Shown in pieces: positions 1 through 64,000 of a stretch of 64,000 nucleotides of DNA. The notes beneath the pieces are model-generated. The model was not told the origin of the DNA and made no database searches. It saw only the letters and a program-made list of their open reading frames with translations. The position numbers and the translations under genes are program-made. The DNA is from Pseudomonas sp. HAR-UPW-AIA-41 (GTDB taxonomy: Bacteria; Pseudomonadota; Gammaproteobacteria; Pseudomonadales; Pseudomonadaceae). Every line of letters begins with the position of its first letter. Within the stretch, counting starts at the first letter, position 1. Where the stretch lies: contig NZ_NSLB01000006.1 in NCBI RefSeq assembly GCF_002304225.1, positions 186,001-250,000 on the forward strand, read 5' to 3'.

Positions 1-677
1 GGCAGACGCTGGGCATTGTCGGCGAAAGCGGCTCGGGCAAGTCCACTCTGGGTCTGGCCATCCTGCGACTGCTGGGCAGTCAAGGCGACATCCGCTTCCA
101 GGGGCAGGCCATTCAGGGCCTGTCGCAGAAAGAGGTTCGCCCGCTGCGCCGGCAGATGCAGGTGGTGTTTCAGGACCCTTACGGCAGCCTCAGCCCGCGC
201 ATGAGCGTGGGTCAGATTGTCGGAGAGGGCCTGCGCATTCATGGTATGGGCGATGAAGAGGCGCAGGAACAGGCGATCATCGATGCGCTCGTTGAGGTAG
301 GGCTGGATCCGGAAACCCGCCATCGCTACCCCCACGAGTTCTCCGGCGGACAACGGCAGCGTATTGCCATTGCCAGGGCCCTGGTGCTCAAGCCGGCGCT
401 GATCCTGCTCGACGAGCCGACTTCGGCCCTCGACCGCACGGTACAGCGACAAGTGGTTGAACTGCTGCGCAACCTGCAGCGCAAGTACAACCTGACCTAC
501 CTGTTCATCAGCCACGATCTGGCGGTGGTCAGGGCGCTGAGTCACCAGTTGATGGTGGTCAGGCAGGGTCAGGTGGTGGAACAAGGGGACGCGGCCAGCA
601 TTTTCGCCGCGCCGCAACACAGCTATACCCGGCAACTGCTCGAAGCCGCGTTCATGACGCCGGGCGGGGCCGCCTAA
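1..677 (+). CDS. ABC transporter ATP-binding protein, C-terminal part (YejF/OppF type), partial
   Basis: The reading frame is open from the window edge (codons from base 3), so the N-terminus is missing. It couples ATP hydrolysis to import, probably of peptides, at the inner face of the membrane. Visible motifs are Walker A (GESGSGKST), a Q-loop (VFQDPYGSLSPRM), the signature FSGGQRQRIAIARAL, Walker B (LILLDEPTSALD) and the H-loop (FISHDL). The FQDPYGSLSPRM stretch is typical of the second ATPase domain of YejF or OppF/DppF. It precedes fabI by 19 bp, matching the order I recall in P. aeruginosa. Substrate cannot be told from this half. Confidence 0.85.
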   Translation, partial: QTLGIVGESGSGKSTLGLAILRLLGSQGDIRFQGQAIQGLSQKEVRPLRRQMQVVFQDPYGSLSPRMSVGQIVGEGLRIHGMGDEEAQEQAIIDALVEVGLDPETRHRYPHEFSGGQRQRIAIARALVLKPALILLDEPTSALDRTVQRQVVELLRNLQRKYNLTYLFISHDLAVVRALSHQLMVVRQGQVVEQGDAASIFAAPQHSYTRQLLEAAFMTPGGAA

Positions 678-696
678 CCAGTAAGAGGATACGGAT

Positions 697-1491
697 ATGG
701 GATTTCTCGCCGGCAAGCGCGTACTGATCGTCGGGGTCGCCAGCAAGCTGTCGATTGCCTCGGGCATCGCTGCCGCCATGCACCGTGAGGGTGCCGAACT
801 GGCCTTCACCTACCAGAACGAAAAACTCAAAGGCCGCGTCGAAGAGTTCGCCGCCGGCTGGGGTTCCAGTGCCGAGCTGTGCTTCCCGTGCGATGTGGCC
901 AGTGACGAGGAAATCGCCAAGGTCTTCGAAGCACTGGCGAAAAAGTGGGATGGCTTGGACTGCATCGTCCACTCCGTGGGCTTCGCCCCGGGCGACCAGC
1001 TCGACGGCGACTTCACCGAAGTCACCACCCGCGAAGGCTTCCGCATTGCCCATGACATCAGCGCCTACAGTCTGGTGGCCCTGGCCAAGGCCGGTCGCCC
1101 GCTGATGCAGGGCCGCAATGGTAGCGTACTGACCCTCTCCTACCTGGGCGCTGAGCGCACCATGCCCAACTACAACGTCATGGGCATGGCCAAGGCCAGC
1201 CTGGAAGCCGGCGTACGTTACCTGGCAGGCAGCCTCGGCCCGGAAGGCACCCGCGTCAATGCCATCTCGGCAGGCCCGATCCGCACGCTCGCCGCGTCCG
1301 GCATCAAGAGCTTCCGCAAGATGCTGGCAGCCAACGAGAAGCAGACCCCGCTGCGTCGTAACGTGACCATCGAGGAAGTCGGCAATGCCGGCGCCTTCCT
1401 CTGCTCCGACCTGGCCTCGGGCATCAGTGGCGAGATCCTCTATGTGGATGGTGGTTTCAACACCACGGCCATGGGCGCCATCGAAGACTGA
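697..1491 (+). CDS. fabI: Enoyl-[acyl-carrier-protein] reductase (NADH)
   Basis: FabI performs the last reduction of each fatty acid elongation cycle, trans-2-enoyl-ACP to acyl-ACP, in the cytosol. The 264-residue protein is a divergent short-chain dehydrogenase: the N-terminus [20 protein letters not shown] is the nucleotide-binding segment of FabI, and the [10 protein letters not shown] stretch carries the Tyr-x6-Lys catalytic pair. The C-terminus has the usual [13 protein letters not shown]. Length is normal for the family. The start has an AGAGGA ribosome site 9 bases upstream. An intrinsic terminator follows and is shared with the convergent ppiD. Confidence 0.95.
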
Positions 1492-1504
1492 TAGCTTCGA
1501 AATG

Positions 1505-1532
1505 AAAAAAGCCCGCAATCGCGGGCTTTTTT
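1505..1532. terminator. Bidirectional intrinsic terminator between fabI and ppiD
   Basis: A hairpin with stem GCCCGC/GCGGGC (1511-1516 and 1521-1526) has an A-run before and a T-run after it, so it can serve both convergent genes. Confidence 0.85.
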
Positions 1533-1553
1533 CTGTCCGTCAGAGCGGTTGGG

Positions 1554-3425
1554 TTAGAACCGCTCGATCTCGGCCTTGGCTTGCAGCTGACGACGGTAAG
1601 CATTGAAATCCTGCTGACCGCTGCGCGAAGCGAGGAAACGACGGTACATACCCTTCTCTTCCTCGGACAGCGCGTTTTCCTGCTCACTGACACCATTCAG
1701 GCGCAGCACAACGAAATCGCCATTGCCCAGTTCCACACCAGCAAACGCCGGCTTGTCCGCAGCCTGCGGCTTGGCCATACGGAACACAGCCTGCAACACG
1801 GCAGGATCAACACCTTCCTGATTGCGGGTAGCGGCTTCCTGAACCTTCCAGGTATCCGCCTTGGCGGCTTTGGTCGGCGTCTTGCCACTGCGCAGATCGG
1901 CGATCAGCGCCTCGCCATCGCGCTTGGCCTGTTCGGCGGCACGCTGGCTGAGCAGATGGCCGCGAATGGTTTCGCTGACCTGCTCCAGCTTGAGTTGTTC
2001 CGGCAGCTTGTGCTCCTTCACGCGGATAACCACAACGGTTTCCGGATCCAGCTCGATCAGACCACTGTTGGCGCCGTCTTCCAGCACTTCCTTGCTGAAG
2101 GCCGCCTGCAGAACCTGACGGTTGGCCGCCAGGCCATCGCCACCCTCACGACCGAAGGCCGGGCTGAGCTGGACCTTGAGATCGAACTCCTGGGCCGGCT
2201 GAGCCAGATCGGAAGACTCGTAAGCGAGGCTTTCCAGCTGCTTGCTGGCCTCGACAAACAGTTTCTCCACTTCCTGGGACTTGAAGTCACGGGACAGCTT
2301 GTCCTTCAGGCTGGCAAAACTCGGTACGTCCGGCGCCTGAACGCCCAGCAGCTTGATCAGGTGCCAGCCAAACTCGCTGCGCACAGGTGCGGAAACCTGA
2401 TTGAGCTTGAGTTCATACAGCGACTTCTCGAATGCCGGGTCATACACGCCGGGGCCGGCATAACCCAGATCGCCACCGTTTTCGGCAGAGGATGGATCGT
2501 TGGAGAGTTCCTTGGCCAGTGCGGCGAAGTCTTCACCGGCGGCAATACGCTTGGCGATCTCATCGATCTTGGCTTTGGCCTGTTCATCGTTGAGCTTGTC
2601 ACCTACCTCGATCAGGATGTGCGCGGCCTGACGCTGCTCGGCCAGCGCGGCGATTTCCTTCTCGTACTGCGCTTTCAGATCCTCTTCACTCACTTCGACC
2701 TGATTGAAGAAGGCATCCTTTTTAAGCTCCAGGTACTCCAGAACGACCTGCTCGGCACTTTTGTACTCGGCAGCATGCTCATCGAAATAGGCCTGGATAT
2801 CAGCCTCGGCAATTTTCACACTGGCCGGATCGGCCTTGATTGTCAGAGCGGCAAAGTCGCGAGTCTGCTTTTCCAGTTTGGCAAAAGCCTGCACTTCGGC
2901 GTCGGTAACAAAACCACTGCCGGCAAAGGCAGCGCGCAGCTGGCCGATCAGCATTTCCTGCTGCAGCATCTGACGGAACTGCAGACGGGTGTAGCCCATC
3001 TGCTGCAGTACCTGGTCATAACGTGTAGCGTTGAACTCGCCTTCGACTTGAAACTCGGGAGTCTGCAGGATCAGCTTATCCAGAGCACTCTCGGAAAAAG
3101 CGAACTTCGCACTCTGTGCCCCTTGGAGCAGCAGTTGGCGATCAATCAGCCCCTTGAGGGCCGCCTCGCGCAGGAGCTTCTCATCCAGCAGGCTGCTGTC
3201 GAAGTCCTTGCCCAGTTGCTGCATCAGTTGGCGACGCTGGGCATCAGCGGCCTGCGCCAATGCACTCTGACTGATTTCCTCACCATTGACCTCAGCGGCT
3301 GTCTGCGCCTTGCTGGTACTGGTCATGATCGCGTCAAAGCCCGTCAGGGCCATGAGCACAACGATGATCCCAATGATGGTTTTGGCAATCCACCCCTGTG
3401 AATTGTCCCGGATATTCTGCAGCAT
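1554..3425 (-). CDS. ppiD: Peptidyl-prolyl cis-trans isomerase PpiD, membrane-anchored periplasmic chaperone
   Basis: PpiD is an inner-membrane-anchored chaperone at the Sec exit that helps fold secreted proteins. The 623-residue protein starts MLQNIRDNSQGWIAK, followed by one membrane helix (about residues 15-32, IIGIIVVLMALTGFDAI), a SurA-like N-domain, and a parvulin domain around residues 260-360 (AAHILIEV to FGWHLIKLLG). I chose the ATG at 3425 because a GGGGGAG ribosome site lies just upstream; an in-frame start 10 codons earlier lacks one. It follows tRNA-Asp and hupB, as in other Pseudomonas. Confidence 0.92.
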   Translation of the reverse strand: MLQNIRDNSQGWIAKTIIGIIVVLMALTGFDAIMTSTSKAQTAAEVNGEEISQSALAQAADAQRRQLMQQLGKDFDSSLLDEKLLREAALKGLIDRQLLLQGAQSAKFAFSESALDKLILQTPEFQVEGEFNATRYDQVLQQMGYTRLQFRQMLQQEMLIGQLRAAFAGSGFVTDAEVQAFAKLEKQTRDFAALTIKADPASVKIAEADIQAYFDEHAAEYKSAEQVVLEYLELKKDAFFNQVEVSEEDLKAQYEKEIAALAEQRQAAHILIEVGDKLNDEQAKAKIDEIAKRIAAGEDFAALAKELSNDPSSAENGGDLGYAGPGVYDPAFEKSLYELKLNQVSAPVRSEFGWHLIKLLGVQAPDVPSFASLKDKLSRDFKSQEVEKLFVEASKQLESLAYESSDLAQPAQEFDLKVQLSPAFGREGGDGLAANRQVLQAAFSKEVLEDGANSGLIELDPETVVVIRVKEHKLPEQLKLEQVSETIRGHLLSQRAAEQAKRDGEALIADLRSGKTPTKAAKADTWKVQEAATRNQEGVDPAVLQAVFRMAKPQAADKPAFAGVELGNGDFVVLRLNGVSEQENALSEEEKGMYRRFLASRSGQQDFNAYRRQLQAKAEIERF

Positions 3426-3483
3426 GACTCCCCCGAAAACAGCCGTGCTTAGCACCGCTGCAGGATGGATTTCTTTGGATAAA

Positions 3484-3510
3484 AGAAAGGCGCATCCGTG
3501 GATGCGCCTT
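3484..3510 (-). terminator. Intrinsic terminator downstream of tRNA-Asp
   Basis: On the minus strand a 9-bp stem AGGCGCATC/GATGCGCCT is followed by TTTCTTTT, immediately after the tRNA-Asp 3' end. Confidence 0.8.
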
Positions 3511-3519
3511 CTCGTGAAC

Positions 3520-3596
3520 TGGCGGAGCGGACGGGACTCGAACCCGCGACCCCCGGCGTGACAGGCCGGTATTCTAACCGACTGAACTACCGCTCC
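3520..3596 (-). tRNA. tRNA-Asp (GTC)
   Basis: The 77-nt minus-strand sequence folds as a cloverleaf: acceptor GGAGCGG paired with CCGCTCC, anticodon loop centred on GTC, T-arm with GGTTCGAGTCC, and an encoded CCA end. It sits between hupB and ppiD. Confidence 0.96.
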
Positions 3597-3600
3597 GCAG

Positions 3601-3626
3601 CCGGAGCCGACTCACATCGACTCCGG
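3601..3626 (-). other. Hairpin between hupB and tRNA-Asp
   Basis: The stem CCGGAG/CTCCGG (3601-3606 and 3621-3626) lies between the hupB stop and the tRNA 5' end. There is no T-run, so it could be a processing structure or a weak terminator for hupB. Confidence 0.35.
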
Positions 3627-3643
3627 GCAACTCATCAAGACGC

Positions 3644-3916
3644 TTAGTTGACGGCGTCTTTCAGGGCCTTGCCAGCTTTGAAGCCCGGGATCTTGGCAGC
3701 AGCGATGTTGATCGGCTTGCCAGTCTGCGGGTTACGGCCGGTACGGGCAGCACGCTCTTTGACAGCGAAGGTGCCGAAGCCAACCAGAACAACGGAATCA
3801 CCAGCTTTCAGGGCACCAGTAACGGATTCGATTACGGCGTCCAGTGCACGGCCAGCAACAGCTTTCGGGATATCAGCAGATGCTGCGATGGCATCGATCA
3901 GTTCCGACTTGTTCAC
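3644..3916 (-). CDS. hupB: DNA-binding protein HU-beta
   Basis: HupB is a small histone-like protein that bends and compacts DNA in the nucleoid. The 90-residue protein is full length for HU, with [20 protein letters not shown] forming the beta-arm with its conserved RxGRNPxTG tip. Translation begins at GTG with an AAGGGGA ribosome site 7-8 bases upstream. It is downstream of lon, as in enterics and pseudomonads, but has its own strong promoter in the 134-bp gap. Confidence 0.96.
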
Positions 3917-4007
3917 TCTTAAGTCCCCTTATTTCGTGAGTTGTTTCTTAGTGTTTGGTGTAAGCAAAACCGGTGCTGGGTGGGCTTCATGCCACTTAGT
4001 GTGCCGC

Positions 4008-4037
4008 TTTATAACAAGGGCTCAAAAAAGGTGTCAA
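4008..4037 (-). promoter_or_regulatory. Sigma-70 type promoter of hupB
   Basis: On the minus strand a perfect -35 TTGACA (4037-4032) is followed after 18 bp by TATAAA (4013-4008). Transcription would start near 4001, about 85 nt before the hupB start. Confidence 0.7.
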
Positions 4038-4050
4038 GGAAGCTTGCCTG

Positions 4051-6444
<2,394 letters not shown>

Positions 6445-6502
6445 GAGTTCAGCTCTACAACGGACTCGGAGGCCTGCCCTTGCAGGCAGGCGGATGAACC
6501 TA

Positions 6503-6531
6503 AGATGGGGGTGGGCCCGGGAAAAAACAAG
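6503..6531 (-). promoter_or_regulatory. Candidate heat-shock (sigma-32) promoter of lon
   Basis: The minus strand reads CTTGTT (6531-6526), 15 bp, then CCCCATCT (6510-6503), close to the RpoH consensus CTTGAA-N13-15-CCCCATNT. lon is a classical RpoH target, and the clpX gap carries a similar site with the same spacing. Confidence 0.6.
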
Positions 6532-6564
6532 CGCAATACTTGGAATCGCAATGCCCAGAAATAA

Positions 6565-6586
6565 CAAGGGGCCCGAAGGCCCCTTG
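6565..6586 (-). terminator. Terminator downstream of clpX
   Basis: A 9-bp stem CAAGGGGCC/GGCCCCTTG with loop CGAA lies 5 bp past the clpX stop and is followed on the minus strand by TTATTTC. The T-run is short. Confidence 0.65.
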
Positions 6587-6591
6587 TCGAG

Positions 6592-7872
6592 TTACGCGTC
6601 TGGCGCGGCCTTGGCCGGCTGTTCGCTATTCTCGTAGATCAATAAGGGCTTGGAGTTGCCGGCAATGACGCTCTCGTCGACAACCACCTTGCTGACATCC
6701 TTCTGGGAAGGAATCTCATACATGGTGTCGAGCAGGACGCCTTCGAGAATCGACCGCAGACCACGGGCGCCGGTTTTGCGCTCCAGAGCCTTGTGCGCGA
6801 CAGCCTTGAGGGCATCGGCACGGAACTCCAGATCAACACCTTCCATCTCGAACAGCTTGGCGTACTGCTTGGTGAGAGCATTCTTCGGCTCGGTCAGAAT
6901 CTGCATCAGGGCAGCTTCATCCAGCTCGTCGAGGGTCGCAATCACCGGCAGACGACCAACGAACTCCGGAATCAGACCGAACTTGACCAGATCGTCGGGC
7001 TCGATATCACGCAGGGTCTCACCAATCTTCTTGCCGGTATCAGGACTGCGCACCTCGGCATTGAAGCCGATGCCCCCCTTGGTCGAGCGCCCCTGAATCA
7101 CCTTTTCCAGACCAGCGAAAGCACCGCCGCAGATGAACAGGATGTTGCGCGTATCGACCTGCAGGAACTCCTGCTGCGGATGCTTGCGGCCACCCTGGGG
7201 CGGAACCGAGGCCACAGTGCCCTCAATCAGCTTGAGCAGCGCCTGCTGTACGCCTTCGCCCGACACATCGCGGGTGATCGACGGGTTGTCCGACTTGCGC
7301 GAAATCTTGTCGATTTCATCGATGTAGACGATGCCCATCTGGGCCTTCTCGACATCGTAGTCGCACTTCTGCAGCAACTTCTGAATGATGTTCTCGACAT
7401 CCTCACCCACATAACCGGCTTCAGTCAGTGTGGTGGCATCAGCAATGGTAAACGGCACATTGAGCAGGCGAGCAAGAGTCTCGGCCAGCAGCGTCTTGCC
7501 GGAACCGGTCGGACCGATCAGCAGGATGTTGCTCTTGCCGAGCTCAACGTCATCTTTCTTCTCGCGCTGATTGAGGCGCTTGTAGTGGTTGTACACCGCT
7601 ACAGCGAGCACCTTCTTGGCACGTTCCTGACCGATCACATACTGATCGAGAATGCTGCTGATCTCCTTCGGAGCCGGCAGCTTGTGCGCGTTACTTTCGG
7701 CCTGAGCTTCCTGCACCTCCTCGCGGATGATGTCGTTGCACAGATCGACGCACTCGTCGCAGATAAATACCGACGGGCCGGCAATCAGTTTGCGCACTTC
7801 ATGCTGGCTTTTGCCACAGAAGGAGCAATACAGCAGCTTGCCGTTTTCCTCGCCGTTGCGGGTATCAGTCAT
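6592..7872 (-). CDS. clpX: ATP-dependent Clp protease ATP-binding subunit ClpX
   Basis: ClpX unfolds tagged substrates and threads them into ClpP. The 426-residue protein has an N-terminal C4 zinc domain (CSFCGKSQ and ICDECVDLC, residues about 17-46), Walker [14 protein letters not shown], Walker [10 protein letters not shown], and the ClpP-docking loop near IGFN. Length and motifs are normal. It lies 110 bp after clpP, with a hairpin and its own heat-shock-like promoter in the gap. Confidence 0.97.
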
Positions 7873-7906
7873 TAGATCAATCCAAATCCGGATGGCTTGT
7901 AAAACA

Positions 7907-7935
7907 AGATGGAGGCAAATGCGGGCATTTTCAAG
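7907..7935 (-). promoter_or_regulatory. Candidate heat-shock (sigma-32) promoter of clpX
   Basis: The minus strand reads CTTGAA (7935-7930), 15 bp, then CTCCATCT (7914-7907), one mismatch from the RpoH -10 core. The spacing is identical to the lon site. Confidence 0.55.
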
Positions 7936-7943
7936 TCCGCAAA

Positions 7944-7970
7944 CCTCTGCCGCGCATCAGCCGGCAGAGG
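7944..7970 (-). other. Intercistronic hairpin between clpP and clpX
   Basis: A perfect 9-bp inverted repeat CCTCTGCCG/CGGCAGAGG with a 9-nt loop stands between the two genes and is followed by only TTT on the minus strand. It may be a partial terminator, so that clpX relies partly on its own promoter. Confidence 0.5.
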
Positions 7971-7982
7971 TCATACACTGCG

Positions 7983-8624
7983 TCACGCAGTGGCCGGACG
8001 CTTGCTCAGAACCTGATCGATCAGGCCATATTTCACGGCATCCGGGCCGCTCATGAAGTTGTCACGGTCGGTGTCGCGGGCAATCACATCCAGCGGCTGA
8101 CCAGTGTGGTGCGCCAGCACATTATTCAGGCGCTCGCGGATGGTCAGAATCTCGCGCGCATGGATCTCGATATCCGAGGCCTGCCCCTGGAAGCCACCCA
8201 GCGGCTGGTGAATCATCATCCGCGAATGCGGCAGGCAGTAGCGCTTACCCGCTGCACCGCCAGCCAGCAACAGGGCACCCATGCTGCAAGCCTGACCGAT
8301 GCAGATGGTCGATACATCCGGCTTGATGAACTGCATGGTGTCGTAGATCGACATACCGGCCGTCACCGAACCACCCGGCGAGTTGATGTACAGATGAATG
8401 TCCTTGTCCGGGTTTTCCGCCTCAAGGAACAGCAACTGCGCCACCACCAGGTTGGCCATGTAGTCCTCAACCTGACCAACCAGGAAGATCACCCGCTCCT
8501 TGAGCAGGCGGGAATAGATGTCATAGGCACGTTCGCCACGGGCCGACTGCTCGACCACCATCGGCACCAGACCGCCAGCGGCCTGGACATCAATCATTTG
8601 CGGCATGAAAGGATTTGCGGACAT
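7983..8624 (-). CDS. clpP: ATP-dependent Clp protease proteolytic subunit
   Basis: ClpP forms the barrel peptidase that works with ClpX. The 213-residue protein has the catalytic Ser in [11 protein letters not shown], His in MMIHQPLGG and the downstream Asp in [13 protein letters not shown] chose the ATG at 8624 ([10 protein letters not shown]) because it gives the usual Pseudomonas length; a GTG four codons upstream (8636) abuts the ribosome site GGGAG without spacing. It lies between tig and clpX on the same strand. Confidence 0.95.
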
Positions 8625-8664
8625 GTGCTGCGACACTCCCTTAAGTCATGTCTCTATAGACGCA

Positions 8665-8688
8665 TAAGCCAGCACGAAGGCTGGCTTA
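8665..8688 (-). other. Hairpin downstream of tig
   Basis: A 9-bp stem TAAGCCAGC/GCTGGCTTA with a 6-nt loop lies 29 bp after the tig stop. It lacks a T-run, so it is a weak terminator candidate or RNA-stability element. Confidence 0.4.
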
Positions 8689-8716
8689 TGGTGTGTACTC
8701 GAACGAGGCGAGAGGA

Positions 8717-10027
8717 TCAGTCGGCTTGCGGAGCTTCTGCCGGCTTGACTGCTTCTTCGTAGGAGACCGCTTTATCGGTCACTTTGGCCTGCTGCAGAAC
8801 AGTATCTACAACTTGCTCTTCGAGCACAACCGAGCGCACTTCGTTCAGCTGCTGCTCGTTCTTCAGGTACCAGGCAACTACCTGCTGCGGCTCCTGATAA
8901 GCGGACGCCATCTCTTCGATCAGCTCGCGAACACGGTTTTCGTCAGGCTTCAGCTCAGTCTTCTTGACCACTTCAGCAACGATCAGGCCCAGCACCACGC
9001 GACGCTTGGCCTGCTCATCGAACAGCTCAGCCGGCAGCTGATCTGGCTTGATGTTGCCGCCGAACTGCTGCACAGCCTGCACGCGCAGACGGTTCACTTC
9101 ATTGGCGATCAGCGCCTTCGGCACTTCAACCGGGTTGGCGGCCAGCAGACCTTCCATTACCTGATTCTTGACCTTGGACTTGATGGCCTGACGCAGCTCG
9201 CGCTCCATGTTCTTGCGCACTTCGGCGCGGAAGCCGTCGATACCGCCTTCCTTGATGCCAAACAGAGCAAAGAACTCATCGTTCAGCTCCGGCAATTGCG
9301 GCGCAGAAACGCTGTTGACGGTGATGGTGAACTCAGCAGTTTTGCCGGCCAGATCCAGATTCTGGTAATCAGCCGGGAAAGCCGGGTTGATCACGCGCTC
9401 TTCGCCAGCCTTGACACCCACCAGAGCCTCTTCGAAGCCCGGGATCATGCGGCCGGAGCCCAGCACCAGCGGGGTACCCTTGGCCGAACCGCCAGCGAAA
9501 GCCTCGCCATCGATCTTGCCAACGAAATCGATATTCAGCTGATCGCCATTTTCGGCAGCACGCTCAACAGCTTCGAAGCGGGTGTTCTGCTTGCGCAGGA
9601 TTTCCAGCATGTTGTCGACATCGGAGTCCTGTACTTCAGCCTGTTGACGCTCGATGGTCAGACCCTCGAAGCCAGCCAGCTGAATTTCCGGGAACACTTC
9701 GAAAGTCGCGACGTATTCCAGATCCTTACCCTTCTCGAACACTTTCGGCTCGACCGCCGGAGCGCCGGCCGGATTCAGCTTCTGGGCAACGATGGCTTCG
9801 TAGTAGGTCGCCTGGATCAGATCGCCCAGCGCTTCCTGACGCGCACTGTCTTCGTAGCGCTGACGAATGACGCTCATCGGCACCTTGCCCGGACGGAAGC
9901 CCGGAACCTTGGCGCGACTGGCAGTCTGCTGCAGACGCTTGTTGACTTCGGTCTCGATACGCTCGGCCGGGACGCCAACGGTCATGCGACGCTCAAGGGC
10001 GGAGGTGCTTTCAACAGAAACTTGCAT
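8717..10027 (-). CDS. tig: Trigger factor, ribosome-associated chaperone
   Basis: Trigger factor meets nascent chains at the ribosome exit and has FKBP-type prolyl isomerase activity. The 436-residue protein starts [17 protein letters not shown], carries the ribosome-docking region with GFRPGKVP (residues about 42-49), an FKBP-like domain about 150-240 ([11 protein letters not shown]) and the long helical C-domain. The ATG at 10027 gives the standard length. It is the first gene of the tig-clpP-clpX-lon run. Confidence 0.96.
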
Positions 10028-10083
10028 GGATATTCCTCGTTGCACAGACGTAAGCCGGCGTTCCGGCCTCAATAAAGGCCAGC

Positions 10084-10112
10084 ATTCTAGTGGGAAGAAA
10101 TGCAGAAGTCAT
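10084..10112 (-). promoter_or_regulatory. Candidate promoter of tig
   Basis: The minus strand has ATGACT (10112-10107), 17 bp, TAGAAT (10089-10084). The match is moderate at -35 and good at -10, leaving a leader of about 50 nt. Confidence 0.4.
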
Positions 10113-10153
10113 CCGCCCGAAAGGGCGAAAAGATCATATAAAAGAAGGAAATA

Positions 10154-10238
10154 TGGTGCGGACGGAGAGACTCGAACTCTCACGCCTTGCGGCGCTGGAA
10201 CCTAAATCCAGTGTGTCTACCAATTCCACCACGTCCGC
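10154..10238 (-). tRNA. tRNA-Leu (TAG)
   Basis: The 85-nt class II tRNA has acceptor GCGGACG/CGTCCGC, anticodon arm CTGGA-TTTAGGT-TCCAG with anticodon TAG, a long variable arm, and an encoded CCA. It is last in the minus-strand Arg-His-Leu cluster. Confidence 0.95.
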
Positions 10239-10260
10239 GGAGGGGGTACTGCAGAAAAGC

Positions 10261-10286
10261 AAACGCCAGGCTAAAGCCTGGCGTTT
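10261..10286 (-). terminator. Hairpin terminator between tRNA-His and tRNA-Leu
   Basis: An 11-bp perfect stem AAACGCCAGGC/GCCTGGCGTTT with loop TAAA is followed on the minus strand by GCTTTTC. It could terminate part of the transcription after tRNA-His, or guide processing. Confidence 0.6.
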
Positions 10287-10292
10287 GGAATA

Positions 10293-10368
10293 TGGGGTGG
10301 ACGATGGGAATCGAACCCACGACACCAGGAGCCACAATCCTGTGCTCTACCAACTGAGCTACGCCCAC
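10293..10368 (-). tRNA. tRNA-His (GTG)
   Basis: The 76-nt cloverleaf has anticodon GTG in the loop ATTGTGGC, T-arm GGTTCGATTCC and an encoded CCA. The base just 5' (10369) can supply the G-1 that pairs with discriminator C, as expected for tRNA-His. Confidence 0.95.
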
Positions 10369-10413
10369 CATATTGCATTGCTTGCACTACACTGCCTGCG
10401 CCGATGTACCAGA

Positions 10414-10490
10414 TGGCACGCCCGGCAGGACTCGAACCTGCGACCATCCGCTTAGAAGGCGGATGCTCTATCCAGCTGAGCTACGGGCGC
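10414..10490 (-). tRNA. tRNA-Arg (TCT)
   Basis: The 77-nt cloverleaf has acceptor GCGCCCG/CGGGCGT, anticodon TCT in CCTTCTAAG, T-arm GGTTCGAGTCC and an encoded CCA. It is the first tRNA of the cluster. Confidence 0.95.
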
Positions 10491-10597
10491 TTATTCATCT
10501 GCATTCATTGCGGAGCGCAGATCAACAGCTCGGCTTATGCAGACCAGCTGCACCACCGTCTTACCCAGCTAGAAGCTGTGCTCGACAAGCGGGGCGC

Positions 10598-10626
10598 ATG
10601 TTATCGACAGAGCCCCACCCCGTCAA
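10598..10626 (-). promoter_or_regulatory. Promoter of the tRNA-Arg-His-Leu cluster
   Basis: The minus strand reads TTGACG (10626-10621), 17 bp, TAACAT (10603-10598), then a GC-rich discriminator GCGCCCC, the pattern of stringently controlled stable-RNA promoters. The leader to tRNA-Arg is about 100 nt. Confidence 0.7.
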
Positions 10627-10759
10627 CCGAAAATTTAAAAAAAGTTCAGTGAGATAAAGGAGTTACAGGAAAAACCAAGGCGCGCGCCTTTGCCGGCCAC
10701 GCCGCACATGCGAGAATAGGCCAACTGTTTTTAATCCTCCTACTGGTTAACCAAGCGTT

Positions 10760-11614
10760 ATGACCGCACACCTGATCGACGGCAAGGCGATCGCCGCCAA
10801 CCTCCGCCAGCACATTGCCCAACGCGTTGCCGAGCGGCGCCAACAGAACCTCCGCGCGCCCGGCCTGGCCGTGATTCTGGTCGGCAGCGACCCTGCATCC
10901 CAGGTTTACGTGTCGCACAAGCGCAAGGATTGCGAGGAAGTCGGCTTTCATTCTGTGGCCCACGACCTGCCCGCTGAAACCAGCCAGCAGCACCTGGAAA
11001 CACTGATCGACCAGCTGAACGATGACCCGACCATCGACGGCATCCTCGTACAACTACCGCTACCTGCCCACCTCGACGCCTCGCAGCTTCTGGAGCGCAT
11101 CCGCCCGGACAAAGACGTTGACGGTTTCCATCCATTCAACATTGGCCGCTTGGCTCAGCGCATCCCCCTGCTGCGCCCCTGCACCCCAAAAGGCATCATG
11201 ACCCTGCTGGAAAGCACAGGCGTTGACCTCCACGGCCAGCATGCCGTCATCGTTGGCGCCTCCAACATCGTCGGCCGCCCCATGGCTCTGGAACTGCTCC
11301 TTGCCGGCAGCACCGTAACCGTCACCCATCGATTCACCCGAGACCTTCCCGGACACCTCGCCAGCGCCGACATCGTGGTAGTCGCAGCCGGCAAGCCCGG
11401 CCTGGTAAAAGGTGAATGGATCAAGCCCGGCGCCATCGTCATTGACGTGGGCATCAACCGCCAGGCAGACGGCAAACTGGTCGGAGACGTCGAGTTCGAA
11501 GCAGCAGCCGAACGTGCCGGCTGGATCACCCCCGTCCCCGGCGGTGTCGGCCCCATGACCCGCGCCTGCCTGCTGGAAAACACTCTCTACGCCGCTGAAC
11601 ACCTACACCAGTAG
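10760..11614 (+). CDS. folD: Bifunctional methylenetetrahydrofolate dehydrogenase/cyclohydrolase
   Basis: FolD interconverts 5,10-methylene-THF and 10-formyl-THF for one-carbon metabolism in the cytosol. The 284-residue protein has the catalytic [13 protein letters not shown] motif (Lys near residue 56), the [12 protein letters not shown] loop and the dinucleotide site [10 protein letters not shown] (about 163-172), ending with the usual [11 protein letters not shown]. It is transcribed divergently from the tRNA cluster and followed by a strong terminator. Confidence 0.96.
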
Positions 11615-11630
11615 CCGCATACCCCAGACA

Positions 11631-11662
11631 AGCCCCGACCACACTGTGCTCGGGGCTTTTTT
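11631..11662 (+). terminator. Intrinsic terminator of folD
   Basis: The stem AGCCCCGA/TCGGGGCT (11631-11638 and 11650-11657) is followed by six T. Confidence 0.85.
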
Positions 11663-11817
11663 GTGCCTATCTTTCCTTGCATTCCTTACGCGAACACATC
11701 AACCACCACTCAACCCCAGCCGCAAGATTTTCACCAACCCTATTTACTCGATAAATATCGGCATTATAATCACTCGAAAGCCAAAATCGTACGCTAACCG
11801 CTGTTGGAGTTCGCAGA

Positions 11818-13527
11818 ATGATCGAAGTTACCGAGGCATCGATTGCCGAGTTGCGTGCCGCACTCGAATCCGGGCGCACCACCGCCGTCGAGCTGGTCAA
11901 GGCCTACCTGGCCCGGATTGAGGCTTATGATGGACCAGACAGCGACACCCACCTGAACGCCGTGGTGGTACGCAACCCGGAGGCCCTGAAAGAGGCGCAA
12001 GCCTCCGACACCCGTCGCGCCCATGGCCAAACTCTGGGGCCACTGGATGGCATCCCCTACACCGCCAAGGACAGCTATCTGGTCAAAGGCCTCACCGCAG
12101 CATCCGGCAGTCCGGCCTTCAAGGATCTCGTCGCCCAGCGTGATGCATTCACCGTCGAACGCCTGCGCGCTGCCGGCGCCATCTGTCTGGGCAAGACCAA
12201 TATGCCGCCGATGGCCAACGGCGGCATGCAGCGCGGGGTCTACGGCCGCGCCGAAAGCCCTTACAACGCCAGTTACCTGACCGCCCCCTTCGCCTCCGGC
12301 TCCTCGAATGGTGCCGGTACGGCTACAGCTGCCAGCTTCGCCGCCTTCGGCCTGGCCGAGGAGACCTGGTCCAGCGGTCGCGGCCCGGCCTCCAATAACG
12401 GGCTTTGCGCCTACACCCCCTCGCGCGGCGTGATCTCGGTGCGCGGCAACTGGCCGCTGACGCCGACCATGGACGTCGTGGTGCCCTATGCACGGACCAT
12501 GGCCGACCTGCTCGAAGTGCTCGATGTGGTAGTCGCTGACGATCCGGATACCCGTGGTGACCTCTGGCGCCTGCAACCCTGGGTACCGATTCCAAAAGCC
12601 TCCGAGGTTCGCCCCGCCTCCTATCAGGCGCTGGCCGCAAAAGCCGAGGTACTCAAGGGCAAGCGCCTGGGCGTGCCACGCATGTACATCAACAAGGATG
12701 AGATGGCCGGCACCAGCGAGAATCCCGGCATTGGCGGCCCGACCGGCCAACGAATCAACACACGCCCCAGCGTCATCACCCTCTGGGAAGCCGCACGCAA
12801 AAGCCTGGAGGCCGCCGGCGCAGAAGTCGTCGAAGTCGATTTCCCGCTGGTCTCCAACTGTGAAGGCGACCGCCCCGGTGCACCGACCGTCTTCAACCGC
12901 GGCATCATCAGCCCCGAATTCCTCCATGACGAGCTGTGGGAGCTCTCAGGCTGGGCGTTCGATGAATTCCTGCAAGCCAACGGTGACCCGAAGCTGAACC
13001 GCCTGGCTGACGTCGACGGCCAGCAGATTTTCCCACACGACCCAGGCACCCTGCCCAACCGTGAAGGCGATCTGGCCGCCGGCATGGACGAGTACGTGAA
13101 TATGGCCAAGCGTGGCATCAAGCCCTGGGATCAGATCCCGACCGTTCCCGACGGCCTGCGTGGCCTGGAAAAGACCCGCAAGCTCGACCTTGAGGACTGG
13201 ATGGACCAGCTAGGCCTGGATGCGGTCTTGTTCCCGACTGTGGCGGATGTTGGACCGGCCGATGCCGATATTAATCCGGATTCCGCTGACACCGCCTGGA
13301 GTAACGGCATCTGGGTGGCCAATGGCAATCTGGCAATCCGTCACCTCGGAGTGCCAACCGTCACAGTACCGATGGGTGTGATGGCTGATATCGGTATGCC
13401 TGCAGGTCTCACCTTTGCCGGGAGGGCCTACACTGACAACGAGTTGCTACGCCTAGCTTGCGCATTCGAAGCCACCGGTTCCAAGCGCCAGATACCACCA
13501 CGCACCCCACCGCTTTCTACCCGCTAA
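11818..13527 (+). CDS. Amidase signature family hydrolase
   Basis: This 569-residue cytosolic enzyme hydrolyses an amide, ester or urea-type bond of unknown substrate. Amidase-signature residues can be placed: Lys84 in YTAKDSYL, the cis-Ser in ASGSSNGAG (162-163), and the nucleophile Ser186 in ETWSSGRGPAS, where most family members read DTGGSIRGPA. The block is therefore recognisable but divergent, and the protein is longer than GatA. It is monocistronic, with terminators on both sides. TATAAT at 11765-11770 with TTTACT 16 bp upstream is a possible promoter in the AT-rich gap. Confidence 0.8.
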   Translation: MIEVTEASIAELRAALESGRTTAVELVKAYLARIEAYDGPDSDTHLNAVVVRNPEALKEAQASDTRRAHGQTLGPLDGIPYTAKDSYLVKGLTAASGSPAFKDLVAQRDAFTVERLRAAGAICLGKTNMPPMANGGMQRGVYGRAESPYNASYLTAPFASGSSNGAGTATAASFAAFGLAEETWSSGRGPASNNGLCAYTPSRGVISVRGNWPLTPTMDVVVPYARTMADLLEVLDVVVADDPDTRGDLWRLQPWVPIPKASEVRPASYQALAAKAEVLKGKRLGVPRMYINKDEMAGTSENPGIGGPTGQRINTRPSVITLWEAARKSLEAAGAEVVEVDFPLVSNCEGDRPGAPTVFNRGIISPEFLHDELWELSGWAFDEFLQANGDPKLNRLADVDGQQIFPHDPGTLPNREGDLAAGMDEYVNMAKRGIKPWDQIPTVPDGLRGLEKTRKLDLEDWMDQLGLDAVLFPTVADVGPADADINPDSADTAWSNGIWVANGNLAIRHLGVPTVTVPMGVMADIGMPAGLTFAGRAYTDNELLRLACAFEATGSKRQIPPRTPPLSTR

Positions 13528-13534
13528 GCGCCAA

Positions 13535-13564
13535 TAAAAAAGCCGCTCAAGTGAGCGGCTTTTC
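13535..13564. terminator. Bidirectional terminator between amidase gene and cysS
   Basis: The stem AGCCGCTC/GAGCGGCT (13541-13548 and 13553-13560) is flanked by an A-run and a T-run. Confidence 0.8.
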
Positions 13565-13578
13565 CATTCAGGCATTGA

Positions 13579-14964
13579 TTACTCAGCCAGGCGCCAAGTG
13601 GTGCCGCCCTTGCCGTCTTCCAGTACAACGCCCATAGCGGTGAGCTGGTCGCGGATGCGGTCGCTTTCGGCCCAGTTCTTGTTGGCGCGAGCCTGCAGGC
13701 GCGCAGCGATCAGGGCTTCGACTTCGTCGGCATCGACCTTGCCGGCGGCGCCAGCCTGGAGGAACGCATCCGGCTCCAGTTGGAGCACGCCGAGCACGCC
13801 AGCCAGTTGCTTGAGCTGGGCGGCCAGGCCGGCGGCAGCCTGTTCATCCGACTCGCGCAGGCGGTTGACCTCGCGGATCATCTCGAACAGCACGGCGCAG
13901 GCTTCCGGCGAGTTGAAGTCATCGTCCATGGCCGCGCCGAAGCGCTCGACGTATTCCTCACCGCCAGCCGGCGCCACTTCAGGCAGGCCCTTGAGGCCGT
14001 TGTAGAAGCGCTCCAGGGCGCCCTTGGCTTCCTTGAGGCTCTCTTCGGAGTAGTTGATCGGGCTGCGGTAGTGGCTGGACACCAGCAGGTAACGCACCAC
14101 TTCCGGGTGGTATTTCTCCAGCACTTCGCGGATGGTGAAGAAGTTGCCCAGGCTCTTGGACATCTTCTCGCCGTCCACGCGTACCGCGCCGGCATGCATC
14201 CAGGCCTTGGCGTAGAGCTTGCCGGTGGCCGCCTCGCTCTGCGCGATCTCGTTCTCGTGATGCGGGAACACCAGGTCCGGGCCACCGCCGTGGATGTCGA
14301 AGGTCTCGCCCAGGCAGCAGGTGGACATCACCGAGCACTCGATGTGCCAGCCCGGCCGCCCCTTGCCCCAGGGCGAATCCCAACTCGGCTCGCCCGGCTT
14401 GGCGCCCTTCCACAGCACGAAGTCCAGCGGGTCTTCCTTGATCTCGTCGACCTCGATGCGCGCGCCGATCTTCAGCTCGTCGATCTTGCGCCGCGACAGC
14501 TTGCCGTAGGTCTCGAACTTGGTGACGCGGTAGTACACGTCGCCATTGCCCGGGGCGTATGCGTAGCCCTTGTCGATCAGGGTCTGGATCATCTGGTGCA
14601 TGCCGGCGATATGGCCGGTGGCGCGCGGCTCGATGTCCGGGCGCAGCACGTTCAGGCGCGCCTCGTCCTCGTGCATGGCGGCGATCATGCGCTCGACCAG
14701 CGCCTCGAACGGCTCGCCGTTCTCGTTGGCGCGCTTGATGATCTTGTCGTCGATGTCGGTGATGTTGCGCACGTAGGTCACGTCATAGCCGCGCGCGCGC
14801 AGCCAGCGGGTGACCACGTCGAAGGCGACCATCACGCGGGCATGGCCGATATGGCAGAAGTCGTACACGGTCATGCCGCACACGTACATACGCACGCTGT
14901 TGCCTTCCAGCGGCTGGAAGACGTCCTTGGTCTTGGAGAGGGTGTTGTAGATGGAAAGTGCCAT
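13579..14964 (-). CDS. cysS: Cysteinyl-tRNA synthetase
   Basis: CysS charges tRNA-Cys. The 461-residue class I enzyme has the HIGH motif in [13 protein letters not shown] and the KMSKS motif in [14 protein letters not shown]28-type zinc ligands begin with CGMTVYD and continue with [11 protein letters not shown] and [10 protein letters not shown]. Its ATG directly follows the glnS stop on the minus strand with no gap, so the two synthetases are a tight translational pair. Confidence 0.96.
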
Positions 14965-16632
14965 TTACTGACCCCAGGAGTCGCGCAGGGTGACTGTACG
15001 GTTGAACACCGGCTTGCCCGGCTGGGTGTCCTTCAGATCGGCGACGAAGTAGCCTTCGCGCTCGAACTGGAAGCGCTCTTCCGGCACGGCGTTGGCCAGC
15101 GACGGCTCGGCGCGGCAGCCGGTGAGAACGACCAGCGAATCCGGGTTGATGTTGTCGAGGAAGCTGCCGCCCTCCTCGCTCTTCTCCGGGTTGGCGGAGC
15201 GGAACAGGCGGTCGTACAGGCGCACTTCGCACTCGACGCTCTCGGCGGCCGGCACCCAGTGGATCACGCCCTTGACCTTGCGGCCTTCCGGGTTCTTGCC
15301 CAGGGTGTTTTCGTCATAGGAGCAGCGCAGCTCGACGATATTGCCGGCGGCGTCCTTGATCGCCTCGTCGGCGCGGATCACATAGCTGCCGCGCAGACGC
15401 ACTTCGCCGCCGGGGATCAGGCGCTTGAAGCCGTCAGGCGGGGTTTCCTCGAAGTCGCTGGCGTCGATGTAGATCTCGCGGCTGAACGGCAGCACGCGCT
15501 GGCCCATGTCCTGCTTCGGGTGGCGCGGCAGTTCGAGGTTCTCGACCTTGCCTTCCGGGTAGTTGGTGATCACCACCTTGAGCGGCTTGAGCACGCACAT
15601 GGCGCGCGCGGCGTTGGCGTCCAGGTCCTCGCGAATGGCGAATTCCAGCATGCCGATATCGACCACGCCGCCGGCGCGGTTGACGCCGATCATGTCGCAG
15701 AAGGTGCGGATTGAGGCCGGGGTATAGCCACGGCGACGGTAGCCAGACAGGGTCGACATACGCGGGTCATCCCAGCCCTGCACATGCTTCTCGTCGACCA
15801 GCTGCTTGAGCTTGCGCTTGCTGGTGACGGTGTAGTTCAGGTTGAGGCGGGCGAATTCGTACTGACGCGGCTGCGCCGGCACCGACAGGTTGGCCAGGAA
15901 CCACTCGTAGAGCGGGCGGTGATCCTCGAACTCCAGGGTGCAGATGGAGTGGGTGATGCCTTCCAGCGCGTCCGACTGACCGTGGGTGAAGTCGTAGCTC
16001 GGGTAGATGCACCATTTATCGCCGGTCTGGTGGTGATGGGCGTGGCGGATGCGGTAGAGGATCGGGTCGCGCAGGTTGATGTTCGGCGAGGCCATGTCGA
16101 TCTTGGCGCGCAGCGAACGGGCGCCGTCCGGGAACTCGCCGTCCTTCATGCGGGCGAACAGGTCGAGGTTCTCTTCCACGGAGCGATCGCGGAACGGGCT
16201 GTTCTTGCCCGGCTCGGTCAAGCTGCCGCGGTACTCGCGCATCTCATCGGCATTCAGATCGCAGACGAAGGCCTTGCCGGCCTTGATCAGCTCGATGGCC
16301 CAATCATGCAGCTGGTCGAAGTAATTGGAGGCGTAGCGTTCCTCGCCGGCCCATTTGAAGCCCAGCCACTCGACGTCGGCCTTGATCGCGTCGATGTATT
16401 CCTGGTCTTCCTTGGCCGGATTGGTGTCGTCGAAACGCAGGTTGCACTCGCCGCCGAATTCCTGGGCCAGGCCAAAGTTCAGGCAGATACTCTTGGCATG
16501 GCCGATATGCAGGTAGCCGTTGGGTTCCGGCGGGAAGCGCGTGATGATCTTGGCGTGCTTGCCACTTTCCAGATCGGCTTGAACGACGGGGCGCAGGAAG
16601 TTGGCAGCTTTTTCGACGGTGGGCTTGCTCAT
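14965..16632 (-). CDS. glnS: Glutaminyl-tRNA synthetase
   Basis: GlnS charges tRNA-Gln directly, without the Glu-tRNA transamidation route. The 555-residue class I enzyme shows the HIGH-type motif in [15 protein letters not shown] (about residues 34-48) and the KMSKS-type motif as [11 protein letters not shown]. The C-terminal anticodon-binding barrels are present (RDSWGQ end). It is the first gene of glnS-cysS and divergent from ppiB. Confidence 0.96.
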
Positions 16633-16813
16633 GGGGTCCTTGATTCTTGCAGTGTGCGGCGAGGGTAGGCCGCCTGGGACAAAGCCCGTATGATAGCGAA
16701 CCCGTCAAGCCCCCGACAGAGCACTTTTGCCTCTGCCGGTCGATTCCTGGCCCATGCCGCCGGCTCTGCCGCGCCAGGCACTGGCATCAGCCCGCAACCT
16801 AACGGATATCACC

Positions 16814-17311
16814 ATGATCAAGCTGCACACCAATCACGGCGTCATCACCCTGGAACTGTTTGCCGACAAGGCCCCGGAAACCGTGGCCAACTTCGAGCAG
16901 TACGTGAAGGATGGTCACTACAACGGCACCATTTTCCACCGTGTGATCAGCAACTTCATGATCCAGGGCGGCGGCTTCGAGCCCGGCATGAAGCAGAAAG
17001 CCACCCGCGCCACCATCAAGAACGAAGCCAACAACGGCCTGTCGAACAAGGTCGGCACCATTGCCATGGCCCGCACCATGGAGCCGCATTCGGCTTCGGC
17101 GCAGTTCTTCATCAACGTCGCCGACAACAGCTTCCTCAACCACAGCGCTCCGACCATTCAGGGCTGGGGCTATGCCGTGTTCGGTCAGGTCGTGGACGGT
17201 CTGGACGTCGTGATGAAAATCAAGGATGTCGCCACCACCATGAAGGGCGGCCATCAGGACGTGCCGGTCGATGACGTGATCATCGAAAAAGCAGAAGTGG
17301 TTGCCGAGTAA
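16814..17311 (+). CDS. ppiB: Cytosolic cyclophilin-type peptidyl-prolyl isomerase
   Basis: PpiB catalyses proline isomerisation in folding proteins. The 165-residue protein has no signal peptide and the cyclophilin core: [18 protein letters not shown] with the catalytic Arg, then [17 protein letters not shown] chose the ATG at 16814 (MIKLHTNHG), as longer in-frame starts add sequence unlike cyclophilins. It precedes lpxH by 5 bp. Confidence 0.95.
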
Positions 17312-17316
17312 GCTCC

Positions 17317-18042
17317 TTGGCCACACTGCTGATCTCCGATCTGCATCTGCAAGAAGAACGCCCGGACATCACCCGGGCGTTTCTGCATTTTCTTGCAACC
17401 CGAGCCCGCCAGGCCGACGCCCTGTATATCCTCGGCGACTTTTTCGAGGCCTGGGTGGGTGATGACGGCATGTCCGCTTACCAGCAAGGCATCGCCCGCG
17501 CCCTGCGTGAACTTACGGACAGTGGCGCCCGCCTTTACCTGATGCACGGCAACCGCGACTTCCTGATCGGCAAGCGGTTTTGCCGGGAAACAGGCGCCAA
17601 GCTGCTGAACGACCCCAGCCTAGTCAGCATCGAAGGACAGCGCGTCCTGCTGATGCATGGCGACAGCCTGTGCACCCAGGATCTGGCCTACATGAAACTG
17701 CGCCGCTGGCTGCGCAACCCGCTGACACTGTTCATTCTCCGTCACCTGCCACTCAGCACCCGTTTCAAGCTGGCGCGCAAGCTGCGCAGCGAGAGCAAAG
17801 CACAGACCCGCATGAAGGCCGCCGAGATCATCGACGTGACGCCCGAGTTGATTCCGCAGGTACTGGCCCGGCATGGCGTCACCACTCTGATCCATGGCCA
17901 TACGCACCGTCCGGCCACTCATGACCTGCTGATCAACGGTCAGCCAGCACAGCGCATCGTGCTCGGTGACTGGGACAAGTTCGGCTGGGTCCTGCAGATC
18001 GACGAGACGGGATTCCAGCAGGTGTCTTTCCCGCTCAACTGA
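17317..18042 (+). CDS. lpxH: UDP-2,3-diacylglucosamine hydrolase
   Basis: LpxH cleaves UDP-2,3-diacylglucosamine to lipid X and UMP in lipid A synthesis, at the inner face of the inner membrane. The 241-residue metallophosphoesterase has the metal motifs [26 protein letters not shown] and HGHTHRP. The start is a TTG five bases past the ppiB stop; no ATG or GTG fits the conserved N-terminus LLISDLHLQ. The weak start and poor ribosome site suggest translational coupling to ppiB. Confidence 0.93.
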
Positions 18043-18144
18043 GCCCTCTTCGCAGGCCACAGCACATATCCAGCCTCTCCTGCTTGACGGCGAAGCCCCC
18101 TCTGCGCAGCATTCGCGCAATTTTCCCGCAGTCAAGGACAGATA

Positions 18145-19494
18145 ATGGAAATCTCCAGCGGCGCTCCCTCGAAAAACACCCTCATCAAATACGTCGGTGC
18201 CCCCCTGCTGGTGGCTGCCGCAGGCTTTGCCACCTTCAACGGCGTGTTCTTCTACAACGAAGCCGGCTTTGCCACCCACGTGCGCACCATCTTCGGCGAA
18301 GAAAAGATCGTCGATGACGTCGGTTACGCCACCAAGTGGTTCGGCCGCGCCACCCCGTGGAAGAAAGCGCTCAGCGTGCAGTCGGTACTGACCGAGGCGC
18401 TGGAAATCGACGACACGAGCGACAACGACTCACTGGGCGCCACCATTGAGGCCTTCCCCATCGTCTTTCTGGGCAACGTCGACGCCAAGGTGGAGTCCTC
18501 CGCGCGTTTCCGCCTGCCTTCTGGCGACCAGTTCCTGAAGATTGCTCAGGAGTACCGCAACCCGGAAAACTTCATCAAGACCGCTCTGGTTCCGGCCATC
18601 AAGGAAACCCTGCAGGCCACAGCCTCGCTGATGAGTGCCGATGACTACTACGCCGGCGCGCGCAGCGAATTTGCCGCCGAGTTCGAGAACCAGCTCAACG
18701 ACGGTCTCTACCTGATCAAGCGCCGCGAAGTACGTGCTCCGCGCGGCCATCAGCCAAGCCAGACCGCCATTCTTCAGGCTGGCACTGAACAAGGCGCATT
18801 TGGCGACAACAATGCCAGCCAGTTCATCACCGAGAAGGTGGTCGACGACAAAGGGCTGCCCGTTCGCAAGCAACAGCAGTTCCGCAAGTACGGTGTGGAA
18901 GTGGTCGAGGCGCGCATTACCAACGTCGACCCCAACCCCCAGTACAAGCAGCGCATGGTCAAGGTCCAGCAGGCGCTGGCCGAGCTGGCCGTGGCCCGGC
19001 AGAACCGCCTGAAGGAAGAGGAAGAGAAGCTCCTGGTCACCGCCCGCGGTGAGAAGGAAGTCGAAGCCCGCCGCCAGGAAACCCTGCGCGATCAGATCGA
19101 ACAGACCACCCAAGCCGAGACCGAGAAGCAGCTGGCCGTGATCAATGCCGAGCGCGAGAAGCAGCGTGCCGAGATCGAGAAGCAGACCGCCGAGCTGCTG
19201 CGTGACAAGGCCAGCATCACCGCCCAGGCCACCAAGATCACCGCGGACGCCGAAGCCTATGCGCGCAAGGCCGTGATCGAGGCGGACGGTGCCCTGCAGC
19301 CCAAGCTGGATGCTCTGGTGCAGATCAACAAGGTATGGGCCGAGGCTGCCTCCCAGGCGCCGGTACCGAGCGTGATGATGGGCGCCGGCAGCGGCAGCGC
19401 CAGCAGCCGTCAGGACGAAATCGGCCAGTTGATGGGCGTGCTGGCCACCAAGGCCGCACGCGATCTGGCGCTGGACCTGAAAGTGAAGGAATAA
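18145..19494 (+). CDS. SPFH/band-7-like membrane-anchored coiled-coil protein
   Basis: This 449-residue protein has one N-terminal membrane segment (about residues 17-37), a stretch resembling an SPFH/prohibitin domain, and from about residue 275 to 375 a long charged coiled coil rich in E, K, Q, R and A (ARQNRLKEEEEKLLV onward), ending in a Gly/Ser linker and short tail. SPFH proteins form membrane scaffolds. I do not recognise a specific function. It is monocistronic with a strong terminator. Confidence 0.7.
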   Translation: MEISSGAPSKNTLIKYVGAPLLVAAAGFATFNGVFFYNEAGFATHVRTIFGEEKIVDDVGYATKWFGRATPWKKALSVQSVLTEALEIDDTSDNDSLGATIEAFPIVFLGNVDAKVESSARFRLPSGDQFLKIAQEYRNPENFIKTALVPAIKETLQATASLMSADDYYAGARSEFAAEFENQLNDGLYLIKRREVRAPRGHQPSQTAILQAGTEQGAFGDNNASQFITEKVVDDKGLPVRKQQQFRKYGVEVVEARITNVDPNPQYKQRMVKVQQALAELAVARQNRLKEEEEKLLVTARGEKEVEARRQETLRDQIEQTTQAETEKQLAVINAEREKQRAEIEKQTAELLRDKASITAQATKITADAEAYARKAVIEADGALQPKLDALVQINKVWAEAASQAPVPSVMMGAGSGSASSRQDEIGQLMGVLATKAARDLALDLKVKE

Positions 19495-19509
19495 GGTTCT
19501 TCTGCCATA

Positions 19510-19536
19510 AAAAAGCGCCAACCGGCGCTTTTTTTG
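19510..19536. terminator. Bidirectional terminator between SPFH gene and miaE
   Basis: The stem AAGCGCC/GGCGCTT (19513-19519 and 19524-19530) is flanked by A and T runs. Confidence 0.85.
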
Positions 19537-19541
19537 TTTTA

Positions 19542-20150
19542 TCAGGCTGCAAGCATCGGCACACCGGAGTGAAAGCGAAACTCGCTATCCGGGCTTTCGA
19601 TCAGCTCCTGCTCCACGGCCCTCACCCTGGCAACACTGCGCTCCACATCCGCCGCGTCGCCATACTGATAGGCAAAGCGCAGATAGTTCTGGAAGTGCCG
19701 GGCTTCCGACTTCAGCAGGCCGAAGTAGAACTTGCTCAGTTCCTCGTCCAGATGCGGCACCACGGCCTCAAACCGCTCACAGGAGCGTGCCTCGATAAAG
19801 GCACCCACCACCAGCGTATCCACCAGTTTATGCGGCTCATGCGTCCGCACCACAGCCCTCAAACCAGAGGCATAACGGCTGGCCGAAACCGGGCGCAGAC
19901 CGATCTTGCGCTTCTTCAGAATCCGCAGCACCTGCTCGTGATGCACCAGCTCCTCACGGGCAAGGCGGGACATGTAGTTGATCAGGTCCAGATGCTGGCC
20001 GTACTTGGCAATCAGACTCAGCGCCGTCGAAGCGGCCTTGAACTCACAGTTTTTGTGATCGAGGAGCATGATCTCCTGCTGCTGCACGGCCGCCTGAACC
20101 CAGGCGTCGGGGGTGCGACAGCCAAGGAAGTCGTGAATTTCAGGCAGCAT
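19542..20150 (-). CDS. miaE: tRNA-(ms2io6A)-hydroxylase
   Basis: MiaE hydroxylates the isopentenyl side chain of ms2i6A37 in tRNAs reading UNN codons. It is a ferritin-like diiron enzyme; ligand-bearing helices show HKNCEFKAAS, REELVHHEQV, ARSCERFEA and KSEARHFQNY. The start at 20150 (MLPEIHDFLG) is preferred because GGGGAG lies 7 bases upstream; in-frame starts at 20156 and 20180 are less well placed. The 202-residue length is normal. Confidence 0.88.
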   Translation of the reverse strand: MLPEIHDFLGCRTPDAWVQAAVQQQEIMLLDHKNCEFKAASTALSLIAKYGQHLDLINYMSRLAREELVHHEQVLRILKKRKIGLRPVSASRYASGLRAVVRTHEPHKLVDTLVVGAFIEARSCERFEAVVPHLDEELSKFYFGLLKSEARHFQNYLRFAYQYGDAADVERSVARVRAVEQELIESPDSEFRFHSGVPMLAA

Positions 20151-20292
20151 GTGCATTCTCCCCGGCGCAGGGCCGTTCATTCAGCAAGCAAATCCGCCGT
20201 TATCAGTCACCGTCAGGGAAGGGCACCGATAACTGGCTAGAGTCATAAAGGCGGCGCATTATACGAAGCTCTACGCACAGGGCCAGTGCGGT

Positions 20293-20306
20293 TTGATATG
20301 CGTCAA
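20293..20306 (+). promoter_or_regulatory. Anr/FNR box upstream of the universal stress protein gene
   Basis: TTGAT-ATGC-GTCAA matches the TTGAT-N4-ATCAA consensus at 9 of 10 positions. A -10-like TACAGT at 20329-20334 puts the site near -41.5, the class II activator position. Confidence 0.6.
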
Positions 20307-20373
20307 CAACAGTTTCGACACGCACAATTACAGTGGCTACATCTAAAAAGTCACACCTCTCAGGGAGATACAC

Positions 20374-21237
20374 ATGCAAGCCATCCGCAGCATTCTGGTA
20401 GTTCTTGATCTCAGCCAGCCCGAAGGCCTGGCGCTCAAGCGCGCCAAGCTGATCGCTGGCGTTACCCAGTCGCACCTGCACCTGCTGGTCTGCGACAAGA
20501 AGCACGATCACTCAGCCTATCTGGCTGACCTGCAGAAGAGCCTGCAGGCTGAGGGCTACAGTGTCACCACTCAGCAGCTGTGTCTGAACACCCTGCACGA
20601 AACCATCATCGCTGCACTGCAGGAAGAAGCCTGCGGTCTGGTCATCAAGCAACACGTACCGGAAAACCCGCTGAAGAAAGCCATCCTGACCCCGGATGAC
20701 TGGAAGATTCTGCGCTACACCCCCTGCCCGGTACTGATCGTGAAAACCGACACCCCATGGACCGAAGGCACCATCCTGGCCGCCATCGACGTGGGCAACA
20801 GCGATGCCAAGCACCGTACCCTGAACACCAGCATCGTCGCCAATGCCGCCGAAATTGCCCGTGTCGCCAAGGCCGACCTGCACCTGCTGAGCGCACACCC
20901 GTCGCCGATGCTGTCAGCCGCAGACCCGACCTTCCAGCTGTCGGAAACCATCCACGCCCGCTACCTGGAACAGTGCAAGAGCTACGCCGAGCAGTTCGAC
21001 GTGAGCGATGCGCAGATCCACGTCGAAGAGGGCCCGGCCGACGTACTGATCCCGCACATCGCCAGCAAGCTGAACGCAGGAGTTGTCGTACTGGGTACCG
21101 TAGCCCGCACCGGCCTGTCCGGCGCGCTGATCGGCAACACCGCCGAAGTGGTACTGGACATGCTGGAGTGCGATGTCGCCGTACTCAAGCCGGATGATGT
21201 GCTGGACCACCTTGAGTCAGTGGTTGAGCAGCACTAA
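20374..21237 (+). CDS. Tandem-domain universal stress protein (UspE-like)
   Basis: This 287-residue cytosolic protein has two UspA folds, about residues 1-130 (SILVVLDLSQPEGL) and 135-285 (TILAAIDVGNSDAK to VVVLGTVARTGLSGALIGNTAE). The second has the G-x2-G-x9-G-S/N type nucleotide-binding loop (GTVARTGLSGALIGNTAE). Pseudomonas uses such proteins to survive anaerobic energy stress, usually under Anr, and an Anr box precedes the gene. Exact paralogue not assigned. Confidence 0.85.
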   Translation: MQAIRSILVVLDLSQPEGLALKRAKLIAGVTQSHLHLLVCDKKHDHSAYLADLQKSLQAEGYSVTTQQLCLNTLHETIIAALQEEACGLVIKQHVPENPLKKAILTPDDWKILRYTPCPVLIVKTDTPWTEGTILAAIDVGNSDAKHRTLNTSIVANAAEIARVAKADLHLLSAHPSPMLSAADPTFQLSETIHARYLEQCKSYAEQFDVSDAQIHVEEGPADVLIPHIASKLNAGVVVLGTVARTGLSGALIGNTAEVVLDMLECDVAVLKPDDVLDHLESVVEQH

Positions 21238-21252
21238 GTCAGCCCGAGCAAC

Positions 21253-21286
21253 AAAAAAGGCCACCTAGACGGTGGCCTTTTTATTT
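21253..21286. terminator. Bidirectional terminator after the usp gene
   Basis: The stem AAGGCCACC/GGTGGCCTT (21257-21265 and 21271-21279) is flanked by an A-run and TTTTATTT. Confidence 0.85.
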
Positions 21287-21296
21287 ACGCCCTGGG

Positions 21297-21773
21297 TCAG
21301 ACACGGATTTCCATGCCTTCGAGTAGAAACTTCGGCGCGATATAGCGCTCGTAATGCGCCTCGGACAGCAGGAAGAACTCGCGGTCGATCGCATCGCGCA
21401 ACTCGCTCAGGTTGCGCTCACGAAACTCGGGAAGGATCACGATGCCGTAGGCATCGACTTGCTGAATCAGCCGGGCAGCACGGGCAATCAGCTGATAAGC
21501 CCAGCAATAAGGCGACTGCTCGGGATTGAAGCGCACCTGACGCTGAACCAGCTGGGCGCGCAGCCGCTGTTCGTCGAACACCTCGAGCTTGGCCGCCACC
21601 ACCTGCACCAGCAAAGCCTCCAGACGCCGCCAGACAGCGCCCTTTTCGCTCTCGGAATACAGGTTCCAGTTCACCACCTCATGGTGAAAACGCTTGCAGC
21701 CACGACACACCAGATCCCCATAGACCGTGGAGCAGAGACCGACACAGGGAGTTTTGATCAGGTGGTTTGACAT
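21297..21773 (-). CDS. DUF1289 family protein
   Basis: The 158-residue protein begins with the DUF1289 cysteine motif, CVGLCSTVYGDLVCRGCKRF, likely a metal-binding cluster (four Cys near residues 10-27). The rest is an alpha-helical extension with no recognised motif. DUF1289 proteins have no settled function. It is convergent with the usp gene and divergent from acnB. Confidence 0.75.
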   Translation of the reverse strand: MSNHLIKTPCVGLCSTVYGDLVCRGCKRFHHEVVNWNLYSESEKGAVWRRLEALLVQVVAAKLEVFDEQRLRAQLVQRQVRFNPEQSPYCWAYQLIARAARLIQQVDAYGIVILPEFRERNLSELRDAIDREFFLLSEAHYERYIAPKFLLEGMEIRV

Positions 21774-21856
21774 AGCAGGCAGCGCAGATGAATCCGGCCG
21801 GCCATCTTAGCCCTTTGTCTAGGTAACTTCACCCCGCCTTGCACGGGCCTCGCAGC

Positions 21857-21885
21857 TTAACTTTACTGATGCATTCCAGTAGAAT
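21857..21885 (+). promoter_or_regulatory. Candidate acnB promoter
   Basis: TTAACT (21857-21862), 17 bp, TAGAAT (21880-21885). Transcription from about 21892 would give acnB a leader of about 280 nt. Confidence 0.5.
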
Positions 21886-21889
21886 CAGC

Positions 21890-22168
21890 GCGCCTTTCAA
21901 GGCGCCAAGACCAATAAGAAGCTGTTTTCAAAGCGTCACGAGCACAGTTTTCCGACAGCAGGCCAGGTTGGCAACGGGGTTGTTCTCTACCCTCCCCCGT
22001 GCCACCCATCAGGTTCTTGCCAACGGCGTAAAACTTTGAAAACAGCTTCAACTGGAGCCAACGGTTCCCTGGCTGTGAGGCCCACAAAGCCTCGAAGCGC
22101 AGAAGAACGTTGGAAAGCTGGATGAGCGTCCCGGACAGCCCGTTGGGACCACTGATGAGGGTAAAACT
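21890..22168 (+). promoter_or_regulatory. Long structured acnB leader with nested inverted repeats
   Basis: This gene-free stretch holds a hairpin at 21890-21905 (GCGCCTT/AAGGCGC). It also has a perfect 16-bp inverted repeat GAAGCTGTTTTCAAAG (21918-21933) with CTTTGAAAACAGCTTC (22034-22049). Nested inside are GTTGGCAA/TTGCCAAC (21967-21974 and 22017-22024) and ACGGGG/CCCCGT (21974-21979 and 21995-22000). A last hairpin GTCCC/GGGAC spans 22128-22149. It is either a structured 5' UTR or a small inserted MITE-like element. Confidence 0.6.
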
Positions 22169-24778
22169 GTGCTTGAAGCCTATCGCAAACACGTAGAAGA
22201 GCGCGCCGCTCTGGGGATCGTTCCCCAGCCGCTGAACGCCGAGCAAACCGCAGGCCTGGTAGAGCTGCTGAAGAACCCGCCGGCTGGCGAAGAAGCCTTC
22301 CTGGTCGATCTGATCACCAACCGTGTTCCGCCGGGCGTGGACGAAGCGGCCTACGTCAAGGCCGGCTTCCTGTCTGCCATCGCCAAGGGCGAAGCGACTT
22401 CCCCGCTGATCAGCAAGACCCTCGCCGTCGAGCTGCTGGGCACCATGCAGGGCGGCTACAACATCGCCACCCTGGTTGAGCTGCTGGACAGCGCCGAGCT
22501 GGCCGAAGTGGCAGCCGCACAGCTCAAGCACACCCTGCTGATGTTTGATGCCTTCCACGACGTATCCGAGAAAGCCAAGGCCGGCAATGCCAACGCCAAG
22601 GCCGTGATGCAGTCCTGGGCTGACGGCGAGTGGTTCACCAACCGCCCGGCCGTACCGGAAAAAGTCACCCTGACCGTGTTCAAGGTCACCGGCGAAACCA
22701 ACACCGACGACCTGTCGCCGGCTCCGGACGCCTGGTCCCGCCCGGACATCCCGCTGCACGCTCTGGCCATGCTGAAGATGGCCCGCGACGGCATCAACCC
22801 GGATCAGCCGGGTTCCGTTGGCCCGATCAAACAGATGGAAGCCCTGAAAGCCAAAGGCTTCCCGGTTGCCTACGTCGGTGACGTGGTGGGTACCGGTTCT
22901 TCCCGTAAGTCCGCCACCAACTCGGTGCTGTGGTTCTTCGGCGACGACATCCCGAACGTACCTAACAAGCGCGCTGGTGGTTTCTGCTTCGGCACCAAGA
23001 TCGCCCCGATCTTCTACAACACCATGGAAGACGCCGGCGCCCTGCCGATCGAATTCGACTGCACCAACCTGGCCATGGGCGACGTCATCGACGTGTACCC
23101 GATCAAAGGCGAAGTGCGCCGCAATGGCAGCGACGAGCTGGTCACCACCTTCCAGCTGAAGACCGACGTCCTGCTGGACGAAGTCCGCGCTGGCGGCCGT
23201 ATTCCGCTGATCGTTGGCCGTGGTCTGACCGAGAAGGCCCGTGCCGAGCTGGGTCTGGCTCCATCCACCCTGTTCAAGAAGCCGGAAGCTCCGGCCGACA
23301 GCGGCAAGGGCTTCACCCTGGCCCAGAAGATGGTCGGTCGCGCCTGCGGCCTGCCGGAAGGCAAAGGCGTGCGTCCGGGCACCTACTGCGAACCGAAGAT
23401 GACCACCGTCGGTTCCCAGGACACCACCGGCCCGATGACCCGTGACGAGCTGAAAGACCTGGCTTGCCTGGGCTTCTCCGCCGATCTGGTGATGCAGTCC
23501 TTCTGCCACACCGCGGCCTATCCGAAGCCGATCGACGTCACCACTCACCACACCCTGCCGGACTTCATCATGACCCGCGGCGGTGTATCCCTGCGTCCGG
23601 GCGACGGCATCATCCACAGCTGGCTGAACCGCATGCTGCTGCCGGATACCGTCGGTACCGGTGGCGACTCGCACACCCGCTTCCCGATGGGCATCTCCTT
23701 CCCGGCCGGTTCGGGCCTGGTAGCCTTCGCCGCTGCCACCGGCGTTATGCCGCTGGACATGCCGGAGTCGGTACTGGTGCGCTTCAAGGGCAAACTGCAG
23801 CCGGGCATCACCCTGCGTGACCTGGTTCATGCCATCCCTTACTACGCGATCCAGGCTGGCCTGCTGACCGTCGAGAAGAAAGGCAAGAAGAACATCTTCT
23901 CCGGCCGCATCCTCGAGATCGAAGGTCTGAACGACCTGACCGTTGAACAGGCCTTCGAGCTGTCCGACGCCTCGGCCGAGCGTTCCGCTGCCGGTTGCAC
24001 CATCAAGCTGCCGGAAAGCGCCATCGCCGAGTACCTGAAGTCCAACATCACCATGCTGCGCTGGATGATCGGCGAAGGCTACGGCGATGCCCGTACTCTG
24101 GAGCGTCGTGCCAAAGCGATGGAAGCCTGGCTGGCCAACCCGCAACTGCTGGAAGCCGACAAGGACGCCGAATACGCCGCCGTGATCGAAATCGATCTGG
24201 CCGACGTGAAAGAGCCGGTCCTGTGCGCCCCGAACGATCCGGATGACGCTCGTCTGCTGTCCACCGTTGCCGGTGAGAAGATCGACGAAGTGTTCATCGG
24301 TTCGTGCATGACCAACATCGGTCACTTCCGCGCTGCCGGTAAGCTGCTGGATAAGGTCAAGGGTGGCATTCCGACCCGTCTGTGGCTGGCTCCGCCGACC
24401 AAGATGGACGCTCACCAGCTGACCGAAGAAGGCTACTACGGCATCTACGGCAAGGCTGGCGCGCGCATGGAAATGCCGGGCTGCTCGCTGTGCATGGGTA
24501 ACCAGGCCCGCGTACAGACCGGTTCGACCGTGGTTTCCACCTCGACCCGTAATTTCCCGAACCGTCTGGGCGACGCCACCAACGTGTACCTGGCTTCTGC
24601 CGAACTGGCAGCGGTCGCTTCGATCATCGGCAAGCTGCCGACCGTCGAGGAGTACATGGAGTACGCGAAGAACATCGACAGCATGGCTGCCGACGTTTAC
24701 CGCTACCTGAGCTTCGACCAGATCGCCGAGTACAAGGAAGCCGCTGCGAACGCCAAGATCCCGGTCGTTCAAGCCTAA
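22169..24778 (+). CDS. acnB: Aconitate hydratase B
   Basis: AcnB converts citrate to isocitrate in the TCA cycle. It is also known as an iron- and redox-sensitive RNA-binding protein in enterics. The 869-residue protein has the AcnB-specific N-terminal HEAT-like domain ([16 protein letters not shown]) and the 4Fe-4S ligand cysteines in [10 protein letters not shown] and in [11 protein letters not shown]. The start is GTG with GAGGGT about 8 bases upstream. It is monocistronic, with a long leader and strong terminator. Confidence 0.96.
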
Positions 24779-24794
24779 TCCTCAGCAAGGCCTG

Positions 24795-24827
24795 AAAAGC
24801 CCCGCCTAGAGCGGGGCTTTTCTTTTT
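24795..24827 (+). terminator. Intrinsic terminator of acnB
   Basis: The stem AAAAGCCCCGC/GCGGGGCTTTT (24795-24805 and 24811-24821) is followed by CTTTTT. Confidence 0.9.
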
Positions 24828-24900
24828 CAGGGGCTTGAAGAGCGCCACTGAGCCGCTTATCGTCGGCCGCAGCTTTTAGTCCCAACAATGGAGTGTCCCC

Positions 24901-25110
24901 ATGAAACACCTGATTCTCGCTTCCTGCTGCCTCCTGGCCCTGACCGGCTGCGCCAGCGAATACATCATCACCACCACCGACGGCCAGATGCTCACCAGCC
25001 ATGGCAAGCCGGAACTGGACCGCGACACCGGCATGCTTGAATTCGAAGATGCCGAAGGCCGCGTGCAGCAAATCCCGCAAAGCAACGTCAAGCAGATGCT
25101 CGAGCGCTGA
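24901..25110 (+). CDS. Small lipoprotein, YgdI/YgdR (DUF903) family
   Basis: The 69-residue protein has a lipoprotein signal peptide with lipobox LTGC (Cys near residue 17), then one small beta-rich domain, YIITTTDGQMLTSHGKPELD, typical of the YgdI/YgdR family of unknown function. It is probably an outer-membrane lipoprotein. The nasST sigma-54 promoter begins 16 bp after its stop. Confidence 0.8.
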   Translation: MKHLILASCCLLALTGCASEYIITTTDGQMLTSHGKPELDRDTGMLEFEDAEGRVQQIPQSNVKQMLER

Positions 25111-25126
25111 TTCCGCACGCCATGGA

Positions 25127-25142
25127 TGGCATGCTGCTTGCT
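25127..25142 (+). promoter_or_regulatory. Sigma-54 promoter of nasST
   Basis: TGGCATG-CTGC-TTGCT matches the TGGCACG-N4-TTGCW consensus except one base. GG and GC have the required spacing, and transcription would start near 25152. Confidence 0.75.
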
Positions 25143-25157
25143 TTGCTCTAGTCATCC

Positions 25158-25199
25158 GGTCGACACCAACGGCGGTGCCCGACCCTGACAATGGCGTCA
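25158..25199 (+). promoter_or_regulatory. ANTAR-target double hairpin in the nasST leader
   Basis: P1 is CACC-AACGGC-GGTG (25164-25177), extended by GGTCG/CGACC across an internal loop (25158-25184). P2 is TGAC-AATGGC-GTCA (25186-25199). Both hexaloops have A at position 1 and G at position 4, the known signature of ANTAR-protein RNA targets such as those of EutV and NasR. P2 overlaps the terminator that follows. Confidence 0.75.
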
Positions 25200-25240
25200 T
25201 GTTCCCGCTGCTCATGCGGTCTGGAACATGGCGCCTTTTT
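25193..25240 (+). terminator. Attenuator terminator in the nasST leader
   Basis: A 13-bp stem pairs GGCGTCATGTTCC (25193-25205) with GGAACATGGCGCC (25223-25235), with one T-G wobble, followed by TTTTT. It sits 19 bp before the nasS start. Its 5' arm starts inside the P2 loop, so P2 and the terminator exclude each other. Confidence 0.85.
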
Positions 25241-25258
25241 GTTCACTGACGGAACAAA

Positions 25259-26476
25259 ATGATGACGGAAACCACCTCTCTGCTGAGCGATGACCTGGTC
25301 TGGGTCGCCGGCTCAGATGCCCCGGAAAAAACTGCCCTGAATATCGGCTTCATGCCGCTGACCGACAGCGCTTCGCTGATCGTCGCCGCGACACAGGGCT
25401 TTGCCCAGCCGTATGGCCTGACCCTGAACCTCAAGCGTCAGGCTTCCTGGGCGACTCTGCGCGACAAGCTGGTGACCGGCGAACTGGATGCTGCGCAGGG
25501 CCTGTACGGCCTCATCTACGGCATGCACCTTGGCCTTGGCGGCACCCCCGCTACCGACATGGCAGTCCTCATGGGGCTGGCGCAGAATGGCCAGAGCATC
25601 AATCTGTCTGCCCGTTTGCAGCGCAGCGGCGTGACCAGCGCCGAGGCACTGGTGCAACACGTGCACCATAGCAGGGCAAAACTCACCTTCGCGCAGACCT
25701 TCCCCACCGGTACTCATGCCATGTGGCTGTACTACTGGCTGGCCAGCCTGGGCATTCACCCGCTCAAGGACGTCAACACCGTCGTAGTCCCGCCTTCGCA
25801 GATGGTTGCCCACCTGCAGGCCGGTCGCATCGACGGCTTCTGTGCCGGCGAACCCTGGGGCGCCCACGCCATCGATCAGGGCATGGGATTCACCCTCGCC
25901 ACCAGTCAGGCGCTCTGGCCGGATCATCCGGAGAAGGTACTGGGCTGTACCCGCGAATTCGTCGAGCAATACCCCAACACCGCCCGCGCGCTGGTCATGG
26001 CCGTGCTGGAAGCCAGCCGCTTTATCGACGCCAGCGACGAGAACAAATGCAGTGCGGCGCAACTGATCAGCGGTAGCGACTATGTCGACGCGCCGCTGCA
26101 GACCATTCAGTCGCGCTTCCTCGGCCGCTACGAGGACGGCAACGGCCATGCCTGGCTGGATGCACATCCGCTGCGATTCTGCGCCGAGGGGGCGGTGAAC
26201 ATGCCCTACCTGTCCGACGGCCTGTGGTTCATGACCCAGTTCCGCCGCTGGGGCCTGCTGCGCGAAGACCCCGATTACCAGGCAATTGCCCGTGCCGTGC
26301 AACAGACCAGCCTGTATGCCGATGCCGCCGGCGCTTTGGGCATCAGCGTTCCGGATGCCATGCGCAGCAGCACGCTGCTCGATGGCAAGCCCTGGGATGG
26401 CCAGGACCCGGCCGCCTACGCCCGCAGCTTCGCCCTACATTCCCTGAGCAACGAGCCGCATGCGGCTGTGCTCTGA
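25259..26476 (+). CDS. nasS: NasS nitrate sensor, cytosolic NrtA-like binding protein
   Basis: NasS holds NasT inactive without nitrate or nitrite and releases it on binding. The 405-residue protein resembles the periplasmic NrtA/CmpA family (IGFMPLTDSASLIVAATQGF, PTGTHAMWLYYWLASLGIHP, LSDGLWFMTQFRRWGLL) but has no signal peptide, as expected for the cytosolic sensor. The downstream ANTAR gene supports the call. The adjacent ATG at 25262 is an equally possible start. Confidence 0.92.
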   Translation: MMTETTSLLSDDLVWVAGSDAPEKTALNIGFMPLTDSASLIVAATQGFAQPYGLTLNLKRQASWATLRDKLVTGELDAAQGLYGLIYGMHLGLGGTPATDMAVLMGLAQNGQSINLSARLQRSGVTSAEALVQHVHHSRAKLTFAQTFPTGTHAMWLYYWLASLGIHPLKDVNTVVVPPSQMVAHLQAGRIDGFCAGEPWGAHAIDQGMGFTLATSQALWPDHPEKVLGCTREFVEQYPNTARALVMAVLEASRFIDASDENKCSAAQLISGSDYVDAPLQTIQSRFLGRYEDGNGHAWLDAHPLRFCAEGAVNMPYLSDGLWFMTQFRRWGLLREDPDYQAIARAVQQTSLYADAAGALGISVPDAMRSSTLLDGKPWDGQDPAAYARSFALHSLSNEPHAAVL

Positions 26477-26496
26477 CGACAGACAAGGTTGACTCC

Positions 26497-27075
26497 ATGC
26501 TGCGCATCCTCCTGATCAACGACACCCCGAAGAAGGTCGGCCGCCTCAAGAGCGCCCTGACCGAAGCCGGTTTTGAGGTGATTGACGAATCGGGGCTGGT
26601 CATCGACCTGCCTGAGCGGGTCGAAGCCATCCGCCCCGACGTGATCCTGATCGACACCGAGTCTCCCGGCCGCGACGTGATGGAACAGGTGGTGCTGGTG
26701 ACCCGCGACCAGCCACGCCCCATCGTCATGTTCACCGACGAGCACGACCCGCAGGTGATGCGCCAGGCGATCCAGTCCGGCGTCAGCGCCTACATCGTAG
26801 AAGGCATCCACGCCCAGCGCCTGCAGCCGATCCTCGACGTGGCCATGGCCCGCTTCGAGAGCGATCAGGCCTTGCGTGCCCAGCTCAATGCCCGCGAAGC
26901 GCAACTGGCCGAACGCAAGCGCGTCGAGCTGGCCAAGGGCCTGCTGATGAAGATGAAGAGCTGCAACGAGGAAGAGGCCTACACCCTGATGCGACGTCAG
27001 GCCATGAGCCGTCAGCAGAAGCTGATCCAGGTGGCCGAGCAGATCATCGCCATGCACGACATGCTGGGCAACTGA
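26497..27075 (+). CDS. nasT: NasT, ANTAR-domain RNA-binding antiterminator
   Basis: NasT binds leader RNA hairpins and prevents transcription termination in nitrate assimilation operons. The 192-residue protein has a pseudo-receiver domain (MLRILLINDTPKKVGRL, with Asp in VILIDTESP), a coiled linker, and a C-terminal ANTAR three-helix domain about residues 130-190 (AKGLLMKMKSCNEEEAYTLM). It starts 20 bp after nasS at the ATG at 26497. Likely targets in this window are the leaders of nrtA and of nasS itself. Confidence 0.93.
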   Translation: MLRILLINDTPKKVGRLKSALTEAGFEVIDESGLVIDLPERVEAIRPDVILIDTESPGRDVMEQVVLVTRDQPRPIVMFTDEHDPQVMRQAIQSGVSAYIVEGIHAQRLQPILDVAMARFESDQALRAQLNAREAQLAERKRVELAKGLLMKMKSCNEEEAYTLMRRQAMSRQQKLIQVAEQIIAMHDMLGN

Positions 27076-27100
27076 GCCCGGCTCCTGACAACTGTTGCCC

Positions 27101-27128
27101 CTGTCCAGTCCAAGACTGTGCTGGACAG
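27101..27128 (+). other. Hairpin downstream of nasT
   Basis: An 8-bp stem CTGTCCAG/CTGGACAG with a 12-nt loop lies 25 bp past the nasT stop. It has no T-run, so it is only a possible weak terminator. Confidence 0.4.
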
Positions 27129-27222
27129 GCCTGCAAACCATCTCGTATCTTCCTCGCCAGGTCGCCTCATGCGGCCAACGTCGCTCGGACGGTTCCGGGC
27201 GCTTACGTACTTCGAGGACAGC

Positions 27223-28428
27223 ATGGCTGACAACGCCAAGCGCCGCTTTGCGCGCATCGATCGTCTCCCCCCCTACGTTTTCAACATCACCGCCGAGCTG
27301 AAGATGGCTGCCCGCCGCCGTGGCGAGGACATCATCGACTTCAGCATGGGCAATCCGGACGGCGCCACCCCGCCGCACATCGTCGAGAAGCTGGTGCAGG
27401 TCGCCCAGCGCGAAGACACCCACGGCTACTCCACCTCCCGCGGCATCCCGCGCCTGCGCCGCGCTATCTCGCGCTGGTACAAGGACCGCTATGACGTGGA
27501 GATCGACCCGGACAGCGAAGCCATCGTCACCATCGGCTCCAAGGAAGGTCTGGCGCACCTGATGCTGGCCACCCTGGACCATGGAGATACGGTACTGGTG
27601 CCCAACCCGAGCTACCCGATCCATATCTACGGCGCGGTGATCGCCGGCGCCCAGGTGCGCTCGGTGCCGCTGGTGCCCGGCGTGGACTTCTTTGCCGAGC
27701 TGGAACGGGCCATCCGCGAGTCCATCCCCAAGCCGAAAATGATCATCATCGGTTTCCCCTCCAACCCCACCGCCCAGTGCGTGGAGCTGGATTTCTTCGA
27801 GCGCGTGGTGGCCCTGGCCAAGCAGTACGACATTCTCGTGGTGCACGACCTGGCCTATGCCGACATCGTTTATGAAGGCTGGACCGCGCCCTCGATCATG
27901 CAGGTGCCTGGAGCCAAGGACGTGGCGGTGGAGTTCTTCACCCTGTCCAAGAGCTACAACATGGCCGGCTGGCGTATCGGCTTCATGGTCGGCAATCCGG
28001 AGCTGGTGGCAGCCCTCGCGCGCATCAAGAGCTACCACGACTACGGCACCTTTACCCCGCTGCAGGTGGCGGCCATCGCCGCGCTGGAAGGCGAACAGCA
28101 GTGCGTGCGCGACATCGCCGAGCAGTACCGCCAGCGCCGCGACGTGCTGGTCAAGGGCCTGCATGAGCTGGGCTGGATGGTCGAGAAGCCCAAGGCCTCC
28201 ATGTATGTGTGGGCCAAGATTCCCGAGGCCTATGCTCACCTGGGCTCACTCGAGTTCGCCAAGAAGCTGCTCAGCGAAGCCAAGGTCTGTGTTTCGCCCG
28301 GGATCGGCTTTGGCGACTACGGTGACGATCACGTGCGTTTTGCCCTGATCGAGAATCAGGACCGCACCCGCCAGGCCATCCGCGGCATCAAGGCAATGTT
28401 CCGCGCCGACGGTCTGCTGGAGCGCTGA
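27223..28428 (+). CDS. alaC: Alanine-glutamate aminotransferase AlaC
   Basis: AlaC is a PLP-dependent enzyme transferring amino groups between glutamate and pyruvate. The 401-residue protein is very close to E. coli AlaC as I recall it ([34 protein letters not shown]), with the PLP lysine in [16 protein letters not shown] use the ATG at 27223 (MADNAKRRF), which has GAGGA upstream. It stands between nasT and the nitrate transporter genes, which would suit nitrogen assimilation, though this may be coincidence. Confidence 0.93.
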
Positions 28429-28429
28429 T

Positions 28430-28470
28430 GCCATATTGGCGTGCACTGCTCGCGCCCGGACAGTGCACGC
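28430..28470 (+). promoter_or_regulatory. Candidate NtrC enhancer sites upstream of nrtA
   Basis: GCCATATTGGC (28430-28440) contains the CCA-WWW-TGG core of NtrC sites. It runs into a perfect 10-bp inverted repeat GCGTGCACTG/CAGTGCACGC (28439-28448 and 28461-28470). The two GTGCAC dyads are 22 bp apart, on the same helix face, about 130-170 bp upstream of the sigma-54 promoter. The repeat could instead be an alaC terminator, but it has no T-run. Confidence 0.45.
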
Positions 28471-28600
28471 CCGCTTCACTCCCGACCAGAAGCAAACCCG
28501 GCCCGCAGGCTACATAGTCGTCAAACGAGCACCACAAGAGGCACGCAAGACACTGTTTTAAAAGGGCTTTTCAAAATACTCCGCACCTCGCTCGAGAAAC

Positions 28601-28616
28601 TGGCACGGCTGCTGCA
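28601..28616 (+). promoter_or_regulatory. Sigma-54 promoter of nrtABC
   Basis: TGGCACG-GCTG-CTGCA differs from the TGGCACG-N4-TTGCW consensus at one position. The expected start is near 28627. Confidence 0.8.
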
Positions 28617-28641
28617 AAGACCTTCACAGCAACCGTCTCAG

Positions 28642-28684
28642 GATCGCCAACGGAGGTGATCGGGACGAATCGACAAAGACGTCG
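28642..28684 (+). promoter_or_regulatory. ANTAR-target double hairpin in the nrtA leader
   Basis: P1 is GATCGCC-AACGGA-GGTGATC (28642-28661), a 7-bp stem with one G-T pair. After 9 nt, P2 is CGAC-AAAGAC-GTCG (28671-28684). Each hexaloop has A1 and G4. The P2 loop and 3' arm form the 5' arm of the terminator, the standard antitermination layout. Confidence 0.85.
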
Positions 28685-28728
28685 CGCCTCCTGCCAACAA
28701 TGGCAGCCAGGTTTCGACGTCTTTTTTT
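28675..28728 (+). terminator. Attenuator terminator in the nrtA leader
   Basis: A perfect 10-bp stem AAAGACGTCG/CGACGTCTTT (28675-28684 and 28715-28724) encloses a small hairpin CTGCCA/TGGCAG and is followed by a T-run. It is 26 bp before the nrtA start. Confidence 0.9.
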
Positions 28729-28753
28729 CGTTTCTGACACTGAGGAAAGCCCC

Positions 28754-30109
28754 ATGCAAAATCGCCGCAACCTGCTCAAGCGTGTCCTGTGCGCCAGCCT
28801 GCTGGCCCTGACCCCGCTGGCCGCACAGATCGGCTATGCCGCCGACCCCGAGAAGGAAGAACTCAAGCTCGGCTTCATCAAGCTGACCGACATGGCGCCG
28901 CTGGCCATCGCCTTCGAAAAAGGCTTCTTCGAGGAAGAAGGCCTCTACGTCACTCTCGAAGCCCAGGCCAACTGGAAGGTCCTGCTGGACCGCGTGATCA
29001 TGGGCGAACTGGACGGCGCGCACATGCTGGCCGGCCAGCCGATTGCCGCCACCATCGGCTACGGCACCGAAGCAGAAGTAGTCACCGCCTTCTCCATGGA
29101 CCTCAACGGCAACGCCATCACCGTTTCCAACGACGTGTGGAAGATGATGAAACCGCATGTGGAAATGAAGGATGGCAAACCGGTCCACCCGATCAAGGCC
29201 GATGCGCTCAAGCCGGTGATCGAGCAGTTCAAGTCCCAGGGCAAGCCGTTCAACATGGGCATGGTATTCCCGGTTTCCACCCACAACTATGAACTGCGCT
29301 ACTGGCTGGCCGCCGGCGGCATCAACCCGGGCCAGTACGCCCCGGAAAAAGGTGACGTCAGTGGCCAGATCGGCGCCGATACACTGATCTCGGTGACTCC
29401 GCCGCCACAGATGCCGGCCACTCTGGAGTCCGGCACCATCAACGGCTACAGCGTGGGTGAGCCGTGGAACCAGGCTGCCGTGTTCAAGGGTATCGGCGTA
29501 CCGGTCATCACCGACGGCCAAATCTGGAAGAACAACCCGGAGAAAGTGTTCGGCGTGTCCAAGGACTGGGCCGAAGCCAACCCCGAGACCCACAAGCGCC
29601 TGGTCAAGGCCCTGATCCGCGCCGCCAAGTGGCTGGATGAGGACAACAACAAGAACCGCATGGAAGCCGTGGAGATCCTGTCCCGTCCGGAATACGTGGG
29701 CGCCGACGCCAAGGTGATCGCCAACTCCATGACCGGCACCTTCGAGTTCGAGAAAGGCGACAAGCGCGAGGTTCCGGACTTCAACGTGTTCTTCCGCCAT
29801 AACGCCACCTACCCCTACTACTCGGATGCCATCTGGTACCTCACCCAGATGCGCCGCTGGGGCCAGATCGCCGAGCCCAAGCCGGACTCCTGGTACTTCG
29901 AGACTGCCAAGAAGGCTTATCTGCCGGAGATCTACAAGGCCGCAGCCGGCGAACTGGTCGCCGAAGGCAAAGCCGCAGCCAGCGATTTCCCGCCAGCCAG
30001 CGAGACCGGCTTCCGCGCACCGACGGCCGAGTTCATCGATGGCGTGACCTACGACGGCACCAAGCCGAACGCCTACCTGGCCTCGTTCAAGATCGGCAAC
30101 AACAAGTGA
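28754..30109 (+). CDS. nrtA: Nitrate ABC transporter substrate-binding protein (NrtA family)
   Basis: This periplasmic protein captures nitrate (or nitrite/cyanate-type anions) for the NrtBC importer. The 451-residue precursor starts [20 protein letters not shown], a twin-arginine-like signal, cleaved probably after GYA. The mature part has the CmpA/NrtA features [40 protein letters not shown] and [16 protein letters not shown], parallel to NasS. The ATG at 28754 with GAGGAAA upstream is used; an in-frame earlier start would lie inside the terminator. Confidence 0.92.
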
Positions 30110-30114
30110 AACAG

Positions 30115-30140
30115 GCCCGGTCGGCTTCGGCCGGCCGGGC
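30115..30140 (+). other. Intercistronic hairpin between nrtA and nrtB
   Basis: A 10-bp GC-rich stem GCCCGGTCGG/CCGGCCGGGC with loop CTTCGG follows the nrtA stop. It probably stabilises the nrtA message or lowers downstream transcription, giving excess binding protein. Confidence 0.55.
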
Positions 30141-30187
30141 ACCGAGGTATTTCGCTGCCTTAAGCAGCCCGAATTGAGGACAGGACG

Positions 30188-31180
30188 ATGAGCAATCCGA
30201 GCGTCGCCACCCCCATTACCAACACCATCAAGACCGCCCGCAGCCAGGTGCTGCTCAAGCGCATGGCCAAGGGGCTGATCATGCCGCTGGCCGGCATCGC
30301 CTTCTTCCTGCTGCTCTGGCAACTGGTGGCCATGAACATCAACACCAGCCTGGGTCAGTTCCCTGGCCCGAGCCAGGTCTTCTTCCAGGCCGGACAACTG
30401 CTCGACGCCCACCGGCAGGAGCGCGAAAAGGCCGAACAGTTCATCGCCCGTCAGGAAATCCGCAACGCCGAGCGTCTGGCCAAAAATCCGGATGCGGTGG
30501 TGAAAATCCGCCCCTACACCGGCAAGCCGACTTTCCTCGACCAGATTTTCACCAGCCTCTATACCGTCCTGACCGGCTTTGCCATCGCCACCCTGATCGC
30601 AGTGCCGCTGGGTATTCTCTGCGGCCTGTCACAGAGCATTTACGCTGCCGTGAACCCGATTATCCAGGTGTTCAAGCCGGTCTCTCCGCTGGCCTGGCTG
30701 CCCCTGGTGACCATGGTGGTCAGCGCTGTCTACACCAGCACCGACCCGCTGTTCTCCAAGTCCTACCTGACCTCGGCTGTCACCGTGGCGCTGTGCTGCC
30801 TGTGGCCGACGGTGATCAACACCACAGTGGGCGTAGCCAGCCTGGACAAAGATCTGCTCAACGTCAGCCGGGTACTGCGCCTGTCGCCGCTGGCCCATGT
30901 GCAGAAGATCGTGCTGCCGGCTGCCGTGCCGATGATCTTCACCGGCCTGCGTCTGTCGCTGGCCACCGGCTGGATGGTACTGATCGCCGCGGAAATGCTG
31001 TCGCAGAACCCCGGCATGGGCAAATTCATCTGGGACGAGTTCCAGAATGGCAGCTCCAACTCGCTGGGCCGGATCATGGTGGCGGTCATCACCATCGGCC
31101 TGATCGGTTTCGCCCTAGACCGTCTGATGCTGCAAGCCCAGAAGCTGGTCAGCTGGGACAAGAACGCCGTACTGCGCTAA
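30188..31180 (+). CDS. nrtB: Nitrate ABC transporter permease
   Basis: The 330-residue inner-membrane protein has a first membrane helix at about 35-55 (LIMPLAGIAFFLLLWQLV), a charged periplasmic segment, and then five or more helices of the binding-protein-dependent permease fold. The cytoplasmic EAA-type loop reads AAEMLSQNPGMGKFIWDEF. Position between nrtA and the ATPase makes the NrtB assignment firm; the exact anion is inferred from NasST control. Confidence 0.9.
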   Translation: MSNPSVATPITNTIKTARSQVLLKRMAKGLIMPLAGIAFFLLLWQLVAMNINTSLGQFPGPSQVFFQAGQLLDAHRQEREKAEQFIARQEIRNAERLAKNPDAVVKIRPYTGKPTFLDQIFTSLYTVLTGFAIATLIAVPLGILCGLSQSIYAAVNPIIQVFKPVSPLAWLPLVTMVVSAVYTSTDPLFSKSYLTSAVTVALCCLWPTVINTTVGVASLDKDLLNVSRVLRLSPLAHVQKIVLPAAVPMIFTGLRLSLATGWMVLIAAEMLSQNPGMGKFIWDEFQNGSSNSLGRIMVAVITIGLIGFALDRLMLQAQKLVSWDKNAVLR

Positions 31181-31198
31181 CCGCCAAGGAGAATTCCC

Positions 31199-31993
31199 AT
31201 GAGTAACGCACACCTCGAACTGTCCGGCGTCGGCATCAGCTTCCCTACCGACAAGGGTTTGTTCTGCGCCCTGCAGAACGTCAACCTGAAGATCGATCAG
31301 GGCGAGTTCGTCTCGCTGATCGGCCACTCCGGCTGTGGCAAGTCCACGGTGCTGAACATAGTGGCCGGCCTGTACCAGGCCAGCACCGGCGGCGTCATCC
31401 TCGACGGCCGTGAAGTCAACGAACCCGGCCCCGAACGCGCCGTGGTGTTTCAGAACCACAGTCTGCTGCCCTGGCTGACCTGCTTTGAGAACGTTGAACT
31501 GGCCGTGCGCCAGGTGTTCAAGGGCGGCAAGTCGCGCAAGGAAATGCGCGAGTGGGTCGAGCACAACCTCAATCTGGTGCACATGATGCACGCCAAGGAC
31601 AAACGCCCGGGCGAGATTTCCGGCGGTATGAAGCAGCGCATCGGTATTGCCCGCGCGCTGGCCATGCAGCCAAAGGTGCTGCTGATGGACGAGCCGTTCG
31701 GCGCCCTGGACGCCCTCACCCGCGCCCACCTGCAGGACTCGCTGATGGAAATCCACCGCGACCTGGGCAACACCGTGATCATGATCACCCACGATGTCGA
31801 CGAGGCCGTGCTGCTCTCCGACCGCATCGTGATGATGAGCAACGGCCCGGCCGCGACCGTCGGCGACATCCTCAAGGTTGATCTGGAGCGCCCGCGCGAC
31901 CGTCTGGAACTGGCCAACGATGCTCGCTACCACGCCTGTCGTGCGGCGGTGCTGGAGTTCCTCTACGCCAAGCAGCAGCGCCCGGCGGCCTGA
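31199..31993 (+). CDS. nrtC: Nitrate ABC transporter ATP-binding protein (NrtC/NrtD type)
   Basis: The 264-residue ATPase powers the transporter. Motifs: Walker A GHSGCGKST (about 44-52), Q-loop VFQNHSLLPWL, signature ISGGMKQRIGIARAL, Walker B VLLMDEPFGALD, and H-loop MITHDVDEA. It lacks the C-terminal NrtA-like regulatory domain of cyanobacterial NrtC, so structurally it is more like NrtD. It starts 18 bp after nrtB with AAGGAG upstream. Confidence 0.9.
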   Translation: MSNAHLELSGVGISFPTDKGLFCALQNVNLKIDQGEFVSLIGHSGCGKSTVLNIVAGLYQASTGGVILDGREVNEPGPERAVVFQNHSLLPWLTCFENVELAVRQVFKGGKSRKEMREWVEHNLNLVHMMHAKDKRPGEISGGMKQRIGIARALAMQPKVLLMDEPFGALDALTRAHLQDSLMEIHRDLGNTVIMITHDVDEAVLLSDRIVMMSNGPAATVGDILKVDLERPRDRLELANDARYHACRAAVLEFLYAKQQRPAA

Positions 31994-32126
31994 TGCACAT
32001 CGGCATGGCCTTCACGGGTCATGCCGAGCCCCGGACCTTTTGCCGCAGTCACCAGCGGTCGCCCGGGTTTGTCGTTGCAGGTGAACGCCCGTACACTGCT
32101 GGCCCTTTTTTCACCTGAGTTTGATC

Positions 32127-32849
32127 ATGCTGTTCACTCTGCGTATGGGGCTGATGGGCCTGCACTTTGTCGTCGCCGGCATCCTCGGTCTGCTGCTGGG
32201 CATCTGCCGCCCGTTCAACCCCGACAACAGCCGCCTGTGCGCGCGCCTCTACTCGATGCCGGCCCTGCGCATCCTGCGCCTCAATCTGCAGCGCGACGCC
32301 AAAGGCCTGCTGGAGCACCAGCGCAGCTGCGTGATCATTGCCAACCACCAGTCCAACTACGACCTCTATGTACTGGGCCGCGTGGTGCCGGAACGCACCG
32401 TGAGCATCGGCAAGAAGAGCCTCAAGTGGGTGCCCTTTTTCGGCCAACTTTACTGGCTGGCCGGCAACGTACTGATCGACCGTGGCAATGCCCAGCAGGC
32501 CAAACAGGCCATGCTCACCACCACCGAAACCCTGCAGCATCAGGACACCTCGATCTGGGTTTTCCCGGAAGGCACGCGCAACAAGGGCCAGGGCCTGCTG
32601 CCGTTCAAGAAAGGGGCGTTCCAGATGGCCATCGCCGCGGGCGTACCGATCATCCCGGTGTGTGTCAGCAGCTACGTCAAGAACATGCACCTCAACCGCT
32701 GGAACGGCGGTTCGATCAAGATCCGCTCGCTGCCGGCGATCCCCACCGCCGGCATGACCCTGGATGACATTCCCGAGCTGATGCAGCGCTGCTGGGATCT
32801 GATGCAGCAGACCATCGCCCAGCTGGATGCGGAAGTGGCCCGCGCCTAA
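32127..32849 (+). CDS. plsC: 1-acyl-sn-glycerol-3-phosphate acyltransferase
   Basis: PlsC makes phosphatidic acid from lysophosphatidic acid at the inner membrane. The 240-residue protein has one or two N-terminal membrane helices, the catalytic H-x4-D box in NHQSNYDLYVLG, and the acceptor box FPEGTRNKGQGLLPFKKGAF. I prefer the ATG at 32127 (MLFTLRMGLMG) to a TTG two codons upstream. A weak 7-bp hairpin (32001-32026) separates it from the nrt operon. Confidence 0.92.
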   Translation: MLFTLRMGLMGLHFVVAGILGLLLGICRPFNPDNSRLCARLYSMPALRILRLNLQRDAKGLLEHQRSCVIIANHQSNYDLYVLGRVVPERTVSIGKKSLKWVPFFGQLYWLAGNVLIDRGNAQQAKQAMLTTTETLQHQDTSIWVFPEGTRNKGQGLLPFKKGAFQMAIAAGVPIIPVCVSSYVKNMHLNRWNGGSIKIRSLPAIPTAGMTLDDIPELMQRCWDLMQQTIAQLDAEVARA

Positions 32850-32894
32850 GCGGCCGAGTTGAAAAATCCCAGGCAGCGCGCGAAGCTGCCTGGT

Positions 32895-33761
32895 ATGAAA
32901 ACTCTCTGCCTGTTGCTGCTGGCTGTCGCCTTGCCCTCCTGGGCAGACCCGCTGCTGCTCTATCCCCGCCACTCGCGCGACAGCGACCCTGAAGCCTACG
33001 TCGCCGAACTGCTGCAACTGGCAGTCGACCACGCCCCCCAGCACTATCAACTGCAGCCCACCAGCGAACCGATGGCGCAGTCCCGCGCCCAGCAGATGCT
33101 TGAGCAGCACAGCCCGCACCTGCAGGTGATGTGGGCCATGACCACACGTGAGCGTGAGCAGCGCCTGCTGCCGATCCGCATCCCAATCTACAAAGGACTG
33201 ATCGGCTGGCGTATCAACCTGCAGCGTCCGCAGGATGCCCAGCGACTGAGCCAGGTCGATGAACTGGCTGACCTCCAGTCACTGCGCTTCGGCCAGCGTC
33301 ACGACTGGCCCGACACCCCCTTGCTACGCGCCAATGGTCTGCGAGTTGTGACCAGCCCAAGTTACCCCGGGCTGTTTGCCATGCTGCATGCCGGACGTTT
33401 CGATGCCTTTCCCCGCGAGGTCGTGACCGTCTGGCAGGAGCAGGCTCAGGCCGCGCGCGACGGGCTGGAGCTCAGCGTCGATGAACACATCGTGCTGCAT
33501 TACCCTACGGCCTTTTATTTCTTCACCTCGCGCCAGGACACGCAACTGGCCGAACATCTGCGCCTGGGCCTTGAGGCGGCCATCGCTGACGGCAGTTTCG
33601 AGCGTCTGTTCCAGCACCACCACGGCGCCACCCTGCGCCGCGCCCGCCTCGAACAGCGGCGGGTGATCGAACTGAAAAACCCCGAGCTGCCCGCCGAAAC
33701 ACCCTTCGAGCGACAGCAACTCTGGTACCGCCCCGAGGCGACCAGCAACGACAAGGAGTAA
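32895..33761 (+). CDS. Periplasmic solute-binding-like protein, function unknown
   Basis: The 288-residue precursor has a signal peptide MKTLCLLLLAVALPSWA, then a domain resembling family 3 periplasmic binding proteins (YKGLIGWRINLQRPQD; SYPGLFAMLHAGRFDAFPRE; YPTAFYFFTSRQDTQL). Many Pseudomonas carry such orphan binding-like proteins near signalling or transport genes without a permease. It is 3 bp upstream of the CorA-type gene, whose ribosome site lies in its last codons, so the two are likely co-expressed. Confidence 0.7.
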   Translation: MKTLCLLLLAVALPSWADPLLLYPRHSRDSDPEAYVAELLQLAVDHAPQHYQLQPTSEPMAQSRAQQMLEQHSPHLQVMWAMTTREREQRLLPIRIPIYKGLIGWRINLQRPQDAQRLSQVDELADLQSLRFGQRHDWPDTPLLRANGLRVVTSPSYPGLFAMLHAGRFDAFPREVVTVWQEQAQAARDGLELSVDEHIVLHYPTAFYFFTSRQDTQLAEHLRLGLEAAIADGSFERLFQHHHGATLRRARLEQRRVIELKNPELPAETPFERQQLWYRPEATSNDKE

Positions 33762-33764
33762 GCC

Positions 33765-34736
33765 GTGCAGCATGTGGTAGCCGCCGCCGTGTACAGCGCC
33801 GGGCACAAGATCCGCGACATCACCCTCGACGAGGGACGGGACTGGGCCAGCAAGCCTGGACACTTCGCCTGGATCGGCCTCCATGACCCCGGAGCCGAGG
33901 AGTTGCGCCTGCTGCAACAGCAGTTTGACCTTCACGAGCTGGCGCTGGAAGACGCTCTGGCCCAGCACACCCGCCCCAAGCTGGAAATCTTCGGCGACGC
34001 ACTGTTCATGGTGCTGTATTCGCCACTACGCATAGACGACCAGCTGCGCTTCATCGAAACCCAGCTGTTTGCCGGCAAGGGCTATGTGATCAGTGCGCGT
34101 TATGGCAATTCGGCGCCCTACTCGACCGTGCGCCAGCGTTGTGAAGCACGCCCCCTGCTGCTGGAGCATGGCGAAGATTTCGTGCTCTACGCCCTGCTCA
34201 GCTTTGTGATCGAGAACTACCGCCCTCTGCTGGAGGAGACACACAGTGAACTCGAAGAGCTGGAGCAGGCTGTGCTGCAGCAACCGCTGGAGCAAACCCA
34301 GATCGAGCAGATTCACGGTCTTCGCCGCGACCTGCTCCGCCTCAAGCGTTACGTCGGCCCGCTGGTGGAAATCTGCCAGGAACTGCAACAGCTGGACTTC
34401 CCGTTCATCGACAAGCACATGCGCCCGTACTTTCGCGATGTGGCCATTCACGTCAACCGCCTGCTGGAAGACCTGACCAACCAGCGAGAAATGGCCGATC
34501 ACGCCATTGAACTGGGCCTGCTGCTGGAAGCCTCCCGGCAGAGCGTGGTACAGCGCAAGTTCGCTGCCTGGGCGGCGATTCTCGCGTTTCCTACGGCCGT
34601 TGCCGGGCTTTACGGCATGAACTTCGACTTCATGCCAGAGCTGCGCTGGCACTACGGTTACTTCGCGGTCCTTGGGGTTATCGGCAGTGGCTGTCTGGCA
34701 CTGTTTGCCAACTTCAAGCGACTGAAATGGCTGTAG
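33765..34736 (+). CDS. CorA family divalent cation transporter
   Basis: CorA proteins are pentameric inner-membrane channels for Mg2+, Co2+ or (ZntB) Zn2+. The 323-residue protein has the cytoplasmic alpha/beta domain, a long helix rich in E, L and Q, and two C-terminal membrane helices. The pore motif GMN is present in GLYGMNFDFMPEL, at the end of the first helix. Translation starts at GTG, with AAGGAG overlapping the end of the upstream gene. Confidence 0.88.
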   Translation: MQHVVAAAVYSAGHKIRDITLDEGRDWASKPGHFAWIGLHDPGAEELRLLQQQFDLHELALEDALAQHTRPKLEIFGDALFMVLYSPLRIDDQLRFIETQLFAGKGYVISARYGNSAPYSTVRQRCEARPLLLEHGEDFVLYALLSFVIENYRPLLEETHSELEELEQAVLQQPLEQTQIEQIHGLRRDLLRLKRYVGPLVEICQELQQLDFPFIDKHMRPYFRDVAIHVNRLLEDLTNQREMADHAIELGLLLEASRQSVVQRKFAAWAAILAFPTAVAGLYGMNFDFMPELRWHYGYFAVLGVIGSGCLALFANFKRLKWL

Positions 34737-34739
34737 AAC

Positions 34740-34979
34740 TCAGAAGAGTTCGATATCCGCACCGCCGTCATCACGATTGCGCTCATTCGCTTCTGTAAGC
34801 ACCAGCTCCTTGAGTTGCGCAAGGCAGCTGTCACTCAGTGCAGCAATGTCCAACCCACGAAAGCGCCGACTCTGAAACTGGGCGGTAATGAAGCAGTTAT
34901 AGTGGGCCAGACCTTGTCCGGGGATGCTGGTGACCTCGGAATGGCCCACCAGATTCAAATCGCAGTACATACAGCGCAT
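34740..34979 (-). CDS. 79-residue Cys/His protein under GEMM riboswitch control
   Basis: I do not recognise this family. The protein opens with MRCMYCDLNLVGHSEV and continues GLAHYNCF, giving a C-x2-C...H...H-x2-C pattern consistent with a small zinc-binding knuckle. The C-terminal half is charged and probably helical (LKELVLTEANERNRDDGG). The start has UAGG five bases upstream. It is convergent with the CorA-type gene. A cyclic-di-GMP-class riboswitch precedes it, so it may act in surface attachment, motility or signalling. Confidence 0.7.
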   Translation of the reverse strand: MRCMYCDLNLVGHSEVTSIPGQGLAHYNCFITAQFQSRRFRGLDIAALSDSCLAQLKELVLTEANERNRDDGGADIELF

Positions 34980-35059
34980 GACAACCTACAAAAATCCAGT
35001 CAATAGGTGTCATGGGCGAATGCCCAGTGAGATGCCATTCCCAGCGGAGGGGAATGGCC

Positions 35060-35140
35060 TGCAACCCCGCTATCCTGAGCTTGCGCTGTTAGACCGGAGG
35101 CTTTGCGTCACTGCCTTTCGACAGTTTTGCCCATGACAAC
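35060..35140 (-). ncRNA. GEMM (cyclic-di-GMP-I) riboswitch aptamer
   Basis: The minus strand contains GGGCAAAACTGTCGAAAGG, then GTGACGCAAAGCCTCCGG, and the 3' part AGGATAGCGGGGTTGC. These match in order the core of the V. cholerae Vc2 aptamer: the GGGCAAA segment, GAAA tetraloop, ACGCAAAGCCTCCGG, and the tetraloop receptor ending TAGCGGGGTT. The middle G of GGG, whose change to A switches specificity to cGAMP in this class, is kept, favouring c-di-GMP. Downstream are hairpins at 35034-35058 and 35013-35026, and then the start of the 79-residue gene. Confidence 0.85.
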
Positions 35141-35173
35141 AAAACGGGCGTGGATTCTAAGGTCCACGCCCGT
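35141..35173 (-). terminator. Intrinsic terminator of the glutamine amidotransferase gene
   Basis: On the minus strand an 11-bp perfect stem ACGGGCGTGGA/TCCACGCCCGT (35173-35163 and 35154-35144) is followed by TTTTGTT. It overlaps the riboswitch promoter. Confidence 0.8.
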
Positions 35174-35181
35174 GATGTCAA
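35154..35181 (-). promoter_or_regulatory. Promoter of the riboswitch transcript, embedded in a terminator
   Basis: A perfect -35 TTGACA (35181-35176) and -10 TAGAAT (35159-35154) are 16 bp apart on the minus strand. Transcription would start near 35147, just upstream of the aptamer. The spacer and -10 lie in the terminator stem and loop of the upstream gene. Confidence 0.7.
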
Positions 35182-35207
35182 ACCGACATGACGACTGGCG
35201 AGTCAGG

Positions 35208-35927
35208 TCAGGCAGCCTTGCCCTGAGCCACGAAGCGCATCATCCACTCTGCCACTGCACTACCCTGCTGCTCCTTGGCCAGGCTCTCAACAGCACGCTC
35301 ATAGAGGGCTGGCTCATAGCTCTCACGGCGCAGGTTGAGCAGGTCACGGGTGTAGTCGTGAATAAACTCAGGATGACCCTGGAAGCACAGCACCTGATCG
35401 CCGATGTGGTAAGCCGCGTTCGGGCAGAACTCACTGGTGGCAATCAGCGTGGCATTCTCCGGCAGGCGGGTGACCTGATCCTGATGGTAGATCAGCATGT
35501 CCAGCGTCTCGCCGGCAGGCTCCATCCAGCTGGGTTTGCTGGTGATCTGGTAACGGTGTACGCCAATGCCCCAGCCCTGTTCAGCGCGCTCGGTGTAACC
35601 ACCGAGGATCAGCGCCAGCAGCTGGTGACCAAAACACACCCCCAGCAGCTTCTCGCCACGCTCATAGAGCCCCCTGACGTAGTCACGCAGGGTCAGAATC
35701 CAGGGGTCGGAACCAAAGGAGTCGGCCTTACTACCCGTAATCAGGTATGCATCGTAGCGTCGGTCCTCGGGAGGGTACTCTCCGTTGACGACGTTGTAGA
35801 CCTCGAAGTCCGCCTCGATCGGCTGTTTACTGAACAGCTGCTGGAACATGTGACCATAGCCTTTGTACTGGTCAGCCAGCTGGGGGCGAAGGTGATCGGT
35901 CTCTAGGATGCAAATGCGCTGTGGCAT
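35208..35927 (-). CDS. Class I glutamine amidotransferase-like protein
   Basis: The 239-residue cytosolic protein has the class I amidotransferase fold, with nucleophile Cys in LLGVCFGHQLLALI and the His/Glu pair in CFQGHPEFIHDY. It resembles the stand-alone GMP-synthase-like amidotransferases, some of which act as gamma-glutamyl hydrolases, and has no synthetase domain. Substrate unknown. It is monocistronic, with a terminator that contains the next gene's promoter. Confidence 0.8.
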   Translation of the reverse strand: MPQRICILETDHLRPQLADQYKGYGHMFQQLFSKQPIEADFEVYNVVNGEYPPEDRRYDAYLITGSKADSFGSDPWILTLRDYVRGLYERGEKLLGVCFGHQLLALILGGYTERAEQGWGIGVHRYQITSKPSWMEPAGETLDMLIYHQDQVTRLPENATLIATSEFCPNAAYHIGDQVLCFQGHPEFIHDYTRDLLNLRRESYEPALYERAVESLAKEQQGSAVAEWMMRFVAQGKAA

Positions 35928-36295
35928 ACGGGGTTGGCCCTCCTCTCAGGCAGCCAAGGGTGTTTTAGATATTTAACGCACCATCATGTTTTGTTGAACA
36001 CTAACGGCGCGCATTATTCACCCATTTGACTTCTGAGAAAAGATGCTTTTCGCACATTTTTTCATACCGTTTATCGCTCAAAAAAATGCACAGCAATTTC
36101 ACGGCAAACCCGCATGGCGCAAGGCCCCGCCACTGGGCGCTCAGGGCTGTGAAACTGACACCGAAACACCCCTCTTGAAGCTCCTTGCCCAAGTGTTTTT
36201 CTCGGCAGGAAAAATCGACTCAGCACCGTCCGCGCCATCTCAGTGCTACAAGCCGAGATACATAGCCGAGCAAAAGATTTAACAGCCCCATAAAA
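35928..36295. other. Gene-free AT-richer intergenic region
   Basis: No convincing gene is seen in about 370 bases between the amidotransferase start and the acyl-CoA dehydrogenase terminator. A 63-codon minus-strand frame here has no ribosome site or family resemblance. The part next to 35927 must hold the amidotransferase promoter, but I see no strong match. Confidence 0.5.
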
Positions 36296-36319
36296 AAGGC
36301 CCGCTCTCAGGCGGGCCTT
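36296..36319 (-). terminator. Terminator of the acyl-CoA dehydrogenase gene
   Basis: A 9-bp stem AAGGCCCGC/GCGGGCCTT with a 6-nt loop is followed on the minus strand by a T-run. Confidence 0.85.
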
Positions 36320-36337
36320 ATGCGGTAACTTCGCTGC

Positions 36338-37567
36338 TCAGCGCGAAGCTTTCATCATGTCACGCGGAACGTACTTGCCAACCTCATACTTGCCGATGGC
36401 CATGCGGTGCACTTCGTCCGGGCCGTCGGCCAGACGCAGGGTGCGCTGCATGGCATACCAGTAGGCCAGCGGGAAGTCGTTGGAAACACCGGCGCCGCCA
36501 TGGATCTGGATGGCGCGGTCGATCACCCTGAGTGCCACATTCGGTGCCACCACCTTGATCTGGGCAATCTCGCTGGCAGCCACCTTGTTGCCCACGGTGT
36601 CCATCATGTAGGCCGCGTTCAGCGTCAGCAGGCGCGCCATGTTGATCTCCATGCGCGAATCGGCGATGTGATCAAGGTTGCCGCCCAAGCGCGCCAGCGG
36701 CTTGCCGAAGGCTGTACGGGTCACGGCGCGCTGGCACATCAGCTTGAGGGCGCGCTCGGCCATGCCGATGGAGCGCATGCAGTGGTGAATACGACCTGGG
36801 CCAAGGCGACCCTGGGCGATCTCGAAGCCACGGCCTTCGCCGAGCAGCACGTTCTCATAGGGAACGCGAACGTTCTCGAACACCACTTCGGCGTGACCAT
36901 GCGGGGCATCGTCGTAGCCGAACACCGGCAGCGGGCGAACGATCTTCACGCCCGGGGTATCAGTCGGTACCAGAATCATCGAGTGTTGCTGGTGACGCGG
37001 CGCATCAGGATTGGTCAGGCCCATGAAGATCATGATCTTGCAGCGCGGATCGCAAGCGCCGGAGGTCCACCACTTGCGGCCGTTGATCACCCACTCGTCA
37101 CCCTCGCGCACGGCACGGGCTTCCATGTTGGTGGCATCGCTGGAAGCCACGCCCGGCTCGGTCATGGCGAAGGCCGAACGGATCTCGCCGTTGAGCAGCG
37201 GCACCAACCACTGCTGCTTCTGCGCCTCGTTGGCGTAGCGCACCAGCACTTCCATGTTGCCGGTATCCGGCGCGGAACAGTTGAACGGCTCGGCACCGAT
37301 CAGCGAGCTGCCCATGATCTCAGCCAGCGGCGCGTATTCGGTGTTGGTCAGGCCGGCCCCCAGCTCCGATTCCGGCAGGAACAGGTTCCACAGCCCCTGA
37401 GCCTTGGCCTTGGCCTTGAGCTCCTCCATGATCGCGGTCGGCTGCCAGCGGTCACCTTCGTTGACCTGCTGCTCGAAAATCGCTTCGGCGGGATAAACAT
37501 GCTCTTCCATGAACGCCATAACGCGTTCACGCAGAGCCTGGACTTTGGGGGAGTAGGCGAAATCCAT
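36338..37567 (-). CDS. Acyl-CoA dehydrogenase
   Basis: This 409-residue FAD enzyme performs the first oxidation of beta-oxidation. Features are the FAD/substrate segment [31 protein letters not shown], and the C-terminal block [19 protein letters not shown]. It resembles the ACAD10/11-like bacterial group rather than short-chain enzymes. It is divergent from a LysR regulator with a palindrome between them, suggesting that the regulator controls it. Chain length is not predictable. Confidence 0.9.
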
Positions 37568-37654
37568 GGGAGCTACCTTCTGACGGGCTTGGTTGTATCG
37601 GATGAGAAGATGCTAGATCAGCCGACCTGATTTATCTAAGCTATTTTCCTCGTG

Positions 37655-37668
37655 TATGAACATTCATA
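37655..37668. promoter_or_regulatory. Candidate LysR operator
   Basis: The perfect 14-bp palindrome TATGAACATTCATA lies between the divergent acyl-CoA dehydrogenase and LysR genes, 60 bp before the regulator start. A second imperfect repeat GATGGG...CCCATC follows at about 37687-37707. Confidence 0.45.
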
Positions 37669-37727
37669 AGCCATATATGATCCCGTGATGGGTATGATCA
37701 GCCCATCACCTGTCAGGAGCGGTACAG

Positions 37728-38669
37728 ATGAATCTCACCAAGGTCGACCTCAACCTGTTCATCGTCTTTGACGCCATCTATACCGAAGCCAACCTGACCC
37801 GTGCCGGGCAGATCGTCGGCATCACCCAGCCGGCGGTGTCCAACGCCCTGGCCCGGCTGCGTGAAACCTTCAATGATCCGCTGTTCGTGCGCACCGCCCA
37901 GGGCATGGTGCCGACCCCGATGGCGCAGAACATCATCGGCCCGGTACGCAGTGCCCTGCAGTTGTTGCGTGTGTCGGTTCAGGAAAGCCGCAGCTTCAAT
38001 CCGCAGCAGGCCAACAAGACCTACCGCATCAGCATGACCGACCTTTCCGAGCAGATTCTTCTGCCGCCGCTGTTCCAGCGCCTGCGCCGGCTGGCACCGA
38101 ACATCTTCATCGAAAGCTTCCTGGCCAAGCGCCGTGAAACCACCAAGGAGCTGGCCGCCGGCCGCCTGGACTTTGCCGTGGATGCTCCTCTCAACACCGA
38201 CCCGCAGGTGCGTCACGTCAAGCTCATGGAGGATCGTTACGTGTGCGCCGTGCGTCAGGGGCACCCGCTGGCCAAGGACAAGCTGAACCTGGACGAATAC
38301 CTGTCGCTGACCCACATCCACATCTCCAGCCGCCGCAGTGGCCTTGGGCATGTCGACCTGGCGCTGGGCAAGATGGGGATTCAGCGCAAGATCGCCTTGC
38401 GCTCGCAGCATTACCTGATGGCCTCCAGCGTCATGCGCGATACCGACATGGCCATCACCGTGCCGGAGCGTTTTGCCCGCCGCCACAACCTGCACTTCAT
38501 GGCGCTGCCGGTGAAGGATGTGCCGCCGCTGGAAACCCATCTGTACTGGCACGAAAGCACCGACCAGGACCCGGCCAATCGCTGGATGCGCGAGCAGATG
38601 ATCGAACTGGCCCAGCAGATCATCGCCCAGGAGCGCGCAGAACAGGAACGAGACGCACAGGGCGTCTGA
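37728..38669 (+). CDS. LysR family transcriptional regulator
   Basis: The 313-residue protein has an N-terminal winged helix-turn-helix (MNLTKVDLNLFIVFDAIYTE; LTRAGQIVGITQPAVSNALA) and a C-terminal effector domain starting near residue 90 (YRISMTDLSEQILLP). The opening resembles the NodD/LeuO-like subgroup. It is well placed to regulate the divergent acyl-CoA dehydrogenase; the inducer is unknown. Confidence 0.9.
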   Translation: MNLTKVDLNLFIVFDAIYTEANLTRAGQIVGITQPAVSNALARLRETFNDPLFVRTAQGMVPTPMAQNIIGPVRSALQLLRVSVQESRSFNPQQANKTYRISMTDLSEQILLPPLFQRLRRLAPNIFIESFLAKRRETTKELAAGRLDFAVDAPLNTDPQVRHVKLMEDRYVCAVRQGHPLAKDKLNLDEYLSLTHIHISSRRSGLGHVDLALGKMGIQRKIALRSQHYLMASSVMRDTDMAITVPERFARRHNLHFMALPVKDVPPLETHLYWHESTDQDPANRWMREQMIELAQQIIAQERAEQERDAQGV

Positions 38670-38676
38670 GGCGCCC

Positions 38677-39900
38677 TCAGATACCCGGCCGCCCCGGATC
38701 CTCGGGCACAGGCTCTTCTTCGATTTCTTCGAGCTTCAACTCCAGCCCCCAGCTGCCTGGCTCAGTTTTAACCGATGCCGTGGCAGCCGGCGCAACGACT
38801 GGCGCCGTGGCAGGGGGTGCAGCGGCCACATTTGCCGGATCATCACGATAGAGTTTGAGCTTGAGGCGAACGTTGTTGGCCGAGTCGGCGTTCTTGATCG
38901 CCTCGTCATCGCTGATCACCCCCTCCTTGGCCAGCTCGATCAGTGCCTGATCGAAGGTCTGCATGCCAAGGTTGCGCGACTTCTCCATGACCTCCTTGAT
39001 CAGATCGAATTCGCCACGCTTGATGATGTCGCTGATGGTCGCCGTACCCAGCAGCACCTCCACCGCCGCTCGGCGCTTGCCGTCCTGTGTCTTCACCAGA
39101 CGCTGGGAGACAAATGCCTTGAGATTGTTGCCAAGGTCATTGAGCAATTGCGGCCGACGTTCCTCGGGGAAGAAGTTGATGATGCGGTCCAGCGCCTGGT
39201 TGGCGTTGTTGGCATGCAGGGTGGAAATCGCCAGGTGCCCCGTATCGGCAAAGGCCAGGGCATGTTCCATGGTCTCGCGGTCGCGGATTTCGCCGATCAG
39301 GATCACGTCCGGCGCCTGACGCAGGGTGTTCTTCAGCGCCGCCTGGAAGCTGCGGGTATCCACGCCGACCTCGCGCTGATTGATGATCGACTTCTTGTGC
39401 CGGTGCACATACTCCACCGGGTCCTCGATGGTGATGATATGGCCGCTGCTGTTGCGGTTGCGGTGATCGATCAACGCCGCCAGCGAGGTGGACTTGCCCG
39501 AACCGGTCCCCCCCACGAACAGCACCAGACCGCGTTTTTCCATCACCACCTTGAGCAGGATTTCCGGCAGTTTGAGGTCTTCAAACAACGGTATGTCCAG
39601 CTTGATGTTGCGGCAGACCATGGACACTTCGTTGCGCTGACGGAAGATGTTGATGCGAAAGCGCCCGACGCCCGGCACCGACATGGCCAGGTTCATCTCC
39701 AGCTCGTGCCCGAACTGCTGACGCTGCTCCTCGTCCATCACGCCACGGGCGATCTGCTCAACCTCACCGGGCTTCAGCGCTTCGCTGGATAGTGGTTTGA
39801 GCACACCATTGAACTTTGCACAGGGTGGCGCCCCCGTGGACAGGTAAAGGTCCGAACCATCCTGACTAGCGAGGACTTTAAGAAGAGCTGTGAGATCCAT
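38677..39900 (-). CDS. PilT/PilU family type IV pilus retraction ATPase
   Basis: The protein is a hexameric motor ATPase for pilus disassembly. The 407-residue sequence has the N-domain LLKVLASQDGSDLYLSTGAP, Walker A GGTGSGKSTSLAALI, Asp box ITIEDPVEYVH, Walker B DVILIGEIRDRETM, His box STLHANNANQALDRIINFFP and then AFVSQRLVKT. It is closer to PilU than PilT by these stretches. It stands alone, not beside a second pil gene, and has an Ala/Pro-rich then acidic C-terminal tail. I use the ATG at 39900 (MDLTALLK). Confidence 0.85.
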   Translation of the reverse strand: MDLTALLKVLASQDGSDLYLSTGAPPCAKFNGVLKPLSSEALKPGEVEQIARGVMDEEQRQQFGHELEMNLAMSVPGVGRFRINIFRQRNEVSMVCRNIKLDIPLFEDLKLPEILLKVVMEKRGLVLFVGGTGSGKSTSLAALIDHRNRNSSGHIITIEDPVEYVHRHKKSIINQREVGVDTRSFQAALKNTLRQAPDVILIGEIRDRETMEHALAFADTGHLAISTLHANNANQALDRIINFFPEERRPQLLNDLGNNLKAFVSQRLVKTQDGKRRAAVEVLLGTATISDIIKRGEFDLIKEVMEKSRNLGMQTFDQALIELAKEGVISDDEAIKNADSANNVRLKLKLYRDDPANVAAAPPATAPVVAPAATASVKTEPGSWGLELKLEEIEEEPVPEDPGRPGI

Positions 39901-40045
39901 GATTTGACTTCCAGCAAACAGGATTAGAAAAGGTAGGCGATTTTTCCAGGCGCACAGGGTGTGCAATCGACTTGTTATTGGCGTCATTCTGCTGGCGCAT
40001 CAAATGCTGGCACAATATCGCCACCCTAGAAATGAGGACCCCGTC

Positions 40046-40324
40046 ATGGCAAAGGCAATGGCCCGCCACATCCTGGTCAAAACCGAGGCCGAAGCCGCCC
40101 AGCTCAAGCAGCGCATTGCCAAGGGCGAAGCCTTCGACGTACTGGCCCGCAAACATTCACTGTGCCCCTCCGGCAAACGCGGAGGCGATCTGGGTGAAGT
40201 ACGACCCGGGCAGATGGTACGGGCCGTCGATCAGGTGATTTTCAAGAAGGCCCTGCGCGAGGTGCATGGACCGGTGAAGACCCAGTTCGGCTATCACCTG
40301 ATCCAGGTCTTCTACCGCGAATGA
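40046..40324 (+). CDS. ppiC: Parvulin-type peptidyl-prolyl isomerase
   Basis: This 92-residue single-domain parvulin has no signal peptide, so it is cytosolic. Motifs are [34 protein letters not shown] and the C-terminal [14 protein letters not shown]. The ATG at 40046 follows AATGAGGACC. Its stop overlaps the start of the next gene (ATGA), so the two are translationally coupled. Confidence 0.92.
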
Positions 40325-40695
40325 CATCCGAGCAGATTGCCGCCCTGTGCCTCGCCCTGCCCGGTGCCCGTGAAGACATCAAATGGGGCGGCGTACGTGT
40401 GTTTTCCGTCGCAGGGAACAAGATGTTTGCCCTCCTCGACCTGTCTGGCAGCAACAGCCTGGCCTTCAAGGTCGATGACGATCTGTTTCTGGGCTACTGC
40501 GATCGTCCTGGTTTCCGCCCTGCCCCCTACCTGGCCCGCGCCCACTGGGTCAGCCTGAGCCATCCCTACCAGGCCAGTGCCGAAGAACTGGGCTCCCTGC
40601 TGCGCCGCTCGCACCAACTGGTGGTGGCGCGCCTGCCCAAGTACCGCCGTATCGCCCTTCTCCTCGACAGCGACAGCGACAGCCACGATCGCTGA
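40321..40695 (+). CDS. MmcQ/YjbR family protein
   Basis: The 124-residue protein belongs to the MmcQ/YjbR family, which has a CyaY-like fold and an unclear role, sometimes DNA-related. The family pattern is visible in [20 protein letters not shown], then SLAFKVDD and [16 protein letters not shown]. It overlaps ppiC by 4 bp. Confidence 0.8.
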
Positions 40696-40712
40696 CAGCG
40701 CCAACCATCATA

Positions 40713-40724
40713 TTCTGTACAGAA
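40713..40724. promoter_or_regulatory. Palindrome upstream of the DUF3833 gene
   Basis: TTCTGTACAGAA is a perfect 12-bp palindrome in the AT-rich promoter region; CTGTACA recurs at 40819-40825. It is a possible operator. The spacing does not fit a LexA box. Confidence 0.3.
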
Positions 40725-40846
40725 AGTTATTTTTGTATAGGATTAGCAAAACAACGCGCATAAATCCGGCTTCGCCCTTGCGGCTGGCCGGTTACTGCCG
40801 TTGCACCGCGCCGATTACCTGTACAAAACGAAGAGGGAAATAAGCG

Positions 40847-41371
40847 ATGAAACAGTGGTTTCTGCTGCTTTGCTGCCTGTTGCTGGCCAGCTGCGGCACG
40901 GTGTCAGTTGATGATTACGCGGCCGAGAAACCGGTTCTGGACCTGCAACGCTTCTTCGACCGGCCTGTTCAAGCCTGGGGCATATACCAGGACCGCTCGG
41001 GGCAAGTACTCAAACGCTTCCATGTCGACATCACAAGCCGTCGGGACGGTGTTCGTCTGATCCTCGACGAGCGCTTTGTCTACAGCGACGGCAGCACTCA
41101 GCAACGTGTCTGGACATTGACGCCCGACGGCCCCAATCGCTGGCGGGGAACCGCCGCCGACGTGGTGGGTGAGGCAGTCGGCGAGCTGGCCGGCAATGCC
41201 CTGCGCTGGCGTTATCAACTCAATCTGCCTGTCGACGGAACAACCTATGTGGTTACATTTGACGACTGGATGTACCTGATGGACGAGGACACCCTGATCA
41301 ATCGCTCCAGCATGCTCAAGCTGGGCATCGAACTGGGACAGGTCACGCTGTTTTTCCGGCGGCAACCCTGA
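40847..41371 (+). CDS. DUF3833 family lipoprotein
   Basis: The 174-residue protein has a lipoprotein signal with lipobox LASC (Cys near residue 16). The rest matches DUF3833, with VLDLQRFFDRPVQAWGIYQD and a C-terminal YLMDEDTLINRSSMLKLGIE. Its function is unknown; the family often occurs with chalcone-isomerase-like, SDR or photolyase-type genes. Its stop overlaps the SDR start (TGATG). Confidence 0.85.
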   Translation: MKQWFLLLCCLLLASCGTVSVDDYAAEKPVLDLQRFFDRPVQAWGIYQDRSGQVLKRFHVDITSRRDGVRLILDERFVYSDGSTQQRVWTLTPDGPNRWRGTAADVVGEAVGELAGNALRWRYQLNLPVDGTTYVVTFDDWMYLMDEDTLINRSSMLKLGIELGQVTLFFRRQP

Positions 41372-42072
41372 TGCTGCGGCTGCAGTCGTTTGGCCCGGCC
41401 TATCGGGCGCTGGTGATCGGTAACAGCGGGGCTCTGGGCCAGGCTTTCTGTGAGCAGCTGCGCAACGACCCCGGCTGCGTGCTTGTCACTGAACTGGGGC
41501 GCTCTACCACCCCGGCTCTCGATCTGGAAGATCCGGCCAGTATCACCGCCGCCGCCCAGTCGATCGCGCACAACGGTCCCTATCACCTGATTGTGCTGAC
41601 CAGCGGCCTGCTCCACCGAGAGGGTGTGCAACCGGAAAAGGCCCTTGCTGCACTGCGACAAGAAGCCTTGCAGGCGGTTTTTCAGGTCAATGCCCTGGGC
41701 CCGGCACTGGTCATGCGGGACTTCCTGCCACTGCTGGATCGCAAGGGAGCCATGGCCGTGCTTTCCGCCAAGGTCGGCAGCATTGGCGACAATCGCCTCG
41801 GTGGCTGGTATGCCTATCGGGCATCCAAGGCAGCGTTGAACATGCTTGTCAAAACCGCAGCGATTGAGCTGGCGCGCCAGTCTCCGCAGGCTCGTTTACT
41901 CAGTCTGCACCCAGGAACCGTTCAGTCACGCCTCTCCCGACCCTTTAAAGGCTCGGCGGCAGCTCGCCCCGCCGACAAGGCGGCATCTGAGCTTCTGGCG
42001 GTCATTGATCGCAGCCTCCCGGCTGACAGCGGTGGATTCTTTTCTTACAGCGGCGATCGCATCGAATGGTAA
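41371..42072 (+). CDS. Short-chain dehydrogenase/reductase
   Basis: The 233-residue Rossmann protein has a cofactor loop ALVIGNSGALGQAF (atypical, GNSGALG rather than GASRGIG), the structural Asn in FQVNALGPAL, and the catalytic Ser/Tyr-x3-Lys in VLSAKVGSIG and WYAYRASKAALNM. It resembles CsgA-like SDRs found beside DUF3833 genes. Substrate unknown. Confidence 0.85.
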   Translation: MLRLQSFGPAYRALVIGNSGALGQAFCEQLRNDPGCVLVTELGRSTTPALDLEDPASITAAAQSIAHNGPYHLIVLTSGLLHREGVQPEKALAALRQEALQAVFQVNALGPALVMRDFLPLLDRKGAMAVLSAKVGSIGDNRLGGWYAYRASKAALNMLVKTAAIELARQSPQARLLSLHPGTVQSRLSRPFKGSAAARPADKAASELLAVIDRSLPADSGGFFSYSGDRIEW

Positions 42073-42091
42073 GCCCCTGGCGCCCGGATGC

Positions 42092-42334
42092 TTAGGTTTC
42101 AGTCCCAGCAGCTCGTGCCATGTTTGAAACCGAGGTAGTTGTCTGCTCGGCGGCACATGCACGATCACGGCCAGCTGTCTTGGCCGCATAAAGAGCCTCA
42201 TCGGCACGCTGGATCAGATCATCAAGACTTTCACCTGATGCCAACTGCGCAACACCAGCGCTCAAGGTGTAAGACTGCCCGGTTGAAAAACGACAATGGT
42301 GCAGCTTCTCCAGAATACGTTCAGCAAACTGCAT
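42092..42334 (-). pseudogene. Remnant of a GGDEF-domain gene (C-terminal part)
   Basis: The 80-codon frame encodes only the last third of a GGDEF domain: AERILEKLHHCRFSTGQSY, LSAGVAQLASGES, then LIQRADEALYAAKTAGRDR. The catalytic GGDEF motif and everything upstream are missing, and the 84 bases before it do not continue the domain. It is convergent with the SDR gene and directly downstream of an intact cyclase gene, so it may be what is left of a tandem paralogue. Confidence 0.7.
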
Positions 42335-42418
42335 GGCCTTTTACTGAGTCGTCTCAAGGCAGATCAGCCATCGTAGGTAGAGAAAAAGTCGTCAATCACG
42401 CAACGAGCACCTACAGCA

Positions 42419-43750
42419 TCAAAGGTCAGAATCGGTCGCAAGCAGGAAACGGTTACCGCCGGCCCTCTTGGCTTGATACATCGCATGATCGGCACGCTGC
42501 AACAGATGCTGTGCATCATCGCCATGCAGAGGATAGATAACACCGCCGATACTGGGCAGAACATATTGCGCCAGCCCTTCTAGATCAAAAGCCTGACTGA
42601 GCGTGAAGCGAATTTTCTCGGCTATTGCGGCAACATCTTCAGCAGTGCCTACATCCTCGAGCAACACAATGAACTCATCGCCTGCCAAACGCGCCGCAGT
42701 ATCCGACACACGAATGCAGCCCTGCAAACGCTGAGCAACCATCTGTAGCAAGTGGTCACCCGCCTTATGACCAAGACTGTCATTAACCTGCTTGAACTTG
42801 TCCAGATCCAGAAACAACAGTCCCAACTGTGCTTGCTCGCGTTTAGCCCGTGCCAGGGCAATATGTAGACGGTCAAACAACAGTGCTCGGTTGGGCAAGC
42901 CGGTGAGTGGATCGAACTGCGCCATGAACTGCAACCGACTGAGCATGCGCTGCCGCTCGATAAAAGTGGCAAGCTGCGTCGAAACGTAATGCAGTAGCCG
43001 CTTATCCTGATCGGTAAATCGAGCCTCAGGTGGCCCTCTAAGGATCAAAACCCCCTGACCGTCTTGGCCAACCACCAGCGGAACGCCCATCCAGATACGC
43101 AAGTCAGCCACGGTCGGGTTGTCCAGACTTGAAGCCTCGACGCAATCCCCCGTGCCATGGATGACTTGCTGAGCAAAATCCAACATCGCAGCGCTATCCG
43201 CGACCACGGCAAGCGGATACACCACATCCAACCGACGCCCATGCTCCCCTGGCAGAACAGCGATGAAATAACTGCGAGGTATCAATTCGGCGATGATTTG
43301 ATCAATGCGCAGCAGCAAACCAGACAGATCCTGCGCCTCGTGAGCAGCCTCTGAAATCGCAAAGGTTGCTGCCTGCAGTGACTCGCTGCGCTTTCGCTCG
43401 GTAATGTCATGGGCTACAGCCACCCGCACCTGGTCAGCCTCAGACCACCTCGCTGACCAGAGGATATGAACCGTTTGCCCATCCTTGCGCACGTAGCGGT
43501 TCTCAAAGCAGAGCATATCCACACCATCCATGATGTCGCGCGCTGCCTGCAGGGTTCGATCCCGATCATCCGGGAAAACCAGGTCAATCATCGCGCGGCC
43601 AATCATCTCATCGGGCGAATAGCCAAAAATCCGCTCACAGGCTGAGCTGACGCCTACAAAACGACCGTCACGACTGACAACACAGATGGCATCGAGCAAC
43701 AGATCCATCACATTGTTGTTGACCATGAAACCGGCTTTTCTCATTGGCAT
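42419..43750 (-). CDS. PAS-GAF-GGDEF diguanylate cyclase
   Basis: This cytosolic enzyme makes c-di-GMP from two GTP. The roughly 443-residue protein has a PAS domain (DAICVVSRDGRFVGVSSACE to VAHDITERKRSE), a GAF-like domain (about 145-265) and a C-terminal GGDEF domain. The active site reads AGDEF, a common active variant, and the inhibitory I-site RVSD lies exactly five residues upstream. No membrane segment or EAL domain is seen. The start is uncertain: ATGs at 43759, 43750 and 43744 are all possible. Confidence 0.88.
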   Translation of the reverse strand: MPMRKAGFMVNNNVMDLLLDAICVVSRDGRFVGVSSACERIFGYSPDEMIGRAMIDLVFPDDRDRTLQAARDIMDGVDMLCFENRYVRKDGQTVHILWSARWSEADQVRVAVAHDITERKRSESLQAATFAISEAAHEAQDLSGLLLRIDQIIAELIPRSYFIAVLPGEHGRRLDVVYPLAVVADSAAMLDFAQQVIHGTGDCVEASSLDNPTVADLRIWMGVPLVVGQDGQGVLILRGPPEARFTDQDKRLLHYVSTQLATFIERQRMLSRLQFMAQFDPLTGLPNRALLFDRLHIALARAKREQAQLGLLFLDLDKFKQVNDSLGHKAGDHLLQMVAQRLQGCIRVSDTAARLAGDEFIVLLEDVGTAEDVAAIAEKIRFTLSQAFDLEGLAQYVLPSIGGVIYPLHGDDAQHLLQRADHAMYQAKRAGGNRFLLATDSDL

Positions 43751-43759
43751 TCCGATCAT

Positions 43760-44181
43760 CCCCACAACAGCTCGCAAAAATGGGCATAGGGCTCATTCCG
43801 AACGACAGTGCAACCTTACAAGTCACATCATCATGTGAAGAAGCCAGATATGTCATTGGGCATGCGCCGTCCATCAGTCAGCAACAGCTAGACTCCCGGA
43901 AAACATAGCAGTTGCCGACCGCGCACTCGAGAACAGGACGATCCCTTGGCAGACCGACGTATAACTGGCCGCCCAGCTATGCGACAATCTGCCGGATATC
44001 TGGCCTCAATCCCGCCTTTATTGCTCACCCGCCCATTCAACACGGGCAGATGCTGCTCTCAAACGTACGCGTGCAGGATCAACTCCAGATCCGACAATTG
44101 AGGAACTGGAGGGCATAAAACTGCTTTCAGATTGCCCTCATGCCTCAATCAGCGTTTTTAAGTTATTGATAGGTAAGCCCT
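43760..44181. other. Gene-free region with hairpins upstream of ybiT
   Basis: No gene is seen. There is a 6-bp hairpin TCACAT/ATGTGA at 43823-43838. Close to ybiT, TGAGG (44099-44103) and GAGGGCA (44109-44115) can pair with TGCCCTC (44133-44139) and CCTCA (44143-44147), followed by GTTTTTAAG. This may be a leader attenuator for the ABC-F gene. Confidence 0.45.
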
Positions 44182-45768
44182 TTGATCTCCACCGCCAACA
44201 TCACCATGCAATTCGGGGCAAAGCCCCTGTTCGAGAACGTTTCCGTCAAATTCAACAACGGCAACCGTTACGGCCTGATCGGAGCCAATGGCTGCGGCAA
44301 GTCGACTTTCATGAAAATTCTCGGTGGTGATCTGGAGCCGACTGGCGGCCAGGTGATGCTGGAGCCGAACGTGCGTCTGGGTAAGCTGCGCCAGGATCAG
44401 TTCGCCTACGAAGAATTCAACGTGATCGACACCGTGATCATGGGCCACGAGGAGCTGTGGAAGGTCAAGGCCGAGCGCGACCGCATCTATTCGCTGCCGG
44501 AAATGAGCGAAGAAGACGGGATGAAAGTCGGCGAGCTGGAGGGTGAGTTCGCCGAAATGGACGGCTACACCGCCGAATCCCGTGCCGGCGAGCTGCTGCT
44601 GGGTCTGGGCATTCCGCTGGAGCAGCACTTCGGCCCCATGAGCGAAGTGGCCCCGGGCTGGAAGCTGCGCGTACTGCTGGCTCAGGCGCTGTTTGCCGAT
44701 CCGGATGTACTGCTGCTCGACGAGCCGACCAACCACCTGGATATCAACACCATCCGCTGGCTGGAAAACATCCTCACGGCGCGTAACAGCACCATGATCA
44801 TCATTTCCCACGACCGTCACTTTCTGAACTCGGTCTGCACCCACATGGCCGACCTGGACTACGGCGAGCTGCGCCTGTTCCCGGGCAACTACGACGAGTA
44901 CATGACCGCCGCGACCCAGTCGCGCGAGCAACTGCTGGCCGACAACGCCAAGAAGAAGGCACAGATCGCCGAACTGCAGACCTTCGTAAGCCGCTTCTCG
45001 GCCAACGCCTCCAAGGCCAAGCAGGCCACCAGCCGCGCCAAGCAGATCGACAAGATCCAGCTGGCCGAGGTCAAACCGTCCAGCCGCGTCAGCCCGTTCA
45101 TCCGCTTCGATCAGAACAAGAAGCTGCACCGCCAGGCCGTGACCATCGAGAAGGTTTCCAAGGCCTTCGACGACAAGGTGCTGTTCAAGAATTTCAGCTT
45201 CACCGTGGAAGCGGGCGAGCGCGTGGCCATCATCGGCCCGAACGGCATCGGCAAGACCACCCTGCTGCGCACCCTGGTCGGTGAGATGACCCCGGACAGC
45301 GGCAGCGTGAAATGGACCGACAGTGCCGAGGTGGGTTACTACGCTCAGGACCACGCCCATGACTTCGAGGCCGACGAGACGCTGTTCGAATGGATGGGCC
45401 AGTGGACCACCGGCGAGCAGAACATCCGCGCTGCTCTGGGTCGTATGCTGTTCTCCTCCGACGAGATCCAGAAGTCGGTCAAGGTACTGTCCGGTGGTGA
45501 GCAGGGGCGCATGCTGTTCGGCAAGCTGGCCTGCCAGAAGCCCAACGTGCTGCTGATGGACGAACCGACCAACCACCTGGACATGGAATCCATTGAGGCG
45601 CTCAACCTCGCGCTGGAGAACTACCCCGGCACGCTGATCTTCGTCAGCCACGACCGCGAGTTCGTCAGCTCCCTTGCCACCCGCATCATCGAGCTGTCGG
45701 AAAACGGCGTGACCGACTTCAGCGGCAGCTACGACGACTACCTGCGCAGTCAGGGCGTGATCGTCTAA
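44182..45768 (+). CDS. ybiT: ABC-F family ATPase YbiT
   Basis: ABC-F proteins bind the ribosomal E site and relieve stalled translation. The 528-residue protein has two ATPase domains without membrane parts: Walker [10 protein letters not shown] and GPNGIGKTT, signatures near [13 protein letters not shown] and [15 protein letters not shown], and the linker with [17 protein letters not shown] between them. It is very close to E. coli YbiT over its whole length. The start is TTG, matching the conserved N-terminus [11 protein letters not shown], with AGGTAAG upstream. Confidence 0.92.
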
Positions 45769-45782
45769 ACGAGTCGCAAGAC

Positions 45783-45810
45783 AAAAAGCCCGGCATTGCC
45801 GGGCTTTTTT
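45783..45810. terminator. Bidirectional terminator after ybiT
   Basis: The stem AAAAAGCCCGGC/GCCGGGCTTTTTT has a 3-nt loop. Confidence 0.9.
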
Positions 45811-45849
45811 AGCACAGACATCTTTACCCGTTGCTCTGCTGCTCACGCT

Positions 45850-46563
45850 CTAGAGCATCAGGCGACCAAGCGTCTGGAGGCGGCCACCCAGCAGCAGCGT
45901 ATCGAGCCAGTACAGCTGGTGCAGCATCACAATGCCCCAGAAGACCAGTTGGTAGGACGGCTTGCGGGTCTTGTGACGGAACATCTGCTGCGCCAGCAGT
46001 GCGCCAGGCCAGCCACCCAGCAACTCCACCAGGTGCAGGGTGCTTTCCTGGGTCCGCCAGCGACCGCGGATAGCGCTGGCCTTGTCCGACCAGTACAGAC
46101 AGAAGGTCGCGAAACTGGCCGACACATAGACCAGGGTTGGCAGCGGCGACTGCTCCAGCAAGAACCGGGCACAACCCCAGAGAGGCAGCACCAGCAGCAG
46201 GCCAAGCACCAGTAGCTTACCGCCCAGATGCGAAATGCCCGGCGCTGTCAGTCGTCGCCGCTGCGGTGCATTGCGCGGAGCTGGCTTGCCGGAAGCGGCC
46301 ACACGCCTTTTGGCCACTCTTGGCTTGCGCCTGATAGCCGGACGATCCAGCGTTATCGGCGCATCCAGACGAATATGTTCGGCCCTGAGCCGGCCCTGCG
46401 CATCACGCCCGGCGATATACAGCACCTGATCGCCGGCACTGGGCCGACTGTCACCCCGTATGGCAGAGATATGCGCAAAAACATCGGCACCACCCTGTTC
46501 CGGATGAATAAAGCCGAAGCCCTTGTCATCGTTCCAGCTTTTCAACCTGCCACGCTGTTCCAT
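45850..46563 (-). CDS. Cold-shock domain-DUF1294 membrane protein
   Basis: The 237-residue protein fuses an N-terminal cold-shock domain (GRLKSWNDDKGFGFIHPE, VFAHISAI), a basic linker rich in R, K and P, and a DUF1294 membrane domain (SFATFCLYWSDKASAIRGRW, then ESTLHLVELLGGWPGALLAQ). Such fusions are widespread and uncharacterised; they could tether RNA to the membrane. It is monocistronic. Confidence 0.85.
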   Translation of the reverse strand: MEQRGRLKSWNDDKGFGFIHPEQGGADVFAHISAIRGDSRPSAGDQVLYIAGRDAQGRLRAEHIRLDAPITLDRPAIRRKPRVAKRRVAASGKPAPRNAPQRRRLTAPGISHLGGKLLVLGLLLVLPLWGCARFLLEQSPLPTLVYVSASFATFCLYWSDKASAIRGRWRTQESTLHLVELLGGWPGALLAQQMFRHKTRKPSYQLVFWGIVMLHQLYWLDTLLLGGRLQTLGRLML

Positions 46564-46595
46564 CAGTCCGTTCCAGCTACTTAAAGATGCGCATC

Positions 46596-47564
46596 CTAGC
46601 CGTGATAGTGACGGGCCAGAAAGTCCATCAGCAGGCGATTGACCGCCTCGGGCTGCTCACACTGCAGCCAGTGACCACACTGCTCGATCACGTGACTCTC
46701 CAGCTTAGGGATCAACCGGGGCATCTGCCTGAGGGTATAGGCCTCCAGCGTGCCGACAGGATCATGATCGCCCAGCAGAAACAGCGCCGGCTGTTCGATG
46801 TGTCGCCCCTGCAGGTGTTCGGTACGCTGCCAGTTGCGCTCGAAGTTGCGGTACCAGTTGAGTGCGCCGCGAAAACCGCGCCCCGCGAAGGTCGCCAGAT
46901 AACCGGAAAAAGCGTCGGGCTCACACCAGTTCGGCGCACTGGCAACCTCCTCCAGCCCATCGAACAGGTTGGCACCTGCCGGTTTGTCCTGCAGGAACAA
47001 ATCACGCGGCACCGCGGCCGAAAGGTTGTGCATCATCAGGCGCAGGGTACGCGGGATATCCGCATCCATTTCTGCTTCCGCTACACCGGGCTCCTGAAAA
47101 TGCACAATGTAGTGGAAGCGCCCGGCGTATAGCTCACGCATCAGGCCAATCGCCGGCTGTTTCGGCCGTCCGCCAAAGGGCACGGCCATGCCCACCACGG
47201 TCCTCACCCGCTCGGGCTCCAGCAGCGCCAGGTGCCAGGCCACCGGTGCGCCCCAGTCATGACCGATCACGCAGACCTCACACTGGCCTAGCGCATCTAT
47301 TGCCGCCTGAATGTCGCCGCACAGGGTGATCAGGTCATAGGCCGCCGGCTCGCCGGGCGCACTGCTCTGGCCATAGCCACGCATTTCCGGCACCAGCACC
47401 CGGTAGCCGGCAGCGGCTAGCACTGGCCACTGCTTGCGCCAGGACAACCAGCATTCGGGAAAGCCATGCAGCAGCCAGAGTGGCCGGCCATTGGCCGGGC
47501 CAAAGGCGTACAGGCTGAGGGTGATGCCGTTGACGCTGAGCAGCTGATGTTCAATGGCCTGCAT
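46596..47564 (-). CDS. Alpha/beta hydrolase, epoxide hydrolase-like
   Basis: The 322-residue protein has an oxyanion-hole motif HGFPECWLSWRKQW, and the nucleophile elbow GHDWGAPVAWHLAL with Asp, which points to epoxide hydrolase or dehalogenase-type chemistry rather than Ser esterases. A C-terminal His lies in QCGHWLQCEQPE. A GGAGC ribosome site precedes the ATG. Substrate unknown. Confidence 0.85.
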   Translation of the reverse strand: MQAIEHQLLSVNGITLSLYAFGPANGRPLWLLHGFPECWLSWRKQWPVLAAAGYRVLVPEMRGYGQSSAPGEPAAYDLITLCGDIQAAIDALGQCEVCVIGHDWGAPVAWHLALLEPERVRTVVGMAVPFGGRPKQPAIGLMRELYAGRFHYIVHFQEPGVAEAEMDADIPRTLRLMMHNLSAAVPRDLFLQDKPAGANLFDGLEEVASAPNWCEPDAFSGYLATFAGRGFRGALNWYRNFERNWQRTEHLQGRHIEQPALFLLGDHDPVGTLEAYTLRQMPRLIPKLESHVIEQCGHWLQCEQPEAVNRLLMDFLARHYHG

Positions 47565-47592
47565 ACGGTGCTCCTTTTTTCGCCACTATAAA

Positions 47593-47617
47593 AAAGGGGC
47601 GCCTAGTGCGCCCCTTT
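47593..47617 (-). terminator. Terminator of uppP
   Basis: A 10-bp stem AAAGGGGCGC/GCGCCCCTTT is followed on the minus strand by a T-run, in the gap after uppP. Confidence 0.85.
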
Positions 47618-47634
47618 CATTCAGCCGCTGGATA

Positions 47635-48465
47635 TCAGTGCTGCGCCGTGGCCCAGTCGATCAGACCAAACTGCCAGGTGGCGAGAATCAAGAGACCGAA
47701 GCCGATGCGGTACCAGGCAAACACCGCGTAGCTGTGATTGCCTATGAATTTGAGCAGCGAACGCACGGCTGTCATGGCGAAGATGAACGAGGTGACAAAG
47801 CCCACGGCAAAGACCGGCAGATCCGCCGGCTGGAACAGATCACGGTACTTGTAGCCCGAGTAGAGAGCCGCCGCGACCATGGTCGGCATGGCCAGAAAGA
47901 AGGAAAACTCGGTCGCGGCCCTGCGCGACAGGCCGAACAACAAGCCGCCGATAATGGTGGCACCAGAACGCGAAGTACCGGGAATCAGTGCCAGGCACTG
48001 GCAGCAACCCACCTTCAGCGCATGCTGCCAGCCCATTTCATCGACAGTATCGGCAGTGACCGCATGCACGCGGCGCTCAGCCCAGAGGATGATCACCCCG
48101 CCGATCACCAGTGCCGCCGCGACAGTGATCGGGTTGAACAGGTATTGGTGGATCTGCTTGGAAAACAGCAGGCCGATGACAGCCGCCGGAACAAAGGCAA
48201 TCAGCAGATTGAGGGTAAAGCGCTGCGCCCCCTGTTCACGTGGCAGCTGGATCACCACGTCGAGAATCTTGCGCCGGTACTCCCACATGACCGCGAGAAT
48301 GGCCGCCAGCTGGATGATGATGTTGAAGGCGATGGCCCGTTCGCCACGAAAGTCGATCAGATCGGCGACGATGATCTGGTGGCCGGTACTGCTCACCGGC
48401 AGAAACTCGGTCAACCCCTCGACCACCCCAAGAATGAAGGCCTGAACGGCCGCCCACAGTTCCAT
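47635..48465 (-). CDS. uppP: Undecaprenyl-diphosphatase (bacitracin resistance protein)
   Basis: UppP recycles the lipid carrier undecaprenyl pyrophosphate for peptidoglycan and O-antigen synthesis. The 276-residue multi-spanning protein has the conserved [15 protein letters not shown] and the second motif [12 protein letters not shown] chose the ATG at 48465 ([10 protein letters not shown]), which has AAGGAA upstream and gives the usual length; a longer in-frame start adds unrelated sequence. Confidence 0.93.
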
Positions 48466-48614
48466 GACGTTCCTTAACAGAGAATCCGATGAGTGCGCAG
48501 GCAATTCGACCTTGGTCATTTGCCCCGACGGGGTGCGAATGCTATCAGAGATAGAGTGGGTATTGCCCGGGTCCAGGCCGTGGCAGAACTGCACAAACGT
48601 CCCAGGAGCCAATC

Positions 48615-50249
48615 ATGAACCTGTTGCGCAACCTCTCGATCAACCGCCGTCTGTGGCTGATCCTGCTCCTGACCGTCGGCCTTTCGCTGGCACTGTATCT
48701 GGTCATGCTGCAACTCATCGACAGCGGCCTGCGTGCAGGCAAGGCAGAGAAGATCCAGCACAGCCTGGAGACCAGCCTGGGTATCCTGCAGTACTTTCAC
48801 GGCCTTGAGCAGGCCGGCAGTCTGACCCGCGAGCAGGCTCAGGATCAGGCCAAAGCAGCCATACGCGGGCTGCGCTATGCCGGTGACAACTACTACTGGA
48901 TCAATGATCTGGGCCCGGTCATGGTCATGCACCCGACCAACCCGAAACTCGAAGGCCAGGATCTCTCCACCATCAAGGACCCTGACGGCAAAGCGCTGTT
49001 CAACGAGATGGTGAAAATCGCCAAGACCCTGGGTGCCGGGCTGGTCGACTACCGCTGGCCAAAGCCTGGCGCTACCGACCCCGTGCCGAAGATTTCCTAT
49101 GTGCAACTGTTTCAGCCCTGGGGCTGGATCATCGGCACCGGCGTCTACATCGATGATATCGAAAGCGAATTCCGTCAACTGATGCTCAAGACCGGCAGTA
49201 TTGCCCTGCTGATCTGCGGATTGCTCGCCGTGCTGGTACTGCTGATCAGCCGCAGTGTCACACAACCCATGGAGCAGGTGGTGCAGGCGCTGGACAACAT
49301 CGCCAGCGGCGAAGGAGATCTGACCCAGCACCTCGACGCCAGAGGGCACGACGAGCTGACGCAACTGGCCAACAGTTTCAATCAGTTCGAAGACAAGCTG
49401 CGCCAGCTGATCAGCCGGCTCAGCGAAGCGGCAAGCACCCTCGACCAGTCCTCGGATGAACTCGACCAGATATCCCAGCGCGGCCAGCTACAGAGTCAGT
49501 CCCAAGCTCAACAGATGGATCTGGTTGCCACCGCTATCAACCAGGTGACCTATGCCGTACAGGATGTGGCCCGAAATGCCGAGCAAGCTTCTGCCGAAGT
49601 ACGCAATGCTGAGCTGCAGGCCCATGAAGGCAACAGCTGCATTCTGAGCAGCATGAGCCAGATTGAGCAGTTGTCGGCCACCATCGACAACGCCGTGAAC
49701 GTCATCCGCTCCCTGGCCAGCGAAAGCACACAGATCGGCAGCGTGCTCGAGGTCATCCGCTCGATTGCCGAACAGACCAACCTACTTGCCCTCAACGCAG
49801 CCATCGAGGCCGCCCGTGCCGGCGAGCAGGGCCGCGGCTTTGCCGTCGTGGCTGACGAGGTCCGCCTTCTGGCCCAGCGCACGCAGCAATCAACCCAGGA
49901 AATCCAGGGCATGATCGAACGGCTGCAGACTAACTCAGAAGCCGCTGTGCGTGTGATTGATGACAGCAGCCGCGCCTCCCAACAGACCATCGGGCAAGCA
50001 CGTTTGGCCAGCAGCCACCTGGAACAGATTACCGGCACCCTTGGTAATCTGAGCGGCCTCAACTCATCGATTGCCAGTGCCACATTGCAACAGTCCCATG
50101 TAGTCGACGACATCAACCAGAATGTCACCCAGGCCGCCAGGCTCGCTCAGGAAGCGGCCATGGCCGCGGAACAGACCAGCCAGGCCAGCCTACAATTGGG
50201 TAAACTGGCCGAGCAGATGAACCTTCTGCTGAGTCAATTCCGTACGTGA
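48615..50249 (+). CDS. Methyl-accepting chemotaxis protein with single Cache domain
   Basis: This chemoreceptor signals to CheA. The 544-residue protein has a first membrane helix (about 12-33), a periplasmic sCache_2-like domain ([40 protein letters not shown]), a second helix (about 195-213), a HAMP domain and the signalling tip with the conserved hairpin [20 protein letters not shown]. The ligand is unknown. Start ATG has AGGAG 7 bases upstream. An uncharacterised gene follows by 7 bp. Confidence 0.9.
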
Positions 50250-50256
50250 GGACCAC

Positions 50257-50871
50257 ATGAGCAGCATGGAGCATCAGGAAGTCGACTTTTCCAAGCCCCA
50301 GAACAGTGACCTGATCTGGGACTTGGACAATATGGCCAGACGCGAGCTGGCTGAGCGCTTCATCCGGCTGTTCGAGAACCGCCTGTGCGTTTACTCCGAC
50401 TCCGTCGCCCAGCTGTACACCAACTACGACCTGCACTTCCCCTCTGAACTCGGGCGCAAGATGGTGGTACTACCCAACCCCTACGCTTTCCACGACACGC
50501 TCCACGGCATCGAACGCGTAGCCGTACGCAAGACAGGCCTTTGCGTCATACCCGGTGTAGTTAACGGCAAGCCGGGGCTGATGCTCAGCACCGTGATGAA
50601 GGAAGGTGGCCCCACGCCCAAAACCATGCCTTTCAAACAGGCGCTGGCACAGATCATCAGCAGCCAGCGCAAGATCGGTGACGAGTTCCTGCCCATCCTG
50701 ATGAAGGGCGACCTGCGCGAGTTCGATCAGCAGATGCCCTATCTGCACCTGCATCGCCTGCAGGTCGAAAAGCTGTTGCGCCTGTCCAGCTTCGAACGTT
50801 CGGATATCCAGCACACCATCACCAAGAAACTGATGGCCCTGTACCGCGATGCCGACAAGCTGATCTGCTGA
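50257..50871 (+). CDS. Uncharacterised 204-residue protein downstream of a chemoreceptor
   Basis: I do not recognise this protein. It is soluble, without signal peptide or membrane helices, and contains the stretches LIWDLDNMARRELAERFIRL, GRKMVVLPNPYAFHDTLHGI and FERSDIQHTITKKLMALYRD. The 7-bp gap and same direction suggest co-expression with the chemoreceptor. Its last codons and stop lie in an 8-bp tandem repeat. Confidence 0.65.
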   Translation: MSSMEHQEVDFSKPQNSDLIWDLDNMARRELAERFIRLFENRLCVYSDSVAQLYTNYDLHFPSELGRKMVVLPNPYAFHDTLHGIERVAVRKTGLCVIPGVVNGKPGLMLSTVMKEGGPTPKTMPFKQALAQIISSQRKIGDEFLPILMKGDLREFDQQMPYLHLHRLQVEKLLRLSSFERSDIQHTITKKLMALYRDADKLIC

Positions 50872-50884
50872 TCTGCTGATCTGC
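50861..50884 (+). repeat. Three tandem copies of TGATCTGC across a stop codon
   Basis: The 8-bp unit occurs at 50861-50868, 50869-50876 and 50877-50884. The stop codon TGA (50869-50871) is part of the second copy. As 8 is not a multiple of 3, copy change after the first unit keeps the stop, but loss of the first two would alter the C-terminus. Confidence 0.85.
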
Positions 50885-50989
50885 CGCTTTGCCCGACCTG
50901 CCCCCATGCTGCGGTCTGCGCGGTCAAGACGCCTGGCCGCGCACCTGACTAGAGTGAGCCACCCTCACCCTGGCTAGGAGAACAACAAA

Positions 50990-51526
50990 ATGCCCTGGTA
51001 TTACGAAGCCCTGCTCAGCATTCCTGCCGGCCTGCTGCTCGGCAATTTCACCGAGTGGTGGTTCCACCGCTTCGTCCTGCATGGCCTCGGCCGAACCCGC
51101 GGTACCTTCTGGAGTTTTCACTTCCATGAACACCACCGCAACAGCCGCCAGCACGCCTTCTACGATCCCTGCTACCGGCGTTTCCCGCTGGGATGGCACG
51201 CCCAGGGTAAGGAGGCCTGGGCCCTGGTCGTAGCCAGCCTGCTGATCAGCCCGTTGTTCAGCATCGCGCCCTGGCTGACGGCCACCCTCTGGTACTGCGC
51301 ACTCAACTACTACCTGCGCCACAAGTACTGCCACGACCACCCCGAGTGGGCCCGTCAGCACATGCCCTGGCACTATGACCACCACATGGGCCCTAATCCT
51401 CACAGCAACTGGTGCGTGACCAAACCCTGGTTCGACTGGGTATTTGGCACCCGCGAGTACTACACCGGCACCGAGCGCGAGCTACAGGACCAGCGCAAGC
51501 GCGAGGCACGGGCAGCAGTTGTCTGA
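50990..51526 (+). CDS. Fatty acid hydroxylase superfamily protein
   Basis: The 178-residue membrane protein has the eight-histidine diiron pattern: HRFVLH, HFHEHHRNSRQH, HKYCHDH and WHYDHHMG. Family members hydroxylate or desaturate lipids or sterols using O2. It is short, with about four membrane segments. Monocistronic; substrate unknown. The following pnuC is 38 bp away, but a functional link is not evident. Confidence 0.75.
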   Translation: MPWYYEALLSIPAGLLLGNFTEWWFHRFVLHGLGRTRGTFWSFHFHEHHRNSRQHAFYDPCYRRFPLGWHAQGKEAWALVVASLLISPLFSIAPWLTATLWYCALNYYLRHKYCHDHPEWARQHMPWHYDHHMGPNPHSNWCVTKPWFDWVFGTREYYTGTERELQDQRKREARAAVV

Positions 51527-51564
51527 TCACCGTACAATGGGCCCTCACTCACCGAGGGCCCACC

Positions 51565-52134
51565 GTGTCGCCACTTGAACTGCTCGCTTCAGCCCTGGGC
51601 GCAATCGCCGTTGTCCTGACCATTCGCCAGAATCCCTGGTGCTGGCCGATCGGCCTGGTCATGGTGCTGCTGTATGCCTGGATCTTCTTCGAGGTAAAGC
51701 TGTACGCCAATGTCGCGCTGCAGTTCGTCTTCGCCGGCTCGCAACTGTATGGCTGGTGGCTGTGGACCCGTGGCGGCGAACAGCCAGGGCAAGCCCTGGG
51801 CTCACTGAGCTGGACACAACGTCTGACAGGCCTGCTACTGGCGGCCTTGGTTGGTCTGCTTCTCGGCTATGCCCTGCAGCACGGCAGCGATGCCGCGGCG
51901 CCCTGGCAGGATGCCGGTCTCACCACCTTCAGCCTGCTGGCCCAGCTGTGGATGGCACAGAAACGGGTTGAATGCTGGCCGCTGTGGATCGTCGTCGACG
52001 TGCTGTATGTCGCGCTGTTCATCAGCAGCGCCATGTACCTCACTGCCGGTCTGTATGCCCTCTTCACCCTGCTCGCCGTCCACGGCTGGCTCAGCTGGCA
52101 CCGCGAGCTTGAGCGGAGCCTGGCCAAGGCATGA
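51565..52134 (+). CDS. pnuC: Nicotinamide riboside transporter PnuC
   Basis: PnuC takes up nicotinamide riboside by facilitated diffusion through the inner membrane. The 189-residue protein has about seven hydrophobic helices and the PnuC signatures TIRQNPWCWPIGLVMVLLY, FVFAGSQLYGWWLW and WIVVDVLYVALFISS. The start is GTG at 51565 with GAGGG upstream; an ATG further upstream would overlap the previous gene. It overlaps the kinase gene by 4 bp (ATGA). Confidence 0.9.
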   Translation: MSPLELLASALGAIAVVLTIRQNPWCWPIGLVMVLLYAWIFFEVKLYANVALQFVFAGSQLYGWWLWTRGGEQPGQALGSLSWTQRLTGLLLAALVGLLLGYALQHGSDAAAPWQDAGLTTFSLLAQLWMAQKRVECWPLWIVVDVLYVALFISSAMYLTAGLYALFTLLAVHGWLSWHRELERSLAKA

Positions 52135-52661
52135 AAGTTCTGGTGCTTACCGGCCCCGAGTCCAGTGGCAAAAGTACCCTGGCCCTGCGCCTGCAGCAGG
52201 CTTTTGGTGGGCTCTGCATTGCTGAACAGGTGCGTCTGTACATCGAGCAGACCGGACGCGACACCCACTATGGCGATGTCGAGATTATCGCCCGCCAGCA
52301 GTTGGCCGCTGAGGATGCGGCGCGTGCAGCCCGCCCTCACCTGTTGATTCTCGACACGCACCTGCTGAGCAATCTGCTGTGGAGCCGGCTGCTGTTCAAC
52401 GCCGCGCCGGACTGGCTGGAAGGAGCCCTGCACCAGCGCCAGTACGACCTGCATCTGTTGCTTGATCCCCGTGCCGTGCCCTGGCAGGACGATGGCCAGC
52501 GCTGCCAGCCACAGATGACGGAGCGATTGGGATTTCATGCCCAATGCCAGGCCTGGCTTGAGCGACATAACCAGCCCTACGAGGCCATTGGCGGCGACTG
52601 GCAACAGCGCGAGAAAGCTGCCCTTGAGCAGGTAGAACGCCTGCTCGAACACTCGTCATAA
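52131..52661 (+). CDS. Ribosylnicotinamide kinase (NadR C-terminal-like)
   Basis: The 176-residue P-loop kinase traps imported nicotinamide riboside as NMN. It matches the C-terminal kinase domain of NadR, with Walker A TGPESSGKST (residues about 7-16), followed by EQVRLYIEQTGRDTHYGD and DTHLLSNLLW. The NadR repressor and adenylyltransferase domains are absent. The overlap with pnuC supports a salvage pair. Confidence 0.88.
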   Translation: MKVLVLTGPESSGKSTLALRLQQAFGGLCIAEQVRLYIEQTGRDTHYGDVEIIARQQLAAEDAARAARPHLLILDTHLLSNLLWSRLLFNAAPDWLEGALHQRQYDLHLLLDPRAVPWQDDGQRCQPQMTERLGFHAQCQAWLERHNQPYEAIGGDWQQREKAALEQVERLLEHSS

Positions 52662-53114
52662 CGCTGACCAAGTCACCGCCAGGCACAGCAGTACAACCAG
52701 CGTCAGAGGTTTGCGCAGTGCCGGATACCAGGCCGGAGCCAACCCCAGATGAACAGCCCGCAGATCAGCGAAGTACAGCAGCGCGAAGGCCAACATCAGC
52801 AGCGGCACTGACAACAGTGCCGGCAGTCCACTGGCCACCGCCAGCCAGCCGAACAGCGCAGGAACAACCGACAGCGCCACCTGCTGCTGTGCCGCCGATG
52901 CGTTGCGCTCCTCACGCATGGCCAGCCCCCAGTGAATCGCCCCCATAAAAGCGAGGATCACTGCGGCGTAATCAAGCAAGGCATAGAGCACCAATGAACG
53001 CCACCCAAGCGGTGTCACCCAAACGCCCAGCGCCCCACCAATAAACGGCAAAAGACCTGAATAGCCCAATAGAAGCGCCAACCGAGGAGGCGTCGTCGAA
53101 GTAAAAGGATGCAT
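52656..53114 (-). CDS. DUF3429 family membrane protein
   Basis: The 152-residue protein has about five hydrophobic helices (LGYSGLLPFIGGALGVWV; AVILAFMGAIHWGLAM; LSVVPALFGWLAV), matching DUF3429. Function unknown. I chose the ATG at 53114 with GGAGCCC upstream. It overlaps the convergent kinase gene by 6 bp. Confidence 0.8.
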   Translation of the reverse strand: MHPFTSTTPPRLALLLGYSGLLPFIGGALGVWVTPLGWRSLVLYALLDYAAVILAFMGAIHWGLAMREERNASAAQQQVALSVVPALFGWLAVASGLPALLSVPLLMLAFALLYFADLRAVHLGLAPAWYPALRKPLTLVVLLCLAVTWSAL

Positions 53115-53240
53115 AAGGGCTCCATTAATTCTGGGTTCAGGAGTAATCCGGTTCTGGGCACCAAACTGCTGAAAGGTTGCCAAGCGTCACTGAGCTTGGC
53201 ATAAGGACCTTCACTTTCAATCGCTACAAGGATGTTGTCG

Positions 53241-55130
53241 ATGCGTATCCTGCGCCGAGGCCTCTATCTGGTGGTGCTGCTTGCCTTACTGGCCGGAGCA
53301 GTGCTGCTCTACTACGTCATCAATCCCAACCTGCCGGAGTACCAGGCACCTAGTCAGGTGCACTATCTGCAGCAATGGTCGGAAGAAGCCCGGCAAACCT
53401 ACTACTACACACCCCAGGGCACCCAGGTCAAAGGCCTGCGCTATGACTGGTTCGGCGCCCTGGAAAAACCCTTCAGCCGCGACCGCTTTGCCGCCCCGGA
53501 AAACCTTGCGCGCTTTGGCCTGCTGGTCGACCCCGGGCAGCAGCCAACGGCGCAGAACCCCGGCAATCTGCCGGTAGGTTTTGCCCGCCATCAGGACAAC
53601 GAGTCCGGCACCTGGTACCTGGACATCACCTGCGCCGCCTGCCACACCGGTGAGCTTCGCTACCAGGGCCAGGCGGTGCGCATCGATGGTGGCCAGGCCC
53701 TGCACTCATTGGCCTCCACCGTGCCGACCCTGCGCGGCGGCAGCTTCGGTCAGGGGCTGGCCGCGAGCATGCTGGAAACCTACCTCAACCCCATGAAGTT
53801 CAGCCGCTTTGCCAAGAAAGTACTCGGTGAGCGTTACCCCAAGGGCAAGGACCAGTTGCGCGGCGAATTCAAAGCCGTGCTCGGGCGGATGCTGGCAACT
53901 TCCTGGAATGATACCCACCGTGGTCTCTATCCCACTGCCGAAGGTTTCGGCCGCACCGACGCCTTCGGCCGCATCGCCAATACCGTGTATGGCGATGCCC
54001 TTGACCCGGCCAACTACCGCCAGGGCAATGCGCCGGTGAGCTACCCGCATGTCTGGGACATCTGGAAATTCGACTGGGTTCAGTGGAACGGCTCGGCCAT
54101 GCAGCCCATGGCGCGCAATATCGGCGAAGCCCTTGGTGTTGGCGCGCCGCTGCGCCTGTTCAATGACGATGGCAGCACGGTACAGGGTGACGAACGCTAT
54201 GCCAGCGGCGTGCGCGTGCGTGATCTGCACAAGCTGGAAGAAACCCTCAAGCTGCTCAAGCCGCCACACTGGCCTGAGGACGTATTCGGCAAGGTCGACC
54301 TGAAACTGGCCAGCCAGGGCCGCGCCCTGTTCCGCGAGAACTGCGCCTACTGCCATGCGCCCAACCCGGTCGAACCGGATCAGCGCCTGGCACCAACCCG
54401 CAACCCGGAGTGGAAACTGCACATCGTGCCGACCAGCATCATCGGCACCGACTCCACCGCTGCCGACAACATTGCCGATCATCGCTACGACATCCGCAAG
54501 CTGGGCTGGAGCAAAGAGGAACTGGCCAAGCTCGATGTGCGTCTGCTCGACGGCTCGCTGGAGCAGGTCGACTTTGCCAGCATCTCCAGCGCCAAGGGCC
54601 TGGCCTACCTGACTGCCTTTGTCGAGAACCGCGCCTACCGTGATGCGGGCATCACCGGCAGCGAACGCTCCCAGATGGACGGCTTCGGCCTGCCTATCGG
54701 GGTACGCGAGAAGCGCGGCTACAAAGCCCGCCCGCTGCAAGGTATCTGGGCTACGCCGCCATTCCTGCACAACGGTTCGGTACCCAATCTCTTCGAGCTG
54801 CTGTCACCGGTCAGCGAGCGCAGCACCCAGTTCTGGGTTGGCAACTTCGAATACGACCCTCGGCGCGCAGGCTACCGGAGCGAGAAATTCCCCGGCGGAT
54901 TCCTGCTCGACACCCGCATCACCGGTAACGGTAACCAGGGCCATGAATTCCGCGACGGCTGCCGTACCGATGGCGTCATTGGCCGCGCACTGCAACCGGA
55001 GGAGCGCTGGGCGCTGATCGAATACCTCAAGGTCATGGGCAACGACGCGCTGGAACAGCAATTGAGCACAGTCGAGGAACGCCCCTGGAACCCGGGCCCG
55101 AATTGCACGGCCGGCCAGCCGCAAGGCTGA
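53241..55130 (+). CDS. RoxA-like dihaem cytochrome c peroxidase-family protein
   Basis: The 629-residue protein has an N-terminal membrane anchor (about 7-25) and two c-haem motifs, CAACH near residue 133 and CAYCH near 370, set in a cytochrome c peroxidase-like frame. The wide haem spacing, about 630-residue length and stretches such as LQGIWATPPFLHNGSVPNL resemble RoxA/RoxB-type oxygenase-related proteins. It is periplasmic and membrane-tethered. The ATG at 53241 has AAGGA at correct distance; 53232 does not. It lies 30 bp upstream of a catalase-like gene. Confidence 0.8.
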   Translation: MRILRRGLYLVVLLALLAGAVLLYYVINPNLPEYQAPSQVHYLQQWSEEARQTYYYTPQGTQVKGLRYDWFGALEKPFSRDRFAAPENLARFGLLVDPGQQPTAQNPGNLPVGFARHQDNESGTWYLDITCAACHTGELRYQGQAVRIDGGQALHSLASTVPTLRGGSFGQGLAASMLETYLNPMKFSRFAKKVLGERYPKGKDQLRGEFKAVLGRMLATSWNDTHRGLYPTAEGFGRTDAFGRIANTVYGDALDPANYRQGNAPVSYPHVWDIWKFDWVQWNGSAMQPMARNIGEALGVGAPLRLFNDDGSTVQGDERYASGVRVRDLHKLEETLKLLKPPHWPEDVFGKVDLKLASQGRALFRENCAYCHAPNPVEPDQRLAPTRNPEWKLHIVPTSIIGTDSTAADNIADHRYDIRKLGWSKEELAKLDVRLLDGSLEQVDFASISSAKGLAYLTAFVENRAYRDAGITGSERSQMDGFGLPIGVREKRGYKARPLQGIWATPPFLHNGSVPNLFELLSPVSERSTQFWVGNFEYDPRRAGYRSEKFPGGFLLDTRITGNGNQGHEFRDGCRTDGVIGRALQPEERWALIEYLKVMGNDALEQQLSTVEERPWNPGPNCTAGQPQG

Positions 55131-55160
55131 CCAGGCTCAGGACTGATAAGGAGCATCACC

Positions 55161-56303
55161 ATGCTGCAACGTTTATGGATGGGTCTGGGCAAGCTGTTGG
55201 CCTGGCTGATACTGCCTCCCCTGCTGCTGGGTGCGATCGGCCTTGGGCTTGGCGCGCTCTATTACAACTGGAAGTTCTCAGGCCCGGTCGCGGCCGAGGA
55301 GCAAATCCCCGCCGATGAAGGCCGCTACACCCAGGCCATCATCGAGGATGCCATTCGCATCGTCGAACAGCACCGTGACAATACCCGCGTACTGCGCGAT
55401 GCCCATGCCAAGGCCCATGGCTGCGTCAAAGCCGAACTCAGCGTGCTGCCGGACATCAACCCGCAGCTGCGGCACGGCGTGTTCAGTGAGCCGGGCAAGA
55501 CCTGGCAGAGCTGGGTACGCTTCTCCAATGGCAACGCCTACCCGCAGTTCGACGCCACCCGTGACGCCCGTGGCATGGCGATCAAACTGCTCGATGTGCC
55601 CGGCACCAAGCTGATGCCCGGCCGCGGGCACGACAGTGAACAGGACTTTGTCATGTTCAACCACCCGGTGTTCTTCGTGCGGGACGTTGCCGAATATCGG
55701 CAGAACTTCGCCGCCCAGGCCAGCGGCAAGAAAATCCTGGCCTTTTTCCCCAGCTGGGATCCGAGGACCTGGGAGATTCGCCACCTGCTGATCGCCCTCC
55801 GTACCCTGAGCCCGGCGCCGGAAAGCCCGGTGAGCACCACCTACAACTCCATCGCGCCCTTCAAGCTCGGGCCGAACAACATCAAGTACCGGGTCATCCC
55901 GGCGCCGCAGAACTGCCCCGACTATCAGTTGCCACCGCAGAACAGCGACCTGCCGAACTTCCTGCGCAGCGCCCTGTATCAGCAGCTGTCACTGGACCGC
56001 ATGCCTGCGTGCTTTGCCCTGCAGGTACAGCGCCAGGACCCGTCGCGCTACATGCCGCTGGAAGACACCAGCGTCGAGTGGTTAGAGCAGGATTCACCTT
56101 TTGTCACCGTGGCTACCCTTAAAGTACCGCCACAGGACTTCGATAGCCGTGAGCAGAACCTGTTCTGTGACAATCTTTCCTACAACCCCTGGCATGCCCT
56201 CCCCGAGCACCGCCCGCTAGGCGGCATTAATCGCCTGCGCCAGGCGGTGTACCTGAACGTTAGTGCTTATCGCCAACAACGTAATGCAGGCCCAGGGCAG
56301 TGA
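55161..56303 (+). CDS. Membrane-anchored catalase-superfamily protein
   Basis: The 380-residue protein has one N-terminal membrane helix (about 10-34) and a reduced catalase core: distal His region RDAHAKAHGCVKAE, WVRFSNGNAYPQFDATRDAR, and the proximal R-x3-Y (RQAVY) near residue 363. True catalases are longer and cytosolic; short catalase-like proteins may act as peroxidases or fatty-acid hydroperoxide enzymes. With the upstream dihaem cytochrome it forms a two-gene periplasmic haem redox unit. Confidence 0.8.
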   Translation: MLQRLWMGLGKLLAWLILPPLLLGAIGLGLGALYYNWKFSGPVAAEEQIPADEGRYTQAIIEDAIRIVEQHRDNTRVLRDAHAKAHGCVKAELSVLPDINPQLRHGVFSEPGKTWQSWVRFSNGNAYPQFDATRDARGMAIKLLDVPGTKLMPGRGHDSEQDFVMFNHPVFFVRDVAEYRQNFAAQASGKKILAFFPSWDPRTWEIRHLLIALRTLSPAPESPVSTTYNSIAPFKLGPNNIKYRVIPAPQNCPDYQLPPQNSDLPNFLRSALYQQLSLDRMPACFALQVQRQDPSRYMPLEDTSVEWLEQDSPFVTVATLKVPPQDFDSREQNLFCDNLSYNPWHALPEHRPLGGINRLRQAVYLNVSAYRQQRNAGPGQ

Positions 56304-56408
56304 TAAAAACGGCTCTGGTGTAAATAAGCATCTGGAGACGACTAGTCATATTCAACACAACGCCGTGCAATATCCTGTACGGCATGTGCACAATTCTTGC
56401 TGCTACAT

Positions 56409-56435
56409 TTAAGTTCTGGCGCGCACGGACGATAT
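56409..56435 (+). promoter_or_regulatory. Candidate sigma-28 (FliA) promoter of the second chemoreceptor
   Basis: TTAAGTTC-N11-GACGATAT matches the TAAAGTTT-N11-GCCGATAA consensus at 6 of 8 positions in each half. It is 80 bp upstream of the chemoreceptor start, a class often under FliA. Confidence 0.5.
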
Positions 56436-56514
56436 TCACCAGTAAGCCCTGCTTCTGGTAGCGGCATATCGTTACGCGCGCCCTCTCTTAGTGCCTTTGC
56501 AGAAGGATTGCCCC

Positions 56515-58659
56515 ATGTTGTTCAACCGTCTGTCCATCCAGTGGAAGATCACCCTGCTGGCAGGAATCTGCCTATTGGCGATCGTCGCCGTTCTGGTCAG
56601 CGCCTCGGTGGTGCAGGCCGGTCGCAACGCAACACTGGTCAAGAAGGCCAGTACTTCGATGCTGGAAGAGTCTGCCCGCTTGCGTATGTCCGCTCGTGGT
56701 GAAGCCCAGGCCCTGCGCATGCAACGCTACTTCATGGATGCCTTCCAGTACGGCAAAGGCGCCGCAAAACAGGTGCTGTTTATTCGCGAGCAGGCAGAAA
56801 AGCGTTTTCTCGATGCCTTTGATCTGCGCGAGGATCTGACCCGCCAGGTCAAGAGCGCACTGGAAGCCAACCGCAGTCTGTTAGGCATTTATGTCGCATT
56901 CGAGCCTAACGCTCTGGACGGCAAGGACGAGTTGTTTGTCGATCAGGAGGCCATCGGCAGCAACGACAAGGGCCGTTTCTCCCTGTACTGGGCGCAGAAC
57001 GCCAAGGGCGAAATCAACCTCTCGGCCATGACCGAAGAATCACTCAACGACACCACGCCCGGCATCAGCGGCGCCCCTTATAACGCCTGGTACAGCTGCC
57101 CACTGCAGACACGAACGCACTGCCTGCTGGAACCCTATATCGACGACACTAACGGGGTGAAAACCCTGATGACCAGTATTGCCTTCCCGCTTGAGGTCAA
57201 CGGCAAAGTTATCGGTGTACTTGGCGTGGATATCAGCCTGGCCAGCCTTCAAAGCATCAGTGACGAGGCCCACAAAGCACTGTTTGACGGTCAGGGACAT
57301 GTCAGCATCATCAGTTCAGCCGGACTCCTTGCAGGTCACAGCCGCGACAGCAAACTGCTGGGGGGCAAGTTGGACAAGGCGTTTGCCAACCAATCCAGTG
57401 AGATCATCCGCCTGATCGGACAAAACCAGCCGCAGTTACTGCATAACAGCGGCGTCATGCAAGTACTCGAACCGCTGCAACCGATTCCGGACAGTAAACC
57501 GTGGGCAGTGCTGGTCGAGGTCCCAGAGAATGTTCTGCTGGCTCCGGCTATTGCGCTCGAAAGCCAAATGGATGAAATGAGCCAGCGCAACACCACTGTT
57601 GCTCTCATTCTGGGGCTGGCAGGAGGTCTGATAGGACTCTTGCTCATCTGGCTGACAGCACTTGGCGTGACCAAGCCGATCCTGGCTGTTGCCAGTATGC
57701 TCAAAGACATCGCCAGCGGCGAAGGCGATTTGACCAAGCGTCTCGCCTACAACAAAGCCGATGAGCTCGGCGAACTGGCAGGTTGGTTCAACCGTTTCCT
57801 CGACAAGCTGCAACCCATTGTTGCCCAGGTCAAAGCCACCGTGATCGATGCCCGGCAGACCGCCGACCGGTCCGCCGGCATTGCCCAGCAGACCAGTGCC
57901 GGTATGCAGCAACAGTTCCGCGAAGTGGATCAGGTAGCCACCGCCTTCCACGAAATGAGCGCCACGGCGCAGGACGTAGCGCGCAGCGCCGCTCAGGCCG
58001 CCGCAGCGGCGCGTGGTGCCGATCAGGCCTGTCAGGAAGGGCTGGGCGTCATCGGCGCCACCACTTCCAGCATCGAACAGCTTTCGGCTGAGCTGACCAA
58101 GGCCATGCAGGAAGTTCAAGGCCTGGCCAGCAGCAGTGAGCAAATTGGTTCGGTTCTGGAAGTCATCCGCTCGATCGCCGAACAGACCAACCTCCTCGCC
58201 CTCAACGCGGCCATCGAAGCAGCCCGCGCTGGCGAAGCCGGTCGTGGTTTTGCCGTGGTTGCCGACGAGGTTCGCAATCTTGCCAAGCGGACTCAGGATT
58301 CGGTGGAAGAGATCCGCCAGGTCATCGAAGGCCTGCAAAGCGGCACCCGCGAAGTGGTCAGCTCAATGCACAGCAGCAACCGGCAGGCCGAAGGCAGCGT
58401 GCAACAGGTGGAAATGGCCGTAGCCGCTCTGCGCCGCATTGGTGAATCGGTCAGTGTGATCACCGACATGAACCTGCAGATCGCCAGCGCCGCCGAGGAG
58501 CAAAGCTCGGTCGCCGATGAGATCAACCGCAATGTGTCGTCGATCCGCGATGTCACCGAGTCGATCACACTGCAGGCAGACGAATCGGCACAGATCAGCC
58601 AGACACTCAACCAGCTGGCCAACCAGCAACAGGCGCTGATGGATCAGTTCCGCGTCTGA
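56515..58659 (+). CDS. Methyl-accepting chemotaxis protein with dCache domain
   Basis: The 714-residue chemoreceptor has a membrane helix (about 14-35), a large periplasmic double-Cache domain ([54 protein letters not shown]), a second helix (about 370-392), HAMP, and the signalling domain with [20 protein letters not shown]. The ligand domain recalls the polyamine/histamine receptors TlpQ and McpU, but this is from memory. The ATG at 56515 is used because the first ATG eight codons upstream lacks a ribosome site. Confidence 0.9.
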
Positions 58660-58683
58660 CTGACCCGATTTGCCCACCACACT

Positions 58684-58712
58684 GGCGCCTGGCTCCTTGC
58701 CAGCCAGGCGCC
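58684..58712. other. Hairpin between chemoreceptor and FMN reductase genes
   Basis: An 11-bp stem GGCGCCTGGCT/AGCCAGGCGCC has a 7-nt loop and no T-run. It may act as a terminator in part. Confidence 0.45.
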
Positions 58713-58755
58713 AGGCTCGCTAGCCTGACTGTGACCCCACTCAGGATTCCCGAGC

Positions 58756-59340
58756 ATGCTCAAAATTGCCATTCTCAGCGGTTCCAACCGCCCCGACAGC
58801 CAATCGGCCAAAGTCGCCGCGTACCTGCAACAACAGCTGCAACAGCACGGTCAGCAGGCCTGCGTACTGGATATTGCTGCGACGCCCTTGCCACTCTGGC
58901 CCGCCGGTCCCGCCGAGCATTGGCCTGCCATGCAGGCAGAGCTGGCTGCCGCCGATGCGCTGGTGGTGATCGCTCCGGAATGGCATGGCATGGCCTGCCC
59001 GGCGGTGAAGAACTTCTTCCTCTATGCCAGCAAGGCCGAACTCGCGCACAAACCCGCCCTGCTGGTAGGGGTTTCCTCTGGTGTGGGCGGCGCCTACCCG
59101 ATCAGCGAACTGCGGGCCTCAGGCTACAAGAACAGCCGCCTGTGCTATCTGCCCGAACATCTGATCATCCGTCAGGTGGAACAGGTGCTCAATGCCGGGA
59201 CGGCACTCGGGGAAGGTGATCAACGTATCCGTGCACGCATCGACTATGCGCTGGATATCCTCTGTCAGTACGCCGAGGCACTGAAGCCCGTTCGAGCCAA
59301 CATCAGCTTCGCCAATCCGGACTTTGCCAACGGCATGTAA
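58756..59340 (+). CDS. NADPH-dependent FMN reductase family protein
   Basis: The 194-residue flavodoxin-like protein has the FMN phosphate loop SGSNRPDSQSAKVA (residues 8-21) and the isoalloxazine-contact segment APEWHGMACPAVKNFFLYAS, typical of the NADPH-dependent FMN reductase/SsuE/chromate reductase superfamily. Substrate unknown. It is convergent with the histidine kinase gene. Confidence 0.85.
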   Translation: MLKIAILSGSNRPDSQSAKVAAYLQQQLQQHGQQACVLDIAATPLPLWPAGPAEHWPAMQAELAAADALVVIAPEWHGMACPAVKNFFLYASKAELAHKPALLVGVSSGVGGAYPISELRASGYKNSRLCYLPEHLIIRQVEQVLNAGTALGEGDQRIRARIDYALDILCQYAEALKPVRANISFANPDFANGM

Positions 59341-59344
59341 GGCT

Positions 59345-60664
59345 TCAGCCCGCCTTTCGCGGCAGTTCGATCCTGACGCACAGACCGCCCAGCGGGCTCT
59401 GCCTCAGAGTCAGGACGGCGCCCCAGCTGTTGGCGATATCGCGCACGATGGCAAGCCCCAGCCCATGCCCGGCAACTTCCTCATCCAGCCGCGAACCACG
59501 TTGCAGCACCTGCTCACGCTCGCTCGCCGCTATCCCGGGGCCGTCATCCTCAACCTGCAGGATATACGCCTGCGGCAAGGCCTCGATCGTCAACCGCACC
59601 CGGCTGACCGCCCATTTGCAGGCATTGTCGAGCAGATTGCCGAGCAGCTCGAGGCAGTCTTCGCGGTCCACCGGCAGCCGCAGCCCCGCCACCACCTGTG
59701 ATTCCAGCTGCAGTCCCCGCGGGTGAATCATACGCAAGGTATCGAGCAGCGCCGGCACTTCCTCGGCACAATTGAAGTGCGCCCCCGGCAGCACCTCACC
59801 TGCCAGCCTCGCACGCCCCAACTCGCGCTCCAGGCGCTCGCGGATCAGCAACAACTGCTCATGCAGACTTTGTCGAAGCGTTTCGTGTGCCCTGAGCTCA
59901 TCGCGCTGCAGCAGCGTTAACAGCACAGCCAGCGGGGTCTTCAGGGCATGTCCGAGATTGCCCAGAGCATGACGCGATCGCTGCAGGGTCGTCTCGGTAT
60001 GGCGCAGCAGTTGGTTGATCTGCTCTACCAGCGGCTGTAACTCACTGACAGTGACCAGCTCCAGCTGACTCCGATGTCCCTGCTCCAGCTGCTGCAATTG
60101 CAGGCGCGCCTGCTCCAGCGGCCGCAGAGCACTGCGAACCGCCCAGCGCTGAACCAGTAGCAAGAGGAGCAACAAGCCTGCACCAAAACCAAGCGCAAAC
60201 TGCTGCATGCGGGTGAATGCCTGCAGTACCGGGTTGTAGTCCTGCGCCACGCAGATACGCACGGGCAGGCCCTGGCGCTTGAAACTGGCGCAATAGACCA
60301 GCAGATGCTGGCCCTGAGGACCATGCTGCAATTCTTCCTGCAGCCCGGCTGACGACGGCATCAACAGCTCCCGGTCCCAGAGCGAGCGCGAGCGCCACAG
60401 CTGACCATCGATGTCGATAAGAAAGTAGCGTCCGGAATAGGGGCGCTGGAATGACGGATCGACGAGCTGTGTTTCCAGCTGAACACCTGAAGGCTTGCGC
60501 GCTATCGCCCGCAACAGGCTCTCGGCCTCGTCACGCAAATCACTCTGCAGATAGCTGCGCAGACCACGGTCGAACAGCCACAGACTGCCCTGTGCCAGCA
60601 AACCGCCTGCCAGTAACAGGCTGACCAGCAGTGCCAGGCCGATGCGCCGTTGGATCGACCCCAT
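59345..60664 (-). CDS. Sensor histidine kinase (BqsS/PhoQ-like)
   Basis: The 439-residue inner-membrane kinase has helices at about 8-28 and 160-178 flanking a periplasmic domain, an HAMP-like stretch, the H-box LGNLGHALKTPLAVL, and ATP-lid motifs NLLDNACKWA, VEDDGPGI and GHGLGLAIV. The periplasmic segment just after the first helix holds R44-DEA-E48, close to the RExxE iron motif described for BqsS. Its start overlaps the regulator stop (TGATG). Confidence 0.88.
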   Translation of the reverse strand: MGSIQRRIGLALLVSLLLAGGLLAQGSLWLFDRGLRSYLQSDLRDEAESLLRAIARKPSGVQLETQLVDPSFQRPYSGRYFLIDIDGQLWRSRSLWDRELLMPSSAGLQEELQHGPQGQHLLVYCASFKRQGLPVRICVAQDYNPVLQAFTRMQQFALGFGAGLLLLLLLVQRWAVRSALRPLEQARLQLQQLEQGHRSQLELVTVSELQPLVEQINQLLRHTETTLQRSRHALGNLGHALKTPLAVLLTLLQRDELRAHETLRQSLHEQLLLIRERLERELGRARLAGEVLPGAHFNCAEEVPALLDTLRMIHPRGLQLESQVVAGLRLPVDREDCLELLGNLLDNACKWAVSRVRLTIEALPQAYILQVEDDGPGIAASEREQVLQRGSRLDEEVAGHGLGLAIVRDIANSWGAVLTLRQSPLGGLCVRIELPRKAG

Positions 60665-61329
60665 CAGTGGACACCAACGAAGCGATAGCCCTGGCCGCGG
60701 CGGGTCTCGATCACTGTCTTGCCGAACTTGCCACGCAGGCGGTTGACCAAAACTTCGAGCACGTTGGAGTCGCGTTCACTCTCACCGTCATACAGGTGAT
60801 CACTCAACTGGCTCTTCGACAGCAGTTGACCACTGTGCAACATGAAGTAGCGCAGCAGGCGAAACTCGGCGGCAGTCAGTTCCACGCATTGTCCATTGAG
60901 GGTGACACGCTGCTGGGCTTCATCCAGTTGCAGGCCGCCCACCATCAGCTCAGGCTGATTGCTCAGCCCATTGGAACGGCGCAGCAAGGCCTGGATACGA
61001 AGCAGCAGTTCCTCGGGATGGAAAGGCTTGCTCAGGTAGTCATCAGCCCCCGCCTTGAGCCCTTCGATACGCTCAGCCCAGGATGAACGCGCAGTCAGAA
61101 TGAGTACCGGTGTATGGCTGCCCTTGCCACGCCACTCGCGCAGCACCTCAAGCCCCGGACGCCCCGGCAGGCCAAGATCAAGGATGATGAGATCATAAGG
61201 CTCGCTGATACCCTGATAGGCGGCATCGCGCCCGTCAGCCAGCCAGTCGACCGCATAGCCGTGCCGCCCCAGCTCTGCCAGCAGCGAATCAGCCAGCTCA
61301 ACACTGTCTTCGACCAGCAACAGGCGCAT
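60664..61329 (-). CDS. OmpR-family response regulator (BqsR/PmrA-like)
   Basis: The 221-residue regulator has the receiver domain with phospho-Asp in [11 protein letters not shown] and the switch Lys in [10 protein letters not shown], and a winged-helix output domain ([47 protein letters not shown]). It lies between PepSY genes and its kinase, all overlapping, as one operon. Confidence 0.92.
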
Positions 61330-61634
61330 CAGTCGTCCTCCTCATCCTTGAGCAACTGCCCGCTTTGCGCATCAAGTTCCAGTTCGCGGACAGTGCCGCT
61401 TGCAGTGAGCAACTCCACCTCATAGCGATAACGGCCGTGTTCGAGTTCCAGCTCGGCCTCCAGCAAAGTCGCCCCGGGATAGGTGCCCAGGGCTTGTTGC
61501 AGGAGCTTATCCAGGGGCTGAATCTGACCGCTGCGAGCCAGTTCCAGCGCCTCGTCGTGATCAAGATCACGCCCGAAGACTGCCGTGCTGGTGAAAACGC
61601 AGAGCAGAAGCAGACCCGGCCCACGCAGTATCAT
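61329..61634 (-). CDS. PepSY-domain periplasmic protein (second of pair)
   Basis: The 101-residue precursor has a signal peptide ending near TAVFG and one PepSY domain ([40 protein letters not shown]). The C-terminus is acidic (DEEDD). Its stop overlaps the regulator start. Small PepSY proteins beside two-component systems may modulate the sensor or bind metal. I use the ATG at 61634. Confidence 0.85.
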
Positions 61635-61639
61635 GCTAA

Positions 61640-61948
61640 TCAATCGTCCTGATGGTCCTGCAGCACTGCACCTGTGGTGGCGTCCAGCTGAACGTCCCAC
61701 TGTACGCCCTGGGCATCACGCAGTTCGACCTGATACTGGTAACGCCCGTGCTCGTGCTCCAGCTCGGTTTCCTCGATCGTGGCCCCCGGGTGCTTGGCAA
61801 GTGCGGCAGCATTGAGCTTTTCGAAGGACTGGATAGTACCGGCATCGCGCAGACGCAGCGCTTCATCCGGGCCCAGATCACGCGCCTGAACCGTCATGCT
61901 CCCCAGGGCCAGGGCAGTCAGCGTCAGAATTGAAGTCAGCTTTTTCAT
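61640..61948 (-). CDS. PepSY-domain periplasmic protein (first of pair)
   Basis: The 102-residue precursor has signal peptide MKKLTSILTLTALALGSMTVQA and one PepSY domain, parallel to its neighbour (GPDEALRLRDAGTIQSFEKL; ELEHEHGRYQYQVELRDAQG). It is the first gene of PepSY-PepSY-regulator-kinase, 5 bp before the next, and looks like a tandem duplicate. An inverted repeat GAGTGTG/CACACTC (61966-61995) just upstream may be an operator. Confidence 0.87.
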   Translation of the reverse strand: MKKLTSILTLTALALGSMTVQARDLGPDEALRLRDAGTIQSFEKLNAAALAKHPGATIEETELEHEHGRYQYQVELRDAQGVQWDVQLDATTGAVLQDHQDD

Positions 61949-62071
61949 GGGTCGTTTCCTCGTTTGAGTGTGTAAGGACTTTGTGTTGCACACTCTAGCC
62001 ACACTCGATTAACTCAAACTGAATGCCCACTGCACCGCCTGCTGTCGAGATATTCACCGGGTGAAGAGCGC

Positions 62072-62099
62072 TTGGCCGTAGCCACACAAGACCTATAAT
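62072..62099 (+). promoter_or_regulatory. Candidate promoter of the patatin-like gene
   Basis: TTGGCC (62072-62077), 16 bp, perfect TATAAT (62094-62099); start near 62106, 19 nt before the ATG. Confidence 0.5.
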
Positions 62100-62124
62100 C
62101 GCCGGCTGTTTGCAGGAGACACGC

Positions 62125-63204
62125 ATGCCAGCCATTCACCGAAGATTCCCAGCCCTGACCATCCGTGCCGGACAGCGTGCCATGCAACGCATCCGCAGCC
62201 AAGGCTTGCAGGCGGCCGATGTCAGCATCCTGCCAGGAGCAGCAGGTGGCCCCAAAGGTCTGGGGATTCAGGGGCTTGATCTGGCACTTTTCGGTTCATG
62301 GCTACCCAGCGCACCGCGACAGAGAACGCTGATCGGCGCGTCCATCGGCTCCTGGCGCTTCGCAAGTGCCTGCCTGCCAGACCCGGTACAAGGCCTGCTG
62401 CGCCTGGGCGAGCTGTATACCAGCCAGCGTTTTGCCAAGGGTGTCAGCATGGCCGAGGTCAGCCGCAGCTGCACACAGCTGCTTGATGACTTGCTGCAGG
62501 GGCAAGATGCTCAGGTAACCTGCAATCCGCTGTACCACCTGAATATTCTGGTAGTGAAAAGCCGGGGGCTGTTACGACACGATCACCGCGGCAAACTCGG
62601 TCTGGGTCTGTCAGCGGTGATTGGCAATAACCTGCTGTCCCGCCAGCGTCTGCAAGGCCACTTCGAACGCATAGTCATGCATGATCCAAGGCAGGCCCCG
62701 CCGCTGGCGCCCCTGACCGACTTCACCTCGCACTACCACGAACTGGGCGCGCACAACCTGCGTCAGTCGTTGCTTGCCTCGGGATCCATCCCCATGGTGA
62801 TGAACGCCATCAACGATATTCCCGGCGTCAGCGCGGGCGTTTTCCGCGATGGCGGCCTGCTCGACTACCACCTGGACCTGCCCTACCAGGCTGACGGCAT
62901 CGTGCTCTACCCTCACTTCACCGACCGCGTCATTCCCGGCTGGTTCGACAAGTCGCTGCCATGGCGCAGGGCCAATGCCGAGCAGTTACAAGACGTACTT
63001 CTGATCTCGCCTTCACGCGAGTATCTGTCACAACTTCCCCACGGCAAGCTGCCGGACCGCAGTGACTTCAAGCGCTATCTGGGCAACGATCAAGGCCGCG
63101 AGGATTATTGGCGTCAGGCCATGGCCGAGAGCCGACGCCTGGGTGACGAATTCCTTGAATTGGCTGATAGTGGCGATATAGCCGAGCGACTGCAGCCGCT
63201 CTGA
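62125..63204 (+). CDS. Patatin-like phospholipase family protein
   Basis: The 359-residue protein has the patatin features: glycine-rich oxyanion loop GAAGGPKGLGIQG, nucleophile Ser in GASIGSWR (G-x-S-x-G) and the Asp of the dyad in RDGGLLDY. It has no signal peptide. Substrate unknown, probably a lipid ester. The ATG at 62125 has AGGAGA upstream. It is divergent from the PepSY operon. Confidence 0.85.
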   Translation: MPAIHRRFPALTIRAGQRAMQRIRSQGLQAADVSILPGAAGGPKGLGIQGLDLALFGSWLPSAPRQRTLIGASIGSWRFASACLPDPVQGLLRLGELYTSQRFAKGVSMAEVSRSCTQLLDDLLQGQDAQVTCNPLYHLNILVVKSRGLLRHDHRGKLGLGLSAVIGNNLLSRQRLQGHFERIVMHDPRQAPPLAPLTDFTSHYHELGAHNLRQSLLASGSIPMVMNAINDIPGVSAGVFRDGGLLDYHLDLPYQADGIVLYPHFTDRVIPGWFDKSLPWRRANAEQLQDVLLISPSREYLSQLPHGKLPDRSDFKRYLGNDQGREDYWRQAMAESRRLGDEFLELADSGDIAERLQPL

Positions 63205-63288
63205 TGGGCTGCAGTCGCCCGGTGGCTCAGACACCAGCGGAAGGTGTTCAACAAGCTTTTAGATGATTGAGGTTACCAGGGAGGGGGC

Positions 63289-64000
63289 ATGCGGTTAGCA
63301 GTAGCAATCATTCACGGCATTGGCAATCAGCCGGATCAGCGTGATGAGGAAGGCTTGCACACTTTCGCCGCCCCCTTGGTCGCGGCATTGCGCAAGCGGC
63401 TGGGTTCCGACGCCAAGGAGATTGCATTCCAGAGTCTGTACTGGGCCAGTGTCCTCGATCAGCGCGAAGAGGCCTATCTGCAGGCCCTGCACGACCAGCC
63501 GCTGCGTTGGCGCTGGTTACGCAGAATCATCACCTTGTTTCTTGGTGATGCCAGCGGCTATCGCAAAACCTCCCAAGCCTATGACACCAGTTACGAAGAG
63601 GTGCATCAATGCGTGCGCCAGGGGCTGAATGAACTACGGGCCAAGGTCGGCCGACACGCCTCTGATTGTGCTGGCCCATTCACTGGGGGGACACATTTTC
63701 TCCAACTACGTCTGGGATCAGCAGAAGCTCAACCAAAGCAGCAGCTGTGCGCTGGATCCATTCCTTGGTCTGGAGACTTTCAGCGGATTCATCACCTTCG
63801 GCTGCAATATTCCGCTCTTCACCTTTGCCTATGACCCAGTCGTTCCTATTCGCTTTCCTGGTCACTGTTTGCCGACACCTCTGCAGACTCAGGCACGCTG
63901 GCTGAATGTCTATGCACCGGCCGATATCCTGGGGTACCCGCTTCGACCATTGCAGAACTATGCGCAGGTCGTTACCGAGGACTGCAGCATGGCTGTCGGC
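63289..64000 (+). pseudogene. Alpha/beta hydrolase with a frameshift, running off the window
   Basis: The frame from the ATG at 63289 (RLAVAIIHGIGNQPDQRDEE) is good to about residue 118 (LNELRAKVG). The protein then continues in the next frame from about 63650: DTPLIVLAHSLGGHIFSNYV, with the nucleophile Ser in HSLGG, open to the window end. One frame change in 63647-63655 (net one extra or two missing bases) explains both parts. It may be a true pseudogene or a sequencing error; the 3' end is outside. Confidence 0.75.

Follow-up and report, generated by a model that had tools for sequence, protein, structure and literature searches.

A c-di-GMP-I riboswitch upstream of a small Cys/His protein gene in a Pseudomonas lineage

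Genes and signals at the locus

In the window, the 64,000-nucleotide stretch of Pseudomonas DNA analysed here, a glutamine amidotransferase gene and a corA-like gene are convergent and 471 nt apart, with a riboswitch and a small gene lying between them. The features of the locus are listed below with the evidence for each.

33765..34736, plus strand: corA-like gene, convergent (Pfam CorA, 171.9 bits)
34740..34979, minus strand: gene of a 79-residue protein with a putative zinc module (C-x2-C...H-x2-C) and an ELF end (ORF list, family alignment)
35057..35141, minus strand: c-di-GMP-I (GEMM-I) riboswitch aptamer (RF01051, 74.4 bits, E 9.5e-13)
35144..35173, minus strand: terminator-like hairpin of the upstream gene, with an 11-pair stem, an 8-nt loop and a T-rich tail (pattern scan)
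35154..35181, minus strand: sigma-70-like promoter TTGACA-16-TAGAAT (11 of 12 consensus matches)
35208..35927, minus strand: upstream gene, glutamine amidotransferase class I (Pfam GATase, 52.2 bits; ORF)

The first-pass annotation of this DNA had put a GEMM-I aptamer on the minus strand directly upstream of a 79-residue Cys/His ORF, and both elements were found where it had them. The RF01051 covariance-model search that it had proposed gave 74.4 bits, where the gathering score is 35 bits, and aligned over the full model (1-87 of 87). The ORF lies at 34979-34740 and has the motif C3-x2-C6...H26-x2-C29. On the same strand, 77 nt separate the aptamer from its start codon, and its end is 3 nt from that of the convergent corA. 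No terminator-like site was found in 33765-34760, and the transcripts of the small gene and corA may overlap.

A new observation is that the riboswitch and small gene sit, as a unit, between convergent genes that lie side by side, with no such unit, in 21 of 24 amidotransferase-bearing congeners (stops -23 to 234 nt apart, median 42; no small-protein match between the two genes in these 21). The remaining three congeners have no corA within the 1.5 kb examined. Among 348 sampled genomes of the genus, the small gene was found in one, the window's own. By these comparisons the unit appears to be lineage-specific at this site, and its absence in congeners suggests that a gain is more likely than many losses.

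Pseudomonas fluvialis S00202 is the sole named relative found; it carries both the aptamer (73.1 bits with RF01051) and the small gene, and a search for further leader orthologues returned P. fluvialis only. Between the two species, 83 of 86 aligned columns are identical in the aptamer (96.5%), 71 of 78 in the expression platform, 26 of 31 in the terminator/promoter and 27 of 34 (79%) in the intergenic DNA before the terminator, with corresponding counts of 668/720 for the upstream gene, 205/240 for the small ORF and 864/972 for corA. In the small ORF, 31 codons differ but just 9 residues. We judge this gene to be real and under purifying selection because its P. fluvialis orthologue is 89% identical at the protein level and dN is 0.056 compared with a dS of 0.756 (NG86; dN/dS about 0.07).

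Ahead of the aptamer, the sigma-70-like promoter is partly superimposed on the upstream gene's terminator hairpin, its -10 box sitting in the hairpin loop, an arrangement that is also new here. The pattern scans gave an expectation of 0.3 promoter-like sites with 11 of 12 matches in the 701-base region, and one terminator-like site where 0.8 were expected in shuffles. In P. fluvialis, the promoter-like site TTGACA-17-AAAAAT has 10 of 12 matches and a 17-nt spacing, and the alignment shows the hairpin stem kept, with one pair changed on both sides (U-A to C-G); the scan, which allows loops of 8 nt, lists no terminator there, where we read the loop as 9 nt. Given the overlap of promoter and terminator, the mRNA probably begins close to the aptamer, and the predicted promoter would place the transcript start near 35145-35147.

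The aptamer and its ligand

A scan of the whole window with Rfam gave five matches above cut-off, namely four tRNAs and the c-di-GMP-I aptamer. All 21 mappable consensus pairs of the aptamer are canonical, and one further pair touches gap columns. We transferred Vc2 numbering to the Rfam model as model position + 9, using as anchors the residues named in passages of PMC3764141. Under this numbering, 16 of the 17 highly conserved Vc2 positions listed in those passages are kept in both the window and P. fluvialis, and the 17th, G90, corresponds to U in the Rfam consensus as well as in the window. The equivalents of G20, A47, A48 and C92 are all present, as are the inter-helix pair C44-G83 between P2 and P3, the bases G32 and A35, and the GAAA tetraloop. 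The apex pair of P1, G14-C93, is impossible because position 93 is an A, and a P1 adjoining the pocket is absent, the longest complement within 14 nt of C92 being 4 nt.

Since the equivalents of G20, A47 and C92 are present, c-di-GMP is the expected ligand and is favoured over cGAMP. We take an A at position 20 to be the mark of the cGAMP-selective GEMM-I type, and this position is G in both the window and P. fluvialis. Position 20 is described as a selectivity factor in passages of PMC9262584, and the contact positions G20, A47 and C92 are those given in passages of PMC4744006 and PMC3764141. Riboswitches of the GEMM kind that respond to cGAMP do exist (PMC8835794), but the G at position 20 makes 3',3'-cGAMP, in place of c-di-GMP, a highly improbable ligand for this aptamer.

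GEMM-I aptamers had been expected from the first reading to be unusual in this genus, and the counts agree: RF01051 occurs in 6 of the 398 genomes sampled, the window's own among them, for a total of 10 aptamers under stricter filters. In a set of 57 relatives it occurs in four, three of them above cut-off (own included), and in the whole genome (3.72 Mb in 58 contigs) a single aptamer of the family was found. Behind six of the nine other aptamers of the genus (L010-L015) is a gene for an M11-like metallopeptidase, called by Pfam at L011 and judged from similar translations at the other five. The three others precede a DUF4402 protein (L007, by Pfam), a molybdopterin-domain protein (L009, by Pfam) followed by a GGDEF-like ORF read from the sequence, and a protein without a Pfam match (L008) followed by a GTPase-like reading frame, likewise read from the sequence. 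The riboswitch in the window thus belongs to a known class, but the gene that it precedes is an unusual target. A GEMM riboswitch of a Pseudomonas was named in no title or abstract start among the literature matches listed, nor in passages of PMC9943018 and PMC4744006, and the literature search gave no paper joining Pseudomonas fluvialis and c-di-GMP.

Two further patterns were seen among these loci. The aptamers that precede the similar M11-like genes come two per genome (G243, G245 and G309), 11 kb apart in G309, and the strand past C92 at these six contains AGGAG, complementary to the 5' strand. DUF4402 genes stand behind aptamers in two families, at L007 in this genus and at L002 in another family of the same order, and are followed at both by a second small ORF of similar appearance.

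The first-pass annotation had also pointed to a GGDEF cyclase in the window. The domain is real, at about 42449-42922, but its presence is little evidence for a c-di-GMP role of the small gene, because the 51 GGDEF matches above cut-off in the genome amount to about 0.88 per 64 kb, and chance alone would be expected to put one in this window. It is fair to infer that the cell produces c-di-GMP. A partial second match at 42161-42355 on the minus strand (model positions 90-161, one stop inside) lies beside the intact domain (42449-42922, minus strand) and is perhaps a duplicated, decayed end. The density of 51 matches in 3.72 Mb seems high, as counted in this genome alone.

The expression platform and the sign of the switch

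The platform between the aptamer and the small gene offers two mutually exclusive pairings, an anti-aptamer helix and a sequestor of the ribosome-binding site (RBS). The segments involved are as follows.

34978..34988, minus strand: sequestor 3' arm UAGG-U-UGUCAU, spanning the Shine-Dalgarno-like UAGG and bases 1 and 2 of the start codon (sequence and folding)
35004..35013, minus strand: sequestor 5' arm AUGACACCUA for the ribosome site (folding of the aptamer-held leader)
35008..35017, minus strand: GCCCAUGACA, the 3' half of the anti-aptamer helix, its AUGACA common to the sequestor arm (folding)
35013..35026, minus strand: hairpin H2 (UGGGC-AUUC-GCCCA), an alternative to the anti-aptamer helix (folding)
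35034..35058, minus strand: hairpin H1 of the expression platform, 9 bp, identical in both species (folding)
35129..35138, minus strand: aptamer 5' strand UGUCAUGGGC, with G20, G21 and C22, the 5' half of the proposed anti-aptamer helix (complement search)

What is new here is that the aptamer 5' strand is complementary to a platform segment that alternatively pairs with the ribosome-binding site. UGUCAUGGGC is perfectly complementary to GCCCAUGACA over 10 nt, the long partner lying 44-53 nt past C92, and a 10-nt complement between C92 and the start codon was reached in 7 of 5000 dinucleotide shuffles. The corresponding complement in P. fluvialis is 9 nt, reached in 12 of 5000 shuffles. At 12 other aptamer loci (L002-L004 and L007-L015, with L004 below the RF01051 cut-off), the longest such complement in 84 nt is 4 to 6 nt, where C92 was counted from the end of the Rfam match and may be a few nt off at some loci. 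Complementarity between the platform and the RBS alone is not rare, being reached in 223 of 5000 shuffles for the window and 779 of 5000 for P. fluvialis. Nine letters of the start site, GUUGUCAUG, recur in the aptamer 5' strand of the window, and the longest run common to the two places in P. fluvialis is 6 nt. P. fluvialis has lost, with no compensating change, the tenth anti-aptamer pair together with its counterpart in the sequestor. Covariation is absent because there are just two orthologues and the 9-bp core of the helix is invariant between them.

A transcription-termination platform was also considered and rejected, as the pattern scan found no terminator-like site downstream of the aptamer in 34600-35057. 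Termination is unlikely because no U-tract follows H1.

In free transcripts of 137-163 nt, the anti-aptamer helix has a probability of 0.97-1.00 in both species. For longer leaders, the helix probability in the free form and the openness of the RBS in the free and aptamer-held forms were computed at AUG+3, +9, +18, +30 and full length, in which order the values are given.

Anti-aptamer helix, free form, window: 0.22, 0.00, 0.00, 0.04, 0.71
Anti-aptamer helix, free form, P. fluvialis: 0.79, 0.12, 0.49, 0.66, 0.01
RBS openness, free/held, window: 0.28/0.21, 0.12/0.13, 0.11/0.17, 0.13/0.28, 0.30/0.35
RBS openness, free/held, P. fluvialis: 0.48/0.29, 0.23/0.18, 0.19/0.18, 0.31/0.18, 0.24/0.18

When the aptamer is held and the transcript has reached AUG+3, the probabilities of the outer anti-aptamer pairs drop to 0.07 and 0.10, and folding predicts the sequestor. 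Equilibrium folding as modelled here leaves the sign of the switch undecided, since it differs between species and between lengths.

Our main reading, to which we assign a probability of about one half, is that the GEMM-I riboswitch senses c-di-GMP and acts as a translational OFF switch on one small protein, which probably binds zinc. Transcription would start at the promoter overlapping the upstream terminator. Without ligand, the 5' strand UGUCAUGGGC (G20-C22) would pair with the downstream GCCCAUGACA, a pairing that would dismantle the binding site and keep AUGACA off the ribosome site. If c-di-GMP were bound before the GCCCAUGACA segment is transcribed, the 5' strand would stay in the aptamer; AUGACACCUA would then pair with UAGGUUGUCAU, the Shine-Dalgarno sequence and start codon would be masked, and synthesis would fall. 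On this reading, most synthesis of the protein would take place when c-di-GMP is low. We find this cotranscriptional OFF switch somewhat more likely than an ON switch, at roughly 3 to 2, judging by the order of synthesis of its parts and by how Vc2 is reported to behave.

Its probability stays at just one half because RBS openness in the window has the opposite sign at four of the five lengths, being greater in the free form at AUG+3 only. That sign fits a translational ON switch, in which c-di-GMP would stabilise a distal P1 (UGUCAU/AUGACA) and so free the ribosome site from the sequestor. We hold such a switch to be possible, if somewhat the less probable of the two. In the window, the aptamer-held leader at full length forms the five outermost of nine computed pairs at 0.59-0.93 and has H2 in its predicted structure, the sequestor being at 0.02-0.03; the free window leader at AUG+9 forms the sequestor, with the anti-aptamer helix at 0.00. 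However, the full-length held leader of P. fluvialis keeps the sequestor (0.85-0.96) with the outer pairs at 0.02, and at each of the five lengths the free form in this species exposes the RBS more than the held form does. Ligand would moreover contribute little to an ON switch, given that the outer pairs form in its absence too.

Two other explanations were weighed. The lost apex pair of P1 could mean that c-di-GMP does not regulate the small gene and that what is left of the aptamer has decayed or stands idle, which we consider improbable in view of the identity of the aptamer between species (83 of 86 columns, compared with 27 of 34 in the intergenic stretch preceding the terminator) and the retention of 16 of 17 key positions. 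Alternatively, corA might be the real target, the riboswitch transcript continuing antisense into this convergent gene across the 3-nt gap, where the stretch free of terminator-like sites (33765-34760) would let it pass. This is very unlikely, as purifying selection acts on the small gene and the predicted sequestor takes in its start codon, and close convergent ends are usual here, judging from the stop distances in the 21 congeners that lack the insert.

The small protein and comparison with known systems

Relatives of the 79-residue protein were found by profile search in 15 of 341 genomes of the order and by a two-row profile in 2 of 369 genomes of the class, own included in both. Before alignment we left out L005 and L018 (duplicates), L021 (a near-copy of L020) and L034 (weak, without an ELF end). 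C3, C6, H26, C29, F40, L56, V60, E63, N65 and R67 are invariant in all 19 aligned members, and 18 of these end in ELF, followed by an A in L029; the exception, L033, has TLF and then G. The window protein is probably zinc-binding, and for DUF2175 we assume that the Cys/His set binds metal. The C-terminal half is probably helical, as seen in a low-confidence structure prediction from two rows (window and P. fluvialis) with a mean pLDDT of 55.3, too low for a fold search. Two members in one genome (L031 and L035 in G977) have two tandem Cys/His modules before the common C-terminal half.

A PDB sequence search with the single protein gave no match at E up to 10, and the 19-row profile gave weak matches alone (four at E up to 5, best 0.62, in the C-terminal half). 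NCBIfam did not match the window protein, its matches to family members were weak and mixed (best 0.012), and the PHROGs matches were weak throughout (best 0.0023). Relatives of the small protein were found neither on plasmids nor in viral contigs, the latter queried with the single protein and thus for close relatives only. Gene neighbourhoods of the family vary, with no constant partner beyond lineage synteny among the matches listed. Because no RF01051 aptamer was found within about 1.5 kb at any of 19 family loci other than those of the window and P. fluvialis (L016, L019-L035 and L006, which coincides with L018; E up to 0.5 for L006 and L016 and 0.1 for the rest), c-di-GMP control seems to be local to this lineage and not to belong to the family as a whole.

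The c-di-GMP outputs known in Pseudomonas are mostly protein receptors. From its position behind the riboswitch, the 79-residue protein is a plausible effector of the c-di-GMP response and would likely be part of the attach-or-swim decision. That it serves as a cytoplasmic adaptor is our guess, prompted by its size, the putative metal site and the conservation of its C-terminal tail, and for the ELF end a clamp-binding or SSB-tail-like role was considered as a possibility. A fuller scenario, which we put forward as speculative and on the whole doubtful, is that a promoter-riboswitch-gene unit entered the P. fluvialis lineage between the convergent genes and put an orphan zinc-module protein, an adaptor acting via its ELF tail, under direct c-di-GMP control, by means of an aptamer that lacks a P1 by the pocket and whose 5' strand mimics its own start site (GUUGUCAUG). 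If true, an ELF-tail adaptor under riboswitch control would be a kind of c-di-GMP output without earlier description, as far as the literature was searched. A single tiny conserved gene behind a riboswitch offers a clean way into an unstudied protein family, and with the signal already named, the phenotype to seek is defined, namely attachment and motility. The platform also provides a compact test of GEMM-I switching without the usual P1.

In comparison with known protein families, we regard this scattered family, with its C-x2-C...H-x2-C motif and C-terminal ELF, as a divergent relative of DUF2175 (PF09943), which the Pfam title names as an archaeal family and for which the literature search gave no paper. 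DUF2175 matches 15 of the 19 family members at E 0.1 or better, covering the C-x2-C...H-x2-C half, and its 25.1-bit cut-off is exceeded by two of eight other members scanned singly. The window protein, in contrast, stays below that cut-off at 18.0 bits, and its family differs in closing in ELF.

Among riboswitches, Vc2 of Vibrio cholerae presumably controls a gene different from that of the 79-residue protein. Both belong to the same aptamer class and have the same ligand contacts, and passages of PMC9262584 describe Vc2 as a translational OFF switch that masks the RBS at a distance and call its helix P1 crucial. However, P1 of Vc2 adjoins the binding site through G14-C93 (passages of PMC3764141), a pair that is impossible here. 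Cd1 of Clostridioides difficile differs in using a transcription terminator, according to passages of PMC9262584, none being found here in 34600-35057, but it resembles the present aptamer in having no P1 by the pocket, and as described in the same passages it still binds c-di-GMP.
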